Source of the DNA: an uncultured Parafilimonas sp.
GTDB taxonomy: Bacteria > Bacteroidota > Bacteroidia > Chitinophagales > Chitinophagaceae
Length of the DNA: 64,000 bases
Assembly: GCA_903882935.1 (NCBI GenBank)
Contig: CAIRZB010000097.1
Coordinates: forward strand, 1-64,000
Direction: 5' to 3'
Shown here: in pieces, positions 1-64,000 of the stretch
Layout of the letters: the number at the start of each line of letters is the position of its first letter
Numbering within the stretch: the stretch's first letter is position 1
Translations under genes and position numbers: made by a program
Notes under the pieces: generated by a model
Database searches by the model: none
Told to the model about the DNA's origin: nothing
The model's input: only the letters and a program-made list of their open reading frames with translations

Positions 1-429
1 AAAGTAAATATAATATTATAATAACTTACTCGTAACAAATAAGGCTTTTTGGTAAAAAAATTGAAGAAATAGTGCATATTGAATAAAAGGACATACCTAG
101 CACCTGGCAAAAACCGCCTAACCTAAACGCGGCCCGGGACGAAAATCAAGCGGGTACATAAATAAAAGCACTTTATGGCACCCATCACGGCAAACCCAAT
201 TTTGGGGCAGGTTACGGCCCTGCCTTTAAAATTGGGCAGTTTAATGTTGGTATCCGTCAATAAAGTAATAAACCCTAAAAAGGGCCGTAAAAAAAGCTGA
301 TGGTGAGATGGGCAACAACGTTTACTGAAGACAAGTTTGGTTGACACAGGCCATATTATAAAATACCTGTAAAATGGAAATGGCTTTGCTGATAGCTGCA
401 TCAGCCGGCCCATTTAGACAAAAAACATG
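1..429. other. Region without a supported gene
   Basis: No coding sequence here can be supported. A 96-codon minus-strand frame (123-413) has no recognisable domain, is rich in Cys, Phe and Pro in a way unlike its neighbours, and has no promoter or ribosome site, so I treat it as chance. A weak hairpin (GGCAGG at 206-211 with CCTGCC at 219-224, followed by TTT) could be a plus-strand terminator of a gene to the left of the window. The last part is the 3' flank of the RNA methylase gene that ends at 430. Confidence 0.5.
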
Positions 430-1149
430 TTAACAAATATGCGAAAGTATTATACCCGCAGCTACAGCGGCATTTAAAGATTCGGCTTGCCCTTTGCCGG
501 GTATGGTAAGGGGTTGTTGAATATACGGTAGTACTTCGGGCCTTATACCTCTGCCCTCATTGCCTATTACCAGGAGGCCTTCCTTTATTTTACCATAATT
601 ATGTATGTCCGCACCGTTAAGCAAAGCACCAAAAACAGGCACGTTTACTTTGGCCAGCCAGGCATCTAGCTGTTTGTACCATACACTAACCCTTGCAATA
701 CTGCCCATGGTGGCTTGCACCACTTTGGGGTTATGCAGGTCGGCGGTATCTTCACTGGCAACCACCACACTAATGCCAAACCAGTCCGCAATACGCAAAA
801 TGGTACCCAGGTTCCCCGGGTCCTGAATACCGTCCAAGACCAGGCCTACCTGCCCTTGCAAAATGGGGGTTGGGCTTAACGTGGGCTTACCTACAACAGC
901 CAACACTTGGTTAGGTGTTTGCAAAAAACTCAGCCTTTCTAATTCAGCTTGCGTAACGGTTGTTACCGCCGCCAGGCCCGGGTGTTGTTCAGCCCAAGCG
1001 GGCAAAGCATACACCTGTTTTAATGTAAGCCCGGCTGTGAGCAGGTCGTTTACCAGCTTGGGGCCTTCGGCAACAAACAACCCCTCTGCATCCCTATTTT
1101 TTTTGTGGAATAAAGTTTGAATATATTTGACATCATTCTTACTAATCAT
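430..1149 (-). CDS. TrmH/SpoU-family RNA 2'-O-methyltransferase
   Basis: A 239-residue SPOUT-fold methylase, expected to transfer a methyl group from S-adenosylmethionine to a ribose 2'-OH of rRNA or tRNA. The N-terminal substrate-binding domain (about residues 1-95, with the typical FVAEGPKLV segment) is followed by the three SpoU motifs: DGIQDPGNLGTILR near residue 110, LVIGNEGRGI near 195, and a proline/glycine segment ending SLNAAVAAGI near 220. Length fits the RlmB/TsnR-like group, but the exact target nucleotide cannot be read from sequence. I chose the start at 1149 (MISKNDVKYI), because the family's conserved N-terminus begins there; a longer frame to 1212 would run into the divergent gene. 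Only two bases separate this start codon from the start codon of the divergent outer-membrane protein gene. Confidence 0.9.
   Translation of the reverse strand: MISKNDVKYIQTLFHKKNRDAEGLFVAEGPKLVNDLLTAGLTLKQVYALPAWAEQHPGLAAVTTVTQAELERLSFLQTPNQVLAVVGKPTLSPTPILQGQVGLVLDGIQDPGNLGTILRIADWFGISVVVASEDTADLHNPKVVQATMGSIARVSVWYKQLDAWLAKVNVPVFGALLNGADIHNYGKIKEGLLVIGNEGRGIRPEVLPYIQQPLTIPGKGQAESLNAAVAAGIILSHIC
1102..1129 (+). promoter_or_regulatory. Candidate Bacteroidota promoter for the BamA/TamA-like gene
   Basis: TATATTTG at 1122-1129 is an exact match to the Bacteroidota -7 consensus TAnnTTTG, with TTTG at 1102-1105 as a possible -33 element. The 16-base spacing is a little short. The box lies 22 bases before the ATG at 1152 and inside the first codons of the divergent methylase gene, so the plus-strand promoter would be embedded in coding DNA. 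Confidence 0.45.
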
Positions 1150-1151
1150 AT

Positions 1152-3695
1152 ATGAATATAAGGCTGCGGACCTATTTTTACCTGTTTTGTGTGGTTGTTT
1201 GCTGCGGTACAAACTTTGGCTGCCGAATGTTTCCGATATATTCGGTAAAAAACTATCCTGTTGATACCCCTTTTGTGTTTGACAATAAAATAATACTCAA
1301 AGGTAATTTAACCAAAGATGAAAAAACAACGTTAAATATTAACTTGGTTAACTATTGGGCCGATAGCCTTTATGCCCCAAAGGAACAACGTTTTGGATTT
1401 TTTTTTAGAATAAAAAACCCGCCCATTTACGACAGTGCAAATGTACAGCGCACAGAGGCCTTTATGAAAGGATACCTAAAATCGCTGGGGTACTATAACC
1501 CCCAAATGAAAATTGTACACTTTACCGAAAAAGTACCTGATAAAGATGCCGATAATTATAAGCTACGGGCCGCTGTACCCAACGGAGATTCCGCTGCAAA
1601 GTTGCAAAACCTTACAAAAAAGTCATTCAAGGCATTAAACAAATTTCAAAGACGGGTTACCGTTATCGACACCGTTTACCCCGGCAAGCCTACCATAGTA
1701 GACTCATTATCCTACGCCTTGGATTCGCCGAGGCTGCAGTTTCTGGCCGATTCCACCAAAAAAGAAAGTCTTTTACAACCCCGCGTTAGCCATTTTGCCC
1801 AGGGATTGGTGGGTGCTGAACTAAACAGGCTGGTTACCTTATACAGACAAAAAGGCTATTTTTTATTAACCCGGCAAAACCTGATTGCAGAGGCGGACAC
1901 GGTTGACCAATCGTTGCTAAACTTTTCCATAGACCCTTTTGAGCAGGCCCAAAAAATTGCCGAGGCGGCCGAACGTAAAAAAGGCAACCCCACCACTATT
2001 ATAACCGTTACCCAACGGCAAAATTTTGACACCACGGGGGATGCTTTGCCAGACTCGTTTTATTTTAGGCCTTATAAGAATGGCCGCGTATATTTTTACC
2101 CAGAGGCCAGCATTAATATGCTAACGGACAACCTTATTAAGGATACTGCCAATGCAAAAGTTAACAGGTATAACGAATATACCATGTATTACACCCGACA
2201 CTTGTTTTACTTAACATTACTAAGAAACCTTGCGCGGCTGCGCGAAGGGCTGCTGTATAACGAAGATAGCTTGTACCGTACCATCAACAATTTTAACCAG
2301 TTGCCTGCATGGAAGCAGGTTGATTACAGAACTGTTATAAGGGGAGATTCCTTAGATTATTATTTCTTTATGTCGCCGGCACGCCCCGGTAATATTACTT
2401 TATCGTTGGAGGGCAGCCGCAATACCGGCGATTTTTTAAGTACTGGCACCCTTATCGGCACATCATTCAACATAAACTACACCGCCCCCAACCTGTTTAA
2501 AAGTGCGGTACAATATTCAGCCTCGTTTAGCAATGGGGTGGAATTTACGTTTGATAACAATTACCCTTTTTTACAAACTTTTTTATCGTCGTTGGGCAAT
2601 ACATTAAGCATACCCAACAAAAAAATCTGGTCCCCAGTCAATTACCCCATAAAGTGGTTACACCTGGGCAATACCAAGCCGTTTAATTTTATAAACGAGT
2701 ACGGCACAGAAAAAATAAGCTTAACGGGTAGCATTGCTGATAGGAATAACTTTTTCCACCTCCGTACGGTGGTATTGAGCCACGGGTTTGAATGGCGGCA
2801 AAAAAACACCATCTACCAGTTGAAGTTCCCCGGCAGCATTGAACTTTATTCACTGGATACACTGCCATTGCTCGATTCTGCGTTTAAACAAAACCCGTTT
2901 TTGCGCACTTCGTTCAATACCGGCACAGTGGTAAGCATGCTGCAATTTGGCCTTACCAATACCCACCAAAGCAAGCGCCACCCTGCTAATACTATATTTT
3001 GGCGGCTGGGTGCGGAGGAATCAGGCGCCGTGTCTGAAATTTTTACAGGCCTGCAGGATAAAATATACCGCTATATTAAGCTGGAAGCCGAATACAGGCT
3101 ACAGCATAAATGGCAAAAAGCATCATTGGCCTTCAGAGCGTCTGGTGGGTTTGGCTACAATTATGGCAATACGGCCAAGTTTGGTAACACCTTGCCATTT
3201 TTTAAACAGTTTTTTGCAGGTGGCCCCAACAGCATGCGTGCCTGGGGCTTACGGCAGCTTGGGCCAGGCACATCAGTGGTGAGCGACACCTCCAACTTTA
3301 GGGAACGTTATGGCGATATGCAGTTTGAAACCAACTTGGAGTACCGGTACCCCATTGCTTCGTTTGGCAGTGTAAAAATTGGCGGTGCGTTATTTGCCGA
3401 TGTAGGCAATATTTGGAACATACGGAAGGATGCAGCTTTGCCGGGCGCAGAATTTGACATTACCCACGCGTTAAGAAGCCTTGCGATAGGCACGGGTACC
3501 GGCCTGCGGCTAGATTTTAGCTATTTTTTGATACGGCTTGACTTTGGGATTAAGCTTAGAGACCCGGCACGGTACGAAAACAATGGCTGGCTTGATTTTA
3601 ATAAGTTTACCTGGAAAAACAGGGAATATGCCCAATACGGCGTTGCCGCCCGAGACAACTATGCCATTCAATTGGGTATTGGCCTGCCGTTTTAA
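1152..3695 (+). CDS. BamA/TamA-family outer-membrane protein
   Basis: 847 residues with a hydrophobic N-terminal export segment (about residues 7-24). It is followed by a periplasmic POTRA-like half: an ESLGYY-type turn (KSLGYYNPQM, about residue 110) is typical of POTRA domains of the TamA/BamA superfamily. The C-terminal 450 residues are a 16-strand surface-antigen (D15) barrel with the hallmark FFAGGPNSMRAWGLRQLGPG segment near residue 700 and a terminal aromatic residue (GIGLPF). The role is insertion or translocation of outer-membrane or surface proteins. It is not likely to be the essential BamA, which has five POTRA domains; it resembles the second BamA/TamA-like protein often found beside a TrmH methylase in Bacteroidota. 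A lipobox is not convincing at Cys24 (NFGC). Confidence 0.9.
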   Translation: MNIRLRTYFYLFCVVVCCGTNFGCRMFPIYSVKNYPVDTPFVFDNKIILKGNLTKDEKTTLNINLVNYWADSLYAPKEQRFGFFFRIKNPPIYDSANVQRTEAFMKGYLKSLGYYNPQMKIVHFTEKVPDKDADNYKLRAAVPNGDSAAKLQNLTKKSFKALNKFQRRVTVIDTVYPGKPTIVDSLSYALDSPRLQFLADSTKKESLLQPRVSHFAQGLVGAELNRLVTLYRQKGYFLLTRQNLIAEADTVDQSLLNFSIDPFEQAQKIAEAAERKKGNPTTIITVTQRQNFDTTGDALPDSFYFRPYKNGRVYFYPEASINMLTDNLIKDTANAKVNRYNEYTMYYTRHLFYLTLLRNLARLREGLLYNEDSLYRTINNFNQLPAWKQVDYRTVIRGDSLDYYFFMSPARPGNITLSLEGSRNTGDFLSTGTLIGTSFNINYTAPNLFKSAVQYSASFSNGVEFTFDNNYPFLQTFLSSLGNTLSIPNKKIWSPVNYPIKWLHLGNTKPFNFINEYGTEKISLTGSIADRNNFFHLRTVVLSHGFEWRQKNTIYQLKFPGSIELYSLDTLPLLDSAFKQNPFLRTSFNTGTVVSMLQFGLTNTHQSKRHPANTIFWRLGAEESGAVSEIFTGLQDKIYRYIKLEAEYRLQHKWQKASLAFRASGGFGYNYGNTAKFGNTLPFFKQFFAGGPNSMRAWGLRQLGPGTSVVSDTSNFRERYGDMQFETNLEYRYPIASFGSVKIGGALFADVGNIWNIRKDAALPGAEFDITHALRSLAIGTGTGLRLDFSYFLIRLDFGIKLRDPARYENNGWLDFNKFTWKNREYAQYGVAARDNYAIQLGIGLPF

Positions 3696-3825
3696 ACGTA
3701 ATAAGCTATTATTATAATTACGGTGGGCAGTCTTTTAGCGTACAATGCGTAACTGTTACCACTGCAGTAATCACCATTGTATTACAGCCATTCCCCCACT
3801 GACTAACGAATTATTGACCAATTGA

Positions 3826-5013
3826 TTATTGCGGTATTTCTACCACAATTGCACTTGCCCCTCCCCCGCCGTTGCAGATGCCTGCCGCACCAAAACGGCC
3901 GCCGTTTTGCTTAAGCACGTTTATAAGTGTTACTATAATGCGCGCACCGCTGCAACCCAATGGGTGGCCCAAGGCAACCGCGCCTCCGTTAAAATTCACT
4001 TTTTCCGCATCAAGCCCCATGAGGGTTGTGTTGGCCAGCCCAACCACGGCAAATGCCTCGTTCAGTTCAAAAAAATCAATAGCGCTTAGTTGCAGCCCGG
4101 CTTTCGCCACGGCTTTGGGTACGGCCAGTGCCGGCGTGGTAGTAAACCATTCGGGGGCTTGCTCTGCATCGGCATAGCTTTTAATAATAGCGATGGGTTG
4201 TATGTGTAATGCATCCGCCTTCTCCTTGCTCATCAATACCAAGGCGGCTGCGCCGTCATTCATGCTGCTGGCATTGGCTGCTGTAACCGTTCCGTCCTGC
4301 AGGAAAGCAGGTTTTAAACCCGGTATCCTGTCAAATTTTACGTTGTAAGGCTCTTCGTCCTTAAAAAATATTATTGGGTTGCCTTTTCGCTGTGGTATTT
4401 CTACCGGCACCACTTCATCGGTAAACTTACCCGTTTCCCAAGCCTGCTGGCTGCGGGTATAGCTATGTATGGCAAATGCATCCTGTTGCTCTCGTGTAAA
4501 ATTGTATTCCTTTGCGCACAACTCAGCGGCGTTGCCCATGGCGTAGTTGTGGTAGCAGTCAGTAAGGCCGTCCTTCACCAATCCGTCAACCAGGCTTAAA
4601 TTTCCGTACTTGTTGCCCCAACGGGTATCGGGGCTATAGTAAGGCACATTGCTCATACTTTCCATGCCACCGGCCACCACAACATCCGCATCGCCGAGCA
4701 AAATGCTTTGCGCGCCTTGGGCAATGGCCTTCATACCGCTGGCGCACACTTTGTTTACAGTGGTGCAAATCACGCTGTCGGGCAAACCGGCATATTTGGC
4801 CGCCTGCCGGGCCGGTGCCTGGCCAAGGTTGGCCTGTATTACACTACCCATCAACACTTCCTGCACTGCAGCAGGTGGTATTCCTGCCCTTTCAACGGCC
4901 GCTTTAATCGCCGCCGCACCCAACTGTGTGGCAGTCAAATCTTTCAAACTACCGCCAAAACTGCCAATCGGCGTACGCACTGCGGAGACGATGTATACCG
5001 TTCTGTTATCCAT
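3826..5013 (-). CDS. Acetyl-CoA C-acetyltransferase (thiolase)
   Basis: A 395-residue thiolase II that condenses two acetyl-CoA to acetoacetyl-CoA or runs the reverse cleavage, in the cytosol. The acylated cysteine is C90 in the segment VNKVCASGMKA. The C-terminal NEAFA, GHPLGCSGAR and CNGGGGASA segments supply the catalytic His and second Cys. Length matches AtoB/PhaA. The start at 5013 (MDNRTVYIVSAVRTP) is chosen because the family N-terminus begins there; the longer frame to 5058 adds 15 unrelated residues. There are no fatty-acid oxidation partners next to it, so degradative or biosynthetic use cannot be decided from context. Confidence 0.93.
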   Translation of the reverse strand: MDNRTVYIVSAVRTPIGSFGGSLKDLTATQLGAAAIKAAVERAGIPPAAVQEVLMGSVIQANLGQAPARQAAKYAGLPDSVICTTVNKVCASGMKAIAQGAQSILLGDADVVVAGGMESMSNVPYYSPDTRWGNKYGNLSLVDGLVKDGLTDCYHNYAMGNAAELCAKEYNFTREQQDAFAIHSYTRSQQAWETGKFTDEVVPVEIPQRKGNPIIFFKDEEPYNVKFDRIPGLKPAFLQDGTVTAANASSMNDGAAALVLMSKEKADALHIQPIAIIKSYADAEQAPEWFTTTPALAVPKAVAKAGLQLSAIDFFELNEAFAVVGLANTTLMGLDAEKVNFNGGAVALGHPLGCSGARIIVTLINVLKQNGGRFGAAGICNGGGGASAIVVEIPQ

Positions 5014-5037
5014 ATAGCAAAACAATTTATTGCCAGG

Positions 5038-5045
5038 TAAAGATA
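5038..5045 (-). promoter_or_regulatory. Possible -7 promoter box of the thiolase gene
   Basis: Read on the minus strand this is TATCTTTA, seven of eight positions of the Bacteroidota TAnnTTTG box, 24 bases before the thiolase ATG. No clear -33 TTTG is seen at the expected distance. Confidence 0.3.
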
Positions 5046-5114
5046 ACGTTGTTAGCAATGGGAGGGAGATTTTGTGGGTGTCAGCATTTAATCTAAATAA
5101 GCCTTCCCGCCCCC

Positions 5115-6863
5115 CTATTTCACAAACGGGTAATTCCTCCCCACATCATCCTGTACATTTTTAAAGCCGTCGGCCATATTTTGCCTGCGTAATTGAATGG
5201 TGCCGTACTGCCAAACCATGCAAGGCAGGCCAGCATTGATGCATTCATGCGTACTGTCTTGGTGGTATAGTTTTACCCCATTGTTTAACAAGCTGTAGCT
5301 AAAAGTAGCAGTGTCGTTGCGGAAATAATAATGCTTGTCTTTAAACGGAAACAGTAAAAAATGCGGGAGGGAAAATGCATAAATATTCTTTTTACCGGGC
5401 GCATTGTAGATATACCAGGCAGCCTCAGCTACAAACAAAAGGGCAACTATTGCAGGCAGCATGGCATATTTTTTTACAACAACAGTTTTGCTTGCATATA
5501 CCAATGGCAGTATAATGGACAGCGATAGAAATACAATGCCAAAACGGAATTCAGGCACATTACCCAACCAAAGCCAAACGCAACCATACAATATGCACCA
5601 AAACCCAAACGCTGGCTGAAAAAAAGCCTTGCGAGGTAGGCGGGCCAAAAGCCAATATAACGGGGAACAAATGGCCGCCATCAAAACAGCTAAGTCGGTA
5701 CGCATGCCCCGTGCCCACAGCCCACGCACCCATGGCAGCACCCAATGCGGAAAGGGTGGCGGTGCAACATGCACCAGCGCATCGTCAAAATTTATGGGCA
5801 GCCGTTTTATGTAGGTGTAGTCGAGTAACAATACGTTTTTGGGGGCCTTCCAACCAACGGTAAAAATATCAATAAAAGGCACTGGGTACAATAGGTAACC
5901 GCTCAGCAGCACGTTGCGCCAAAGCCAAGGGATGTAAAGGGGCAAACAAAGCAAAAAAAACTTTATAACCAGCGGTAGTATTTTATGGTTGCGGGCCAGC
6001 TGCCAGGCAATGAACGGCAATAGCAACAGGGCAGGGTAAGCGGACAGTTTTGCGGTGATGGAATAAAGCAATATTAAAACGGGCAACAATACTTGGCTAA
6101 CCGTGGCTGTTTTTGACAGCAAGGCCTCAAACAGTTGAACACCTGCGTAAGCTACGCAAACAATCACCAACGTATCGGCCGTGGGGCTGCTAATGTTGCA
6201 AAGCATTACCCGGTTTAGCAAATACAACAACAGGAAGTACACTAACCCTACAAAGGTGTTGCTACTGCGTAAAATCTTTGTCAGCATCCACAAAAAAAAT
6301 AGCGATACCAGCAGCCCGTTTAAGGGGTAAAGGGACTGCCCCAACAAGCTGGTAAAACAATACGGTGCCTGTAAAATAAAGGCAGCCGAGTTGTAGGCCA
6401 GCCGCCCATCCACATTGGCAAGGCCACGCACCACCCGGAATTTTTCAAACCATAAAATAGTGGTATAATGGTACCCGGGGCTGTCGGCGTTTATGGGCGG
6501 CAGCAGCCAGTAATACCCAAGCAGCAGCAATATGGGTAATGTAACGGCTGCATGGCGGGGCTGCAAAATGAAAAAGGCCTGCTTTTTTAGCGAAGCGGCG
6601 AAACCCTGGCTGAGCGTTTTGTTTTGCCAAAAAATTAACCCAGATAGTGCAAACAAGGGTAACAGGCATAAAAAATTAACCGGCAACCAAAATGAAATGA
6701 GACTATAATACACCGTTTGAAAAACCAGCCCGGCCAATATTACCCCCAAAGTGTTTGCGTAAACGGGTTGCCTGAATATTTTTTGCAACAACCCCAGCAT
6801 GAATATGCCTATGCCTGCGGAAATAAAAAGGAGTAATATGGTGTCAAGCCCGAGTAAAAGCAT
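5115..6863 (-). CDS. Polytopic inner-membrane protein, GT-C-like
   Basis: 582 residues with at least a dozen hydrophobic helices spread over residues 1-440 and a soluble C-terminal tail of about 90 residues. The topology and the extramembrane PINADSPGYHY segment near residue 125 recall the GT-C membrane glycosyltransferases and the related family annotated as LIC_10190 membrane proteins. No catalytic motif could be assigned with certainty, so sugar transfer from a polyprenyl donor is only a possibility. It stands alone between convergent and divergent neighbours, with 169 bases to the divergent methylase gene. Confidence 0.7.
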   Translation of the reverse strand: MLLLGLDTILLLFISAGIGIFMLGLLQKIFRQPVYANTLGVILAGLVFQTVYYSLISFWLPVNFLCLLPLFALSGLIFWQNKTLSQGFAASLKKQAFFILQPRHAAVTLPILLLLGYYWLLPPINADSPGYHYTTILWFEKFRVVRGLANVDGRLAYNSAAFILQAPYCFTSLLGQSLYPLNGLLVSLFFLWMLTKILRSSNTFVGLVYFLLLYLLNRVMLCNISSPTADTLVIVCVAYAGVQLFEALLSKTATVSQVLLPVLILLYSITAKLSAYPALLLLPFIAWQLARNHKILPLVIKFFLLCLPLYIPWLWRNVLLSGYLLYPVPFIDIFTVGWKAPKNVLLLDYTYIKRLPINFDDALVHVAPPPFPHWVLPWVRGLWARGMRTDLAVLMAAICSPLYWLLARLPRKAFFQPAFGFWCILYGCVWLWLGNVPEFRFGIVFLSLSIILPLVYASKTVVVKKYAMLPAIVALLFVAEAAWYIYNAPGKKNIYAFSLPHFLLFPFKDKHYYFRNDTATFSYSLLNNGVKLYHQDSTHECINAGLPCMVWQYGTIQLRRQNMADGFKNVQDDVGRNYPFVK

Positions 6864-7032
6864 GGATTGGCGTGGTTATTTTACACTTGGGTTTGAATGA
6901 ATACTTAATATTTGCTAAAATACAGGATTGTTTATAGCAGTGTGCAAAAATAAAAAGCTGCCTGCCACCCACGCAAACCGGGACATCTATTTATAAAAAA
7001 TTGTTGTAACATTTGTAGCAATTTTATAATTA

Positions 7033-7746
7033 ATGCCAAACAACTACTTCCAATTTAAGCAATTCACCGTTTACCAAGATGCCTGTGCAATGAAGGTGTG
7101 TACTGATGCCTGCCTGTTCGGCAGCCTGATACCCCACCTGCCCCAAAAGCCGTTGCACGTGTTGGATATTGGCACCGGCACAGGTCTGCTTGCATTGATG
7201 TGCGCCCAGCAGTGCCCTGCGGCTACGATTGACGCGGTGGAGATTGATATGGCGGCGGCAAAGCAGGCCAGTGAAAATTTTGCCGCATCACCTTGGGGTG
7301 ACAGGTTAAAGGTTTGGCATACGCCCATACAAGACTTTAAGCCCGGCAAGGCTTATGATATGATTATTAGTAACCCCCCATTTTTTGAAAATGATTTGAA
7401 AAGCGATGACGCCAAACGAAATTTGGCGCTGCACAGTGCCGCATTGGGCATAGTAAATTTGCTGCATTACGTTGACAACCTTTTGGATGACGTTGGTAAC
7501 TTTTGTGTGCTGCTCCCCTACCACCGCACAAAATACTTTGCAGACCTTGCTTTGGAGAAAAGCCTACATCTCATGCAACGTGTGGTTGTAAAACAAACCC
7601 CCACCCATAACTATTTTAGAAGCATCTTATTATTTTCCAGAAAACGATCTGTAATAATTGATAAAGAAGTAGTTATACAAGATACCGAACGGAAATATAC
7701 AGATGATTTTAAGGCCTTGTTGAAGGATTTTTATTTGCATTTGTAA
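7033..7746 (+). CDS. TrmN6-like tRNA1(Val) adenine-N6-methyltransferase
   Basis: 237 residues of a class I SAM-dependent methylase. Motif I is DIGTGTGLLALM (about residues 46-57) and the catalytic amino-methylase motif is NPPF (about residues 113-116, in IISNPPFFEND). NPPF with this size and the N-terminal FxFKQFTVYQ-type segment (here FQFKQFTVYQ) fits the YfiC/TrmN6 group that methylates A37 of tRNA1(Val). A related N6-adenine substrate such as rRNA is the alternative. Confidence 0.88.
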   Translation: MPNNYFQFKQFTVYQDACAMKVCTDACLFGSLIPHLPQKPLHVLDIGTGTGLLALMCAQQCPAATIDAVEIDMAAAKQASENFAASPWGDRLKVWHTPIQDFKPGKAYDMIISNPPFFENDLKSDDAKRNLALHSAALGIVNLLHYVDNLLDDVGNFCVLLPYHRTKYFADLALEKSLHLMQRVVVKQTPTHNYFRSILLFSRKRSVIIDKEVVIQDTERKYTDDFKALLKDFYLHL

Positions 7747-7828
7747 TACAAGACCAGTAACTTTCAGCTACGAAGTAAGTTCAAAAAAAAACGCACCAAT
7801 AAATATCCAACAACTAACCACCAAGTAT

Positions 7829-8449
7829 ATGAGAATTCTCCTCCTAGGTGCCACCGGCAGGGTGGGTAACGCTATTTTAACGAAAGCACTCAACAAAGGC
7901 CACACTGTAACTGTGTTTGTTAGGAACAGGTATAAAATAGAAGCCAACTACGACAATGTCCAAGTAGTAGAGGGAGATATTCACGACGGGGATGCGTTGG
8001 CTAAGCTGGCCCAGGTAGATTTTGATATTTTGATTAATGTTATTGGTGCCGACCCACTTAAACCCAGCACCCTATTTACCGACGCAACCAAATTGATAAT
8101 AGCATTGCTGACCCAAAAAACAGGCAAACGTTATATAGCCATCACCGGCATTGCGCAGATGCAACAAAGTTTTTTTGGGAAAATTTCGATTGCCATATTA
8201 AAGCTAACCCCCGTAAAAAATGCTATAGCCGACCACCAACACGCATACGAACAACTGAAAGGTACCGCGATCGATTGGCTGCTGGTGGGCTGCCCGTATA
8301 TAAAAGACGGGCCAGAAAAAGGTTCATTCAAAAAAGGAGACGAATTTACCGGCGGTTTTAAAACAATACACCCAGGGGATGTTGCAACTGCCATTGTACA
8401 ACAGATAGCTAACATGGACCACAGAAAAATTACCGGTATTTGGTATTAA
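7829..8449 (+). CDS. NAD(P)H-binding atypical short-chain dehydrogenase
   Basis: 206 residues beginning with the dinucleotide-binding loop GATGRVGNAIL (residues 7-17), followed by the acidic or basic adenosine-binding turn and the GDIHD segment of the NmrA/NAD(P)H-binding family. There is no Tyr-x3-Lys catalytic pair of classical short-chain dehydrogenases, so it may be a redox-sensing or poorly catalytic member. Substrate unknown. It is 82 bases downstream of the tRNA methylase on the same strand and converges on the saccharopine-dehydrogenase-like gene. Confidence 0.8.
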   Translation: MRILLLGATGRVGNAILTKALNKGHTVTVFVRNRYKIEANYDNVQVVEGDIHDGDALAKLAQVDFDILINVIGADPLKPSTLFTDATKLIIALLTQKTGKRYIAITGIAQMQQSFFGKISIAILKLTPVKNAIADHQHAYEQLKGTAIDWLLVGCPYIKDGPEKGSFKKGDEFTGGFKTIHPGDVATAIVQQIANMDHRKITGIWY

Positions 8450-8463
8450 TGGGCCATGCAAAA

Positions 8464-9660
8464 CTAATGCGCCACATATTCGCTCAAATAATCAAAATGG
8501 GGTGTAAGCTGCCCGTTTTGCAAAATAGTGGCACGGGTTAGTATATCGCTGCCATTGCCCAATAAATCGGGCAGTACAAATTTTATTAACTGCTCGCCAA
8601 AGTAACGGCTGGCATCACGCGCCAGTTCGTTGGGCAGGTTGCCCACCGCCATTACATCAATACTGCCGGGTATGTAGGGTGCCGTTTTCTCAAATGTCTT
8701 CCTGTTAACCCCGTAAATAGGGTTTTTAATATCTTGGTCGCCCAGGTTTATGGGTACTGATCCGTTGCTATCGTCGGTAATATCAGCTATCGTGCTAATG
8801 GTAAACGCCTCATTAATATCGTGCTTCTCAAAAAGGCGGGGCATGTCGGTTTCCCAGTAAATACCGTTCATCAAAATGTCAGTGGTGCGTGTGTAAGGCA
8901 AAAAACGGCTGCGGTACTCATCCGGGTGGCTGTGGAAATGTTCGCGTTTGTATGTTTTCAGCTCAGTGTGGGTGTATAAGTTATGGCCTTTTAATTGCAC
9001 ATACACCGGGTAGGTAAAATTGCGTTCAAGGTATTCATCCGGTTCCACCTCGGTAATCCCCATCAGGTTCATCACCTCCACTATCCCGTGGGCAACCCTG
9101 CCGCTGCCTGTAATGGCTACCTTTATGTTGGGCAGTTTTAAGCCAAAGTAGGTGTGTATCAGTGCCCGGTAGTCTTTTTGCTTATACACCCGGCCAAGTG
9201 TAAACTCGCCCGTCCTGTTGCCATACGCCATTATACCGTTATGCGCACCCACTACACCCGCAAAAAAACCAAAGCCTATTATGCGTTGGCCGTCTTCATG
9301 TTCCAAACACTCGTAATCTAGCAACGTGATGCCTTTTTCAACCAGGGCATGCATCAGTTTTTGGTTGTAAGGTTGCTGTTTTTTGGTATGCGAAAAAAAC
9401 AGGTAGGTTTTGCCTGGCACCAGCATTTCTGCCGGCACTTCTTTAATACCCAGCAAAATATCGCAATTGCTCACATCTTCTTGCACAGGTATGCCTGCCT
9501 GCTCATATTCCTTGTCGGTATAACCGCGAGTTTTGGAGCTTTGCACAACCACGGTGCAACCTGCAATGTTTTGTTTGAGCCATTTGCATTGCGATGGTGT
9601 TAATGCCACCCGGTTATCCTCCGGAACCTTCCCTTCTTTTATCAGGCCTATTGATAACAT
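8464..9660 (-). CDS. Saccharopine dehydrogenase / alanine dehydrogenase-like oxidoreductase
   Basis: 398 residues. The N-terminal domain has the AlaDH/PNT signature (IGLIKEGKVPEDNRVALTP) and the central Rossmann domain contains the glycine motif ITGSGRVAHG near residue 190. The pattern fits the lysine-forming saccharopine dehydrogenase (LYS1) and related enzymes that reversibly cleave an N-substituted amino acid with NAD. An alanine-dehydrogenase-like role cannot be excluded. The start at 9660 (MLSIGLIKEGK) is preferred over 9672. The next gene upstream on the same strand is aspartate kinase, another lysine-pathway enzyme, but a 352-base repeat-rich gap separates them, so a shared operon is doubtful. 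Confidence 0.82.
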   Translation of the reverse strand: MLSIGLIKEGKVPEDNRVALTPSQCKWLKQNIAGCTVVVQSSKTRGYTDKEYEQAGIPVQEDVSNCDILLGIKEVPAEMLVPGKTYLFFSHTKKQQPYNQKLMHALVEKGITLLDYECLEHEDGQRIIGFGFFAGVVGAHNGIMAYGNRTGEFTLGRVYKQKDYRALIHTYFGLKLPNIKVAITGSGRVAHGIVEVMNLMGITEVEPDEYLERNFTYPVYVQLKGHNLYTHTELKTYKREHFHSHPDEYRSRFLPYTRTTDILMNGIYWETDMPRLFEKHDINEAFTISTIADITDDSNGSVPINLGDQDIKNPIYGVNRKTFEKTAPYIPGSIDVMAVGNLPNELARDASRYFGEQLIKFVLPDLLGNGSDILTRATILQNGQLTPHFDYLSEYVAH

Positions 9661-9663
9661 AGT

Positions 9664-9698
9664 AAATTCCAAATTTTAAATTCCAAAATCCAACAAAT
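9664..9698. repeat. Heptameric tandem repeat (AAATTCC type)
   Basis: Five units in strict 7-base phase: AAATTCC, AAATTTT, AAATTCC, AAAATCC, AACAAAT. The array begins four bases upstream of the start codon of the saccharopine-dehydrogenase-like gene and so occupies its 5' region. It is one of at least seven arrays in the window with the same period but different unit sequence. Confidence 0.75.
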
Positions 9699-9771
9699 GC
9701 CAACGCCCGAAGAAAGTTACAAAAAATAAATGTTCAAAGTCCAAAAAAACACCGCAATTATCAAAATAAAA

Positions 9772-9889
9772 ATGACTATCCGTTATTGGGTTTATTCGCC
9801 TATGTGGTTGTTCTTATGTTCGTTGTTGGTAAAAACACCCAACAATGGCGAGGAACAATCAGTAGCCAAACCAAATAACGGATAGTCAT
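9772..9889. repeat. 118-base imperfect inverted-repeat hairpin element
   Basis: Perfect 16-base terminal inverted repeats (9772-9787 and 9874-9889, ATGACTATCCGTTATT) enclose arms that continue to pair with mismatches down to an inner stem, GTTGTTGG at 9822-9829 with CCAACAAT at 9839-9846. It has no coding capacity. The inner loop resembles a second element at 36290-36385. A miniature mobile element or an intergenic RNA hairpin are both possible. Confidence 0.7.
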
Positions 9890-9950
9890 AAAATTAAACA
9901 TCCCCAAAAACCAATTAAATAACAAATGGCAATCTCCTTATTGTTCTCCT

Positions 9951-10012
9951 CCACCCCTCGCCCTTTAGGCCCAAAGGGCTCCTGTGGAGGACAGGGACTG
10001 AGTGGTGAGGGT
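9951..10012. repeat. CCCTTTAGG-family intergenic repeat
   Basis: GC-rich element with CCCTTTAGG, CCAAAGGG and CTCCTGTGGAGG blocks, each able to fold on itself. It abuts the lysC stop codon (10013-10015), so any lysC transcript would run directly into it. Other members of the family are at 19103-19158, 34225-34260, 34460-34487 and 52231-52363. Confidence 0.7.
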
Positions 10013-11332
10013 TTACAACCCAAACACCCCTTTATTAATCAGCTGCAGCATTTCCTTTTTATACGCCGCCGGTACTAGCAATGATATGTTGTGTTTGCTG
10101 CCGCCGTAGCTTACCATGCGCACGGGCACAGTGCTGATGGCATCAAACAGTTTTTTGAGCACTTCCGGCGTTTCGGCAATTTCATTACCCACAATGCTTA
10201 CGATGGCTTGGTCTTTGTCAACCTCCACATGCCCAAACGGCTCCAACTCCTTCACCATTTCGGCCAAATGTATGTCCGTGTCAATCGTAACCGATACTGC
10301 AACTTCCGACGTGGTGATCATGTCAATGGGCGTGCGGTATTTTTCAAACACCTCAAACACTTTTCTTAAAAAGCCGTAGGCCAGCAGCATGCGGCTGCTT
10401 TTTATGTTTATGGCTATAATGCCGTCTTTTGCAGCCACCGCTTTTATACCGGTGCTTTTAGCATCGGCCGCTATGGTGGTACCCTTGGCCTCAGGCTGCA
10501 TGGTATTAAGCAGTTTTACGGGAACATTGGTTTGCTGTGCTGGCCAAATACAGGTGGGGTGTAAAATTTTTGCACCAAAATAGGCCAGTTCGGCTGCTTC
10601 GTCAAAGCTAAGCACATCAATAGGCATGGTTTTGTCAACCACACGCGGGTCGTTGTTGTGCATCCCGTCTATGTCGGTCCATATTTCGCAAACACTTGCA
10701 TGTATGGCCGCAGCAACCAGCGATGCAGTATAATCGCTGCCGCCACGTTTAAGGTTATCTACTTCGCCGCGCGCGTTCCGGCAAATATAGCCTTGGGTAA
10801 TAAACAGCTTTTTATCGGCATGGCTTTCCAACAAAGCTGTAAGCTTGTGGCTTATTACGCTAAGCTGCGGTTCTTCGTTGGCGTCAATGCTCATAAACTC
10901 CAACGCGGGCAGCAATAAGTGGTCAATGCCGTTTTCTTCCAAGTAAACGGAGAAAAGCTTGGTACTCATCAATTCGCCTTGGGCCAAAATGTCTTTGTTT
11001 AACGCATCACTGAAAGATATCCTAAGGATAATATTTAAAAATTCAAAATGCTCCTTCACAACGGCAACGGCCTTGTTTACAAATACTTCCTTTTCAACTA
11101 GTATAGTAATAAAACTGCTGTAATGCTGTTCCAGTTCGTCAATCTTCCGCTTGGCGGCAATACGGTCACCCGCTGCAAGGCTGTCGCTAATGGACACCAA
11201 CGCATTGGTGGTACCGCTTAAAGCACTTAATACCACAATTTTAGGCTCGTCATCTTTTGTTATCAGTTGCGCAACTTGGTGCATGCGTTCCGGCTTACCA
11301 ACACTGGTGCCGCCAAACTTCATTACTTTCAT
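10013..11332 (-). CDS. lysC: Aspartate kinase
   Basis: 439 residues; phosphorylates L-aspartate with ATP, the first step to lysine, threonine, methionine and diaminopimelate. The N-terminal MKVMKFGGTSVG is the kinase signature; RGGSDYTASLVAAA near residue 205 and the FDEAAELAYFGAKILHP segment near 245-260 complete the amino-acid-kinase domain. Two ACT regulatory domains follow (about residues 300-435), implying feedback control by lysine and/or threonine. It is monofunctional, with no homoserine dehydrogenase fusion. A well-formed -7 box lies 51 bases upstream. No amino-acid-rich leader ORF was found in the short leader. Confidence 0.95.
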   Translation of the reverse strand: MKVMKFGGTSVGKPERMHQVAQLITKDDEPKIVVLSALSGTTNALVSISDSLAAGDRIAAKRKIDELEQHYSSFITILVEKEVFVNKAVAVVKEHFEFLNIILRISFSDALNKDILAQGELMSTKLFSVYLEENGIDHLLLPALEFMSIDANEEPQLSVISHKLTALLESHADKKLFITQGYICRNARGEVDNLKRGGSDYTASLVAAAIHASVCEIWTDIDGMHNNDPRVVDKTMPIDVLSFDEAAELAYFGAKILHPTCIWPAQQTNVPVKLLNTMQPEAKGTTIAADAKSTGIKAVAAKDGIIAINIKSSRMLLAYGFLRKVFEVFEKYRTPIDMITTSEVAVSVTIDTDIHLAEMVKELEPFGHVEVDKDQAIVSIVGNEIAETPEVLKKLFDAISTVPVRMVSYGGSKHNISLLVPAAYKKEMLQLINKGVFGL

Positions 11333-11382
11333 AAAACCTGTGCCCTGGCAAAGGGCTGTTTTGGTGATTTAAAAATTGGCTG

Positions 11383-11390
11383 CAAAAGTA
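11383..11390 (-). promoter_or_regulatory. -7 promoter box of lysC
   Basis: On the minus strand this reads TACTTTTG, an exact TAnnTTTG match, 50 bases before the lysC start codon. The -33 element is weak (no TTTG at the expected distance). Confidence 0.45.
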
Positions 11391-11561
11391 ACCTTGTGGG
11401 AGAATTTTTGGGGAATATTTTTTGGGGCGAAGAGCACTATGTGCAGTTTACAGGTTACTAGATGCCCGTTTTTTGCTAGGGAAAGAGCAGAACGTGCAAG
11501 CACCACACCCCTATCGCCCAGCAACTGGCAACCGGAAACCTAAAACATGTATCTTGTAATC

Positions 11562-12572
11562 CTATGCCATAAACTTTTCTTTCACCAGTTCCATATCTGG
11601 TTTGCTTTCATCGGTAAGGTTAACCTTGCCTCTGTTTTTACGAACAACCCTGCTGAAAAGGGAAATCTCTTTGTCAAACAAAAACCGGACAAACAGCAAT
11701 GTCCAAGATTTGTGGCTGGCCAATGAGTCATAATATGCGGGTGCATTGCTTTTTATTTGCGGCAGTTTATTCCAAGGCACAGAAGGAAAGTCGTGGTGTT
11801 CGTTATGGTAGCCTACGTTAAATGCCACTGCATTTAATACGCCGTAATAACTGTAGGTTTCCTGTTCGCCATGGGTAAGGTAATGTTCCTGTATCCAGCG
11901 GGCACCTAAGGGGTGCAACCCTACTGAGAAAAAGAAGCTGGCCAATAAAAACACAAAAGCTTTCGGCCCCCAAAAAACAATTACAGCAGCAACAAAAATT
12001 ATTTGAACCGCCCAGTTTAGGGCAACCCAGCCATCAAAAGGCTTAATTTCCTTTAATCTCGCCAACCTGAACAATTGGAAGAATGGATAAAACAGCAACC
12101 AGATGATTTTTCCGATAAAATAGTTATTAATCAGTTTGGCCTCCCATTTGTTGGGTAGGTCACCGTCCAGCTCATGCACACCTTGGAACGAGTGGTGCTT
12201 AATATGGTACCGCTCAAAAGAAACCGAGCTGGCAAATATCAAAGGCATGTTTGCCACTATGCCTGCCAATTTATTGGCCGACTGGTTTTTAAACAGCAGC
12301 CTGTGGGCACACTCATGTATCATAACAAACAGTGCATGGTCTGCAAAAGCGCCAAGCAGGTAAGCCCCGGCAAAAACAAGCCACCAAGATTTGTCTGCCA
12401 ACCACCATGCAGCTATAATCTGAAAACCAACTATGCCAACAATGGCAAAAATCGTTAATGGGTTTTTACCGATTAACTTGCGCACGTCGGGGTGCTGCTT
12501 TAAAATTTGCCTGGTACGGGCGCGGTGCGGCTCAGCCGTTTCTGAATAAAAAAAATCAGTCCTTTTGTTCAT
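11562..12572 (-). CDS. Sphingolipid delta-4 desaturase-like fatty acyl desaturase
   Basis: 336-residue membrane di-iron desaturase. The three histidine clusters are HECAH (86-90), HIKHH (123-127) and HNEHH (256-260), set between hydrophobic helices at about 41-58, 63-80, 150-170 and 185-215. The match to eukaryotic DES1 (dihydroceramide delta-4 desaturase), as I remember that sequence, runs end to end. It covers an N-terminal segment with PHRARTRQILKQHPDVRKL (the DES-specific Lipid_DES domain), FERYHIKHH, the GLHPLGARWIQEHY stretch, and ETYSYYG...FNVGYHNEHHDFP. Inferred reaction: insertion of the C4-C5 double bond into the sphingoid base of dihydroceramide, using an electron carrier not encoded here. 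The start at 12572 (MNKRTDFF) is chosen over 12611. No other sphingolipid gene is adjacent. Confidence 0.85.
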   Translation of the reverse strand: MNKRTDFFYSETAEPHRARTRQILKQHPDVRKLIGKNPLTIFAIVGIVGFQIIAAWWLADKSWWLVFAGAYLLGAFADHALFVMIHECAHRLLFKNQSANKLAGIVANMPLIFASSVSFERYHIKHHSFQGVHELDGDLPNKWEAKLINNYFIGKIIWLLFYPFFQLFRLARLKEIKPFDGWVALNWAVQIIFVAAVIVFWGPKAFVFLLASFFFSVGLHPLGARWIQEHYLTHGEQETYSYYGVLNAVAFNVGYHNEHHDFPSVPWNKLPQIKSNAPAYYDSLASHKSWTLLFVRFLFDKEISLFSRVVRKNRGKVNLTDESKPDMELVKEKFMA

Positions 12573-12781
12573 ACAGTGGTCGGTGTATTTGCTTAACGGT
12601 GAAGGGTGCAAATATGTTTAAAAAAATTGTTAAAGAAGCTAATTATAATCAGTTAATTGTAATTTTTTATGCAGCACGATCGGCACACATTTAATTAAGC
12701 CGAAATTTTGTGGGCATCGCCTATGCCTGAACGACTAAAACTTGAAGCCAATCTGTATATTACACCCGCAAATTTCCATAG

Positions 12782-13369
12782 ATGCATTACAGGTATATTA
12801 TCATTTTCTTTTTTACATTTTTGTTGGGCTGTGCTGAAAAGCAACATAAATACCCACGGGTTAAAATAGTTACCGACCACGGGTTTATTACGTTAGAGGT
12901 ATACCCCGACAAAGCACCTAAAACGGTGGCAGCCTTCCTCTCCTATGTTGATTCGGGGTATTATAAGAACTCGACGTTTTACCGGGTTTGGAATGATGAC
13001 AACCAAGTGATTGATGCCTACAAGGCCCGGCTGATACAAGGTGGGCTGTGGCGCACTAACAGGCAGTTATCCCTAAACTTACCGGGCGTGCCGCATGAGA
13101 GTACGAAGGAAAGCGGCATTTTGCATACGGATGGTGTAATATCATTGGCTAGGGCCGCCCCCGGCACTGCCACCACAGAGTTTTTTATCTGCATAGGCAA
13201 CCAGCATGGCTTTGATTACGGCGGCGCGAACAACCCCGATGGGCAAGGCTATGCTTCGTTTGGCACAGTGGTGGAAGGCAAAGATGTGGTTAGGTATATT
13301 TACGAAGCCCCGGAAGACGGCGAATACTTTAACCCGCCCATTTTCATTAGTAACATCGTAAGGTTGTAG
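12782..13369 (+). CDS. Lipoprotein peptidyl-prolyl cis-trans isomerase (cyclophilin type)
   Basis: 195 residues. A short hydrophobic signal ending in the lipobox LLGC (Cys17) predicts a lipid-anchored periplasmic protein. The cyclophilin fold follows: ITLEVYPDKAPKTVAAF near residue 45, then FYRVWNDD and IQGG, and SLARAAPGTATTEFFI near 130, which carries the family's ATTEFFI motif. The usual catalytic Arg region (FHR) is FYR here. It accelerates proline isomerization during folding of exported proteins. Its stop codon is the first part of a heptamer repeat array. Confidence 0.9.
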   Translation: MHYRYIIIFFFTFLLGCAEKQHKYPRVKIVTDHGFITLEVYPDKAPKTVAAFLSYVDSGYYKNSTFYRVWNDDNQVIDAYKARLIQGGLWRTNRQLSLNLPGVPHESTKESGILHTDGVISLARAAPGTATTEFFICIGNQHGFDYGGANNPDGQGYASFGTVVEGKDVVRYIYEAPEDGEYFNPPIFISNIVRL

Positions 13370-13431
13370 TTGTTTGTCCAAGGTTGATGATACTTAGTCC
13401 ATAGTCGATGGTCCATAGTCCATTGTTAGGA
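13369..13431. repeat. Heptameric tandem repeat (GTCCATA type), forward arm
   Basis: Nine units in 7-base phase, with recurring GTCCATA, GTCGATG and GTCCATT. The array starts on the last base of the cyclophilin stop codon. The inverse form (CTATGGA) lies at 13523-13557, so the two arrays can pair across about 90 bases, between two convergent genes. Confidence 0.75.
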
Positions 13432-13522
13432 AAAGCATCTTTTCAATGGGCAATCGCTAAAAATAGCCGATAGTTGATGGTTAATCTAGACGCCTGTTAA
13501 AAAGTGCAAAGCGATCGCTTTA

Positions 13523-13557
13523 CTATGGACTATCGACTATGGACTATGGACAATAAA
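13523..13557. repeat. Heptameric tandem repeat (CTATGGA type), reverse arm
   Basis: Units CTATGGA, CTATCGA, CTATGGA, CTATGGA, CAATAAA in phase, the reverse complement of the array at 13369-13431. The stop codon of the adjacent MFS gene (13537-13539) and its last codons are made of this repeat. A perfect 14-base palindrome (13508-13521, core GCGATCGC) lies just beside it. Confidence 0.75.
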
Positions 13558-14706
13558 CCCGGTTTTATCCCCCTCCTCTACCTTTGCCGCAAAAAACGAT
13601 ACGAACAGCCCAAGCCCCGCCAAGATGAGGAATGATGTTTTAAGGCTGCTTACCCCAGCAATAAAGCCAATCAAGGGCGGCCCTATGAGCAGCCCCACAA
13701 ACCCTAATGTGGATACCGCCGCAATGGCCATCCCCGGGGACATTTTGGTGGATTTGCCAGCGGCACTAAAAAGCAACGGCAATACTGGCGATACTCCCAC
13801 CCCTACCAGCATAAAGCCAACTGTTGCGGTTATTATATTTGGCATGGCCACCGCCAGTACCAACCCCAAGGCAGGCAGCAAGCCGCTAAACAACAGCATT
13901 TTTCTTAGCCCTATTTTATGGGTTAGCCTATCAGCAACAAAACGGGTAATGGCCATGCTTATGGTAAAAGCAGTAAGCCCCAAACCGATGAGCGATTTGT
14001 TAGCCAACAGCACTTTTTTAAAATAAATGCCCGTCCAGTCAAACATAGCACCTTGGCACATCATGCTGCAAAAAGCAATTACACCCAATACCAATAAGCG
14101 TTTATCAGGCTTAACAAACACAGGCCGCTTGGCATCTCGGTTAATATCTTCATGCAACAGGTACGGCAGGCTCACCAGCATAGTAAAGGCTGCAAACAAT
14201 GCAACACCTAATAAGTGTGGCCCCGAATCAATACCACGCCCCAACACGTAGCCGCCTGCAGAAGCACCGGCAAGCCCGGCTAGGCTCCAAACACCGTGAA
14301 AAGACGATAATATTCGCTTTTTATATAATGCTTCCACCCCAATGGCTTGGGTGTTGATAGAAATATTGAGCATGTTGCCAAAAGAGCCGAAAAAAAACAA
14401 TGACAGCACCAACTGCACGACTGACTGCGAAAACCCGATGCAGGCGAGCATACAACAGTACAAAAACGCCGCGGTAATTACCACTTTTCGGCTGCCTACC
14501 TTTGCCACCAGCCAGCCAGAGAATGGCAGTGTAATAAACGAGCCCACAGGCATGCCAAAAAGTACGCCGCCCAATGCAGCATCAGTTAAATGTAGGCTTT
14601 GTTGTATGGTGGGTATGCGCGCCGTCCAACTGGCATAGCTTAGGCCGTAAAAAAAGAATATGGCACTTATGCCCCTACGGCGGGCACGAGGGGATAATTC
14701 AATCAT
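13537..14706 (-). CDS. MFS transporter, YbjJ-like
   Basis: 389 residues with 12 predicted membrane helices and the cytoplasmic loop motif LVAKVGSRKVV (about residues 65-75) typical of major facilitator carriers. The N-terminal FFFYGLSYASWTARIPTIQ segment is typical of the YbjJ/FucP-like group. Substrate unknown (a sugar or small organic solute is possible). The final residues IVHSP and the stop codon are encoded by a heptamer repeat, so the original C-terminus has probably been replaced or extended by the repeat. Confidence 0.85.
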   Translation of the reverse strand: MIELSPRARRRGISAIFFFYGLSYASWTARIPTIQQSLHLTDAALGGVLFGMPVGSFITLPFSGWLVAKVGSRKVVITAAFLYCCMLACIGFSQSVVQLVLSLFFFGSFGNMLNISINTQAIGVEALYKKRILSSFHGVWSLAGLAGASAGGYVLGRGIDSGPHLLGVALFAAFTMLVSLPYLLHEDINRDAKRPVFVKPDKRLLVLGVIAFCSMMCQGAMFDWTGIYFKKVLLANKSLIGLGLTAFTISMAITRFVADRLTHKIGLRKMLLFSGLLPALGLVLAVAMPNIITATVGFMLVGVGVSPVLPLLFSAAGKSTKMSPGMAIAAVSTLGFVGLLIGPPLIGFIAGVSSLKTSFLILAGLGLFVSFFAAKVEEGDKTGFIVHSP

Positions 14707-14797
14707 TTGATTGCCAAGATAATAACAATTTGATTTTCAGGATACAGAACGCTTATAAATTTTATTGTATCGGATATAAATTTATTGGTGCAGTATA

Positions 14798-15286
14798 CTA
14801 CACCACTTTTTCAAATACGCCTGTTTGTTTGTTTTTGCGCACCCGCCCCGCAGGGAAGCAGGTGCCGTTCATGGCAACATACACACCCGCAGGCAGGGTT
14901 TGAACAAACGCCATGGCACTGCCTAGGTTAAACAATCCGTCTGAGCTGCCAAATTTATAGGGTACCATGGCACCGGTTAGCACAATTGTTTTACCGCCCA
15001 CTGCCTTATCTAAAAAAGCAGCCGTTTCGGCCATCGTATCTGTGCCGTGGGTGATGATAATATTTTGTTCGCCAGCTGACCGACAATGGTCTGCGAGGGT
15101 GCCTCTAAATTCATCGGTCATGTAAAGGCTGTCCATCATGGCAAGGGTTACCAGCCTTGTTTCGGCCAAGTTCCTACCTAGGCGCAGCATTTCAGGCAGG
15201 TGGGTTTCCTTAAAAAAAAGTTCGCCGGTAAGCTCATTGTACTCTTTGTCAAAAGTACCGCCAGTTACTAAAATCAAAATCCCCAT
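14798..15286 (-). CDS. One-domain asparaginase
   Basis: 162 residues corresponding only to the N-terminal domain of L-asparaginase. The first catalytic threonine is in VTGGTFD (residues 7-13), and the second threonine-aspartate pair in ITHGTDTMAE (about 76-85). A lysine-bearing region follows. Ordinary asparaginases are about 330 residues and form active sites between domains of two subunits; here the C-terminal domain is absent, with a clean stop and no recognisable remainder downstream. It may hydrolyse asparagine or a related amide, or have lost activity. Preceded by an exact -7 box. Confidence 0.8.
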   Translation of the reverse strand: MGILILVTGGTFDKEYNELTGELFFKETHLPEMLRLGRNLAETRLVTLAMMDSLYMTDEFRGTLADHCRSAGEQNIIITHGTDTMAETAAFLDKAVGGKTIVLTGAMVPYKFGSSDGLFNLGSAMAFVQTLPAGVYVAMNGTCFPAGRVRKNKQTGVFEKVV

Positions 15287-15303
15287 AATGCTGGTTTTAT
15301 GGC

Positions 15304-15311
15304 CAAAGATA
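15304..15311 (-). promoter_or_regulatory. -7 promoter box of the asparaginase gene
   Basis: On the minus strand the sequence is TATCTTTG, an exact TAnnTTTG match, 17 bases before the ATG at 15286, implying a very short leader. Confidence 0.5.
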
Positions 15312-15518
15312 AAATTGTAAAATAATTAGGTTACGCTGCGTGTGTTTTTACTGGCCTACGTAACCCTCGAAAGTGCGAAATACCTCCACGGCCAGCGGTA
15401 CAACCAGTAATAAAAATCAAACTTGCGCAATCTGCAAACGCTATGCACCATAAGCAGTACGTTTACAAACTAACCACCCACTAGCCTCCCACCATTTTCA
15501 AATTCCCTTATTTACATA

Positions 15519-16829
15519 CTACCCCAACCATTTCGCATAATCCGATGCATAATCGCCCTTTATCCGCTCCATGGACGGGTTAAAATAACCGAATTTAACT
15601 TTGGGAAACTCTTCTTGTATCAATTCCATCAACTGCTTAACACCGAGCATTTCACCTGTTTCGGTAACGCCAATTTGGCCTAGGTACCAGTCAGGGTCAA
15701 TATTAAAGTTGCGCCACTGTATCATGGTCAAATCAGTGTCAATAATCAACTGCCGCAGAGCTTCGTATTCCTCCACACTGTCAGTCATTCCGGGAAACAC
15801 AAAGTAATTAATGCTTGCCCAGCCGCCATAACTACGAACCACTTTAAGGCTTTCCACAATATCTTCAAAACGGTAGTTGTTGGGGCGGTAATAGGGCGTG
15901 TAAATATGGCTGCGGGCAGAGTTGGTGCTAACCCGTATGCTATTTAAGCCAGCTTCGCACAAAGCCCTTACAGCATCAGGTTTTGAGCCGTTGGTATTTA
16001 TGTTTATGCTTCCTTTATCGGTATGTTTTCTTATTTCAATAATGGCATTTCGTATGGTTTCCCACATAAGCAAAGGCTCGCCTTCGCAGCCCTGCCCAAA
16101 GCTTACAATCGGGTAAGGTGCATGCATTAAATGCGGCACGGTAAACTCCACAATTTCCTCCGCCGTGGGTTTAAAGGTTAGGCGGTCCTGTGTTGATACG
16201 ATGGTCTCATCCGCTGGCTGGAAGGATATACAGCCGATACAGTTGGCATTGCAGGCTGGCGATGTTGGCACGGGGCACTCCCACCTATCCAGCGCAAAAT
16301 TGCGTGCCGCAGGGCAATGGTAGGTATTGCAGCAGTTTTCCATCAAATGTTTTACCAGTCGGTTATGCGGGTAGTTCTGTAGCAACTGTATGGCACCGCC
16401 CTGTATTTTTTTATCATCATAACCAGCGCATTCTTGGCGAATGTCCTGCTCAATACGAACGGCCGGAACATAAAATTTGTTGTTGTGCCAACCTGTAGCG
16501 GTATAACAAAAAAGCGGCAAGGTCGGCGCATCGGGTGCTGTTTCGTATGCGGCCAGGTAAAGCCCTGTGTGTGCGGGGGGTATAAATGCTGCCACCGCCC
16601 AACCTTTCTCGCATAGGCGCATATCGCCGGTTGCCACGTCAATACCAATGGCACGCCTGCCGGGTAGTTCGTACAGGCTGCCGCCATCGGGCAGTTCAAT
16701 CCAATCTTCCTCTGGCACCGGGTAAGCATCCCAGCCGGCGCGCCCCACGGCGTACATGGTGGTATCTTCAAAAATATTACCCTTACTGTCGGAGTATAGC
16801 AGGTATGGTGGGTGCGTCAATTGTTGCAT
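15519..16829 (-). CDS. Radical SAM protein
   Basis: 436 residues. The iron-sulfur cysteines are in CNANCIGC (Cys-x3-Cys-x2-Cys, near residue 180) and an FGQGCEGEPLL segment follows in the position of the SAM-binding GGE-like motif. The second half has the TIM-barrel pattern (NINTNGSKPD, IRVSTNS, YFVFPGMTD). An N-terminal region of about 170 residues with other cysteines is not assigned. The reaction is unknown; the organisation resembles uncharacterised radical SAM proteins of Bacteroidota. The start at 16829 (MQQLTHPPYLL) is chosen because the longer frame to 16982 only translates the repeat array upstream. Confidence 0.85.
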   Translation of the reverse strand: MQQLTHPPYLLYSDSKGNIFEDTTMYAVGRAGWDAYPVPEEDWIELPDGGSLYELPGRRAIGIDVATGDMRLCEKGWAVAAFIPPAHTGLYLAAYETAPDAPTLPLFCYTATGWHNNKFYVPAVRIEQDIRQECAGYDDKKIQGGAIQLLQNYPHNRLVKHLMENCCNTYHCPAARNFALDRWECPVPTSPACNANCIGCISFQPADETIVSTQDRLTFKPTAEEIVEFTVPHLMHAPYPIVSFGQGCEGEPLLMWETIRNAIIEIRKHTDKGSININTNGSKPDAVRALCEAGLNSIRVSTNSARSHIYTPYYRPNNYRFEDIVESLKVVRSYGGWASINYFVFPGMTDSVEEYEALRQLIIDTDLTMIQWRNFNIDPDWYLGQIGVTETGEMLGVKQLMELIQEEFPKVKFGYFNPSMERIKGDYASDYAKWLG

Positions 16830-16844
16830 GTTTATGTTAGTTTT

Positions 16845-17042
16845 GGTCCATGGTCGATAGTCCATGGTCCATGGAAATACATTGCGGGTGAAACTGTCCA
16901 TAGGCCATGGTCGATGGTCCATGGAAATACATTGCGGGTGAAATTGTCCATAGCCGATGGTCGATAGCCCATGGAAATACATTCTAAATTATATCCGCTG
17001 GCTTTTACCATGGACCATCGGCTATTGACCATGGACTTTCCC
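16845..17042. repeat. Compound repeat: 50-base tandem units built from heptamers
   Basis: Heptamers of the GGTCCAT/GGTCGAT type are embedded in a larger unit repeated with an exact 50-base period; ATGGAAATAC recurs at 16871, 16921 and 16971. The right end (17008-17042) carries the inverse heptamer CCATGGA, so the whole block can fold back on itself. It lies between two minus-strand genes and overlaps the last codons of the right-hand one. There are no unique spacers, so it is not a CRISPR array. Confidence 0.8.
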
Positions 17043-17579
17043 CGCGCAAAACTCGTTAAATTTTGCTTCATCTAGCTCAGTAATATATTCAGATGTCTCT
17101 TTTTGAAAAAGGCGGTTGTTTTTGCAATCTACCGTTAGCAACCCATCCTTAATTATTACATTACCCAATTCTGCCCAAGTATAGTGCTTTGTAAAAATAT
17201 TTTGTATGGCTACCCCTTCCGCTGTAGCCGTTGCCGTGGGCGTGTGTTTTACCTTAACACGCAGTACCCCAGCGAGTATCAATAAAACACCAATAGCAAA
17301 ACCGATACCACCCTGGAAAAACCAGCCCACGCCTGTCACAGTAAAAACTAGATAGCTATAATTAATTGGCCATCTGCCCTGCTTTATGCGGTAGTACCCA
17401 ATACCCGATAACGCACCAAGCAAGGCAAACACCATAATTTCAACGATGTTGTATTGCATAATAGCCTTGTACAAAAAACATCCGTAAGATATGGCCAGCA
17501 ACAATAGCGATATGGTGTCGAAACCTTTGGCATTGTTGCTTTTAAGGGTTATTACAAGCCGTTTGTTGGTATCATTCAT
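17022..17579 (-). CDS. Hypothetical membrane protein
   Basis: 185 residues with three or four hydrophobic helices between about residues 15 and 110, then a soluble 75-residue end rich in charged residues that could be a small beta domain. I do not recognise the family. The start at 17579 (MNDTNKRL) is preferred over 17624. The final residues VHGQ and the TAG stop are written in the heptamer repeat at 17008-17042, so the natural C-terminus may have ended a few residues earlier. An array upstream (17652-17693) belongs to the same repeat type. Confidence 0.65.
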   Translation of the reverse strand: MNDTNKRLVITLKSNNAKGFDTISLLLLAISYGCFLYKAIMQYNIVEIMVFALLGALSGIGYYRIKQGRWPINYSYLVFTVTGVGWFFQGGIGFAIGVLLILAGVLRVKVKHTPTATATAEGVAIQNIFTKHYTWAELGNVIIKDGLLTVDCKNNRLFQKETSEYITELDEAKFNEFCAGKVHGQ

Positions 17580-17651
17580 TATTGTTGCTTCAAATTTTAT
17601 AGTCCAAACTAATTTTCCTTCCAAATAACAAAGCCCTAATTACGAACCCAA

Positions 17652-17693
17652 ATGGATTGGCTATGGGCTATGGGCCATGGACAATGGACTAAA
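17652..17693. repeat. Heptameric tandem repeat (GGCTATG type)
   Basis: Six units in phase, among them GGCTATG twice, GGCCATG, GACAATG and GACTAAA. It lies in the gap between the starts of two divergent genes, so unlike several other arrays it is in a 5' region. Confidence 0.7.
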
Positions 17694-17781
17694 AAACGCA
17701 AATATCGGCAAAACAGCCCTGCTGGTAAATTTTAACCTGCTATATCTTTTCTGTACGCGGCCTTTGCCTTAATTTCATCGC

Positions 17782-18915
17782 ATGAAGAAGCTGTGTATAT
17801 TCTTAGCAATTACCACATTAACCGTTTTTGCACACGCACAATATTCACTACGCCTTATTGTAAACTCCGTGGCCACCAAAACAGGGGACGATATTTTTTT
17901 AACCGGCAATTTCAACAATTGGAACCCCAGCGACATAGAGTACCGACTGAAACCCTTTGGCCGAAACCGCAAAGCCATAGTATTGAAGGATTTGGCCGCA
18001 GGCAGCTACCAGTTTAAATTTACCCGCGGCAATTGGGGTACAGTGGAAACAAACCCTAGGGGCATGGACCTTGCCAACCGCGAAATACAGCTTACGAGCG
18101 ACACCAGAATAAATATTGCCGTGGAAGGCTGGAAAGACGATTTTCCGGAAAAGCCCAAGCCCAATACAGCCACGGCGCAGGTACAAGTGCTTGACACCGC
18201 TTTTTTTATACCACAGCTAAACCGCCGCAGGCGTATATGGGTGTACCTGCCTAAAACGTACAGCCTATATAAAAGCAAAACCTACCCGGTATTATACATG
18301 CAGGACGGCCAAAACCTGTTTAACGAACAAACTGCCGCGTTTGGCGAATGGGGGGTGGATGAGTGCTTGGACAGCCTACAGCAAAAAACCGGCAAAGACT
18401 GCATAGTGGTGGCCATTGACAACGGAGGCGACAAACGCAATACCGAATACAACCCCTACGACAACCAACAGTTTGGCAAAGGCGAGGGTGCCAAGTATGC
18501 CGAGTTTTTGGCAAAAACGCTTAAGCCGCATATTGACAGCATATTCAGGACCATTAAAGACCCACAACACACTTATATTGCGGGCAGTAGCCTCGGCGGC
18601 CTGATTGCCTTATACACAGAGATGAAGTACCCCGATGTATTTGGCTCGGTGGGTGTATTTTCCCCGGCCTTTTGGATTGCCCCCCAGATTAACGACGACA
18701 TTACCGCCACTACTTGGAAAACCTTTCAGCGGTTTTATTTTTATGCTGGCGAGAAAGAAAGCACCTCGATGGTGCGGGACATGGATAAGGTAATTAATGC
18801 CATACAGGCCAAAAACCACTACGAGGTAAACCGTTCCGTATTTCCGCTGGGCCAGCACACCGAAAAATACTGGCGTGAGGAGTTTGATGATTTTTACAAA
18901 TGGCTAGTGAGATGA
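17782..18915 (+). CDS. Secreted esterase with N-terminal glycogen-binding-like domain
   Basis: 377 residues. A signal peptide (about residues 1-19, ending AHA-Q) is followed by a small beta domain, with FLTGNFNNWNPSD near residue 40, of the type found in CBM20/CBM48-like starch- and glycogen-binding modules. Residues 135-377 are an alpha/beta-hydrolase of the esterase D/enterochelin-esterase group: nucleophile Ser in GSSLGG near residue 270, an earlier VLYMQDGQNLF segment and a late His in GQHTEKYW. The likely role is release of acyl groups or hydrolysis of an ester in the periplasm or outside the cell; the substrate is unknown. No operon partner. Confidence 0.87.
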   Translation: MKKLCIFLAITTLTVFAHAQYSLRLIVNSVATKTGDDIFLTGNFNNWNPSDIEYRLKPFGRNRKAIVLKDLAAGSYQFKFTRGNWGTVETNPRGMDLANREIQLTSDTRINIAVEGWKDDFPEKPKPNTATAQVQVLDTAFFIPQLNRRRRIWVYLPKTYSLYKSKTYPVLYMQDGQNLFNEQTAAFGEWGVDECLDSLQQKTGKDCIVVAIDNGGDKRNTEYNPYDNQQFGKGEGAKYAEFLAKTLKPHIDSIFRTIKDPQHTYIAGSSLGGLIALYTEMKYPDVFGSVGVFSPAFWIAPQINDDITATTWKTFQRFYFYAGEKESTSMVRDMDKVINAIQAKNHYEVNRSVFPLGQHTEKYWREEFDDFYKWLVR

Positions 18916-18934
18916 CGGGCGGGAATGGTAAAAG

Positions 18935-18992
18935 GTGAATCGGGAAACGTGAAAGTTGAATATCGTGAATATTGAATCGTGGGTGAATGGGC
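18935..18992. repeat. Heptameric tandem repeat (GTGAATC type)
   Basis: GTGAATC, GGGAAAC, GTGAAAG, TTGAATA, then a 2-base slip and GTGAATA, TTGAATC, GTGGGTG, AATGGGC. The array starts 20 bases after the esterase stop codon. The units are unrelated to the other arrays but the period is the same. Confidence 0.65.
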
Positions 18993-19102
18993 GTGATATT
19001 ATTAAAAAAATAACTCATCCCCGATTTTTTCAACCTCACATTCTCATATTTCTTATTTGTGTAACCGCCACCGAAAACTGTCACAAAAAAATCAGCCAGC
19101 TC

Positions 19103-19158
19103 AAAGTGCCCCCTTTAGTCCACAGGACTCCTTTGGAGGGGGCGGAGGGGGTTCCTCC
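19103..19158. repeat. CCCTTTAG-family intergenic repeat
   Basis: Contains CCCCCTTTAGTCC, CAGGACTCCTTTGG and a GGCGGAGGGGG block, all shared with the family members at 9951, 34225 and 52335. It supplies the last seven codons and the TAA stop of the overlapping MFS gene (19115-20341). Confidence 0.7.
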
Positions 19159-20341
19159 CCAACACATAAAACCCTACTGCAGCAACCACGCATATACCAA
19201 ACAACAGCCATAACAATGCCCTATACCCTTGGTGCGCTATCACCTGGCTGCCAAATGTAGGGGCGGCCACTTGGGCAATGCTCCAGGCAATGGTGTACGT
19301 GGCGGCATAACTGCCGCGGTTGTTTTCGGCAGTGCGGCTTATCCAAAAGGAGTTCATAAACGGCATGGACATAATTTCACCCAACGTAAGTATAACAACG
19401 GATATAACGGCTGTAAACGCAGCCTGCGGCAATACGTTTATCAACGCATAACCGACGCCCACCATCAATACCCCGATGCTGATAAAATGGGTTAGCGGCC
19501 TGGTACCCTCCAACTTGTACACCAATACCATTTCGATAGCCACGATGATTAAGCCATTGATGGACATAAGTATGCCTATAAAAAACTCATTGAAATGCCA
19601 TTGGGTTTTGTAAAACAACGACACCATGGTAAACAATTGAAAAAAGCAGGAGGCAAACAATATGGTAAGCGCGATAAAAAACATATACACCTTGTCCCGG
19701 TAAGGTGTTTGGGTTACAACGGCATGTTTTACCGCCACCCGCTTTGAGCCTGTTTTTACATAAGGCAACAATTTAAGCAGTAACAGGGCTGCCACAATAT
19801 TGGTGCATCCATCCACCCAAAAAAGCAGGCTGTAGTTGATGGATGCCAAAAAGCCGCCCAACGCACTGCCAACCGCCCAGCCCAGGTTGATGGCCAGCCT
19901 GTTCAACGAAAACGAGCGTGTGCGGTTTTCCACCGAACTGTAATGCGCTACGGCAGTGGCATTGGCCGGCCGGAACGACTCATTGCAAATGCTTAACACC
20001 AACACACCTGCGCAAAGCGAGACATATGATTTAAGATAGCCCACTGAAATAAACATCAACCCACCGAGGATGAGCGAAGTAACCTGCAGCGGGTAAAAGC
20101 CCCAAGCATCAGTTATTCTACCGCCGACATAGGCCCCCAATATGGAACCTACACCAAAAAGCGCAATCACAGAGCCAGACTCAGTAATACTGAAATGTAA
20201 CTTAATATGGCAGTAAACGGTAAGAAAAGCAATAACCATGGTACCGCTTCTGTTTACCAGCATTACCAAGGCCAGGTACCATGTTTTTTTTGAAAGCCCG
20301 GCATACGCATTTTTATACAATGCCCTTGTTGCAGAAACCAT
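19115..20341 (-). CDS. MFS transporter
   Basis: 408 residues, about 12 membrane helices, with the helix 2-3 loop GGRITDAWGFYPL of major facilitator carriers near residue 75. It resembles the MFS_1 multidrug or metabolite exporters; substrate unknown. The C-terminal residues LQRSPVD and the stop are encoded by an intergenic repeat, indicating that repeat insertion has rewritten the tail. Start at 20341 by the typical charged N-terminus; a CGAAAATA match to a reversed -7 box lies immediately upstream but is too close to be convincing. Confidence 0.85.
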   Translation of the reverse strand: MVSATRALYKNAYAGLSKKTWYLALVMLVNRSGTMVIAFLTVYCHIKLHFSITESGSVIALFGVGSILGAYVGGRITDAWGFYPLQVTSLILGGLMFISVGYLKSYVSLCAGVLVLSICNESFRPANATAVAHYSSVENRTRSFSLNRLAINLGWAVGSALGGFLASINYSLLFWVDGCTNIVAALLLLKLLPYVKTGSKRVAVKHAVVTQTPYRDKVYMFFIALTILFASCFFQLFTMVSLFYKTQWHFNEFFIGILMSINGLIIVAIEMVLVYKLEGTRPLTHFISIGVLMVGVGYALINVLPQAAFTAVISVVILTLGEIMSMPFMNSFWISRTAENNRGSYAATYTIAWSIAQVAAPTFGSQVIAHQGYRALLWLLFGICVVAAVGFYVLGRNPLRPLQRSPVD

Positions 20342-20462
20342 GCTGCGAAAATAATGAAAGCGGTGGAGGAGTTTTTGGGAAATTGTTTGGGAGGATGAAT
20401 AGTCAGGCGCAATCAGACGGAGACCTTCAGATTGCTTGGTTGTATAGCCTTTAAAATATACT

Positions 20463-20470
20463 TACCTTTG
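20463..20470 (+). promoter_or_regulatory. -7 promoter box of the Rpn nuclease gene
   Basis: TACCTTTG is an exact TAnnTTTG match 21 bases before the ATG at 20492; a TTGG at 20437-20440 is the only candidate for the -33 element. The box supports the shorter start, because it lies downstream of the 20432 start. Confidence 0.5.
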
Positions 20471-20491
20471 GCATACACAACAATACGCGGT

Positions 20492-21334
20492 ATGGCAAAT
20501 GAATTGGTACGGTTTGATTGGGCGATGAAACGCCTGCTGCGGCAGAAAAGTAACTTTGTTATTTTAGAAGGCCTGATATCGGAGTTATTAAAGGAGGATG
20601 TTAAGATACAGCAGATACTGGAAAGCGAATCAAACCAACAAACCAACGTCGACAAATTTAACCGGGTGGATATTTTGGCCTTAAATAGCACCAATGAACT
20701 GGTGATAATAGAAGTACAAAACACCAAGCAATATGATTATTTCCACCGAATGCTGTATGGCACAAGCAAGGCCACTGCCGAGCATCTGGACTTAGGCAGC
20801 CCTTATAGTGAAATAAAGAAAGTATATTCCATAAACATCGTTTATTTTGATTTGGGGCAGGGCGAAGACTATGTTTACCATGGTAAGGCCAATTTTGTAG
20901 GTATACACCAGGGCGACGTGTTGGGACTAAGCGAAAAACAACAGGAATTGTTTGGTAAACAGAAAGTGTACCAGATTTTTCCGGAATATTATGTGGTGAA
21001 GGTGAATAACTTCAACGATTTGGCCAAGGACACATTGGACGAATGGGTATATTACTTAAAAAACGACGAAGTATTGAAAAACGCCAAAGCAAAAGGCTTA
21101 AAGCAGGTTTCTGAATTTTTAACTTTACAAAACCTTACCCCAGCGGAAAAGAGGGACTATTACCAGGAAATGGAAAACAACCGGCTTACCAAAAGTGTAT
21201 TGGACACCGCGAGGATGGATGGGGAAAGAAACAATGCGAAAGAAACTGCCAGCAAAATGAAGGCAAAAGGGTTTGACAACGAGGCCATCCACGAGCTTAC
21301 AGGGCTGCCTATGCATCTAATAGAAAAGCTTTAA
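20492..21334 (+). CDS. Rpn-family recombination-promoting nuclease (PD-(D/E)XK transposase-like)
   Basis: 280 residues. The nuclease core is visible as RVDILALNSTNELVIIEVQ (Asp then Glu-Val-Gln, the Glu-x-Gln variant used by this family), followed by a conserved R-x-LYG segment. The C-terminal part is helical and ends in the typical FDNEAIHELTGLPMHLIEKL tail. Members stimulate RecA-independent recombination and cut DNA non-specifically; they are often annotated as transposase remnants. No terminal repeats or partner genes indicate a mobile element here. The start at 20492 (MANELVRF) fits the family and the promoter box. Confidence 0.88.
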   Translation: MANELVRFDWAMKRLLRQKSNFVILEGLISELLKEDVKIQQILESESNQQTNVDKFNRVDILALNSTNELVIIEVQNTKQYDYFHRMLYGTSKATAEHLDLGSPYSEIKKVYSINIVYFDLGQGEDYVYHGKANFVGIHQGDVLGLSEKQQELFGKQKVYQIFPEYYVVKVNNFNDLAKDTLDEWVYYLKNDEVLKNAKAKGLKQVSEFLTLQNLTPAEKRDYYQEMENNRLTKSVLDTARMDGERNNAKETASKMKAKGFDNEAIHELTGLPMHLIEKL

Positions 21335-21409
21335 AATTTTAGGGAGATTTGCAAGATTATATTATAATGGGCGGTTAGTAAGATATTGATTTGAGTTGTT
21401 AGAAATTAA

Positions 21410-21441
21410 ATGGCGGCACAGTGTAACCTCCGTGCCGCCAT
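21410..21441. terminator. Stem-loop between convergent genes
   Basis: A perfect 10-base stem (21410-21419 with 21432-21441, ATGGCGGCAC/GTGCCGCCAT) and a 12-base loop between the 3' ends of the Rpn gene and malQ. It has no strong T-run, only TTTAATTT on the minus-strand side, so it is a probable but not textbook bidirectional terminator. Confidence 0.55.
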
Positions 21442-21467
21442 ATGATAATGTATAAACCGTTAAGTAT

Positions 21468-24400
21468 TTACCCCCTGCCGCTATCCTTAACGCTTTTTAA
21501 TAAATCAGTGTTAAAGCTGTCTGCTTCAAGCAGTTGCTCCAAGGTAATATGCATCCGGTAACGCCAGTAATATTTGGGTATGGCCGGCACGTTTATGCGC
21601 TCTTCGTGCGGGTTGTCGCGCCTTATGCCTTTATCAATACCCATCAAGTCCTGCAATTGGAAGATGGCCCACATGCCGGGCGAATTAAGGTGCTGTACCA
21701 CGATGGCTTTATTAACCCAGGCATCGCAAAAATGCGGGGCGGTACCCCATTGGCCAAGTTCGTTGTTGTAAAACTTCTGCGTTTTTTGCCTGTCTTCTTC
21801 CCACCAACCACGGATGGTACTCATGTCGTGGGTGGATGGTGTTACCACACTTAGGTAAGGCGCGTCCGCCGGATGGAAAAACTCCTTTTTTGAATCCTTT
21901 GGCATGCGTTGTATTTCCAAGCTCAGCAAACCGAGTTGCTTCATCACATCGGGCACGCAGGCCGGCACAAGGCCAAGGTCCTCACCGCATACCAGCATGT
22001 TGGTAACCCGTTTTAATGCGGGCAGGGTTTGCAGGGCATTCTTCATCCAAAAGCCGTCCTGCCGCCTAAAATAGTAGTTCACGTACAAATCCCGCAATTG
22101 TTGCTGGGTGCCAGCATACAAACTTTGGAAGGAAGAAGTACCCTCCATGCCAAACCTGCAATGAAACTGCTGCCCGTTGCTGCCTTCCACTTCAAACAGA
22201 ATTACATTACTCAACAGGTTGAACAATGCTTGTTTCAACCAGCGGTTGTGTGCATTGTCTTCCTGATGGCCAAAATATGTTTCCAACTGCCGTTGGGTGG
22301 CATATTCAGGCTTTAAGCGGTAGCTTCCGGTGCCTTCAGACTCTAAAAAATGAAGGCGCACATAATCCTGCTGATTGCCAAAGCTGGCCTCAAGCACCTT
22401 GTCGGTTATATAAGGGGCGCAATAGCGGTTATAGTCAAACCAAATACCTTTCTCGTTAAACTCGTTGATGTGTATGGGTATGGAAGGCTCAAAATGGCCC
22501 ATGATACCTTCTACTTGGTTAACGGGTATGCCCCAAATGCGGAAAAAACCGAGTATATGGTCAATCCTGAACGCATCAAAATAATAGCTCATTTGCTCCA
22601 GGCGTTGCTTCCACCAAGCAAAACCGTCTTCCTTCATTTTTGCCCAATTGTAGGTAGGAAAACCCCAGTTTTGCCCAGTTACGGCAAAATCGTCGGGCGG
22701 TGCGCCTGCCTGCATGTCCATGTGGTACAACGCAGGGCTTTGCCAAGCATCCGCGCCGTAGCGGTACACGCCAATGGGTATGTCACCTTTTACTATCACG
22801 CCGTTTTGGTGCGCGTATTGGGTAGCTTCGGTAAGCTGCAAGTGTAGGTGGTATTGTATAAAAAAGTGGACGGCTATGCCGTCAAAGGTCTCTGGCAAAC
22901 CGCCCGTCAACGCATCAATTTCGCCTGCCAAATAATTTTTATGGGCAGGCCAGTTGTTAAAATCAGCGGTGCCGTATTTGTCTCTTAAGTAACAAAAAGC
23001 AGCATAAGGCAGCAGCCAGTGGCTGTTTTGGCTATAAAACAGTTTGTAGCCTTCGGTGGCAAACAAGTTATTTTTCTGTAGCGGGTACAGTTGCTTTAAA
23101 ACTGCCCATTTAAGGCTGTTCACAGCCTCGTAATCAACGGCGGCAAGGGCATTTAAACGCACGCGCTCATCGTTAACGGCTGCAACTATGTGTTGGTTGG
23201 CTTCTTCGGCCACGTCTTCCAAACGCAGGTACATTGGGTGCAGCGCAAATGCAGAAATGGCCGCGTACGGGTAGGAGTCTGTCCATGTGTGCGTTGCTGT
23301 GGTATCGTTTACGGGCAATAGCTGTACCAACCGCAGGCTGGTTTTCTTAGCCCAATCAACCAACAGTTTTATATCTGCAAATTCGCCCACCCCTGCACTG
23401 GCTTGGCTACGCAGGCTAAACACTGGCATGGCTACCCCCGCTCCTTTCCAAGTGTTATTGGGCAACATGGCAAAGCCATCATTAACAATGGTTTGTCTGC
23501 CTGGTGCGGCGGCGTTGTACAGGCTTCGGTTGGCACCTTCCTCAAAGCGCACCACTTTTTTTGCGTCAACATTATACACCAGGTACTTGTAGCTAACTGG
23601 CATTGCCGCTTTTGTAAGGTCTACACTGGCCACGAAAAAATCGTCCCCAGGCTGTTTTGCAAGCAATACCAGCTTATCGGCATTCCAGGCACCCAGTTCA
23701 ATCGCAGAGCCGCTAATGGCAAGCGTTTCGCTCTGTTGCAACAAAGGGGCCTTTACTTTAAAAACATGGGTGGCCGCCAAAGGTGCAGAAACCTCTACAG
23801 GAGTATAGTTTTGTTTAAGCAATACCTGTTTAAAGGGCTCGGTATAAAACGCATTTTCAAAATAGCCTGCAAAGTTCCAGGAATCAATAATCAACACTTC
23901 CGGAGTGTTTAGGCTGCCCGCAAGCAATAATTTATCCTTACCCCAGTCAAAGCTGTAAGCACCGTCCTCGTAGCGGATGAAATAATTGTACACGATACCT
24001 TCGGCAGGCAGGCTGGCTTTTTCAAGGGGCGCAGTTACCGTCCAAAACTCGTGGTTAAGGTATTGCATGGGCAATGCCTTTGCAACATCGTTTTGGCCAA
24101 AAATTTCATGGTTGCCGGTTAAATAAAGTGTTTGCCCAAATTTTGTATTGAACCTTATTTGGAAAGTGATGGAAACAGTGGCAACGCTTACGGGTTGCTT
24201 AACGGGGGCTGGCACCGCTTTTTGGGCGGCCTTCTTTACGGGCACGGGCGCTGCAATTAGCAATGCCGCTGCTTCATTCTTTGCCCCCGCAGCTTTCTTG
24301 GGTGTTTTCTTGGCTGCCAATGGTTTTTCAGCAGCCACTGTGGCAACCTGCTTTATAGGCAAAGCAATTTTTTCAGAAACTTTTTTACCTTTTGCAGGCT

Positions 24401-24821
24401 TATCGGTTACAGCCGCCGTTGCAACCACTGCTGCAACGGTTTTGCTTTCCTTTTCTTTTTTGGGTGTTTTGGGGGCTGTTGCACTGCCGGATGCCTCGGG
24501 AACGTTTTGGGCCACAACTGCTACTTTCTCCTCATCGCTTTCTTGCACCACCATTTGTGCCTTGGCTTTTTTGCCAGCCGCAACCCTTTTACCAACCCCG
24601 GCCTTTCCGGCAGTTTTTTCTTGGTTCGCCTCGGCTTTCTCTACCGGGCCTACCAAACTGCCCCCTATTGCTTCAGCTGAATTAGCTTCTGGCTTGGTGT
24701 TTTTAGCCTTATTATCAGATGGCTTTGCTTGTTTTTCCCCGGCAGGTTCTTTTACCGATGCCTTTTTAACACCTGTTGAACCAACCGCTGCCTGTTTACT
24801 AATTTTTTTGTCTGTCGCCAA
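21468..24821 (-). CDS. malQ: 4-alpha-glucanotransferase with two CBM20-like domains and a long Ala/Lys N-terminus
   Basis: 1117 residues. Residues 1-210 are a low-complexity region dominated by Ala, Lys, Val, Pro and Glu. Two CBM20-like starch-binding domains follow (about 213-310, with LYLTGNHEIFGQND, and 345-440). The GH77 catalytic domain runs from about 465 to the end, with the nucleophile region DAFRIDHILGFFRIWGIP and the acid/base region CGEDLGLVPACVP. It transfers maltooligosaccharide segments between alpha-1,4-glucans in the cytosol. Bacterial MalQ with two CBM20 modules is normally about 900 residues, so the extension of roughly 200 is the odd feature. The first Met of the extension directly follows the intergenic region; no internal start is clearly better. 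Confidence 0.92.
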   Translation of the reverse strand: MATDKKISKQAAVGSTGVKKASVKEPAGEKQAKPSDNKAKNTKPEANSAEAIGGSLVGPVEKAEANQEKTAGKAGVGKRVAAGKKAKAQMVVQESDEEKVAVVAQNVPEASGSATAPKTPKKEKESKTVAAVVATAAVTDKPAKGKKVSEKIALPIKQVATVAAEKPLAAKKTPKKAAGAKNEAAALLIAAPVPVKKAAQKAVPAPVKQPVSVATVSITFQIRFNTKFGQTLYLTGNHEIFGQNDVAKALPMQYLNHEFWTVTAPLEKASLPAEGIVYNYFIRYEDGAYSFDWGKDKLLLAGSLNTPEVLIIDSWNFAGYFENAFYTEPFKQVLLKQNYTPVEVSAPLAATHVFKVKAPLLQQSETLAISGSAIELGAWNADKLVLLAKQPGDDFFVASVDLTKAAMPVSYKYLVYNVDAKKVVRFEEGANRSLYNAAAPGRQTIVNDGFAMLPNNTWKGAGVAMPVFSLRSQASAGVGEFADIKLLVDWAKKTSLRLVQLLPVNDTTATHTWTDSYPYAAISAFALHPMYLRLEDVAEEANQHIVAAVNDERVRLNALAAVDYEAVNSLKWAVLKQLYPLQKNNLFATEGYKLFYSQNSHWLLPYAAFCYLRDKYGTADFNNWPAHKNYLAGEIDALTGGLPETFDGIAVHFFIQYHLHLQLTEATQYAHQNGVIVKGDIPIGVYRYGADAWQSPALYHMDMQAGAPPDDFAVTGQNWGFPTYNWAKMKEDGFAWWKQRLEQMSYYFDAFRIDHILGFFRIWGIPVNQVEGIMGHFEPSIPIHINEFNEKGIWFDYNRYCAPYITDKVLEASFGNQQDYVRLHFLESEGTGSYRLKPEYATQRQLETYFGHQEDNAHNRWLKQALFNLLSNVILFEVEGSNGQQFHCRFGMEGTSSFQSLYAGTQQQLRDLYVNYYFRRQDGFWMKNALQTLPALKRVTNMLVCGEDLGLVPACVPDVMKQLGLLSLEIQRMPKDSKKEFFHPADAPYLSVVTPSTHDMSTIRGWWEEDRQKTQKFYNNELGQWGTAPHFCDAWVNKAIVVQHLNSPGMWAIFQLQDLMGIDKGIRRDNPHEERINVPAIPKYYWRYRMHITLEQLLEADSFNTDLLKSVKDSGRG

Positions 24822-25202
24822 TTTAATAAGTTTTAAAAGTGTGCGAATGTAGAAAAGAATTGCTAGTTAACAGGCCACATATATGTTTTGGGGCTTTATA
24901 TATTTATTGCCAATACAATATTTTAGCGTTAATTCTGGCGAACCAACCTTTTCAGCAAGCAATCAAATAGTAAATCCCTTTATTCCTGTTAATAGAAAAA
25001 TACAACATCCCGTTTAAAATTTAAAAGTACAGAATGTGTAATTAATACACAAACTAAAAACAAAAAACTTTTTAGGCATGGTAAAAACCAGCGCGGAAAT
25101 TGGCTATATTTAGTTGACATTTGCCATGTTTTTAAAGCCATATCCTCCCCTTTGGAGATTTGCCGTGGCCAAAAACTACACCCTTCAAACGCTATACAGC
25201 TT
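24822..25202. other. Intergenic region between divergent malQ and MFS genes
   Basis: 381 bases, AT-rich, without a supported gene. CGAATGTA at 24844-24851 reads TACATTCG on the minus strand, a near match to a -7 box for malQ. GACATTTG before 25130 is a near match on the plus strand. No repeat of the families seen elsewhere. Confidence 0.5.
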
Positions 25203-26420
25203 ATGCTAAAAAACAACAAAAACGCTGCACTGGGTTTTGTTTTTATAACCTTGCTTGTTGATGGTACCGGCTTTGGCATTATTATACCGGTGCTGCCCGA
25301 GTTGATTAAAAAAATGGTGGGCGGCAGTTTAAGTGATGCCTCGGTGTACAATGGCTGGCTAACGTTTGCCTATGCCACCATGCAATTTTTTTGCGCACCC
25401 TTGCTGGGCAACCTGAGCGACCGGTATGGAAGGCGGCCGGTGCTACTTTTTTCGCTGTTTGGGTTTGGGATAGACTACCTGTTTTTGGCATTCGCCCCCA
25501 CCATCGGCTGGCTTTTTGTGGGCAGGGTTATCGCAGGTATAACCGGTGCCAGTTTTACAACCGGTGCTGCCTATATTGCCGATATAAGCACCCCTGAAAA
25601 AAGGGCGCAAAACTTTGGCTTAATTGGTGTTGCCTTTGGCCTGGGCTTTATTATTGGCCCCACCATGGGCGGTATTTTGGGGGAAGTTAGCCCACGCCTG
25701 CCATTTTATGTGTCTGCCGCACTTTGCCTGCTCAACTGGCTGTATGGGTATTTTGTACTGCCAGAAAGCCTGCTGCCAGAAAACCGCCGCCCTTTTGACA
25801 TAACGCGCGCCAACCCTGTCGGCTCGTTGTTGCAGCTTAAAAAATACCCGGCCGTTATTGGCCTGGTGGGCTCATTGGTGTTGGTATATATTTCGGTACA
25901 TGCCGTGCAAAGCGTGTGGACCTATTACAACATTTACAAGTTTAACTGGAGCAAGGCCCTTATTGGTGCCTCGTTAGGGTTTGTGGGTGTAATGATAGCC
26001 GTTGTGCAGGGCGGACTGATACGTGTAATAATACCCAAATTTGGCCAGCAACGCAGTGTGTACATTGGGCTGTTGTTGTACAGTTTAGGGTTTTTGCTGT
26101 TCGCCTTTGCCAGCAGCGGTTGGATGATGTTTGCATTTTTGGTGCCATACGCCTTGGGCGGTATTGCGGGCCCAGCCATACAGGGCATCATTTCAACACA
26201 GGTGCCAGCCAATGAGCAGGGGGAGTTACAAGGCAGCCTCACCAGCCTTATGAGCGCCACCACCATCATCGGGCCGCCTATAATGACTGGCTTGTTTGCT
26301 TATTTTACCAAAGCAGGCACGCCTATTCTCTTTCCCGGTGCGCCATTTTTAGCAGGTGCGGTGCTGACCTTGGTGAGTGCTTTGCTGGCGTACAGGAGTT
26401 TTAAAAGGGAGAAGGTGTGA
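25203..26420 (+). CDS. MFS efflux transporter, TetA/TCR-like
   Basis: 405 residues with 12 membrane helices. Family motif A is [14 protein letters not shown] (helix 2-3 loop, about residues 68-81) and the acidic first helix [19 protein letters not shown] (about 17-35) is the signature of tetracycline/H+ antiporters and their relatives. Similar proteins often have other or unknown substrates, so drug resistance is not implied. The start at 25203 ([12 protein letters not shown]) is chosen over 25152. Confidence 0.88.
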
Positions 26421-26428
26421 GATAAACT

Positions 26429-26917
26429 TTATTGACGTTGGTGTTTTAAGGTGCTGAAGTTAGGCGCCGGTGGTGGAGGGATGATCCCTTTGTGTTCGCT
26501 ATTACTAAACGATATATCTGCAGTGTCGTTACCTTTGGATTCATAGCTAAAAATAATACGTGATTCGCTAACGCCACCTTTTTCGATAAGATACTTCGTA
26601 ATAAGGAAGGCCCTGTCCCAGCTTAACTGTTGCGCAAAATAACTTGCCTCGTTCAAATAAGCACTTACCATTACCCGGCACGCGGGGTGTGTACGTATGT
26701 TGGTTGCGATACTATCTAATAAATGGTAGGCGGCTTTATTTAAATAGGCACTCTTGGGTTTGAAACTGATTTTGCCAATTATTGAATCGCTACATTGAGT
26801 TGCTCCTGTGTCCACAGCCGTTACATTCTGCCCGAAAGCATTACAGGAAAAAAGCAATATTGCCCCTACTAATATTAGCGATGTAGACCACCAGAGATTT
26901 AATGATTGTTTTAGCAT
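26429..26917 (-). CDS. Exported OmpA-C-like protein
   Basis: 162 residues: a signal peptide (about residues 1-30, ending FGQ) and a single OmpA-like domain with the LSWDRAFLITKYLIEKGGVSESRI helix near residue 105, equivalent to the peptidoglycan-binding helix of OmpA. The usual N-x2-LS-x2-RA motif is degenerate. It is a paralogue of the next gene upstream (27010-27852), which has the same Cys-x-V...WDR...YLxEK pattern; the pair probably arose by duplication. The proline-rich tail is unassigned. Confidence 0.7.
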   Translation of the reverse strand: MLKQSLNLWWSTSLILVGAILLFSCNAFGQNVTAVDTGATQCSDSIIGKISFKPKSAYLNKAAYHLLDSIATNIRTHPACRVMVSAYLNEASYFAQQLSWDRAFLITKYLIEKGGVSESRIIFSYESKGNDTADISFSNSEHKGIIPPPPAPNFSTLKHQRQ

Positions 26918-27009
26918 TAGATTTTAACGTTTTGAATATTAAACTGTTAATCATGGTGAACACAATTTATGTTCAACCATAATTTGTGACACAATTACTT
27001 TTATATCGC

Positions 27010-27852
27010 TTAATAGTGCCTCGGGCTAGGCGATAAAAGTTGGTCAGGGTTGTATCCGGCGGTTGGTATTAAATCAACTGAATTATTATTACCATCATCG
27101 CCATTCATGAAAATACAGCGGGTCTCATTAAGCCCTTGTTTTTCAACCAAGTACTTAATAATGGCGTGTACCCTGTCCCACGTCAAGTGTTGCGATTTTT
27201 TAGAAAGCGGAATACCGTAATAACCGACTATCCTAACATTGCAACGGGGATTGTTCTGCAATAGGTTGGCAACTTGTGTGAGTAATCTTATAGCATCCGT
27301 ATTTAGCACTGATAAACCTTTGCTGAATTTAATGGAAGGCAAAATATCCAACGTACATCTCTTATAATCAACAATGATATCATCGTCATCCATTTCTTGC
27401 AGCTTTTGACTTACCTCTTTACAACACCCCAGTTCTGGGCACCTACCCACCCCATTACTATCTACTGGAAAGCATTTTTGCAAAGTCAGTTTCTCCTTAT
27501 CCTTATAATCAGGCATGCCGTCTCCATCGGTATCTAAAGCGCGGCCATGGCTGTCAACGTCTGCACCTTCGGGCGTGTTGGGTTCAAGGTCGAGTTGGTC
27601 TGGTATACCGTCTTGGTCGGCATCCTGCAAAGCAGGCATAGGTATGGTTTTGGTATGACGCAGTAAAACAAGTTTAGCGGTGCCGTATTTACTGATGGAG
27701 TCAATGCTCAGTTGAATAAATGCCGTCTTTGCTTTCGATGAATCTTTAATGCACTTGGTTTGTGCTAAGGCATGAAAGAAAAACAAAAAAGTCAGTATGA
27801 AAGTAAAACCGTACTGCAGTTTAAACCTTGATCTGTATTGTTTAGTTGGCAT
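27010..27852 (-). CDS. OmpA-like protein with thrombospondin type 3 calcium-binding repeats
   Basis: 280 residues: signal peptide (to about residue 30, FFHALAQ), then DADQDGIPDQLD and DTDGDGMPDYKDKE, two Asp-rich TSP3 calcium-binding loops (about residues 75-125). A Cys-bearing linker and an OmpA-C-like domain with HLTWDRVHAIIKYLVEKQGLNE follow. The likely role is cell-envelope anchoring. The start at 27852 (MPTKQYRSRF) gives a proper signal peptide; the longer frame to 27990 adds an extra hydrophobic stretch. Confidence 0.78.
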   Translation of the reverse strand: MPTKQYRSRFKLQYGFTFILTFLFFFHALAQTKCIKDSSKAKTAFIQLSIDSISKYGTAKLVLLRHTKTIPMPALQDADQDGIPDQLDLEPNTPEGADVDSHGRALDTDGDGMPDYKDKEKLTLQKCFPVDSNGVGRCPELGCCKEVSQKLQEMDDDDIIVDYKRCTLDILPSIKFSKGLSVLNTDAIRLLTQVANLLQNNPRCNVRIVGYYGIPLSKKSQHLTWDRVHAIIKYLVEKQGLNETRCIFMNGDDGNNNSVDLIPTAGYNPDQLLSPSPRHY

Positions 27853-28032
27853 AAGAGGGTTGTAATACGTAATCGATTTTAAGTAGAACAGCGAACTAAA
27901 TATACACAAAAAAACGCCAGATGCAGTCAGTAATATTCGAAAAATGCACTGGCTATTTTCCGCCCACCAATGCCTACCTTTAACCTGCAAGCCAAACTTG
28001 CCATACTTAAAACATTCTATAACGATTGTACT

Positions 28033-29082
28033 ATGACGCGAATTTTTTACCCCATTGCATTAGCCTTGTGTTTATTAACTACTAACATATTCGGCCAAAC
28101 AGCCACGGGCAAAAATGCAAGTCCCCAGTTCGGAGACGAAATAGTTAAACCACGCATGCGGGTGATTATTGACAACGATTTTGGCGGCGACCCCGACGGG
28201 TTGTTCCAACTGGTGCACCACTTATTGTCGCCCTCGGTGGAAATACGTGCCATCATAGGTTCCCATCTCAAACCTGGTGATGGTTTTGACCCATCCAACC
28301 AAACAGCCTACCATGCCAGGCAAAAAATTGAGGAAGTGTTAAACATTATGCAGTTGGGCAAATCGTACCCAGTTTTTCAAGGGTCCAACACCGGTTTGGA
28401 AAATATAACTACCCCGCAAAAATCCGAGGCAGCGGACGCAATTGTTAAGGAAGCCATGCGGGACGATACCAAGTTACCACTATATGTGGTTTGCGGAGCG
28501 GGCCTAACCGACCTTGCCAGTGCCTATTTATCAGAACCCAAAATAGCCAGCCGCTTAACCCTAATTTGGATTGGCGGACCAGAATATACCGATATGGCCC
28601 CTCCCCCGCCGGGCTACACAAGCCTTGAGTACAACCTGGGCATCGATATTAAGGCCGCGCAAGTGGTGTTCAATACCTCTGGCATACCCATTTGGCAGGT
28701 ACCACGCAGTGCATACCGTCAGGTGTTGCTGCCCTACTCATCCCTATTGCTCAAAGTAAAAACGCAGGGGCGCATCGGCGCATATTTGGCGGGCGTATTG
28801 GATACCGTGATGGCAAAAATTGCTAAGTACAACCTAAACATTGGTGAAACCTACGTGATAGGCGACAGCCCCTTGGTGCTGTTAACGGCCCTGCAATCAT
28901 CGTTTGAGGCCGACCCATCTTCCAGCACCTACATGCTAAGACCATCGCCGTTAATCAATAGCCAGGGTTTGTACGAGGTAAACAACAAAGGCCGTAACAT
29001 AAGGGTTTACAATTATTTAGATGTACGCCTGCTTTTTGAAGATTTTTTTAGCAAGCTGGCGTTGTTTAACCAGAAACTGTGA
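28033..29082 (+). CDS. Secreted nucleoside-hydrolase-like protein
   Basis: 349 residues with a signal peptide (about 1-21, IFGQ). The calcium/substrate motif of inosine-uridine hydrolases appears as VIIDNDFGGDPDG near residue 45, and a late acidic/His segment follows. The GGDPDG variant resembles the secreted DUF1593-like nucleoside hydrolase group rather than the classic DTDPGIDDA enzymes. Likely role: cleavage of an N-glycosidic bond in a nucleoside or related compound outside the cytoplasm. TACCTTTA at 27971-27978 is a seven-of-eight match to a -7 box. Confidence 0.8.
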   Translation: MTRIFYPIALALCLLTTNIFGQTATGKNASPQFGDEIVKPRMRVIIDNDFGGDPDGLFQLVHHLLSPSVEIRAIIGSHLKPGDGFDPSNQTAYHARQKIEEVLNIMQLGKSYPVFQGSNTGLENITTPQKSEAADAIVKEAMRDDTKLPLYVVCGAGLTDLASAYLSEPKIASRLTLIWIGGPEYTDMAPPPPGYTSLEYNLGIDIKAAQVVFNTSGIPIWQVPRSAYRQVLLPYSSLLLKVKTQGRIGAYLAGVLDTVMAKIAKYNLNIGETYVIGDSPLVLLTALQSSFEADPSSSTYMLRPSPLINSQGLYEVNNKGRNIRVYNYLDVRLLFEDFFSKLALFNQKL

Positions 29083-29173
29083 GGAAGATAAACAACGTAA
29101 AAACGCACAAGGCCACACTTGCCATACATACCTAGGAGTCAATCGTCACATTTCCACCAAAGTCGGGGTTCAT

Positions 29174-29210
29174 AAAAAAAAGGTGGCAGCTGGGTAAGCC
29201 GGCTGTCACC
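29174..29210 (-). terminator. Intrinsic terminator of the T9SS NHL gene
   Basis: Stem GGTGGCAGCTGG (29182-29193) with CCGGCTGTCACC (29199-29210), including two G-U pairs. On the minus strand it is followed by eight T (complement of A at 29174-29181). It lies 20 bases after the stop at 29230 and could work weakly for the convergent plus-strand gene through TTT. Confidence 0.8.
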
Positions 29211-29229
29211 TTTCTATTGTATAGCCCTT

Positions 29230-31497
29230 TTAGTTTTTTACCATCGTTAGCGTTTGGGCTTTTTTACCCTTTGTGCCTAACTTTACAAAGTACATACCCG
29301 CCGCCAAATTACCCACGTGCAAACCCACCCGGTTGTTTCCTGCCGCTGCATTTACATTTTTAGTAGCTACATTTTGGCCAGTAACGTCAATAACCGAGAT
29401 GTTGTATTTTTCTGCAACGGTTGCCACAAAGGTAACCCAAGCAGTTTCAGAAACTGGGTTCGGATAAAGCGACGCTGCCGTGTTGCCTTCAACGGTTATG
29501 GATGAAACAACGTTAGCCCCAAGCAACACAACCGGCGTTGCAATGGTAACAGGCACCTGCAATACAGGTGATGAAGCACAGGCGTTTTTTGCAAAAAGGT
29601 TGATATTACCGCCAACGCTTCCCCAATTTGCTACCACACTGTTGCTACCTTGGCCGGTTTTAATGGTGGTGCCGGTTGGGAACGACCAAGTATATGTAAC
29701 CGCTGCCGCATCCGCAGCCGAGGGCTTAGGATATATATAATACCGAAGGTTAGCATGGTTGGCCTTTACAGTTCTTAAACCAATCATGCCAGCCGGTATA
29801 GGAGGCGCACCCTTTACCGCAATAGATGTGGTACTACTTACAGCGCAAGTACTGGCGGCGGCCACTGAAATATTGCCATTGGCAAAATTATTGGGATACC
29901 GAATTTTAACTATGTTAGTACCCTGGCCAGATAATATTTGGGTGCCTGAAGGTACTGCCCAAATATAGCTAAGGGTTTTATCTAAGCGAACACTGTAAAA
30001 AGCACTCGTGTCGCATAAGTTTGAAACATAGCCTTTTAAATTGGTAGGCGGTTTCGGCGCAGTAGTGTCAAGTGCTTGCAAATAACCTGTTGGAGAATAG
30101 CACCCGTTAAAGGCATAAGCAAATACCCGATAGCTTTTTTTGGCTGCCAACGGCATAAATCCGTTTGCCAATGCCGCATGAGCATAGGCCTTTACATCGT
30201 TGCTGCCACCGTCAGAAACAAATATTTTTCCTTGCGCATCCAATGCCACATCAGTACAAGTTGTGATGGATGATGATGCAACGGTAGTGCCGCTAACGCC
30301 ACCTTTGGCCCAAACCTGTATGCGCGCATTGCCTTCGTCAGCAATAAAAATATTGCCCAACCCATCTACCCAAATCCCTTTGGGGTTAGCCAAATATGCA
30401 CTACCCGCACCAGCAGTGCCAGCACTGTTGCCAGCAACGGTGGCACCCGCAGCAGCACGCGGCAACCATTTTTGAACACGGTTATTGCCAGCATCGGCAA
30501 CATATATGGCACCGCTAATATCCACAAATAAAGAGGAAGGGCCATTTAATTGGTTTGCACCTACCCCACTACCATTACCGCCAGCAACAATTAGCCCGGC
30601 ATCGCCGCCTTCGCGCCATTTTGATACCCGGTTATTATTGCTCTCCACAATCAGCAGGCTACCGGAACCATCCACAAAAATATCAGTTGGGCCGCCAAGC
30701 TGGTTGTCTGCACTACCCAACCCGTTACCTCCGGCCACTGTTGTACCGGCAAACGCACCTGGCGCCCATTTTTGTACGCGGTTGTTGCCAAAATCGGCAA
30801 CAAAAACATTACCGTTAATATCAACAAATACCCCTTGCGGGTTGTCCAATTGATTGTCTGCACCACCCTGCCCATTTCCCCCGGCAACGGTCGTAGCCAC
30901 CAAAGCCCCCGGTGCCCATTTTTGCACCCGATGGTTTTGCTGGTCTGCTATATAAACGTTGTTTACCGCATCTAAAAAAATACCATTGGGGTAATGCAGT
31001 TTGTCTGTAGTTGCCCCTGCTCCATTGCCGCCAGCGGCAACAATTGCGCTGCCAGCCCAGGTAGCCAAAACTATTTTTTGTGTGTCTGTAACCAATGTAC
31101 CTTTCCACAAAAGCGATGCAACACTATCCGTAACGGTTGCCTGAATTTGATCGCCCAGGCAAGAAGTACCTAAAAAAGCGGCGGTTACGGCAGGCACTGG
31201 GTTAACAGTAATTAAGAGCTGTATTGAATCGGTACACCCCGCACCATCGTCGCTTTTGATGGTGTAGGCAGTTGTTGTGGTGGGCGCCAGTACTTGTTGC
31301 ACGCCCGTAAGGTTGCCGGGCTGCCAGGTATAAGTAGACGACGGATGGTTTAAGGTAATTTTGGTGCTGCGGCCTTTACAAATGGTTGTTACGCCCGATA
31401 CATTAATGGTATCAATACATTGCGCCTTCGCGACGGAACATACAATACAAACGAGAAATGGCAGCACTGCGAAGAAAACAGCTTTATTGCGATCCAT
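29230..31497 (-). CDS. T9SS type A secreted protein with NHL repeats
   Basis: 755 residues: a signal peptide (about 1-25, VAKAQ), a PKD/Ig-like domain, then about six NHL repeats (about residues 160-430). These carry the recurring pattern VFVADFGNNRVQKWAPGAFA and AGGNGxG, forming a beta-propeller. Two more Ig-like domains follow. The C-terminal 75 residues match the type A sorting domain (LYPNPVSETAWV, GQNV, LAAGMYFVKL, ending in a basic tail). Likely a cell-surface or secreted binding protein; the substrate is unknown. Similarity between the NHL units is high, so slippage could change their number. Confidence 0.9.
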   Translation of the reverse strand: MDRNKAVFFAVLPFLVCIVCSVAKAQCIDTINVSGVTTICKGRSTKITLNHPSSTYTWQPGNLTGVQQVLAPTTTTAYTIKSDDGAGCTDSIQLLITVNPVPAVTAAFLGTSCLGDQIQATVTDSVASLLWKGTLVTDTQKIVLATWAGSAIVAAGGNGAGATTDKLHYPNGIFLDAVNNVYIADQQNHRVQKWAPGALVATTVAGGNGQGGADNQLDNPQGVFVDINGNVFVADFGNNRVQKWAPGAFAGTTVAGGNGLGSADNQLGGPTDIFVDGSGSLLIVESNNNRVSKWREGGDAGLIVAGGNGSGVGANQLNGPSSLFVDISGAIYVADAGNNRVQKWLPRAAAGATVAGNSAGTAGAGSAYLANPKGIWVDGLGNIFIADEGNARIQVWAKGGVSGTTVASSSITTCTDVALDAQGKIFVSDGGSNDVKAYAHAALANGFMPLAAKKSYRVFAYAFNGCYSPTGYLQALDTTAPKPPTNLKGYVSNLCDTSAFYSVRLDKTLSYIWAVPSGTQILSGQGTNIVKIRYPNNFANGNISVAAASTCAVSSTTSIAVKGAPPIPAGMIGLRTVKANHANLRYYIYPKPSAADAAAVTYTWSFPTGTTIKTGQGSNSVVANWGSVGGNINLFAKNACASSPVLQVPVTIATPVVLLGANVVSSITVEGNTAASLYPNPVSETAWVTFVATVAEKYNISVIDVTGQNVATKNVNAAAGNNRVGLHVGNLAAGMYFVKLGTKGKKAQTLTMVKN

Positions 31498-31616
31498 AAG
31501 GCAGATTTTTGATTAAAAACACGATGTCATTACGCGGTAAATATATGGTTAACGCTAATAACAAAGGCAAAACCACCAATAACAAAATATTAACTTTTTT
31601 TACGCTGCCGCACAAT

Positions 31617-31644
31617 AAAAATGCCCCGCCAAAAAAGGCGGGGC
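31617..31644 (-). terminator. Terminator of the sulfur-assimilation cluster
   Basis: Perfect 8-base stem GCCCCGCC (31623-31630) with GGCGGGGC (31637-31644) around an A6 loop. On the minus strand it is followed by TTTTTATT, 29 bases after the stop of the precorrin-2 dehydrogenase gene at 31673. Confidence 0.85.
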
Positions 31645-31672
31645 CACAACTGAAAATACACATGAGAAACAG

Positions 31673-32332
31673 TTAAAGGAACCAATAGTCTTCGGCGTCC
31701 TTGGGGGCGGGTTTTTCTACCAGCACTTTGGTTATTTTGTTCAACTCGGCAACTTTGTGGTTAAAATCGCCCTGTAGTTGGTCGCGTATCTGTTGCAGGT
31801 TTTGCATCACCTCATCCATTTCATCGGGCAGCAACTCGGTAAAAACCTCCCTTAGCCGTTTGGCCAACATGGGCGATTTACCGTTGGTTGAAATCGCCAG
31901 CTTCAAATTGCCCTTGGTAACAATGCTGCCCAAATAATAATCACAAAGGGCTGGTTTGTCGGCTACATTTATCAGTTTGCCACGTTGTTTTGTATCGTTG
32001 CGTATTATTTCGCTTGTAGGTATATCGTTTACCGCGCATACCACAATATCAGCATCGTCAATAAATTCGGGTTTGTAGTCGCCCAGCACCAGTTGAACAT
32101 TGCTGTAAAATTTTACCGTATAAGCAAAATCAGGGTGTACCTCCCTGGCTACTGCCACAACCTTGGCACCCGGGGAATTGTTTACAATGGCCGTTAGCTT
32201 CTCCAATGCCACCAGCCCGCCGCCCACCAGCAGCACCCTCATCTCCTCCAACTTTAAAAACACCGGGAACAGGTGATTAACCTCCGCCCCCTCTGTTTTT
32301 ATGCTGTTGTTTGCTATACCGTTTGTAAACAT
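31673..32332 (-). CDS. Precorrin-2 dehydrogenase / sirohydrochlorin ferrochelatase
   Basis: 219 residues, the CysG N-terminal (Met8/SirC-like) type. The NAD-binding loop is LLVGGGLVALEKLTAI (about residues 35-50), with VCAVNDIP and IVTKGNLKLAISTNGKSPMLAKRLRE further on. Oxidises precorrin-2 to sirohydrochlorin and inserts iron, giving siroheme for CysI. Whether it keeps chelatase activity is not decided by length alone. It is the last gene of the cluster, 46 bases after cysI. Confidence 0.9.
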   Translation of the reverse strand: MFTNGIANNSIKTEGAEVNHLFPVFLKLEEMRVLLVGGGLVALEKLTAIVNNSPGAKVVAVAREVHPDFAYTVKFYSNVQLVLGDYKPEFIDDADIVVCAVNDIPTSEIIRNDTKQRGKLINVADKPALCDYYLGSIVTKGNLKLAISTNGKSPMLAKRLREVFTELLPDEMDEVMQNLQQIRDQLQGDFNHKVAELNKITKVLVEKPAPKDAEDYWFL

Positions 32333-32378
32333 TGGTTATTATTTTTATCATTTTTAACCACAGAGATTCTGTATTAAC

Positions 32379-34091
32379 TTAAATCGCCACCCCGCTGTCG
32401 CTAAACATCGCTTCGCGCATCACAAAATCGCCAAAAGCCTCTTTCTTTTTACGGTTGGCCACAAACTGCCCCAGCAGCCCATCCATCTCTGTCAATATTT
32501 CTTCCTCATTCAAGTTTTCCCGGTACAGCTTGTTCAGCCTGGTGCCAGCAACATTGGCACCCAAGTGCATATTATACCTTCCGTAAGCGGTGCCAACAAA
32601 ACCCACCTCGGCAATATAGGGCCTTGCACAGCCGTTAGGGCAGCCCGTCATGCGTATAATGATGCTTTCGTCGCTTACATTGTGTTTGGCCATCAGCTCG
32701 TCTATCTTAGTAATCAGTGATGGCAGATACCGTTGTGCTTCTGCCAATGCCAGCGGGCAGGTATTAAATGCCACACAAGCCATTGCCTGTTTGCGCACAT
32801 TGCTTGCCTTATCTGTGTTTTGGAGTACCCCGCAGCGGGTTAAAATTTCATCAATGGCTTTTTTGTCTTTATTGGCAATGTTTCCGATGATAATGTTTTG
32901 GTTGGCCGTAAAAATAAAATCGGCCTTTTTAGTTTTGGCAATCTCCAAAAACGCCGTTTTAAACTGCACCGTTTCATTGTCAAGCACGCGGCCATTTTCA
33001 ACAAAAGCTGTGTAATACCATTTTCCTTCATGGTTTTTTAGCCATCCATAATCGTCGCTGCGCTGGGTAAGCACCGCAGTTTTTGGCTTGGCAAAAACCA
33101 GCCCGGTCCTTTTCTCCACCTCGGCCTTAAACGTGTCAATACCCATCCGCTTAATGGTATATTTCAAACGGGAAAGTTTCCGGTCGCTGCGGTTACCATA
33201 ATCCCTTTGCACCGTGGCAATTTCGTATACCACCTTAAGGGCGTCTTCTTTGGCCACATAACCCAGCACAATGCCCAATTTGGGGTAGGTTTCTGCATTA
33301 CCATGCGTGGCACCCAAACCCCCGCCTGCAGCTATGTTAAAACCGGTTAGCACGTTGTTTTCAATTATGGCAATCAGCCCCACGTCGTTGGTAAAAACAT
33401 CCACATCATTATAGGGTGGTATGGCTATGGCTACTTTAAACTTTCTGGGCAGGTAGCGGTTTTCGTACATGGGGTCTTCTTCGTTTACCTCTGCCAACTT
33501 TTCTTCATCCAACCACACTTCGTAGTAAGCCCTTGTTTTGGGCAGCAGCAAGGTGCTTATTTTATCGGCATAACCATACACTTCCTCGTGTATGGGGCTT
33601 GTTTTGGGATGGGCCGTTGCCAACACATTCCTGTTAACATCTCCGCAAGCCGCAATTGAATCCAGCTTCATCAAATTAAAGGCACTGATGGTAGGTTTGA
33701 TGTGCCCTTTTAATATGCCGTGCAACTGCACAGTTTGGCGGGTAGTTATTTTTATAACCCCTGTGCTATGTTCTTGGGTTATTTCATGCAATGCTTCCCA
33801 TTGCTCTGGGGCTAAATAGCCACCTGGCAGGCGCAGCCGTATCATAAAACTGTACAAGCGCTCCAATTTTTTTGTAGCCCGTTCCTCCCGCCTGTCGCGG
33901 TCATCCTGCATGTACATGCCATGGAATTTTACCAGCGACTGGTCATCCTCCCGTATAGCACCTGTGTGCTCGTCACCCAGGCTTTCTTTCAGCGTTCCGC
34001 GCAGGCCCTTGCTGGCTTTTTTTATTCTTTCCACCGGTGACTCCGCCGCCGGCTTGCCTTGGTTTTTATTACTATCCTGATTGTTTGCCAC
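32379..34091 (-). CDS. cysI: Assimilatory sulfite reductase hemoprotein
   Basis: 570 residues. The siroheme/[4Fe-4S] ligand cysteines are C439 and C445 (CVAFNTC) and C484 and C488 (CPNGC), the order Cys-x5-Cys...Cys-x3-Cys shared by sulfite and nitrite reductases. The two nitrite/sulfite reductase ferredoxin-like half domains are at about residues 60-130 and 340-400. Reduces sulfite to sulfide with six electrons. The neighbouring cysJ and siroheme genes favour NADPH-dependent sulfite reduction over nitrite reduction. Confidence 0.95.
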   Translation of the reverse strand: MANNQDSNKNQGKPAAESPVERIKKASKGLRGTLKESLGDEHTGAIREDDQSLVKFHGMYMQDDRDRREERATKKLERLYSFMIRLRLPGGYLAPEQWEALHEITQEHSTGVIKITTRQTVQLHGILKGHIKPTISAFNLMKLDSIAACGDVNRNVLATAHPKTSPIHEEVYGYADKISTLLLPKTRAYYEVWLDEEKLAEVNEEDPMYENRYLPRKFKVAIAIPPYNDVDVFTNDVGLIAIIENNVLTGFNIAAGGGLGATHGNAETYPKLGIVLGYVAKEDALKVVYEIATVQRDYGNRSDRKLSRLKYTIKRMGIDTFKAEVEKRTGLVFAKPKTAVLTQRSDDYGWLKNHEGKWYYTAFVENGRVLDNETVQFKTAFLEIAKTKKADFIFTANQNIIIGNIANKDKKAIDEILTRCGVLQNTDKASNVRKQAMACVAFNTCPLALAEAQRYLPSLITKIDELMAKHNVSDESIIIRMTGCPNGCARPYIAEVGFVGTAYGRYNMHLGANVAGTRLNKLYRENLNEEEILTEMDGLLGQFVANRKKKEAFGDFVMREAMFSDSGVAI

Positions 34092-34224
34092 GATTTTGAC
34101 CTGATTTATTAACTATGATTTATCCTTATTTCTTGACCAAGATTTTATCCTGATTTTTCTGATTAACCTGACGGTTATATTTTATCTAATGGTACGGGCT
34201 GAATAACATTGGGCATCTTCGTTG

Positions 34225-34260
34225 TCCAAGGGACTCCTTTGGAGTGTCACTCCCTTCACC
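34225..34260. repeat. CCTTTGG-family intergenic repeat
   Basis: GTCCAAGGGACTCCTTTGGAGTG resembles the central part of the elements at 9951 and 19103. It starts a 396-base gap between cysI and cysJ that also holds a 69-base tandem unit (34271-34390) and a CCCTTTAGGGG element (34460-34487); there is no gene in the gap. The bases next to cysI (34092-34180) are AT-rich repeats of TTTATCCTGAT type. Confidence 0.6.
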
Positions 34261-34270
34261 ATCCATTACT

Positions 34271-34390
34271 CCAATGAGCTTTACCCACCGCTATTTTATG
34301 CTGCCATTATAGGGCTTTTTCGGAACATTTTCACTGTTTTCAATGGGCTTCACCCGTCGCTGACAGATGCCGCCTTTTCAGGGCTTTTTT
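34271..34390. repeat. Two diverged tandem copies, 69-base period
   Basis: CAATGAGCTTTACCC at 34272 and CAATGGGCTTCACCC at 34341 begin two copies that continue with ACCGCT/GTCGCT, TGCTGCC/TGCCGCC and AGGGCTTTTT. About 75 percent identical by eye. A dispersed non-coding element of unknown function between cysI and cysJ. Confidence 0.6.
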
Positions 34391-34459
34391 TATTACATGT
34401 CTCAACGACATATAGGTGCGTCGTGCCAATCTTTTTCGTGTTCTCGTACATTATCATTC

Positions 34460-34487
34460 TCCATCTCCCCTTTAGGGGCGGGGGTTT
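34460..34487. repeat. CCCTTTAGGGG element abutting the cysJ stop codon
   Basis: CTCCCCTTTAGGGGCGGGGG, a self-complementary GC-rich hairpin, ends one base from the TAG stop of cysJ (34488-34490). Another case of a repeat placed directly at a stop codon. Confidence 0.65.
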
Positions 34488-36206
34488 CTAATACACATCC
34501 TTATGGTACCTGCCTGCTTCTTTTAAATTCTGCAAATAGCCTTTGGCTTCGGTTTTGTTGATGTCTTTTTCAGCTGCGATGATGTTTATGAGCGCATCTT
34601 CCACATCCACACTCATGGGGTCTTTCGCCCCACAGATGTAAACATTAGCACCCTGCTCCAGCCATTGGAACAGTTCCACACTTTGTTGCAGCATTCGGTG
34701 CTGAACATATACCTTTTGCTGCTGGTCGCGGCTGAAGGCAGTATTTAACTTGGTAAGCACGCCCGTTTCCATAAAGCTCTGCAACTCCGTTTGGTATAGA
34801 AAATCGGTCACAAAATGCTGGTCGCCAAAAAACAGCCAGTTGCGGCCGGTAGCGCTTTGCGCTTCACGCTCAAACAGGAATGAGCGGAACGGTGCGATAC
34901 CCGTACCTGGCCCTATCATTATGGTATCCGTTGCCGGTGCGGGTAATTTAAAACTGCTGTTCTTTTGCACGTAAAATTGTACCTTCTGCCCTTCTTCCAA
35001 CAACGACAAATAATCAGAGCATAAGCCGTAGCGGGTATGGCCATCCACATTAAACTTGCTGCGGCAAACTGTTACATGCACTTCGTTGCTGCCATGTGCC
35101 GCCGGAGAGGATGATACAGAATACAGCCTTGGCGCAACAGATTCGAGTATACCAACAAGCTGCTGCACATCAACCCCTTTGTCGGCCGGGTAAATACGCA
35201 ATAAGTCAACCAGATCCATCCTGATGGAAGGTATTTCCTTAGCCACCAGTTTAGCGTAGTGCTGTATAACGCGCTCCGGCATGTATTGGATGTTTACCTT
35301 TTTTGCAAAAAGGTCTACCGCTCTGTATGGTTGGTCCTTATAGCTTAGCAGCTTGTCAATGTCAGTATCCAGCAACTCCAGTATCTTGTCAACTGATGCG
35401 GCATTGTTCTCCGCAATTATGCCGATGGCATCGCCGGGTTCATATTCAACCTCTTCGTCCGTCGAAATTTCAATATGGTATGTTTCCTTTGCCGAGCCTT
35501 GGTCGTTCAGGTTTATGCTGGTGGTAACAACGCCGGTATAGTTTTTTTTACCCGTTTTGGCAGCACTTGCCTTTACCGGTGGCGCTGGGGCAAGATCGCT
35601 TGCAACATACGTAGCCTGCAGCAGCAGTTCATCAATCCATAAAGCCGCATCATCCTCAAAATCTGTGTCGCATTTTTTCAGCCCAATCAGGCGTTGCGCC
35701 CCTAGGGCGTTCAGCCTGCCGTCTATATCTTGGCCGGCTTGGCAAAACAAAGGGTACGAAGTATCGCCCAACGCCAGTACGCCATATTTAAGTTGGCCCA
35801 ACGAAAGTTCGTTTTGCATTAAATAATCGTAAAACTTTTTTGCGGCAGCAGGCGGCTCGCCGTCGCCTTGGGTGCTTATCACCACCAATAGGCAGCTCTC
35901 TTTTACAATATCAGTTACTTTGTATTGGTCAAGGCTTTTTAGCTTAGACTGAAGCCCTTGCTTTTTAAGCTTATTGGTAAAGTCAACAGCTACCTTTTTT
36001 GAGTTGCCTGATTCAGTTCCGTATACAATAGTGCAACCTGCCAGCGCTGATGTGGCCGCGCCTTTACCATTAGCGGACGGAGCAGCTACTGCATTGCCGC
36101 CAACTTCCATAAAAGCCGTAATAAACCCGTTCATCCACACTAATTCCTCCCGGGTGGCATCTTTTAATAAATCCCTAAGTGTTTTTAACTTCAGCTCAGC
36201 TAACAT
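34488..36206 (-). CDS. cysJ: NADPH-dependent sulfite reductase flavoprotein subunit
   Basis: 572 residues. The flavodoxin-like FMN domain is at about 55-205 (VYGTESGNSKKVA, STQGDGEPPAAA, LALGDTSYP). The FAD-binding domain follows (LYSVSSSPAAHG near 360) and then the NADPH domain (GPGTGIAPFRSF near 420, YICGAK near 515). The ending RYHKDVY is typical of CysJ. Passes electrons NADPH to FAD to FMN to the CysI heme. Transcribed before cysI in the same direction, but the two are separated by 396 bases of repeats. Confidence 0.95.
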   Translation of the reverse strand: MLAELKLKTLRDLLKDATREELVWMNGFITAFMEVGGNAVAAPSANGKGAATSALAGCTIVYGTESGNSKKVAVDFTNKLKKQGLQSKLKSLDQYKVTDIVKESCLLVVISTQGDGEPPAAAKKFYDYLMQNELSLGQLKYGVLALGDTSYPLFCQAGQDIDGRLNALGAQRLIGLKKCDTDFEDDAALWIDELLLQATYVASDLAPAPPVKASAAKTGKKNYTGVVTTSINLNDQGSAKETYHIEISTDEEVEYEPGDAIGIIAENNAASVDKILELLDTDIDKLLSYKDQPYRAVDLFAKKVNIQYMPERVIQHYAKLVAKEIPSIRMDLVDLLRIYPADKGVDVQQLVGILESVAPRLYSVSSSPAAHGSNEVHVTVCRSKFNVDGHTRYGLCSDYLSLLEEGQKVQFYVQKNSSFKLPAPATDTIMIGPGTGIAPFRSFLFEREAQSATGRNWLFFGDQHFVTDFLYQTELQSFMETGVLTKLNTAFSRDQQQKVYVQHRMLQQSVELFQWLEQGANVYICGAKDPMSVDVEDALINIIAAEKDINKTEAKGYLQNLKEAGRYHKDVY

Positions 36207-36229
36207 TAGATATTCAGTTATTTTGTTTG

Positions 36230-36264
36230 GCTTTTAGCAGTTGGCTATCAGCTTTTAGTTATTA
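36230..36264. repeat. Heptameric tandem repeat (GCTTTTA type)
   Basis: Five units in phase: GCTTTTA, GCAGTTG, GCTATCA, GCTTTTA, GTTATTA. Starts 24 bases upstream of the cysJ start codon, between cysJ and cobA. Confidence 0.7.
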
Positions 36265-36289
36265 CAAAAATCTTTACGGTCATTTTACC

Positions 36290-36385
36290 GATGTTGGTGT
36301 TTTGACCATCAAAGACTATCCCATTGGCATTTCGAATCTTTTATCGTCGTTGTTCTTGAAAACACCCAACAACGGCGAAGATTAC
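36290..36385. repeat. Hairpin repeat sharing its core with the 9772 element
   Basis: The core ATCTTttatcGTcGTTGTT...AACAACGGCGAAGAT folds into an imperfect stem around AAAACACCC. The GTTGTT/AAAACACCCAACAA/GGCGA parts match the inner stem of the element at 9772-9889. The cobA stop codon (36382-36384) lies inside the right arm. Confidence 0.65.
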
Positions 36386-37212
36386 AGCTTTTGGCCCGCT
36401 AGTAAACGCTGCCCCTGGCCTTGCAGCGGGGTAAAATAAGCACTCCGGTCTCCGCTATTCGGCAGCCAACTAAACTGTGGGTATAACCCGGCAACCCTAC
36501 CCATAATTACGAGCGAGGGGCTGGTAAATTGTGCATCACGCTGTCGTAGAATAAATTCTTCCAGCGTAAACAGGTGTACATGTTGGTGCGGGGTAGTGGC
36601 TTGCTCCACCACTGCAAAAGGCATGGTTGGCTCTGCGCCTGCCTGCAACAATTTTGACACGATGCTGTGCAGCGTGCTACCCGACATATAGAATACAAGT
36701 GTATCCTCAAACTTTGCAAGCTCTTGCCAAGCCTCATTGCTGATGGCTGCCGTTTGGTAGTACGTTAGAATGCGCACCCCTGTTGAATGGTTTCTTGCGG
36801 TTAGCGGAATGCCCGCATAGGCTGCGGCACCAGACACTGCGGTGATGCCCGGCACAAGCTCATAAGGAATGTTGGCGGCTACCAACGCTGCCAACTCATC
36901 TAAAATATTGGAGAATATAGTAACATCCCCACCCTTTAAACGCACAACGCTGGCATGGCGTTTGGCCAATTTAACCAGCATTTTGTTGATCTCTTCCTGT
37001 GGCTTGGATGCACCAGACCCACCCTGTTTTCCAACGGCAATAACTTGGGTGCTGGCATTCACATATTCAGCAATTATATCTTCCCCAACCAACCTGTCAG
37101 CCACCACCACATCAGCTGATTGCAATATTTTGGCGGCCTTTACGGTTAACAAACCCGGGTCGCCAGGCCCTGCGCCAACAAAAAAAACTTTACCCGGTAA
37201 CGTTATAGCCAT
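36382..37212 (-). CDS. cobA: Uroporphyrinogen-III C-methyltransferase
   Basis: 276 residues. The SAM-binding segment VFFVGAGPGDPGLLTVKAA is near residue 10, RLKGGDVTIF is near 80, and a Pro-Gly-Ile-Thr-Ala loop is near 115. Two methylations convert uroporphyrinogen III to precorrin-2, which the downstream dehydrogenase turns into siroheme. The single-function form together with the separate 219-residue enzyme replaces a fused CysG. The start at 37212 (MAITLPGKVFFVG) is preferred over 37230. Confidence 0.95.
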   Translation of the reverse strand: MAITLPGKVFFVGAGPGDPGLLTVKAAKILQSADVVVADRLVGEDIIAEYVNASTQVIAVGKQGGSGASKPQEEINKMLVKLAKRHASVVRLKGGDVTIFSNILDELAALVAANIPYELVPGITAVSGAAAYAGIPLTARNHSTGVRILTYYQTAAISNEAWQELAKFEDTLVFYMSGSTLHSIVSKLLQAGAEPTMPFAVVEQATTPHQHVHLFTLEEFILRQRDAQFTSPSLVIMGRVAGLYPQFSWLPNSGDRSAYFTPLQGQGQRLLAGQKL

Positions 37213-37305
37213 CTTTATCCTTTTATACAACCAATAGCCCTAAGCGAATGAATATGAAAATTTATAATACTAGCATTTTTCTTGGTTTAACCGCCCATGT
37301 ACCAA

Positions 37306-38022
37306 TTATGAACGCACATGCAGCCCGCACTCCTTGTTATTTTTATCTTCCCACCACCAACGGCCGGCTCGGAAATCTTCACCCGGCTTAATAGCCCTGG
37401 TACAAGGTGCGCAACCAATGCTTACAAAACCCTTGTTGTGCAAAGTGTTGTACGGTATATGGTTTTGGTATACAAAGGATGTTAACTTATCGGTATCCCA
37501 ATCCAACACCGGGTGGAACTTTATCAGTTGATTTGACTCATCCCATTCAATTTGTGGAAGGCCCTTCCTTTCTGGGGAATGCTCGGCACGCAGGCCTGTT
37601 ATCCATAATTCGTTGCCAGCCAAAGCACGCTTTAACGGCTCAACCTTGCGGATGTAACAGCAAGATTTACGCAACTGAATAGACTCATAAAATGCATTGG
37701 GGCCGTTGGCACCAATGTATTCCTGCAAATCTTCGTGCTGCGGATAGTAGGCTTTTATATGGGTATTGTACTTTTCGTTGGTTCTGCTCCACACATAATA
37801 AGTTTCGTCAAACAGCCTGCCCGTGTCAAGCGTAAATATTTCAATGGGTATATTGTTGGCGAGTATCATGTGTGCAATGGCCTGATCTTCCCAGCTAAAG
37901 CTGGTCGAAAAAACCACCTTACCGGGAAATTCGGCGGCAAGCACTCTTAATGCCTCCACCTCAGATAGCCCACTAATTTTGTCGGGTAATCTGTTTGCAT
38001 AATATTTAAGTTCCTGTGGCAT
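37306..38022 (-). CDS. cysH: Adenylyl-sulfate (APS) reductase
   Basis: 238 residues of the PP-loop reductase family. Two cysteine pairs, SCCYIRK and GCAPCTR, are the [4Fe-4S] ligands that mark the iron-sulfur type, which usually prefers APS to PAPS. The catalytic Cys is in the C-terminal ECGLH. Converts activated sulfate plus thioredoxin thiols to sulfite. A sulfurylase (CysD/N) is not in the window. The start at 38022 (MPQELKYYANRL) is chosen; the longer frame to 38112 would overlap the leader ORF. It is first in the cluster and preceded by a Cys-rich leader. Confidence 0.93.
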   Translation of the reverse strand: MPQELKYYANRLPDKISGLSEVEALRVLAAEFPGKVVFSTSFSWEDQAIAHMILANNIPIEIFTLDTGRLFDETYYVWSRTNEKYNTHIKAYYPQHEDLQEYIGANGPNAFYESIQLRKSCCYIRKVEPLKRALAGNELWITGLRAEHSPERKGLPQIEWDESNQLIKFHPVLDWDTDKLTSFVYQNHIPYNTLHNKGFVSIGCAPCTRAIKPGEDFRAGRWWWEDKNNKECGLHVRS

Positions 38023-38208
38023 ATTTGTTTGAGTAATTTTTAGGTAAAAAGGACAATTGAAAACGTTGGTGGATTTGCTGTATGGCCGCGTTGTATTAAC
38101 AACAGCAAGCACAGCAGTTGACAGGTTTACGACAACAAGCGTTGTTTATGGAGATAGTAAACGAGGTAAAGATTTTCATTAGTCCACCAAATTAGTGGCG
38201 TAAAAGTA
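38023..38208 (-). promoter_or_regulatory. Candidate cysteine-responsive leader of cysH
   Basis: A -7-like box TACTTTTA (38201-38208 on the complement) would start a leader of roughly 170 bases that carries the Cys-rich leader ORF at 38096-38179. Four five-base segments can pair alternately: ACAAC (38141-38145 complement), GTTGT (38132-38136), GTTGT (38099-38103, in the last Cys codons) and ACAAC (38090-38094). In addition TTGGTGGA before the leader ORF (38183-38190), which includes its GGTGG ribosome site, is complementary to TCCACCAA (38066-38073) near cysH. No U-run terminator is visible, so control could be of translation, of Rho access, or of a weak terminator. Confidence 0.6.
38096..38179 (-). 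CDS. Cysteine-rich leader peptide upstream of cysH
   Basis: A 27-codon ORF, too short for usual gene calling. It starts with ATG five bases after a GGTGG ribosome-binding-site-like sequence and ends at TAA. Cys residues are at positions 15, 16, 22, 23, 25, 26 and 27; the last 12 residues are CRKPVNCCACCC. Seven cysteines in a short ORF before the first gene of a cysteine-supply pathway is the pattern of ribosome-mediated attenuators: low Cys-tRNA would stall the ribosome at the run of Cys codons and change which RNA stem forms. I am confident of the reading frame; the regulatory role is inferred. Confidence 0.7.
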   Translation of the reverse strand: MKIFTSFTISINNACCRKPVNCCACCC

Positions 38209-38342
38209 TAATAGAAATATGAGTTCACCAAAAAATTACAGGCTCATAATACAAATTTCTACTATATGAATTCCTACTAAAATGATAGGAATATAAAAAG
38301 AATGCTACCTGCAATATTCAAAATGGGTGCTATATTAGCCAT

Positions 38343-40520
38343 ATGAAGCATTTTTTCACAGGCTTGGCGTTACTGGCTGCCAGCATTAATTGGTGTATGG
38401 CACAAACTATTAAGTTAAAAAAAGGCATGGTTATCACACAGTCAGTTACCATAGCCAAAGGCAACTACACGCTTGATGCCGATACCAGTTTACAGAAGCC
38501 GTTGATAATTATTCGAGGCAAAAATATTACAGTTGATTTTAACGAAGCAGTATTGCAGGGTGCTGCCAATGCCGCATTGCCTAATCAATTTTATGGGCTG
38601 GCGGTGAGGATTGAAAAAGGTTCTTCCAACATTACCATCCTACATGCCAACATACATGGTTACAAAGTTGCCTTGCTGGCCGATAGCGTTGCAGGGCTGC
38701 AGGTATATAACAGCAACCTGAGTTACAATTACAGGCAGCAATTACACAGCAACTGGCAGCGGGAAGATGTTAGCGACTGGATGAGCTACCACCATAACGA
38801 AAACGGTGAATGGCTTCGCTATGGCGCTGGCATTTACCTAAGCAATTGCAGCCATGCAGTTATAAAAGGCAACACTATAACGGGGGGCCAATGTGGTTTG
38901 ATGATGACGAGGTGCAATGAGGCCGATGTATACAATAATAACTTTACTTTCAACTCAGGCCTGGGCATTGGTATGTACCGCAGCAGCCACAACAAGATAT
39001 ACCAAAACAACCTTGACTTTAATGTGAGGGGATACAGTGATTCAATGTATAACCGTGGGCAGGATAGCGGCGGTATACTGGTTTTTGAACAAAGCAGCGA
39101 CAATGTATTTGCTTATAATTCGGTTACGCACAGCGGCGACGGCTTTTTTCTCTGGGCCGGGCAACACACCATGGATACCGGGGAGGGCGGCTGTAATGAT
39201 AACATAATTTATAGCAACGATTTTTCCTTTGCGCCCACCAACGGTATTGAAGTTACATTTAGCAGGAATGATATTGAGAAAAATATAATTAATGACTGCG
39301 ACAATGGCATTTGGGGTGGGTATAGTTATGGTACGTATATATATGGTAACACTATACAAGGAAATAAAACTGGCATAGCCATTGAGCATGGGCAGAATAA
39401 CACCATAACTTTTAACCGGTTTGCCAATAATAAAACCGCCATTAAACTATGGTCCAGGGTAACCCAGCCTGCCGATTGGGGTTATGCAAAATACCGCGAC
39501 ACCCAAAGCAAAAATTACAAGATTTACTCGAATGAGTTTACTGGAGAAAATATTGTATATGATGTAATGGGCACTGACAGTGTTTGGTTTGGCGGAAACC
39601 ACAAATATGCCAGCAAACAAATATTTAAAACCGGGGAAAGATTAACCCGGTTAGACACCAGCAAAGAAAACGGTTATGTTGATTTTACAGCAGACGGGAT
39701 TTCTGCTGCAGAAAAAGTTGTATCAACATTGCCGCGTACAGCATTTAACACAATGCACTACCCTGCGGGCCGCGGACAGATGCGTATAACCGAATGGGGG
39801 TCTTACAATTTTGCTTATCCCCTATTATGGCTGAAAAAAGTTGATAGTGCCGGATTATATCACTTTGAAGTGCTGCACCCAAATGGCGTATGGAACATAA
39901 AATCCACAAAAGGGCTTACGATAGTGTGTCAATATCAAGACACTATTTTGGCAAAAGCTGATTCTTCGATTCAACAAAGAGGTATACAACTAACTTACAA
40001 AGGCGGTTCTTTTAATGATGAATTGGGCCGACGGCACGCATCTGGCACGCCTTATACCTTCAGCTATGATGAATTTGATACGCACGCCGAATGGAAAATT
40101 CAATATTACAAGTGGGATACATTACACAACCCCAACAAAGACTATGGCACCTTCCTGCAAAGCTTACAGATGCCCTTTTATACAACCCAAACCAAAAAAT
40201 TGGACTATACTTGGTGGGGGGCTGTAGGCAAAGGCTTGCCAGCCGACTCGTTTGCAACGGTTGCTGAAAGTGTGATGGAACTACCCGAAAACAATTATGC
40301 AATAAGTATTACAGCATACGACATGGTAAAACTTTTTATTGATGGAAAACCTGTAATTGATGCGTGGGACGCATCCAACTCCAATCTGGACGAGAATACA
40401 AACCACAAAACGCATGTTGCACTAAGGGGCGGCAAACATACCTTTAAAATAATACAGGCCGCCAACAGCGGATTGGCCGCATTGATGTTTTATATTAAAC
40501 CGGAGAAATTTGACAAATAG
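38343..40520 (+). CDS. Secreted right-handed beta-helix protein
   Basis: 725 residues: signal peptide (about 1-20, INWCMAQ), then a parallel beta-helix region (about 60-420) with the repeating pattern of NosD-like proteins. Examples are YNNNFTFN, IYQNNLDFNV, YGNTIQGNK and the frequent NTI/NNF turns. The C-terminal 110 residues (from about WWGAVGKGLP) form a PA14- or carbohydrate-binding-like beta domain, with FIDGKPVIDAWD. The function may be polysaccharide binding or cleavage; no catalytic residues can be assigned. No operon partner. Confidence 0.75.
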   Translation: MKHFFTGLALLAASINWCMAQTIKLKKGMVITQSVTIAKGNYTLDADTSLQKPLIIIRGKNITVDFNEAVLQGAANAALPNQFYGLAVRIEKGSSNITILHANIHGYKVALLADSVAGLQVYNSNLSYNYRQQLHSNWQREDVSDWMSYHHNENGEWLRYGAGIYLSNCSHAVIKGNTITGGQCGLMMTRCNEADVYNNNFTFNSGLGIGMYRSSHNKIYQNNLDFNVRGYSDSMYNRGQDSGGILVFEQSSDNVFAYNSVTHSGDGFFLWAGQHTMDTGEGGCNDNIIYSNDFSFAPTNGIEVTFSRNDIEKNIINDCDNGIWGGYSYGTYIYGNTIQGNKTGIAIEHGQNNTITFNRFANNKTAIKLWSRVTQPADWGYAKYRDTQSKNYKIYSNEFTGENIVYDVMGTDSVWFGGNHKYASKQIFKTGERLTRLDTSKENGYVDFTADGISAAEKVVSTLPRTAFNTMHYPAGRGQMRITEWGSYNFAYPLLWLKKVDSAGLYHFEVLHPNGVWNIKSTKGLTIVCQYQDTILAKADSSIQQRGIQLTYKGGSFNDELGRRHASGTPYTFSYDEFDTHAEWKIQYYKWDTLHNPNKDYGTFLQSLQMPFYTTQTKKLDYTWWGAVGKGLPADSFATVAESVMELPENNYAISITAYDMVKLFIDGKPVIDAWDASNSNLDENTNHKTHVALRGGKHTFKIIQAANSGLAALMFYIKPEKFDK

Positions 40521-40528
40521 TTTTTTGA

Positions 40529-41116
40529 TTATTCAAACGTCGAACTCCGCAAGATATCAAGCATTTCTTCGCCAATTTTTTCGTCGGCGAATGCCATGGT
40601 AACGAGTATTCCGAAGTTTTTATACACTGTGCTGTACAAGCGGGCACGGTATAACTCACGCGTTGGTGTGGCAGCAAAAATTTCCCGTGTTGCAAAAATA
40701 ATATTGTCTTTTTGCCGTACTCCACTCTCCGTGTGTATGGTTACATGGGCAAATTGTCTGTAACGGTACTGGTATAATTTCTGTAGGTTGTTAAACAAAT
40801 CGTCATTTTGGTCTTTCCATTCATGCTCAGGCAATTCATTAAGCTTAGCGATGCTACAGCTGATTGTATTACGTACCTGATAATGCGCCGTAAAAAACAG
40901 GTGCCTTTTGGGATATTGTACTTTTCTTTCAAGTATCATATCAAGCACCTTTTCTGTTTTTTTACTCCGCTTTGCGATTTGCTTTTCCGACAGTATTTCA
41001 AATTTTTTGGGTAGGGTTAGTTTCCAGCCGGTGTCAGCAAAGCATAGGGTTTTATCCTTTCCAAATCGGAACAATTGTTTAAATAATATCAAAGGGTAAT
41101 GAAAGTAACCTGCCAT
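40529..41116 (-). CDS. Hypothetical protein, small beta-domain type
   Basis: 195 residues. Residues 25-40 (FADTGWKLTLPKKFEIL) and the later FAHVTIHTESG and FATREIF segments suggest a compact alpha/beta domain of the PsbP/DUF1795-like kind. I do not recognise the family with certainty. No signal peptide; the N-terminus has a mildly hydrophobic stretch (FHYPLILFKQLF). It overlaps no other gene and lies 8 bases from the beta-helix gene, with which it is convergent. Confidence 0.6.
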   Translation of the reverse strand: MAGYFHYPLILFKQLFRFGKDKTLCFADTGWKLTLPKKFEILSEKQIAKRSKKTEKVLDMILERKVQYPKRHLFFTAHYQVRNTISCSIAKLNELPEHEWKDQNDDLFNNLQKLYQYRYRQFAHVTIHTESGVRQKDNIIFATREIFAATPTRELYRARLYSTVYKNFGILVTMAFADEKIGEEMLDILRSSTFE

Positions 41117-41185
41117 ACATTATTTTTAATAAGGGTGCATAGTACCAAAATTTGGTGTGCAACGAAGCATCCAGAGAAACCCTTT

Positions 41186-42082
41186 TTATGGAGTATCATG
41201 CGATTTTTGTACCACCGCGCCTATCTCTTTCAGTTCCAACAATTGCTGCTTAATAGCTTCAAACTTCGTCCAGGGAATAAAATGGTTCTCCCCTTTCAGC
41301 CAAATTAATTGCACATTTTTGGCATGGGTTAAATGCGACTGTGAGAACAAGGCGTTGGGTGGCGGCACCAGCTGGTCGCTGTCGCCGTGCATTAAAACAA
41401 CGTTACAAGTAACGTTGGGAAAATCGTTCTTAAGGTCGTACACGTCCTTTTTAAACATCAGCAACTCGGTGTTGCTCGGCCGCATGGCCCCAGGAATCAA
41501 ATAGCGTAATGGTATGATGTTTAACACATGCCGCCACGTTTCCGGTTCTTCTTGGGCGGGGTCTACCGAGCCGGCCAGCACTATTATATTCTTTATAGGC
41601 AAATCGGCGTTTTCAGCGGCCAGCTTTATCACCATTGGGCCGCCGAGGCTATGGCCAACCAAGGCCATCGGTTTACCGTTGCTAATACTGTGCAATACCC
41701 CACTTAGCAAAGCACCCTGGTCTTTAAAATTAAGAGCTTTCCCAAAATCACTATAGCCAAAACCGGGGCGGTCAACGCTTACCAGTCTGTAGTGTTGTAA
41801 AAGGTCTTTATTTTGTAAGTATTTTTCAAACGCATCCCAACTGCCGGGCGAGCCGTGGATGAACACGATGGTAGGCAATGTGTCAGTACCTGCAACTACG
41901 TAATGCATGGTGCGTTTGCCAACTGCCAAGTAAACAGGCTTGAATGGTATACCAAGTTTGCTAAAAGCAACATCAGCATCTTTATCGCTTGTTCTAAAAT
42001 ACATGGCAAACTGCGCAGTTACAAGCAATACGAGCGACAAGGCTGCCAGTAGCAGCAGAGAACGGCGGACCCACTTTTTCAA
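41186..42082 (-). CDS. Membrane-anchored alpha/beta hydrolase
   Basis: 298 residues: N-terminal membrane anchor (residues 9-27) and an alpha/beta-hydrolase core. The oxyanion-type HGSPGSWDAF is near residue 75, the nucleophile Ser in GHSLGGP near 145, the Asp in MHGDSDQLVPPP near 230, and the His in GENHFIPW near 262. Substrate unknown; esterase or lipase-like activity in the periplasm or at the membrane is likely. Confidence 0.88.
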   Translation of the reverse strand: MKKWVRRSLLLLAALSLVLLVTAQFAMYFRTSDKDADVAFSKLGIPFKPVYLAVGKRTMHYVVAGTDTLPTIVFIHGSPGSWDAFEKYLQNKDLLQHYRLVSVDRPGFGYSDFGKALNFKDQGALLSGVLHSISNGKPMALVGHSLGGPMVIKLAAENADLPIKNIIVLAGSVDPAQEEPETWRHVLNIIPLRYLIPGAMRPSNTELLMFKKDVYDLKNDFPNVTCNVVLMHGDSDQLVPPPNALFSQSHLTHAKNVQLIWLKGENHFIPWTKFEAIKQQLLELKEIGAVVQKSHDTP

Positions 42083-42158
42083 AATACGGTTGTTTAATTG
42101 TATGATAAATAAGAAAGATTCATGCCAATAGCGGCAGTATTACCGAACACTGCCCTGT

Positions 42159-42776
42159 TTATAAGCGCTCTGCTTTCAAGTAATCAGCAATACTAAAAGT
42201 TGCGCCATCAATAAGAGGCAAGGTTTCAGACCAATCGTACCACTGCCAATTGTTAGCCGATGTTGCAATAAGTACGCGCTGGCTTTGGGTAAAAATCCAT
42301 ATAATTTTAACCGTTCCAAAGGCAAGTAGTTTATTTATTTTCTCTTCTAAGTAAATAATAGCAGCCTCATCCTCAAGGTCTGCAGCTATGTCTACTTCAA
42401 TGTGTAATACAGCCGGTACCGCTGCATATTTCACAGAGATGGCAGCGCCTTGGGGCAAATACTTTTTATTGAGAAGCAAAACGGCACCAGATAATTTATT
42501 ATGGCGGTCAAGATGCAAACCAGGCTCGTTGGTGGCAATGCTATATTTTGACCTGCTGGCCATGTTAAACAGAATTTCAAGCAGGTATTCGATAATTTTC
42601 CATTGGTACAAGCTACTGCCCACAATTTCGTCCGGGGTTCTATTATTGGCCATTACATCAAGGAAGCCTTTGTAATAATAGTGCTTACCATCCAATATTT
42701 CGTATACCAGATGGTGTGGCACATTCGCATGCCGCTTTTTTCTCTGGAATATTTTGGGTGTATCTAAGGCTACCAT
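42159..42776 (-). CDS. Uma2-family-like putative nuclease
   Basis: 205 residues. The segment VLHIEVDIAADLEDEAAIIYLEEKINKLLAFGTVKIIWIF resembles the core of the Uma2/DUF820 PD-(D/E)XK family (Glu...Tyr-x2-Glu-Lys-Ile...Gly-Val...Trp). An N-terminal YEILDGKHYYYKG segment also fits. Nuclease activity is unproven for most members. Stands alone on the minus strand. Confidence 0.55.
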   Translation of the reverse strand: MVALDTPKIFQRKKRHANVPHHLVYEILDGKHYYYKGFLDVMANNRTPDEIVGSSLYQWKIIEYLLEILFNMASRSKYSIATNEPGLHLDRHNKLSGAVLLLNKKYLPQGAAISVKYAAVPAVLHIEVDIAADLEDEAAIIYLEEKINKLLAFGTVKIIWIFTQSQRVLIATSANNWQWYDWSETLPLIDGATFSIADYLKAERL

Positions 42777-42899
42777 CCAACAATAAATTTACCAAATTTA
42801 AGATGATTGGCTTACACCATCAAAATTAAACAGTAGTATACAACAAGGTTGGCTCTGCGGGGGTATAACCGTTAACCCTTACCCAATATTTTAACCCAA

Positions 42900-43403
42900 C
42901 TAATTGTTAACCACTGTTTTAAAGGAATAATTACGCTGGGCTACATAACTGTAAATGATTACAATAACTGCCGTAGCCACTTTTGCCGGTGTGTTGTACA
43001 TATGAACCACTTGCACAAAAAATTTAAGACAGATATAATTGAGCAGCAGGTTGCCGATAATTACCACCAAATACCTAAATACCTGTACACGCCTGTGCAG
43101 GGTAGACTCCTGAAAAACCACATAACGGCTAAGGTAGAAGCCAACGGGAAAGGCGATCCAGATGGCGAAAAGGTAGTCGGGGGCAATTTCGCCAGACAGC
43201 GTGATAAACCCAAGATGTACGTTTTGCTTATGGAATATAAAGTTGTTGCCCACAAAATATAGGAAGATGCTAAAAACGGTGTTAAAGCCGCCGCAGGCTG
43301 CATAACGAAAGGTGGTTAAGGGCATTATTCTTTTAAACAAGGGGTAGAAAAAATCAATAAAATCTAGTATTACCCTACGCGTTAAATTGTGTACAGATCT
43401 CAT
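42900..43403 (-). CDS. GtrA-family membrane protein
   Basis: 167 residues with four membrane helices. The segments FRYAACGGFNTVFSIFLYF, FPVGFYLSRYVVFQES and YVAQRNYSFK match the GtrA family (polyprenyl-phosphate-glucose translocation or cell-envelope sugar handling). The start at 43403 (MRSVHNLTRR) is preferred over 43424. It is divergent from argS; a heptamer array lies in the gap. Confidence 0.85.
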   Translation of the reverse strand: MRSVHNLTRRVILDFIDFFYPLFKRIMPLTTFRYAACGGFNTVFSIFLYFVGNNFIFHKQNVHLGFITLSGEIAPDYLFAIWIAFPVGFYLSRYVVFQESTLHRRVQVFRYLVVIIGNLLLNYICLKFFVQVVHMYNTPAKVATAVIVIIYSYVAQRNYSFKTVVNN

Positions 43404-43425
43404 ATTGTGGCGGCAAATGTACAAT

Positions 43426-43474
43426 AGTTTGCAGTTTTTAGTTTGCGGTTTTCGGCCGGTAGTTTGTAGTTTTG
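43426..43474. repeat. Heptameric tandem repeat (AGTTTGC type)
   Basis: Seven exact 7-base units: AGTTTGC, AGTTTTT, AGTTTGC, GGTTTTC, GGCCGGT, AGTTTGT, AGTTTTG. Between the divergent GtrA and argS start codons, where it may affect both promoters. Confidence 0.8.
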
Positions 43475-43521
43475 GCGCATATTGTTGTAAAATCGGCCAA
43501 ATAACATAAATTAAGGGTTAA

Positions 43522-45318
43522 ATGAGCATTGTTGCCCAAATAAAGAAAGCAGCGGCAGGCGCCATTGCGGCATTGTATAATGTAAATGTTGAGGAGAAAC
43601 TAATACAGGTTAACGCCACCAACCCGGGTTTTGACGGGGATTACGCGGTGGTATTATTTGGGTTTATCAAGCAATTAAAAAAATCGCCAGATGTGCTGGG
43701 CAACGAGATAGGCAATTATTTGCTGCAAAACAACCCGGCATTATTTACTTCGTTTAACCTTGTAAAAGGCTTTTTAAACCTTGTGGTGGCTGATGCTTAC
43801 TGGGCTGGCTTTTTGCTATCCAACTACGCCGACCCCCTTTTTGGCAAAAGCGCACCCAACGGTAAAAAGGTAATGGTGGAGTACTCCTCCCCCAACACCA
43901 ACAAACCACTACACCTTGGCCACTTGCGCAACAATTTTTTAGGGTGGAGCACAGCGGCCATTTTACAGGCCAACGGCTATGATGTTATAAAATCGTGCAT
44001 TGTGAATGACCGTGGCATACATATTTGCAAAAGCATGATTGCTTGGCAGTTGTTTGCCAACGGAGCCACCCCTGCCAGCACGGGGATGAAAGGCGACCAT
44101 TTTGTGGGCGATTACTATGTAAAATACAATGACGAATATAAAAAGCAGGTTGAATTGCTTACCCAAAGCGGCATAGCCAAAGAAGTTGCCGAAAAGGAAG
44201 CCGCCATTTTAAAGGCGGCCCAGCAAATGCTATTGGATTGGGAAGCTGGCGACCCGGAAGTTGTAGAGCTATGGAAAACGATGAACGGGTGGGTGTACGC
44301 GGGCTTTGATGTTACCTACAAAAAAATAGGCAGTGATTTTGACCGCACCTATTATGAGAGCGAAACCTACCTGCTGGGCAAGGGGTTGGTAGAAAAAGGC
44401 TTGCAAAAAGGTGTTTTTTATAGAAAAGAAGACGGCAGCGTGTGGATTGACCTTACTGCGGACGGATTGGATGAAAAACTGGTGATGCGCAAAGACGGCA
44501 CCAGTGTTTATATTACACAAGACATTGGCTTGGCTGTAAATAAATACGAAGAGTATGCTTACGACCAGAGCATATACGTGGTTGGTGATGAACAAATATA
44601 CCATTTTAAGGTTTTGAAGCTTATTTGCCAAAAGTTGGGCCTGCCCTCTGCCGACGGCATATACCACTTAAGCTACGGTATGGTGGAACTGCCCACCGGC
44701 AAAATGAAGAGCAGGGAAGGCACCGTGGTAGACGCCGATGATATTATTGGCGAAATGGAGGCCATCGCCCGCCAAAAAACAGAAGAGCTTGGCAAAGTGA
44801 AAGATTTTACGGAGGATGAATTAGCCGAGCTATACAGCACTATAGGGCTGGGTGCCCTAAAGTTTTTTCTGCTGCGTGTTGACCCGAAAAAGAAGATGGT
44901 ATTTAACCCCGAGGAAAGTATTGATTTTCATGGGTTTACAGGGCCATTTGTGCAATATACACACGCACGCATTAAAAGTATTTTAAGAAAGCTGGGTACC
45001 AATACAGTTAACTTTTTTGATTACACTGATGCTATTGCAAACGGAGCTTTATTGCCGCTTGAAAAAGCCCTGATAACGCAACTTGAACAATTTTCAGTGG
45101 TTTTGGCCGACTGTGCAGAGGTGCAAGACCCCTCCAAATTGGCCATTTACGCATTTAACTTGGCAAAAACCTTTAACTCATTTTACACAGAGCACTCCAT
45201 TGTGGGGGCTGAATCGGAAGTAAAAAAAGCCTTACGTCTGCAATTGGCACAGCTTACTGCGCAAACCCTTAAAACGGGCATGGAATTGTTGGGCATACAT
45301 GTTCCGGAAAGAATGTAG
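43522..45318 (+). CDS. argS: Arginyl-tRNA synthetase
   Basis: 598 residues. Class I synthetase: an N-terminal Arg-tRNA-synthetase additional domain (about 1-85), the HIGH-like motif HLGH at 131-134, a KMSKS-like loop (KMKSREGTVV, near residue 400), and the C-terminal DALR anticodon-binding domain. Charges tRNA(Arg) with arginine. Start at the ATG of MSIVAQIKKA. No regulatory leader was seen. Confidence 0.96.
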   Translation: MSIVAQIKKAAAGAIAALYNVNVEEKLIQVNATNPGFDGDYAVVLFGFIKQLKKSPDVLGNEIGNYLLQNNPALFTSFNLVKGFLNLVVADAYWAGFLLSNYADPLFGKSAPNGKKVMVEYSSPNTNKPLHLGHLRNNFLGWSTAAILQANGYDVIKSCIVNDRGIHICKSMIAWQLFANGATPASTGMKGDHFVGDYYVKYNDEYKKQVELLTQSGIAKEVAEKEAAILKAAQQMLLDWEAGDPEVVELWKTMNGWVYAGFDVTYKKIGSDFDRTYYESETYLLGKGLVEKGLQKGVFYRKEDGSVWIDLTADGLDEKLVMRKDGTSVYITQDIGLAVNKYEEYAYDQSIYVVGDEQIYHFKVLKLICQKLGLPSADGIYHLSYGMVELPTGKMKSREGTVVDADDIIGEMEAIARQKTEELGKVKDFTEDELAELYSTIGLGALKFFLLRVDPKKKMVFNPEESIDFHGFTGPFVQYTHARIKSILRKLGTNTVNFFDYTDAIANGALLPLEKALITQLEQFSVVLADCAEVQDPSKLAIYAFNLAKTFNSFYTEHSIVGAESEVKKALRLQLAQLTAQTLKTGMELLGIHVPERM

Positions 45319-45515
45319 CGGTTGTTGCCTTAAAGGATGGTTGCCAAACGATTGCGCGTAATTTTATGGGGATATAGACGAATAGTAGAACTGCTCAAAC
45401 ATCCTGCAAGCGGCAATAGCTTATTGATATTCTTGTGAAAAAGTAAGCGTGGTAAATTTAATAGTGACCAAATTGTAGGCATACACATGCAATATTTTGG
45501 GTTTCAGATAACCAG

Positions 45516-46493
45516 TTATACACCCGTGTGAATATTGGGTTGAAAAACCCCTGCCTTGTTCACTATTTTTTTAATAATCGTGTCCAAATCATTACTGCTT
45601 TGCTTCAACAACTTTACCAAGTTGCCTATTTCGGCAAAGTCTTCTTCTTCGCTGTAGTATAATACCAGGTCAATCAACCCCAAAATATTAGCCAGCGGCC
45701 TGCGCACCGCGTGCGATTGTAACCGGGCAATTTGCCTTAGGCGGTTATTTTGGTGCAAAAGCTGCTTGTTGGCATTTTTGTGTTCGGTAATATCTACCGA
45801 CCAGCCAGCTATAACCAAACCGTAGTCAACGGTTTGCAGTGGAAATTTATACACCAAGTAATCGCGCTTTCGGCCAAATTTATCTATGGAAGTCTCCTCA
45901 ATTTCCATCAGCCCACCACCCTCCAAAGCCAACTTATCGTTTTTAATATACTGCCCTGCCATTTCAGCCGAAAACAATTGCCACAGGGTTTTACCTACAT
46001 CGCCATCGCTAAAACCTGTTACTTCTTTGTATTTTTTGTTTATGATAACCAGCCTGTGCTGTTTGTCAGTAGCCCACATTAGTGCCGGGCTGTTGTTCAT
46101 AAATGCTGAAAAGTGGTTCTCGTCTAGCGGTATGCTGGCATCAGGCTGTGTAACCGTTATCGCACCAACACATAAAAAAAAGCCTGCCACCTCAGTGTGG
46201 CCCAACATCTCCCAAGTTATTTGGTGGTTGCCGATGGCTGCTTCAGTAACCGCTACTGGTTTTGTCAAAAGCAAGTCTACAGCTTCATTAAAAGCAGCAA
46301 AGCCCTGTACGGTAAAAATATTTTTCACGTACAGGGTTTTGTTATTTGTTACGCCAATAATTTTTTTTAAAAAATTGTTACAAGCAAGTATTTTGCCCTT
46401 GTTATTGCCGATAAAAGCAGGGTATTTTTCAGTTTTTTGCAAAAATTCCGGTAGAGTAATTCCAGTGATTGTCTCTTTTGTTTTTGTTGCCAA
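45516..46493 (-). CDS. PAS-domain protein with a histidine-kinase dimerization domain only
   Basis: 325 residues. Two PAS-like sensor domains (about 15-110 and 135-235, with ALMWATDKQHRLVIINKKYKEVTG), then an H-box LQSHAVRRPLANILG near residue 265 in a HisKA-like helix pair. The protein stops soon after, with no HATPase_c catalytic domain (no N, G1 or G2 boxes). It could be phosphorylated by another kinase, or be a broken kinase. The next gene is glgB in the same direction; a regulatory partner is not visible. Confidence 0.82.
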   Translation of the reverse strand: MATKTKETITGITLPEFLQKTEKYPAFIGNNKGKILACNNFLKKIIGVTNNKTLYVKNIFTVQGFAAFNEAVDLLLTKPVAVTEAAIGNHQITWEMLGHTEVAGFFLCVGAITVTQPDASIPLDENHFSAFMNNSPALMWATDKQHRLVIINKKYKEVTGFSDGDVGKTLWQLFSAEMAGQYIKNDKLALEGGGLMEIEETSIDKFGRKRDYLVYKFPLQTVDYGLVIAGWSVDITEHKNANKQLLHQNNRLRQIARLQSHAVRRPLANILGLIDLVLYYSEEEDFAEIGNLVKLLKQSSNDLDTIIKKIVNKAGVFQPNIHTGV

Positions 46494-46556
46494 AGCTTAA
46501 TATTTGTTCTGCAAATCAATAATTTAATACAGGTGTTTGCAAAGCCTTGTAAAAAA

Positions 46557-48500
46557 TCAGCCTAAAACAACAGCACCCAAGGCAGGCAAATGTACTTTAA
46601 TTTTGTAACACCCAGTCGGCTCGTCAACCAGTTCTCCAAATATGGCGGGGTTAAAAACGTCGCCGGTTCCCCAAAATTCCACTGCATTGCTGTTAAATAT
46701 TTCCTGCCATTCCCCCTTGCCATGCACATACACTTCCCAGTCCATTCTTACCACGGGCGTCATATTTAGCAACACCAACACGTTGTTGCCAGGCTCGTTA
46801 CCTTTTCGCATATAAACTATAACAGATTCATCCCTGTGGTTAAGGTCAATCCATTCAAAGCCGTCACTCACAAATTGCTTTTCATAAAGGGCAGGCTGGC
46901 CCCGGTAAAGTTTATTTAAATGGGCCACGCAGTTTTTCATGCCGCTGTGGCTGGCAAATTGCAGTAGGTTCCAAGGCAGTTCGCTTTTGTAGTTCCATTC
47001 GGTGGTGGCACCAAACTCATTGCCCATAAAAAGCATTTTGGCACCGGGGTGGGTGTACATATAGGTATACAGCAACCTCAAGTTGGCAAATTTTTGCCAC
47101 TCGTCGCCCGGCATTTTATACAGCATGGGGCTTTTGCCATGCACAACCTCATCATGGCTAAGGGGCAGCATAAAATTTTCATCATAAAAATACATCATGC
47201 TAAAGGTGAACTTGTTTTGGTAAAACCGCCTAAAAATGGGGTCTAACTTATAATAGTCCAACGTGTCGTGCATCCACCCCATCATCCATTTCATACCAAA
47301 ACCCAAGCCGCCTTCAAAGGTGGGCCTGCTAATTTTTGGCCAGTCTGTTGCCTCCTCTGCAATGGTTTGTATGTCGGGAAAATCGCGGAAAAGCGTTTCG
47401 TTTAAGTCCTTAATAAATGCAATGGCCTCCAGGTTACCGTTGCCGCCGTATATGTTAGGTTCCCATTGGCCGGCATTGCGGCTGTAATCAAGTTTCAGCA
47501 TGCTGCTCACGGCATCAACCCGTATGCCGTCGGCATGAAACCGGTCGCACCAAAAGCGCGCGCTGCTTATCAAAAAACTTTTCACCTCCCCACGGGCATA
47601 GTTAAAAATATAGCTGTTCCAGTCGGGGTGGTAACCCTTGCGCATGTCAGCATACTCATAGGTATGCGTGCCGTCGAACATAAAAAGGCCGTGTGCATCG
47701 TAGGGAAAATGGGATGGCACCCAATCTAATATCACCCCTATGCCCGCATTATGCAGCGCGTCAACCATCGCCGCAAAATCCTGCGGGCTGCCAAAACGGG
47801 AGGTGGGTGCAAAAAAACCGGTACCTTGGTAACCCCAACTACCGTCAAAGGGGTGCTCCATCACGGGCATAAACTCCACATGGGTAAAGCCGGTTTCTTT
47901 AATATAGGGTACCAGCCGCTCGGTTATTTGCGCGTAGGTGTTATAGGTTTCCTCATCATGTTTGTCGGGCCGCATCCAGCTGGCCAAATGCACTTCATAC
48001 ACACTCCAAGGCGCGTTAAGGCTATTGTGCTTGTGCCTGGTTTTTAGCCACTCCCCATCCGTCCATTCATAAAAAGTACCCCAGGTAATGGAGGCCGTTT
48101 GGGGCCGCTTTTCCCATAGGTGGGCAAAGGGGTCGCCCTTGTCTAGCTTCATGCCTTGAAACCCGTGAATATGGTATTTATAGGCCTCGCCGGCCAACAC
48201 GCCAGGTATAAACCCCTCCCAAATACCAGAATGGTCAAGCCGCACAAACAGCGGGTGGCTGTCGTTGTTCCAATGGTTAAAATTGCCTTTCACGCTTACC
48301 CTTGTGGCATTTGGCGCCCATACTGCAAAATAGGTTCCGGGTGTGCCAAGCACATCCAATTGCTTGTTGCCGAATATTTTGTACAGGCTGTAATGGGTTC
48401 CGGCCTGAAAATTATGTATATCGTCTTCGGAAAAAATGGAGTAGTTCCACACGGGTTTTGTGCTGTCTACAAAATGAATATCCTCGTAGTTGGTATGCAT
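46557..48500 (-). CDS. glgB: 1,4-alpha-glucan branching enzyme
   Basis: 647 residues. An N-terminal CBM48 domain (about 55-140, FAVWAPNATRVSVKGNFNHW), then a GH13 barrel with the nucleophile region DGIRVDAVSSML, the acid/base region TIAEEATDWP, and LPLSHDEVVHG. A C-terminal all-beta domain ends the protein. Makes alpha-1,6 branches in glycogen. The start at 48500 (MHTNYEDIHF) is preferred over 48551. The PAS protein lies downstream with a 63-base gap. Confidence 0.95.
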   Translation of the reverse strand: MHTNYEDIHFVDSTKPVWNYSIFSEDDIHNFQAGTHYSLYKIFGNKQLDVLGTPGTYFAVWAPNATRVSVKGNFNHWNNDSHPLFVRLDHSGIWEGFIPGVLAGEAYKYHIHGFQGMKLDKGDPFAHLWEKRPQTASITWGTFYEWTDGEWLKTRHKHNSLNAPWSVYEVHLASWMRPDKHDEETYNTYAQITERLVPYIKETGFTHVEFMPVMEHPFDGSWGYQGTGFFAPTSRFGSPQDFAAMVDALHNAGIGVILDWVPSHFPYDAHGLFMFDGTHTYEYADMRKGYHPDWNSYIFNYARGEVKSFLISSARFWCDRFHADGIRVDAVSSMLKLDYSRNAGQWEPNIYGGNGNLEAIAFIKDLNETLFRDFPDIQTIAEEATDWPKISRPTFEGGLGFGMKWMMGWMHDTLDYYKLDPIFRRFYQNKFTFSMMYFYDENFMLPLSHDEVVHGKSPMLYKMPGDEWQKFANLRLLYTYMYTHPGAKMLFMGNEFGATTEWNYKSELPWNLLQFASHSGMKNCVAHLNKLYRGQPALYEKQFVSDGFEWIDLNHRDESVIVYMRKGNEPGNNVLVLLNMTPVVRMDWEVYVHGKGEWQEIFNSNAVEFWGTGDVFNPAIFGELVDEPTGCYKIKVHLPALGAVVLG

Positions 48501-48662
48501 AAAATTATTTTTTGGCAAGCTAATGGCGAAAATTACGCCTTTTATACGCAATAATAACCATTAACAACCATTAACGTAACATTATAGGTTTTAAACTGGG
48601 GCCGTACAATAAATATAGCAATTTTACCCTATACGTTTACCAAAATAAACCTTTAAAAACAG

Positions 48663-51452
48663 ATGAAAAAACTACTGCTGTTAACTGCCTCTGTATTGTT
48701 TTATGGGGTCTGTATGGCGCAAAACGCCTCTGTTAAGGGGGCAGTCACAGATACCATTAACAAACAAACCCTACCCAACTCTGTTGTTTCTGTGCTTCGC
48801 GCGAAAGACTCCATCCTTGTAAAATTTTCCAGGGCCAATGCCAAGGGGGGCTTTGAGTTAAAAAATTTGCCGGCAGGCAATTACCTGCTGCTGGTTACCT
48901 ACCCTGAATATGCCGACTATGCGGAGGCTTTTACCCTGGCCGACTCCGCAACCTTTAACTCGGGGGACATTAAATTGATTTTAAAAGCCAACTTATTAAA
49001 GGAGGTAATTGTAAAACAGCAACTTGGCTCAATTAGGTTAAAGGGAGACACTACTGAGTTTGTGGCTGACAGCTTTAAGGTACAGGCCAATGCCAATGTG
49101 GAAGAGCTGTTGAAGAAGATGCCGGGCATACAGGTAGACAAAAACGGAAAGATAACCGCACAAGGTGAAACCGTACAAAAAGTGCTGGTTGACGGCGAAG
49201 AATTTTTTGGTGACGACCCAACCTTGGTTACCCAAAACCTACGTGCCGACATGGTTGACAAGGTACAGGTGTACGATAAAAAAAGCGACCAAGCTACATT
49301 TACGGGCATTGATGACGGCACCCGGCAAAAAACCATTAACCTAAAGCTTAAAGACGGCAAGAAAAACGGTTATTTTGGCCGGTTAAATGCAAGCGCAGGC
49401 ACTGACGGTTACTTTGATAACCAGGCCATGATTAACGTATTTAAAAACAAGCAGAAGTTTGCTGCCTATGGTATTGTTTCAAACAATGGTAAAACCGGTT
49501 TGAACTGGCAGGAACAGAGCAACTATGGCGATAACCCCCTTAGCGGTGCCGACTTCGACGAAAACAACGGCTATTTTCCCATTGGTGGCAGCAATGATGA
49601 GCTAGACAGTTGGAGCGGCCGTTTTGAAGGGCAAGGCTTTCCACAAGTTAAAACAGGGGGCCTGCACTACAACAACAAGTGGAACGACGACAAGCAGGCC
49701 ATTAACGGCAATTATAAGATAATGCAACTGGATGTTACTGGCGAAAACACCAACAATTCGCAGTATATCCTTCCCGACACTGTTTATTATACCAACCAAA
49801 CACAAAAGTTTACCAACAACATTTTACGCAACAAGCTGAGTGGCAGCTACGAGTTGCAGTTTGATTCATCATCCTCCATAAAAATTACCGCAGACGGTAA
49901 CATTGACCATAAAACAACCAACAGCCTGTATAAAACGGAGTACCGCGATATAGATAGCGCTTTGGTAAACCTTGGTACACGCAACATTAACACCACCGGC
50001 GACAACAGGGCTATAAACAGCAATATATTGTGGCGCAAGAAACTGAAAAAGAAAGGGCGGACGTTGAGCTTTAACGTTAAGGAAAATTATAAAAACAATA
50101 CGTCAGATGGCTACTTGCTCTCCAATACCAATTTTTATACCGGCGGCGTGGTTAGCAGCAACCAATTGATTGACCAGTACAAAAATTATAAAACTGAAAA
50201 CACCGCCTTTGACACCAAACTAACCTACACAGAACCATTGTCAAAAATTTCGTCCCTTATTTTAAACTACGGCATTGTAACTGACAACAGCATATCGCGG
50301 CGGTACTCTTACAATAAAGACGGGTTTGGCAAATACACCAGTGTAGACAGTGTGTATAGCAACAACTATAAGTTTAATGTGTTTACCAACCGCGGGGGTA
50401 TTGCCTACAACTTTGTAAAAAAGAAGATAAAATTTAATATAGGCAACAATATCGGCTACACCAATTTTACCCAAACCGATATGCGCACCGACACCACACA
50501 AAAGAGAGATTTTTTAAACTGGTACCCACAGGCAAATTTCACCTACCAGTTTTCGCAGCAACGCAGGCTGGCCCTGCGGTATAACGGCTACACACAACAG
50601 CCCAGCATACAGGAAATACAACCCGTGCATACAAACGAGGACCCCTTGAATGTTACCATTGGCAACCCCAACCTAAAGCCAGCTTTCAACAACAGCATTT
50701 GGCTAAGCTTTTTTGACTTTAAGGTTTTTACCGAAAGGAATATTTGGACAAGCCTTTCCTACGATTTTACCCAAAACCAAATTACCAATAAAGACTTTTA
50801 CGATGCCGGTGGCAAGCGCACCACGCAGTATATAAACATAAACGGCAACCATAGCTTTAGAGGGTATTTGGATTACGGCCTTAAACTTAAAAAGCTTGAT
50901 GTAAGGGTTGGCTTTAACGGTAATTTTAATTTAAACAAATACCAAAACATATCCAACAACGTACTCAATACCACCAATAGCTCAAATTACACCGGTGGTT
51001 TTTACCTTAATAAAGACAAGGAAAAAAAGTATAGCATCAGCCTGTCTGCGTCTGCCACCTATAGTTCCAGCATACCTTCGGTGCAAACCAGCATAAAAAC
51101 ACAATACTGGACATACGAAATACAGCCAAACGTTGATATATTCCTACCCCATAAATTTCAAATACATGCCGACGGCGATTACAACATACGGCAAAAAACA
51201 CCGGTTTTTCAAGTAAACAACAATGTGTTTTTGCTGAATGCATGGGTGGGAAAGAAATTTATGAAAAACGATGCACTGCTGGTAAAAGTTACCGGCAACG
51301 ACATACTAGACCAAAACGTTGGGTTTAACCGCACCATTAACAGCAATATTATTAACCAAAGTACCTACACTACCATCAGGCGTTTCTTCCTTTTTTCGGT
51401 GGTGTGGAATTTTACCAAGGCAGGCACAAAAGCACCCGGCCAAGACGAGTAA
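48663..51452 (+). CDS. Outer-membrane beta-barrel protein with carboxypeptidase-regulatory and TonB-plug domains
   Basis: 929 residues: signal peptide (1-19, CMAQ), a CarboxypepD_reg-like domain (about 20-110), a TonB-receptor-like plug (about 115-230, with the VEELLKKMPGIQVDKNGKI and VLVDGEEFFGDDP segments), then a large barrel. It belongs to the outer membrane protein beta-barrel family of Bacteroidota. Exact cargo unknown. The next gene, 31 bases downstream, is a GLPGLI protein, a frequent partner. Confidence 0.88.
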   Translation: MKKLLLLTASVLFYGVCMAQNASVKGAVTDTINKQTLPNSVVSVLRAKDSILVKFSRANAKGGFELKNLPAGNYLLLVTYPEYADYAEAFTLADSATFNSGDIKLILKANLLKEVIVKQQLGSIRLKGDTTEFVADSFKVQANANVEELLKKMPGIQVDKNGKITAQGETVQKVLVDGEEFFGDDPTLVTQNLRADMVDKVQVYDKKSDQATFTGIDDGTRQKTINLKLKDGKKNGYFGRLNASAGTDGYFDNQAMINVFKNKQKFAAYGIVSNNGKTGLNWQEQSNYGDNPLSGADFDENNGYFPIGGSNDELDSWSGRFEGQGFPQVKTGGLHYNNKWNDDKQAINGNYKIMQLDVTGENTNNSQYILPDTVYYTNQTQKFTNNILRNKLSGSYELQFDSSSSIKITADGNIDHKTTNSLYKTEYRDIDSALVNLGTRNINTTGDNRAINSNILWRKKLKKKGRTLSFNVKENYKNNTSDGYLLSNTNFYTGGVVSSNQLIDQYKNYKTENTAFDTKLTYTEPLSKISSLILNYGIVTDNSISRRYSYNKDGFGKYTSVDSVYSNNYKFNVFTNRGGIAYNFVKKKIKFNIGNNIGYTNFTQTDMRTDTTQKRDFLNWYPQANFTYQFSQQRRLALRYNGYTQQPSIQEIQPVHTNEDPLNVTIGNPNLKPAFNNSIWLSFFDFKVFTERNIWTSLSYDFTQNQITNKDFYDAGGKRTTQYININGNHSFRGYLDYGLKLKKLDVRVGFNGNFNLNKYQNISNNVLNTTNSSNYTGGFYLNKDKEKKYSISLSASATYSSSIPSVQTSIKTQYWTYEIQPNVDIFLPHKFQIHADGDYNIRQKTPVFQVNNNVFLLNAWVGKKFMKNDALLVKVTGNDILDQNVGFNRTINSNIINQSTYTTIRRFFLFSVVWNFTKAGTKAPGQDE

Positions 51453-51482
51453 CAACATTAACCACTTTAAAATAGCAATTAC

Positions 51483-52229
51483 ATGAAAAAGCTAACATAT
51501 ACCATTATAATTTTTCTATTATTTTCGGCAAACAGACTGCACGCCCAAAACGCCATGTTTTTGCCCCAAGGCAGGATAGAGTTTGAACGAAAACTTAACC
51601 TTTGGGCACAAATAGATGATGAAGACGACCAAGGCTGGAAGGAGCTGATGAAAAAATCGATGCCCCAATTTAAAACCAGCTATTTTGACCTTGAATTTAA
51701 TGGCAACAAAACTCTATACAAACCAGGCCGGGAAAACACAGACAATAACAGGCTCTGGGACAGGCCGGCGGAGGACAATGTAGTGTTTACTGATTTAATT
51801 ACACAAGCGGCCACCACGCAAAAAAATGTTTTTGAGCAAAAATTTCTTGTGCAGGACAGTACCCGCCAAATAAAATGGAAAATAACCAATGAAACCCGCA
51901 ACATTGCAGGGTTTGATTGCAGGCGCGCAAACGCCCTGATTATGGACAGTATTTATATTGTTGCGTTTTATACCGATGCCATAACCACAAGCGGCGGCCC
52001 GGAATCTTTCTCCGGCCTGCCCGGCATGATACTTGGCTTGGCCATACCGCACGAACACATCACCTGGTTTGCCACAAAGGTGTACCGCGAACCCATTACC
52101 GATGCCGTACTTGTGCCACCGGCAAAAGGCAAAAAAATGACCAACAATACCTTGGTTACTACCTTACAAGACCGCATGAAAGACTGGGGTAAATGGGGCC
52201 AACGCTACATAAGGCAAATAGCATTGTAG
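51483..52229 (+). CDS. GLPGLI-family secreted protein
   Basis: 248 residues: signal peptide (about 1-21, LHAQ) and a domain carrying the name-giving motif in SFSGLPGMILGLAIP (about residue 180), plus KWKITNETRNIAGFDCRRA near 135. Function unknown; members are periplasmic or secreted and often occur next to TonB-linked barrels. Its stop codon is followed directly by a CCCCCTAACCCCC repeat. Confidence 0.85.
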   Translation: MKKLTYTIIIFLLFSANRLHAQNAMFLPQGRIEFERKLNLWAQIDDEDDQGWKELMKKSMPQFKTSYFDLEFNGNKTLYKPGRENTDNNRLWDRPAEDNVVFTDLITQAATTQKNVFEQKFLVQDSTRQIKWKITNETRNIAGFDCRRANALIMDSIYIVAFYTDAITTSGGPESFSGLPGMILGLAIPHEHITWFATKVYREPITDAVLVPPAKGKKMTNNTLVTTLQDRMKDWGKWGQRYIRQIAL

Positions 52230-52230
52230 C

Positions 52231-52363
52231 CCCCTAACCCCCTAAAGGGGGAACCGAAAGCCGCTTAATTGTATTCCAACGGCTTTTGCAGGCAACCATC
52301 TGAAATATTTAGATAAAAAACTCGGTGTACAGTCCCCCCTTTAGGGGGCGGAGGGGGTAAACT
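52231..52363. repeat. Inverted pair of CCCTTTAGGGGG elements
   Basis: CCCCCTAACCCCCTAAAGGGGG at 52231-52252 and the reverse-oriented CCCCCCTTTAGGGGGCGGAGGGGG near 52336-52359 flank about 80 bases. The first element touches the stop codon of the GLPGLI gene. The pair can fold into a long hairpin in the gap before ppk1. Confidence 0.7.
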
Positions 52364-52425
52364 TAACATTTGCGTAAATTGCTTCGGGTTATTTTTGGCA
52401 CCAAGCCCAAAAAACGACCTTTTTT

Positions 52426-54498
52426 ATGAAGAATTTTATAGTTAGGGACATCAGCTGGTTAAGTTTTAACGCCCGGGTATTGCAAGAAGCAAACGACCAT
52501 ACCGTGCCGTTAAGGGAGCGGATAAAGTTTTTGGCCATCCATTCAAACAACCTGGATGAGTTTTTTAGGGTTCGCGTGGGTACCCTCAAGCGCATGATTG
52601 AACTGAGTGGCAAAAAGGGCAACATGCACCTGGAAAAAGACCCCCAAAAAATACTGGACGAGATACAAATGATTGTGCTGCAGCAGCAAAATGAATTCCA
52701 CCGCATTTGGAACGGCATTTTGGAAGAATTGAAGCAAGAGCAGATATTACTGCTGAACGAAAAGCAATTGAGCAATGAGCAAAAGGTTTTTGTAAAGCAG
52801 TATTTTGAAGAAGATGTGCGCAGCAATATTATCCCACTGCTAATAGAAACCCTGCCGCAACTACCCTACCTAAGAGACAAGAGCATATACCTGGGTGTGG
52901 TGATGCGCAAAAACAAATCAGCCTACGACCAAAAGTTTGCCCTTATTGAGGTACCCAGCCGGGTGTTGGGCCGTTTTGTTAAGCTGCCGTCCAACCCGGG
53001 CCAAGCAAACATCATGCTGCTGGAAGACGTGATACGGTATAACCTGCCTTACATATTCTCGTACTTTGGGTACGACCATTTTGACGCGCACATTTTTAAA
53101 GTAACGAAAGACGCTGAGATTGACATTGACAACGACATTACCACCAACTTGGTGCAAAAAATAGAAAGTGGTCTAAAAAACAGGCGCAAAGGCAAAACCG
53201 TAAGGTTTATTTACGACAAGGAAATGGACGCCGGCCTGCTGGAATATTTGATGAAGCGCCTAAGCCTAAGCCGTAAAGACAATATTATACCCGGTGGGCG
53301 CATACACAATTTTAGGCATTTTATGGATTTTCCCGATGTATTTAAAAACAAAAGCACGCGCCGCCAGTCGTTTACCCACCCGGCCCTGGCTGGTGCCTTG
53401 CGCGTTACCGACGTAATTGCCGAAAAAGATGTGATGCTGCATTTCCCCTACCACAGCTTCAACTCAGTGATTGACCTGCTGCGCGAAGCAGCGATGGATC
53501 CTGACGTGGTGGGTATTAGAATTACCGCCTACAGGTTGGCCTCCAATTCAAAAATCATCAATGCCCTCATCAACGCCGTTAGGAACGGTAAGGAAGTGGT
53601 GGTGATGTTGGAGCTAAGGGCACGGTTTGACGAAGAAGCCAACCTTGAATGGAAGAGTGTATTGGAAGACGAAGGCGTAAAAGTTTTGATTGGCGTACCC
53701 AACCTAAAAGTACATGGCAAGTTGTGCGTAATTAAAAAAAGGATAGGCCCAAAGATTGTGCAATACGGTTTTGTAAGCACCGGCAACATGAACGAAAAAA
53801 CGGCACGGGTTTACGGCGACCACCTGCTGCTTACCAGCAACCGGAATATAATGGCCGACATTAATAAAATTTTCCGTTTTTTAGAAAACCCCAAAACAGG
53901 CAACCAGCATTTGCAAGCTTGCAAAACACTATTGGTTTGCCCGGTAGGCATGCGGCTGCGGATACAAAAATTTATAACCACTGAAATAAGAAATGCAAAA
54001 GCCGGCAAAGAGGCTTATATTATTGTAAAAGTAAACTCATTAAGCGACGAAGAACTTATTTTAAAACTATACGAAGCAGCAGCTGCCGGTGTTAAAGTGC
54101 AATGCATAATTAGGGGCATTTTTTGTGCCATGCCAGAGCAGAAAAAATTGAACAACAATTTACAGGCCATCAGTATAGTAGATGAGTACCTGGAACATGC
54201 CAGGGTGATGATTTTTTGCAACGGCGGCAAAGAAATAATGTACACATCATCCGCCGACTGGATGGTACGTAACCTTGACCACAGGATTGAAGCGGCCGTA
54301 CCCATTTTAGACCCCGAAATTAAGCAAGAACTGAACGACATCATAAAAATTCAACTGAGCGACAATGTGAAGGCAAGGGTGCTTGACAACCGCCTGCTAA
54401 ACAATTATATGCCAGCATCTGACGAGAATAAGATACGCAGCCAGGTAGAAACGTATAATTATTTGTTTAAAAAAGCAAATAGCGGAAAACATGATTAG
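52426..54498 (+). CDS. ppk1: Polyphosphate kinase 1
   Basis: 690 residues, the usual length of PPK1, with four domains. The autophosphorylated histidine is in LKVHGKLCVI (near residue 430), and the second active-site histidine in EYLEHARVMIF (near 590). Reversibly polymerises the terminal phosphate of ATP into polyphosphate. It is followed by a Ppx-type gene, 78 bases away. Confidence 0.95.
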   Translation: MKNFIVRDISWLSFNARVLQEANDHTVPLRERIKFLAIHSNNLDEFFRVRVGTLKRMIELSGKKGNMHLEKDPQKILDEIQMIVLQQQNEFHRIWNGILEELKQEQILLLNEKQLSNEQKVFVKQYFEEDVRSNIIPLLIETLPQLPYLRDKSIYLGVVMRKNKSAYDQKFALIEVPSRVLGRFVKLPSNPGQANIMLLEDVIRYNLPYIFSYFGYDHFDAHIFKVTKDAEIDIDNDITTNLVQKIESGLKNRRKGKTVRFIYDKEMDAGLLEYLMKRLSLSRKDNIIPGGRIHNFRHFMDFPDVFKNKSTRRQSFTHPALAGALRVTDVIAEKDVMLHFPYHSFNSVIDLLREAAMDPDVVGIRITAYRLASNSKIINALINAVRNGKEVVVMLELRARFDEEANLEWKSVLEDEGVKVLIGVPNLKVHGKLCVIKKRIGPKIVQYGFVSTGNMNEKTARVYGDHLLLTSNRNIMADINKIFRFLENPKTGNQHLQACKTLLVCPVGMRLRIQKFITTEIRNAKAGKEAYIIVKVNSLSDEELILKLYEAAAAGVKVQCIIRGIFCAMPEQKKLNNNLQAISIVDEYLEHARVMIFCNGGKEIMYTSSADWMVRNLDHRIEAAVPILDPEIKQELNDIIKIQLSDNVKARVLDNRLLNNYMPASDENKIRSQVETYNYLFKKANSGKHD

Positions 54499-54576
54499 GG
54501 CTAATACCAACTTAGTGGCCTACATTGTTTAATTTAATTATACTTTTAGCCCCTCATTATTAACTTTTTTCTATTT

Positions 54577-55461
54577 ATGAAACTTGCGGCAATTGATATT
54601 GGAAGCAACGCGGCACGGTTGCTAATTTCGGAGGTTACCATTAACAATGCAGGCAAGCCCGTTTTTAGCAAGCTTAACCTAGTACGCGTACCCTTGAGGC
54701 TAGGCTTTGATGTTTTTGAGCAAGGAGAGATAAGCGTTGCCAAGGTTGACATGATTGTACAAACCATGAAGGCATACGGCCACCTGTTGAAAGTGTACGG
54801 GGTTGACCATGTGATTGCCTGTGCCACCAGTGCCATGCGCGATGCCGCAAACGGTACCGCCATTATAAAAAAAGTAAAGGCCGAAACGGGCATTGATATT
54901 AAAATAATAAGCGGGGACGAAGAAGCCACTATTATATACGAAAACCATATTGCCGAAAACCTAGACAAAGAACACTCCTATTTATACATTGACGTTGGCG
55001 GCGGCAGCACCGAACTTACCTTTATTGCCGACGGCAAATTACGCTATAAGGAATCGTTTAACATAGGCACCATACGGCTGTTGAAAGACATGGTGAAGGA
55101 TACCCAGTGGGATGAGCTGCGCGACCACCTAAAAAACAATACCAAAAGCAAACTGCCGATGGTGGGCATAGGCTCGGGCGGAAACATCAACAAAATATTC
55201 TCTATGAGCAAAAAGAAGGACGGCAAATCGCTTTCCCTTGATTTGCTGAGGGATTATTACAAAGAGCTTTCCAGTGTTTCCCTGGAAGAGCGCATGCTGC
55301 TGTACAAAATGCGGGAAGACCGTGCCGATGTGCTGGTGCCTGCCCTACAGATATACATAAACGTGATGCGCTGGGCCGATATTAACGAAATTTACGTGCC
55401 CAAAATTGGCCTTGCCGATGGGCTAGTGCAGTACTTATACGAGCAACTCACAAAAGGGTAA
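54577..55461 (+). CDS. ppx: Exopolyphosphatase, Ppx/GppA family
   Basis: 294 residues. The actin-like ATPase fold starts with AAIDIGSNAARLLI (residues 4-17), and the phosphate loop DVGGGSTELTF is near 145. A short protein without the C-terminal HD domain of E. coli Ppx, as in many Bacteroidota. Degrades polyphosphate from the ends, and may also hydrolyse pppGpp. Placed directly after ppk1. Confidence 0.93.
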   Translation: MKLAAIDIGSNAARLLISEVTINNAGKPVFSKLNLVRVPLRLGFDVFEQGEISVAKVDMIVQTMKAYGHLLKVYGVDHVIACATSAMRDAANGTAIIKKVKAETGIDIKIISGDEEATIIYENHIAENLDKEHSYLYIDVGGGSTELTFIADGKLRYKESFNIGTIRLLKDMVKDTQWDELRDHLKNNTKSKLPMVGIGSGGNINKIFSMSKKKDGKSLSLDLLRDYYKELSSVSLEERMLLYKMREDRADVLVPALQIYINVMRWADINEIYVPKIGLADGLVQYLYEQLTKG

Positions 55462-55623
55462 AATGTATTAAAAGAAACAGCTATGCATTGCATAGTAAAC
55501 AAGCCGACTACAGCTAGACTTAACGGGTTTTTGAAGTTTTTGGTTTAGTAAAAACAGTTAGCAAACAGCAATCGCCTCACGCATAATAAATATTTTATAC
55601 ATCACGGCTACCGGAAAATATTA

Positions 55624-55651
55624 TTTGTAATATTGCAACACATTTAGTTTG
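55624..55651 (+). promoter_or_regulatory. Candidate promoter of the 1245-residue T9SS gene
   Basis: TTTG at 55624-55627 and TAGTTTG at 55645-55651, 17 bases apart, recall the Bacteroidota -33 and -7 elements, with one base fewer in the -7 box. The distance to the TTG start at 55671 gives a leader of about 15 bases. Confidence 0.35.
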
Positions 55652-55670
55652 TACAACAAAACTCAAACCC

Positions 55671-58600
55671 TTGAACACCAAATTACTGCTACTTGCCATT
55701 TTCGCCTTTGGTTTATGTAAAATAACCCATGCCCAAAACATTACTACGGCAGGTAAGGAATTTTATGTGTCTTTTATGGCAAACTGTTCATGCGGCCCTG
55801 CGTATCCTGATACCACCGAGCTGGTTTTAACCTCAACCGTTAACACATCCGGCACCATTACCAACCCAAGCGGCACATTCAGCACAAATTTCACTGTCAA
55901 CGCCAACGAGATAACCGTTATAAACATACCCTTAAATGTTGCCACCAACTCGGCATCTGAAGTCGTAAGCAATTTGGGGCTTATTGTCACTTCCAAAGAC
56001 ACCATATCACTGTTTGCTGTAAACGACGAAACATCCTCCAGCGATGCAACCAATGTTATTCAAAAAAATGCGCTGGGCACCCACTACACCATTGCCACCT
56101 ACCCCAGCACCATTTTCAACGGCAGCCAGGCACTCAATTCGGCCTTTTTAATTGAAGCAACCGAAGACAATACCCAAGTACGCATCACGCCCACATCCAC
56201 TACCTTCAAGGGTGCGCCGGCCGGCACGCCCTTCACAATAACACTTGATAAAGGGCAAACGTACTATGTGCTGCCCACGTCTGGCGGCGACCTATCTGGC
56301 ACTGATGTTACGGTAACCAACGGCTGCAAGCCCATTGCCGTTTTTTCGGGCAACGAAATAGCCTTTATTCCGGTAAACTCAGGCTACGGCGACCATTTGG
56401 TGGAACAGCTTTTTCCGGTAAACACGCTGGGTATGCAGTTTGTTACGGTTGAAATTAGGGGCCGCAATACAAGCAAAGTAAAAGTTTATGCGTCGTACGA
56501 CAACACAGTGGTAACCGTTGACGGCAAAATTGCCAAAGCATTGCATACCGGCGAATCCTACGAATTTGAAACAAATAACATGCCCTCGTTTATCGCCACC
56601 AGCAAACCTGCCCAAGTAATGCAGTTTGCCGTTGGCCACGATTACGACATACAATACGGGCCGCCCAATGTTGGCGACCCCACCATGTTTACTATACGCC
56701 CCGTTGAACAGGTAATACAAAACGCCGTGTTTTTATCGGCTGCAATAGGGGTAATTACCTACCACCACGCATCGGTTACGCTTAAAACAGCCGATGCGGC
56801 CAACACCTATTTAGACGGCGTTAACATAGGCAGCCTGTTTACCCCTGTGCCGGGCAACGTGTTATTTAGCACGGCAGCCTTAAACTTAGCCGCTGGCAAG
56901 CACCAAATAACCAACGCGGGGGGCTTTTTGGCCTACTCCTACGGGTTTGGCAATTACCAGGGCTATGGCTATTCGGTTGGGTCTGGGGGTAACAAAATAA
57001 ACGCCTACTTTACGGCAGACAATGTCACCAGCATCAGCAATGCCAAACTTTCTGTTTGCAGGGGTATAGACACCTTTAACGTGGTTAGCGCCGACAGCAT
57101 TGTAAGCTATACCTGGAATTTTGGCGACGGCAGCCCCACAGTAACCACCAAGGGCAACGTGCTTATGCAAACCCACACGTACCCCGCTGTTGGCACATAC
57201 ATGGTAAGCTTAACGGCAGTATCTGCACTTACTGACAGTTGTGCGTTGAGCAACACCACCACTACCCAGCTTACCCTTAACGTGGCGGATGTGTTGGTGC
57301 CGGCAGTAAAAATTGCCAGCGTGCCACAAAACCCTGTGTGCAGCAATACCCCTACCACATTTGTGGCCACCCCCCAAAACGGCGGGCCCCGGCCAGCCTA
57401 CCAATGGAAGGTAAACGGCAAAACTTTGGGCAACAATTCGCCGGCTTATACCTACACCCCCCAAGCGGGCGACTTGGTAACCTGCACCCTAACCAGTAGT
57501 TTTAGCTGCGCCATACCTACCGCGGCAACTGACAGCCTAACCATTACAATAACCCCTGCAAAAACCGTAGCGGTTAGTATTACAACACCCAAATCGTCTC
57601 TGTGTGAAGATACCATTATCACTTTTACCGCTAAATCAGTAAACCGAGGCATAAACCCCGAGTATGTTTGGTATGTAAACGGCATAAATAAAAACGTACC
57701 AGACTCCGTATTCTCCTATTTGCCCGGCAATGGCGATGTGGTAACCTGCGTGTTAACCAGCAGCAACACCTGTGTTGTTAACCCATCTGCCACCAGCAAT
57801 GCCATTACCGTTATTGTAAGCAACCAAACATTCCCATACATCCAAATAACAGCGGCGCAAAACCCCATTTGCCTCGGCCAGCCAGATGTGTTTACCGCCA
57901 CAGCGTATTATACAGGCGTCTATAAAAAATACCGATGGCTTGTAAACGGTAAAAGTGCCGGTATAGACTCTTCGGGTTTTACCTATACGCCCGCCACCGG
58001 CGATGTTGTATCCTGTACGCTGGTAACAAACCGCGCCTGCGGTATTGATACAATTGTTTTGGGCAGCAACCCCATAGCCATCCAGTTCACATCAGTGATG
58101 CCGGCAATTACCATATCAGCCAGCCTAAACCCTGTATGTGCAGGCTCACTAACAACGTTTACGGCACAGCCCATAAACGGCGGCCAGCCAAGCTACCAGT
58201 GGCTGGTTAACGGCACGCCGGCAGGCACCGACAGCAGTACATTCAGCACCAATAGTTTAGCCAATAACGATACGGTTAGCTGCCAGCTTACCAGCAGCCT
58301 GGGCTGTGTTACCACGCCCCAGGCACTCTCCAACAAAGTAGGGGTATCCACCATACCGCTGGTGGCACCGGGCATCACCATCACGGCATCAAAAAACCCC
58401 GTTTGTGTGGATACCCTGGTTAACTTTACCGCAACAGCGGTTAACAACGGCAACGCACCTTATTATGCCTGGCAGGTTAACGGCAACAATGTTGGCGGCA
58501 ACAGTACCAGCTTCTCCGCTGCGCGGTTGGTTAACGGCGACGTGGTAACCTGCACTTTAACCAGCAATGTTGCCTGCCCAACCAACCCAGTGGCAGCAAG

Positions 58601-59408
58601 CAACCCCCTAACCATGGTGGTTACCCCCACCATTATTACATCGGTAAGCCTGTTTACACCTGATAACCCGGTTTGCTACACCAGCCCGGCCCGGTTTACG
58701 GCTACCCCCTTAAACGGCGGCACCAGCCCCGGCTACCAATGGCTGCTAAACAACAGCCCCACCGGCACCAACAGTAATTTTTACGCCAACAGCAGCCTTA
58801 AAAACGGCGATGTAATTACCTGTAAGCTAACCAGCAGCCTTGCCTGCACCGCGCCTGTGCTGGCCCCGATTGTTAACATGCATGTGTTTAACCTGCCAAC
58901 GGTTATTTTTAACCCGGCCGACACGGTGATAAAGTTTGGCACCTCCCTGTTGTTGCGGCCGCAAATAACCGGCAACATTGCGCAATACGTCTGGACACCC
59001 GCGTATGGCTTGGATTACACGGATATTCCCGACCCCATAGGCAGCCCAGCAAAAACCACGCTGTACAACGTAGCAGTAACCACTACTGACGGTTGCAAGG
59101 CCAACAACAATATGCTGGTAACCGTTTTTAGGCTGTTGGAAATGCCCACGGCCTTTACCCCTAACGGCGACGGCAATAACGACAAATACAGTATACCCAA
59201 CCAATTCTCGTTAAACCTGCACCGGTTTTCCATTTTTAACCGCTGGGGGCAACAGGTATTTACCACCGCCGACATTGCCACCGGTTGGGACGGCAACCTA
59301 AACGGCCAGCCGCAAAGTAGCGGCACCTATGTGTGGGTGATTGAATACGAAAACCTGATTACCAAAAAAACAGAATTGCTGAAAGGGTCGGTGGTATTGG
59401 TGCGGTAG
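55671..59408 (+). CDS. T9SS type B surface protein with PKD and Ig-like repeats
   Basis: 1245 residues. The start codon is TTG at 55671: only this gives the signal peptide (LLLLAIFAFGLCKITHAQ), and no ATG is in frame before residue 38. Residues 20-440 match the IgGFc-binding N-terminal type, then one PKD-like domain (YTWNFGDGSP near 485). Six Cys-paired Ig-like repeats of about 90 residues follow (roughly 540-1090), with NPVC, FTAT, YQWxVNG and GDVVTCxLTSS. The type B gliding-motility-associated C-terminal domain (TAFTPNGDGNNDKY to GSVVLVR) is intact. Likely an adhesin or surface filament. The reading frame continues past the TAG into an RHS tip. Confidence 0.92.
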   Translation: MNTKLLLLAIFAFGLCKITHAQNITTAGKEFYVSFMANCSCGPAYPDTTELVLTSTVNTSGTITNPSGTFSTNFTVNANEITVINIPLNVATNSASEVVSNLGLIVTSKDTISLFAVNDETSSSDATNVIQKNALGTHYTIATYPSTIFNGSQALNSAFLIEATEDNTQVRITPTSTTFKGAPAGTPFTITLDKGQTYYVLPTSGGDLSGTDVTVTNGCKPIAVFSGNEIAFIPVNSGYGDHLVEQLFPVNTLGMQFVTVEIRGRNTSKVKVYASYDNTVVTVDGKIAKALHTGESYEFETNNMPSFIATSKPAQVMQFAVGHDYDIQYGPPNVGDPTMFTIRPVEQVIQNAVFLSAAIGVITYHHASVTLKTADAANTYLDGVNIGSLFTPVPGNVLFSTAALNLAAGKHQITNAGGFLAYSYGFGNYQGYGYSVGSGGNKINAYFTADNVTSISNAKLSVCRGIDTFNVVSADSIVSYTWNFGDGSPTVTTKGNVLMQTHTYPAVGTYMVSLTAVSALTDSCALSNTTTTQLTLNVADVLVPAVKIASVPQNPVCSNTPTTFVATPQNGGPRPAYQWKVNGKTLGNNSPAYTYTPQAGDLVTCTLTSSFSCAIPTAATDSLTITITPAKTVAVSITTPKSSLCEDTIITFTAKSVNRGINPEYVWYVNGINKNVPDSVFSYLPGNGDVVTCVLTSSNTCVVNPSATSNAITVIVSNQTFPYIQITAAQNPICLGQPDVFTATAYYTGVYKKYRWLVNGKSAGIDSSGFTYTPATGDVVSCTLVTNRACGIDTIVLGSNPIAIQFTSVMPAITISASLNPVCAGSLTTFTAQPINGGQPSYQWLVNGTPAGTDSSTFSTNSLANNDTVSCQLTSSLGCVTTPQALSNKVGVSTIPLVAPGITITASKNPVCVDTLVNFTATAVNNGNAPYYAWQVNGNNVGGNSTSFSAARLVNGDVVTCTLTSNVACPTNPVAASNPLTMVVTPTIITSVSLFTPDNPVCYTSPARFTATPLNGGTSPGYQWLLNNSPTGTNSNFYANSSLKNGDVITCKLTSSLACTAPVLAPIVNMHVFNLPTVIFNPADTVIKFGTSLLLRPQITGNIAQYVWTPAYGLDYTDIPDPIGSPAKTTLYNVAVTTTDGCKANNNMLVTVFRLLEMPTAFTPNGDGNNDKYSIPNQFSLNLHRFSIFNRWGQQVFTTADIATGWDGNLNGQPQSSGTYVWVIEYENLITKKTELLKGSVVLVR

Positions 59409-59438
59409 GTGGAGGAGGAAGATTAGTACCCCGGCGGC

Positions 59439-60392
59439 ATGCTCGAACCCGGAAGGCAATATTCCACCGGAACGCAATACCGGTACGGATTCAACGGGCA
59501 GGAAAAGAGCGACGAGATAGGCGGCGGTTTGTCAACGGCGGAATATTGGGAGTATGACAGCAGGATAGGGAGAAGATGGAATTTAGACCCAAAGCCACGG
59601 GTGGGGGTAAGCGACTATTCTACTTTTGACGATAACCCAATAAGTTACGATGACCCCAACGGAGACTGCCCGAATTGCGTGACCGCTGTTATTGGTGCAG
59701 GAATAGGGGCATTGTTAAGCGGAGGTATAGAAATAGGAAGGCAGCTTTTGAAAGACCATAAAGTGTCGAATTGGAAGGCTGTAGGCGGGGCTTCTTTACA
59801 GGGGGGCATAACAGGGCTGGTAGCGGGCTTCACAGGAGGGGCAAGTTTAGCGGCAGCGGGATTTACGCGAGGCGCTGCAATATTAGTTACCGCCACGGCA
59901 TCGGGCACAGCGAATGTTGTTGGCGGTGTTGTTAACAACGCGGTACAGGGCAAGCAAATTACCACAAAATCTGTTGTGACTGACTTTTCAGTTGGCTTTA
60001 TTGCCGGGGGCCTGGGAGCCTATTTAGGGGATAAACTTGGTGTGTTTGTTAGTAAGTGGAGTAAAATCGGTTCCACCGGGAAAGTAGGGGAGGATGCATT
60101 GAAGGCCTTGGGAGGCACGCCGCAGGCTTATTTTAAGACCCCGCTTACAGGCGGCGGGCGGTACGTGGATCAACTGGTGAATGATATTGCCCATGAGTCA
60201 AAAGTCGGATATACATCTCTTACTGCAGATATTAAAACACAAATTGCAAAAGATGTCGAGTTGATGAACGGGGGTAATATTAAAGGTGCTGTCTGGCATT
60301 TTTTCAAGAGTCCTGTAACAAAGCTTGTAGGCGCAACAAAGCCATTACTGGATGAATTAAAGAAAAATGGGATAACTTATATCATACACTGA
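59439..60392 (+). CDS. RHS-tip polymorphic toxin, PD-(D/E)XK-like nuclease end
   Basis: 317 residues with no signal peptide and no RHS repeats. Residues 1-75 are the RHS core end (PGRQYSTG, YGFNGQEKSDEI, WNLDPKPR, NPISYDDPNGD). Residues 80-205 are glycine/alanine-rich and hydrophobic, as in translocation regions. Residues 215-317 contain E218, R241-x2-D244, E253-x-K255 and Q268-x3-D272, fitting a restriction-endonuclease-fold toxin, with a terminal W286, FFKSP and YIIH. In frame upstream, the codons spell Y-P-G-G-M after a TAG, where RHS proteins have D-Y-Y-P-F-G-M, so this is the tip of a larger protein. Inferred: a DNA-cutting toxin, 21 bases before its immunity gene. Confidence 0.75.
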   Translation: MLEPGRQYSTGTQYRYGFNGQEKSDEIGGGLSTAEYWEYDSRIGRRWNLDPKPRVGVSDYSTFDDNPISYDDPNGDCPNCVTAVIGAGIGALLSGGIEIGRQLLKDHKVSNWKAVGGASLQGGITGLVAGFTGGASLAAAGFTRGAAILVTATASGTANVVGGVVNNAVQGKQITTKSVVTDFSVGFIAGGLGAYLGDKLGVFVSKWSKIGSTGKVGEDALKALGGTPQAYFKTPLTGGGRYVDQLVNDIAHESKVGYTSLTADIKTQIAKDVELMNGGNIKGAVWHFFKSPVTKLVGATKPLLDELKKNGITYIIH

Positions 60393-60413
60393 CGTAAAAC
60401 AGGAGTCGCAAAG

Positions 60414-61013
60414 ATGGGCTACAAAATAATTGACAACCTGCCAATTGACTTTGATTTTTTTGATAAGACGAAACAGCAGTTGAAGGAGTACGGGAAATGG
60501 TTTGAATATGAAAAAGAAAACCGTTTGGCAATATTAAGACAGACGGTAAAAGATACGGAGGGTTTTTATGAGTGGGAAGGTGATTTTAGTGTTGATTCCT
60601 TAAAACCCCTGGGAAGATGGCTAAAGCTAAATATAAAAACGAAAAAGCTGTCCAAGGAGGCATATGAAATGATGAGGAGGTCAGTTCCAGAATATATTGA
60701 TATTCGGGATTGGGATATGACGCCCGAGACGTATTCTAAAATTATCGATGTAGGTATTTATTTTGGGGAAGTATTTATACGTAACAACAGTGGGCTTAAA
60801 TGGAAACAATACTTTTCAACCATAAAACGTGACGCTTATAATGGGCATATGCTCATTACTGGTGGAAAAACAAATATAAATCCCATTTGGCTTGTACGTG
60901 TTTTAGCGTCATCTATGGCTGATAATTCACAAAGCGAGGAAAGGCTTTTTGAGCTTCATGGCATTTGGCAGGGTCAGCTACGGGAAGTGTTGGGCAAGAA
61001 AAAGAAGGCGTGA
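60414..61013 (+). CDS. Probable immunity protein for the RHS tip
   Basis: 199 residues, no signal peptide, charged, with a mix of helices and strands. YFGEVFIRNNSGLKWKQYF near residue 120 looks like a small globular domain, but I do not recognise the family. It begins 21 bases after the toxin stop and has an AGGAG ribosome site at 60401-60405, uncommon for this genome. Base use is more AT-rich than the genes to the left. Position and size make immunity the best guess; it is not proven by sequence. Confidence 0.55.
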   Translation: MGYKIIDNLPIDFDFFDKTKQQLKEYGKWFEYEKENRLAILRQTVKDTEGFYEWEGDFSVDSLKPLGRWLKLNIKTKKLSKEAYEMMRRSVPEYIDIRDWDMTPETYSKIIDVGIYFGEVFIRNNSGLKWKQYFSTIKRDAYNGHMLITGGKTNINPIWLVRVLASSMADNSQSEERLFELHGIWQGQLREVLGKKKKA

Positions 61014-61152
61014 GCCCCCCCGCTGCCGTTAGGGTGTAAGTTAAAACAAAGGCTGCTGGCTGCTCTCCGTATGGCTTGGCCTACCGAGGTGTGATAAAAA
61101 GCCAGGCTGTGCCTGTTATTTGTAAGATAAAAGTGTAAGTAAAGTTATGCCG

Positions 61153-61189
61153 CCGCCGGTGTTGTTAAAGCAACACTGGCGGTTTTTTT
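61153..61189 (+). terminator. Strong intrinsic terminator after the toxin-immunity pair
   Basis: Stem CCGCCGGTGTTG (61153-61164) with CAACACTGGCGG (61171-61182), a 12-base match with one G-U pair and a 6-base loop, followed by seven T (61183-61189). About 140 bases downstream of the immunity gene stop. Confidence 0.85.
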
Positions 61190-61557
61190 ATTTACTGGGG
61201 CTGTAGGCTTTTTTGGCGGCGTGGTCGCGCATAATCATATCTCAAAAATTATCAACCAGTTTTTTTGTACCGCCGTTCAGTTCCTGTATCCCTTCAAATT
61301 TCTTCAGCAGTTCTTTATCTTTAATAGCCACATCTTTATCACTCAGTAAATAATCAGCAGCCACGCCCCACGCATGCCCACCTATGTGGGAAAAATCAAT
61401 TCCCAAGCCCGGCAGCCCAAATTCACTGCCATACAAATGGTATAACTTGCTAGTGTAAAACCAATTACATAGCTTTACCTGCCGCTGCTGGGGCTGTGTT
61501 GCTGGCCGTTTTAGCTGGGCTTAATAGGCAACCATACCGCCTATTGCTAATTTACCC
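61188..61557 (-). pseudogene. Decayed coding remnant, opposite strand to the RHS tip
   Basis: One reading frame shows protein-like sequence on both sides of two stops: SPAGGGKLAIGGMVAY before a TAA (about 61504), then the stretch containing YGSEFGLPGLGIDFSHIGGHAW to KKLVDNF, a TGA at 61242, then DMIMRDHAAKKAYSPSK and a TAA at 61188. It looks like a former cassette end (glycine-rich segment plus small domain). The family is unknown; a link to RHS tips is suggested only by position. The 64-codon piece at 61242-61436 starts with TTG and is probably not a real gene on its own. Confidence 0.4.
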
Positions 61558-61675
61558 CCGCCAGCCGGGCTGAGGCCTTTAATTACCAAAACTGTAATGT
61601 GAACGCCAGCCGAAGAAGCGGTGCAACACATTCATAAACAGGGCAACAATTCCCAAGGGAACCAATAACCAAACC

Positions 61676-62740
61676 ATGCCAAACGCCACTACCATACGGC
61701 CCGATACTTTTAGGACAAACAATTTTGACCTACTAAGGATATTTGCGGCCACCCAAGTGTTATGCCAGCATAGCCTGTTGCACTTACAACTAACTAGCGG
61801 GCTTTGGTGGCAGGTATTTTCAAAATTCTCGGGGGTACCCATTTTTTTTGTGCTAAGCGGGTTTCTTATTTCGGCATCGTTCGAAAAAGCGGCATCCCTA
61901 AAAATTTATACCCAAAACAGGCTGCTCAGAATTTTACCGGGTTTGTGGGCCTGCGTGCTTTTAACCGCCATTATCACTATTTGCCTAGGCTATAAATTTT
62001 TCCCCGGCGGCTTGGTGTGGTTACCCCTGCAACTAGTCGGCGTTATCTATACCCCGAAGTTTTTAACCAATTTCGGCTTCCATTCGTATAACGGCAGTTT
62101 GTGGACCATACCTGTTGAGCTGCAGTTTTATTTCATGCTTCCTGTTATGTATTACATCAGCAAAAAGCTGGTAAAAACAAAGTGGTTTTTTTTGGGTGCA
62201 TTTGTATTTTTTGCCATCACTGCGGGGCTACTCTTATATTTTTTTAAAAACAACGCGCTCATGGGCGATGGGGAAGCCAGCGGCATCACCAAACTCATCC
62301 AGTATTCCTTTGTGCAGCATTTTTTCCTTTTCTTGTTAGGTGTGGTCATGTACAAGTATAACCTATACACCAGCAAATTTATACAGGGCAAAGGCCTTTT
62401 ATGGCTGGGTGCTTACTTGTTGTTCGCATTTTTTCCGGTGCTGCCACCGGTTATGCACTATGTGGCGGTGCAAATATTGCTGGGCATCACGGCTATGTCC
62501 TGCGCCTATACGCTGCCCGCCTTGTCAAAAAAAATTCTGAAGGTAGATATTTCGTATGGTGTGTATATATACCATGCCCTTGCACTGAACCTGTTTGTTG
62601 AGTTTGGGCTGGTGGGTAAACCGGTATACCTGCTTTGCATTATTGCCATTACGTATTTTGTGGCCTACCTATCTTGGACATTTATTGAAAAGCCTTTCAT
62701 CAAACGAAAAAAGATTACCCTCAAGTTGGCGGAAGCGTAG
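61676..62740 (+). CDS. OafA/YrhL-type acyltransferase
   Basis: 354 residues with about ten membrane helices. The N-terminal NNFDLLRIFAATQVLCQHS carries the family's R/H pair (LLRIFAA and the His of QHS, about residues 20-33), followed by VPIFFVLSGFLIS near residue 60. Ends with the KPFIKRKK basic tail. O-acetylates or acylates sugars of polysaccharides or lipids; substrate unknown. It is next to the toxin island but shows no link to it. Confidence 0.92.
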   Translation: MPNATTIRPDTFRTNNFDLLRIFAATQVLCQHSLLHLQLTSGLWWQVFSKFSGVPIFFVLSGFLISASFEKAASLKIYTQNRLLRILPGLWACVLLTAIITICLGYKFFPGGLVWLPLQLVGVIYTPKFLTNFGFHSYNGSLWTIPVELQFYFMLPVMYYISKKLVKTKWFFLGAFVFFAITAGLLLYFFKNNALMGDGEASGITKLIQYSFVQHFFLFLLGVVMYKYNLYTSKFIQGKGLLWLGAYLLFAFFPVLPPVMHYVAVQILLGITAMSCAYTLPALSKKILKVDISYGVYIYHALALNLFVEFGLVGKPVYLLCIIAITYFVAYLSWTFIEKPFIKRKKITLKLAEA

Positions 62741-62921
62741 CTTGTTGTGCATACTTATAACTTTCGGCAGAGGTATTTGGTTTAGCAATTGGGTAAGAGG
62801 AGGCAGTTGGCCAATACCCCTTTATTAGCACTAATGTCGCCCACAAGCGAGATTGCGTATTTTGCTGTAAACAAGACCGGGCTAGGAAAAGTTTGTGCAG
62901 AAAAAAAATAAACATTGAATT

Positions 62922-63329
62922 ATGAAAAATCTGTTTTTTATTTCTTTGCTATTTATAAATCTCAATAGTACTGCACAAAAAATTAATAAAATTGAAGTTC
63001 ATTCAATCCCTCTGTCAATTGAAACATCTTATAACATTCCGTGCAGTGCTAATTTTGATAAAGTTTTTTCCAGTTCTTTAGTCATTAAAAAGATTACCAG
63101 AAGTGATACATTATCAAACATTGAATCCCTTTTGAACAGATTTACATCGCAGAAAATAAATTCAATTGATGTGAGGGGCCAGTTAATTATTTTTTACCAG
63201 CATAAAACCCAACAGATATGCTTCGACAGGTTCGGTGATTTCTGTAAAGACGGCAAATACTTCAACAATATGCAACTATTTGAATTCTTAAAACGAAATA
63301 GGCTTATTAGTAGTTTTGACGATTTATAG
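62922..63329 (+). CDS. Hypothetical secreted protein
   Basis: 135 residues: a signal peptide (about 1-18, NSTAQ) and a short soluble part with two Cys near the C-terminus (QQICFDRFGDFCKDG). Unrecognised family. AT-rich with Lys/Asn/Ile codons, like other accessory genes at this end of the window. A promoter is not obvious. Confidence 0.65.
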   Translation: MKNLFFISLLFINLNSTAQKINKIEVHSIPLSIETSYNIPCSANFDKVFSSSLVIKKITRSDTLSNIESLLNRFTSQKINSIDVRGQLIIFYQHKTQQICFDRFGDFCKDGKYFNNMQLFEFLKRNRLISSFDDL

Positions 63330-63379
63330 TTACCAGCTAACTGTAGCACGGCCCTAGTTATTTCTTAAGTAAAAAAAGG

Positions 63380-63523
63380 ATGGAGCTGCCCGTAGAATTA
63401 CGATTGCGGCTCAACGAAGGTTCCTCTATGAGCGAGGAATTGCTGGAAACCACCGACGGTGGTTTCCCATTTTCCGTAGTACCCCTGAATGCCCTAATGA
63501 CAGGCAAGCCTATGGTAAAATAG
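63380..63523 (+). CDS. Small ORF, possible fragment
   Basis: A 47-codon frame, in frame after a stop at 63344, with protein-like composition (MELPVELRLRLNEGSS then a Glu/Leu/Gly/Pro mix). It may be a short gene or the end of a longer lost one. The ribosome site is only a weak AAGGA. Low confidence. Confidence 0.25.
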   Translation: MELPVELRLRLNEGSSMSEELLETTDGGFPFSVVPLNALMTGKPMVK

Positions 63524-63580
63524 GATATATTTTTTTTCACACATAAATACTTATCATCACATAACTAAAACGATTGGATA

Positions 63581-63853
63581 ATGATAAACATTCTTAAAAT
63601 AATTTTACTTAACACCGGAATTTTTTTAGTTCTGATAATCCTATTTTATCTAATCACTTTTCTATCAGGCTATGGGGCGAATAACAATCATATCGTTGCA
63701 GAATGGACGACCTATATTTGCTTTATTGTCTTTCATCTATTCGCTAATTTTATCATACTCAAACGGCTTAAAATAGCCACCGTCCAACATGTTTTATTAA
63801 GTTCTTTACAGATTGTAGCATTATATGGTATGGCATTATTATTCGGTTCTTAG
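63581..63853 (+). CDS. Hypothetical small membrane protein
   Basis: 90 residues with three hydrophobic helices (about 5-27, 43-60, 66-88) and little soluble sequence. Function unknown. AT-rich. It lies alone between the small ORF and a partial gene at the right edge of the window. Confidence 0.55.
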   Translation: MINILKIILLNTGIFLVLIILFYLITFLSGYGANNNHIVAEWTTYICFIVFHLFANFIILKRLKIATVQHVLLSSLQIVALYGMALLFGS

Positions 63854-63922
63854 CAGTTCATGCTAGTTGAGCAAGCTAACCGGATGAATTAGCATTTTTG
63901 GTTCAAAAAGATATTAGCCAGA

Positions 63923-64000
63923 CTATTTTTTTGCTAACACCTCGTAGGCCTTTTTGTAAAGGATATTGAGCCACCAAGGAAATAAACACCACAGCCGCCG
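63923..64000 (-). CDS. Partial C-terminus of a gene running off the right edge
   Basis: Read on the minus strand, 25 codons with a stop (63923-63925) end as ILYKKAYEVLAKK, preceded by LWCLFPWWLN, a hydrophobic-then-basic end. No family can be named from so short a fragment; the gene continues to the right. Confidence 0.4.
   Translation of the reverse strand, partial: RRLWCLFPWWLNILYKKAYEVLAKK

Follow-up and report, generated by a model that had tools for sequence, protein, structure and literature searches.

Upstream of cysH in an uncultured Parafilimonas sp. lies a short open reading frame (ORF) that closes on a cluster of Cys codons, and ORFs of this kind recur before the cysH genes of related genomes, where as a class they look like a selected feature, present more often than chance would give. 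The comparative and folding data gathered around this ORF, which was found in the stretch of DNA analysed here (hereafter the window, 64,000 nucleotides of one contig), suggest that translation of the encoded leader peptide (38096-38179) probably monitors charged Cys-tRNA and thereby governs cysH, and probably the later genes too, through a Rho-type switch resembling that of the tna operon. The parts of this proposal are not equally probable: Cys-tRNA is very likely to be the signal, a response in which low cysteine turns cysH on is likely, and Rho is put forward tentatively as the terminating factor. A full-text literature search, with subscription papers mostly outside its reach, returned no title or abstract opening on Cys leaders in Bacteroidota, and we concluded that a putative leader-peptide regulator based on Cys codons, a type known in mycobacteria, is new for Bacteroidota so far as that search showed.

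Re-reading of the sequence recovered the ORF exactly as it had been described from the letters alone (the sequence-only reading): on the minus strand, with 27 codons, an ATG start and a TAA stop, it encodes MKIFTSFTISINNACCRKPVNCCACCC, in which Cys accounts for seven of the final 13 residues, and its stop lies 73 nt from the cysH ATG (38022). The four 5-base segments pointed out in that reading (ACAAC at 38141-38145, GTTGT at 38132-38136, GTTGT at 38099-38103 and ACAAC at 38090-38094) and the 8-base reverse complements at 38066-38073 and 38183-38190 are equally exact, and the profile matches in Table 1 agree with its description of cysH as the head of a sulfite/siroheme cluster. The GGTGG upstream of the ORF is a putative ribosome site in that reading, and Shine-Dalgarno sites are rarely relied on by Bacteroidota. 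No Pfam or NCBIfam model matched the leader at an E-value of 0.001, and the whole window gave no Rfam match at the gathering score, riboswitch and leader families included. The promoter-like site of the leader has its intergenic region in common with a divergently oriented gene whose product is a NosD/beta-helix protein carrying a PA14 domain (38343-40520, plus strand). In the source genome, cysD lies on a contig separate from that of cysH (contig C74, locus L317), and no Cys leader was found at that gene; by eye, it sits behind an adenylylsulfate-kinase-like frame, and in many relatives cysD is located directly 3′ of cysH.

Table 1. Coordinates of the cysH leader region and of the sulfur genes downstream of it in the window
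Feature	Positions	Strand	Basis
-33 promoter-like element TTTG	38229..38232	-	consensus match
-7 promoter-like element TACTTTTA (consensus TAnnTTTG); its end lies 21 nt upstream of the leader ATG	38201..38208	-	consensus match
Cys-rich leader ORF MKIFTSFTISINNACCRKPVNCCACCC plus stop	38096..38179	-	sequence
First Cys-Cys codon pair, codons 15-16, overlapping segment 2 (GTTGT)	38132..38137	-	sequence
Terminal cluster of putative control codons, Cys-Cys-Ala-Cys-Cys-Cys, codons 22-27, abutting the stop	38099..38116	-	sequence
Predicted hairpin over the leader stop; 5′ arm formed by the terminal CCACCC codons; contains the segment 3:4 pair	38076..38116	-	fold
Spacer from leader stop to cysH, 73 nt, pyrimidine-rich, G-poor (27% C, 8% G)	38023..38095	-	composition
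cysH, (phospho)adenylylsulfate reductase	37306..38022	-	PF01507; NF002537 above cut-off
Uroporphyrinogen-III C-methyltransferase, siroheme branch	36382..37230	-	TIGR01469, NF004790 above cut-off
CysJ-like sulfite reductase flavoprotein	34488..36206	-	TIGR01931, E 2e-164, below cut-off
CysI sulfite reductase hemoprotein	32379..34091	-	TIGR02041, NF010029 above cut-off
Siroheme synthase N-terminal domain, precorrin-2 dehydrogenase type	31673..32332	-	TIGR01470 above cut-off

That the Cys pattern rather than the DNA is kept in relatives, a point on which the earlier proposal depends, is borne out by a survey of the family. Relatives of cysH were present in 94 of 147 genomes and 68 of 100 genera; the 87 strong ones were examined, seven genomes with weak matches were left out, and three loci (L002-L004) were omitted as duplicates of others (L088-L090). 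A Cys tail was defined as at least three Cys among the last eight codons before a stop, no more than 320 nt upstream of the gene, and transcription units (TUs) were called by our own ORF rules. Such tails precede cysH on the sense strand at 36 of the 87 family loci, that of the source genome included, as against 9 of 87 on the antisense strand, and the leader set was reduced to 35 because the tail of one locus (L059) falls in a peroxiredoxin-cysH stretch. A tail is found at 34 of the 60 family cysH genes that seem to open a TU and at 3 of 213 other first genes, taken from these and the named loci (Fisher p 1.4e-23; since the loci are related, this and the other p-values are too small and overstate certainty), and the figure for cysH genes internal to an operon is 2 of 27. 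A comparison of all 20 amino acids between TU-first cysH genes and controls gave a 33.7-fold enrichment per kb for Cys and nothing comparable for any other residue, Gln coming second at 5.0-fold (5/60, p 0.014) and Phe reaching 1.6-fold (p 0.005).

Inspection by eye indicates that the relatives' leaders keep their Cys residues while the remaining peptide varies by locus, the DNA being unconserved, and the 35 family leaders differ in both length and Cys spacing, with tails such as MSQSPSYFTSVCCCNKLALICCCMQ (L088), MIINTNTTSMIFTCCNSCCCC (L014), ...NTQCCCCCC (L018) and MKNLAHIKYICCCCC (L020). The first of these belongs to the closest cysH (77% identity), on the same stretch as the named locus L177 of Chitinophagaceae bacterium DXS. 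The final Cys abuts the stop in 24 of the 35 leaders, is one codon off in eight and two codons off in three, a placement that the search rule itself favours. The leaders hold a mean of 5.5 Cys codons, 139 of them TGT and 53 TGC.

The TTTG/TAnnTTTG promoter consensus comes from work on Bacteroides and Flavobacterium. The window carries TTTG-20 nt-TACTTTTA, which agrees at nine of ten consensus positions, and sites of the form TTTG-N17-22-TAnnTTTG scoring at least 9/10 occur upstream of the leader at 27 of the 35 loci, against 2.1 expected from shuffles. This arrangement puts the probable start of transcription a short way upstream of the leader, and the distance from the -7 box to the ATG predicts a short 5′ leader. 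A search for a sigma-70 promoter at 37900-38400 found none, the site present there being of the Bacteroidota type.

Folding of 24 nt on each side of the leader stop, compared with shuffled downstream sequence, predicts a hairpin over the stop codon, which in the window has an energy of -16.5 kcal/mol (z -2.57). Over the cysH class the excess is modest, with a mean z of -0.76 and many members without the hairpin (Stouffer -4.47, n=35), and for the leaders of O-acetylhomoserine/serine sulfhydrylase (OAHS) genes described below the corresponding value is Stouffer -8.26 (n=18). Beyond the hairpin, the C-minus-G value of the class spacers is 0.127 (n=33 of 35, two spacers shorter than 30 nt having been omitted), whereas 41 upstream regions used as controls, which contain promoters, give 0.022 (p 1.7e-9); it is 0.017 upstream of leaderless cysH genes (n=51, some of them inside operons). 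The modelled unpaired fraction of the spacer is 0.55 in the window and 0.51 as the mean of the 35 loci. Composition of this kind makes 38023-38095 a candidate Rho-loading region, although the C-richness could instead reflect translation initiation or some other constraint.

A classical attenuator of the trp type, with mutually exclusive stems and an intrinsic terminator before cysH, seems unlikely to be at work here. The leader does contain control codons for the amino acid of the pathway, and the alternative stems put forward in the sequence-only reading survive in part: the 1:2 and 3:4 hairpins of the four segments are contained in the predicted fold of the window, where segment 2 pairs with 38141-38145, the stop hairpin that includes 3:4 recurs in relatives (Stouffer -4.5), and hairpins within the leader show a weak class excess (Stouffer -3.2). 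Against chance the pairings stand out only weakly, the window's leader taken as a whole folding with a z of -1.35, with 24 of 200 shuffles at least as stable. The pairings that had been singled out are, however, unconserved as a class, and the 8-base link proposed between the putative leader ribosome site and the spacer has to be given up as a class feature (mean z -0.16, Stouffer -0.91, n=33), the exceptions with strong pairing between 5′ end and spacer being the nearest relative, L088 (z -3.5), and L041 (z -3.4). Moreover, no intrinsic or U-tract terminator was found before cysH in the window by a terminator search that included a home-made rule; under this rule, terminator-like sites number 7/35 in the cysH class against 2.9 expected, and 8/18 in the OAHS class against 0.9, where intrinsic terminators may be used.

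Translational attenuation, in which the leader RNA would mask the cysH start and a stalled ribosome would expose it, appears quite unlikely. Distances of tens of nt between leader and gene would permit such control, and across the class the openness of the cysH start falls slightly short of that given by shuffled spacers (Stouffer -1.65), a tendency in the direction of sequestration in some members; a modelled stall raises the openness of the start by more than 0.2 at three of the 35 loci (L020, L032 and L045), with L006 just below this value. Against this, 32 of the 35 loci gain 0.2 or less, the start in the window is modelled as 0.80 unpaired both with and without a stalled ribosome and exceeds its shuffled-spacer counterparts in openness (z 2.34), and the Cys codons pair only weakly with the spacer taken as a whole (Stouffer -1.9, n=35).

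The Cys codons at the stop, the hairpin over it and a spacer rich in C, taken together with the lack of a terminator and with a cysH start that is open, favour termination controlled by a stalled ribosome, and probably of the Rho type. In this process, RNA polymerase would start just before the leader and, with ample cysteine, the ribosome would pass the Cys codons and depart at the stop, whereupon the stop hairpin would re-form and most transcripts would end early in the ribosome-free, C-rich and G-poor spacer, probably via Rho. Under scarce cysteine, the ribosome would be held on the Cys codons by the stop, keeping the hairpin open and covering the start of the spacer, and the held ribosome would let RNA polymerase reach cysH. 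The geometry would thus be tna-like, with Cys-tRNA starvation as the cause of the stall. Were the ribosome to stall at the first Cys pair, the stop hairpin could still form, so that switching would depend on the Cys codons further on. Comparison of loci shows the leader of Cys codons and where it sits, as well as the promoter-like site, an excess of hairpins and the biased make-up of the spacer. If the proposal is true, a whole lineage would run its sulfur assimilation through ribosomes on tiny frames of Cys codons.

A second group of Cys leaders emerged from the control genes, the first 27 of which, taken blind to gene identity, included three Cys tails, two of them before OAHS. Cys tails were found in 18 of 40 OAHS upstream regions, and the source genome itself holds, besides the Cys-codon leader claimed for cysH, another at its OAHS gene (L284) with the sequence MKKAPMIAAILLAIYDGCCCIC and a stop 105 nt before the ATG. 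Several OAHS leaders terminate in Cys-Met-Pro-stop, and their RNA is able to form UGUAUGCC-GUAA-GGCAUACA, with the stop codon in the loop; the hairpin sequence is absent from the leader of the source genome. In the OAHS alignment, a UAUGCC-short loop-GGCAUA hairpin is strongly conserved and overlaps the leader stop codon. RNAalifold applied to 21 chosen OAHS leader sequences returned only four pairs, all of them with one or more two-sided changes, and a covariation term of 0.06, a thin support explained by the hairpin being mostly invariant, with a few two-sided changes. At five loci (L259, L326, L282, L017 and L324) the equivalent hairpin lies in another frame or is read through, CRKA and MPQGI being readings of it in some genomes, which suggests that it is the RNA hairpin, not the end of the peptide, that is kept, and that Met-Pro would be a consequence of the RNA rather than a peptide motif.

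These differing frames bear on nascent-peptide arrest, whereby free cysteine, sulfide or redox state would act through the peptide itself to stall the ribosome, in the manner of TnaC. The location of the Cys cluster at the stop, as in arrest at the release stage, and the Cys-Met-Pro endings of several OAHS leaders would fit such a process, but the reading of the hairpin in other frames in some genomes, together with the lack, Cys aside, of residues evidently conserved by eye, makes it improbable. That the ORF encodes a functional small Cys-rich protein (for metal binding, as a thiol store or as a modified peptide) which by chance precedes cysH is very improbable: seven Cys in 27 residues would suit it, but length, Cys spacing and other residues are variable, no Pfam or NCBIfam model matches, and the conserved trait is a placement close behind a promoter-like site and ahead of sulfur genes. 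Chance runs of Cys in one frame of TGCTGC-type repeats, although TGYTGYTGYTRA is frequent (94 places in the source genome against 24 for the reversed pattern), can be rejected for the class, given the contrast between cysH and other first genes and the mere 1.1-fold and 1.2-fold enrichments of Val and Leu, which are the other reading frames of TGT/TGC repeats. As a marker of leaders, TGYTGYTGYTRA or TGYTGYTGYTGYTRA proved unspecific, being found in 137 of 144 family genomes.

The putative cysteine-sensing leader before OAHS is in places combined with a further RNA element. Rfam searches placed a SAM-I riboswitch at 13 of 20 OAHS loci, at all six Pedobacter/Mucilaginibacter leader loci (L336, L351, L344, L346, L349 and L352) and at further ones. 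In those six, the gaps from the end of the aptamer to the leader ATG are 6, 7, 7, 7, 8 and 8 nt. In ten family loci (L257, L261, L263, L267, L273, L278, L281, L282, L286 and L327) it lies upstream by 140-313 nt of the first ATG that could open the leader, and in L261 an apparent terminator, judged by eye, stands between SAM-I and leader; two OAHS loci without a Cys leader (L258 and L266) also carry it. A match at L325, 1610 nt from the gene, was left out, and no SAM-I was detected by Rfam at the OAHS locus of the source genome or in the window. With a spacing of 6-8 nt, a single transcript might respond both to methionine (SAM) and to cysteine status. Downstream of the four Pedobacter OAHS leaders (L344, L346, L349 and L352), GGAAGG, a hairpin of changing sequence and then UACGC recur, as judged by eye.

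OAHS is present in 21 of the 28 named genomes, with a Cys leader in seven (two Mucilaginibacter, four Pedobacter and bacterium DXS), an ambiguous case in Sphingobacterium haloxyli and in Hymenobacter nivis, and no Cys leader in the other 12, namely Sphingobacterium humi, Parapedobacter, Paradesertivirga, Spirosoma, Algoriphagus, two Draconibacterium, Mariniradius, Cecembia, Dyadobacter and two Flavobacterium. The sulfite-reductase operon of Pedobacter and Mucilaginibacter shows a Cys tail at 3 of 9 loci (L188, L190 and L206), others having one or two Cys. Outside the family, 2 of 22 cysH loci (L159 and L166) carry a tail among the nearest by similarity (of the 26 new loci examined, 22 lie outside the family), and among the matches listed for the 80 named loci, most cysH operons from outside Chitinophagaceae lack a Cys tail at the first gene. 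Frames rich in Met and Cys also occur upstream of cysH in Flavobacterium limnosediminis and F. humi; at the two Flavobacterium loci L220 and L222, two such short frames follow one another, NMMMCMCC.. and ..MMMCCMRNFARGRL.., and the residues past the cluster are similar in both species. As a class-wide pattern, Cys-Met-Cys-Cys-Cys was rejected, since its occurrences in 59 of 198 genomes lie mostly inside larger frames, about 7 of 30 examined loci being leader-like by eye. Four loci of the class genomes (L362, L363, L385 and L372) display Cys/Met-rich frames such as ..MCCMCCCCCMC, ..VTCMCCCCCCTY and ..ICCCMCCCC, and the genes after them resemble, by eye, those for homoserine O-acetyltransferase, homoserine dehydrogenase and an OsmC protein.

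No Cys tail was recognised at 26 of the 60 TU-first cysH loci, at least one of which, L011, does have a Cys-rich frame that fails the tail rule. Among the family loci of at least 5 kb (56 of 87), an Rrf2-type gene, assigned by similarity to one protein that was itself named by eye, lies near cysH in 18 of 38 leaderless loci and in 1 of 18 with a tail, L059 still being counted with the latter. Leader and Rrf2 gene are not strictly exclusive, as the named locus L181 combines a Cys-rich frame with a divergent Rrf2-like gene. At the family loci L065-L073 and L077, which have no Cys leader, genes resembling OsmC, Rrf2 and peroxiredoxin genes (by eye) precede cysH. From these distributions, Chitinophagales and Sphingobacteriales might possess a cysteine-responsive leader-peptide regulon covering cysH, OAHS and in places the sulfite reductase operon (in other class genomes, also metX- and homoserine-dehydrogenase-like genes), many relatives having an Rrf2-type gene beside cysH instead, and in Pedobacter and Mucilaginibacter the OAHS leader might be fused to SAM-I so that SAM would gate translation of the cysteine sensor. 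This wider picture is possible rather than probable; if it is true, the aptamer fused to a Cys leader would amount to a compact switch with two inputs.

Attenuation has reportedly been the subject of a comparative study by Lopatovskaya in 2010. In Bacteroidetes, the Bacteroid-trp RNA (RF01692) is a candidate cis-regulatory element with Trp codons located before tryptophan genes; it concerns tryptophan rather than cysteine, and the window has no Rfam match. Attenuation by leader peptides before amino-acid operons has been described in Flavobacterium psychrophilum (PMC9723704), which belongs to the same phylum, and the section of that paper on 5′ cis-regulatory elements includes neither a Cys leader nor cysH. 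In the uORFC-8-2 motif (PMC8632094), the upstream ORF has two adjacent Cys codons, most often at positions 14 and 15, and stands before cysS together with a U-run terminator; ribosome-mediated attenuation has been proposed for it. Adjacent Cys codons are common to this motif and the window, which differs in having seven Cys, no terminator and cysH instead of cysS.

In the tnaC-tnaA system of Escherichia coli, it is tryptophan and the nascent peptide that stall the ribosome. The likeness to the leader described here is that a ribosome held at the leader end would shield a Rho-loading region beside the stop, and the difference is that a stall on hungry codons is proposed instead of one due to tryptophan and the nascent peptide. 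The Cys-run leader peptides of Actinobacteria are said, in the title of a 2020 study by Canestrari, to have a leaderless start. The leader of the window differs from the actinobacterial ones in belonging to Bacteroidota, in its predicted short 5′ leader as against a leaderless start, in its stop hairpin, and in a gene set formed by cysH, siroheme and sulfite reductase genes and OAHS, in places with a SAM-I aptamer. The anatomy of those leaders, as given by Seliverstov 2005 (PMC1262725), comprises runs of Cys codons near the stop of a short ORF before cys genes, with no conserved terminator and with polypyrimidine motifs before the operon, and a tna-like control by Rho was suggested there, with tna attenuation named as the comparison, in what its authors termed a weak prediction. 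The window leader is alike in its short ORF, its Cys run near the stop, its position before sulfur genes, the lack of a conserved terminator and the pyrimidines, a likeness to the mycobacterial anatomy that perhaps reflects an independent origin.
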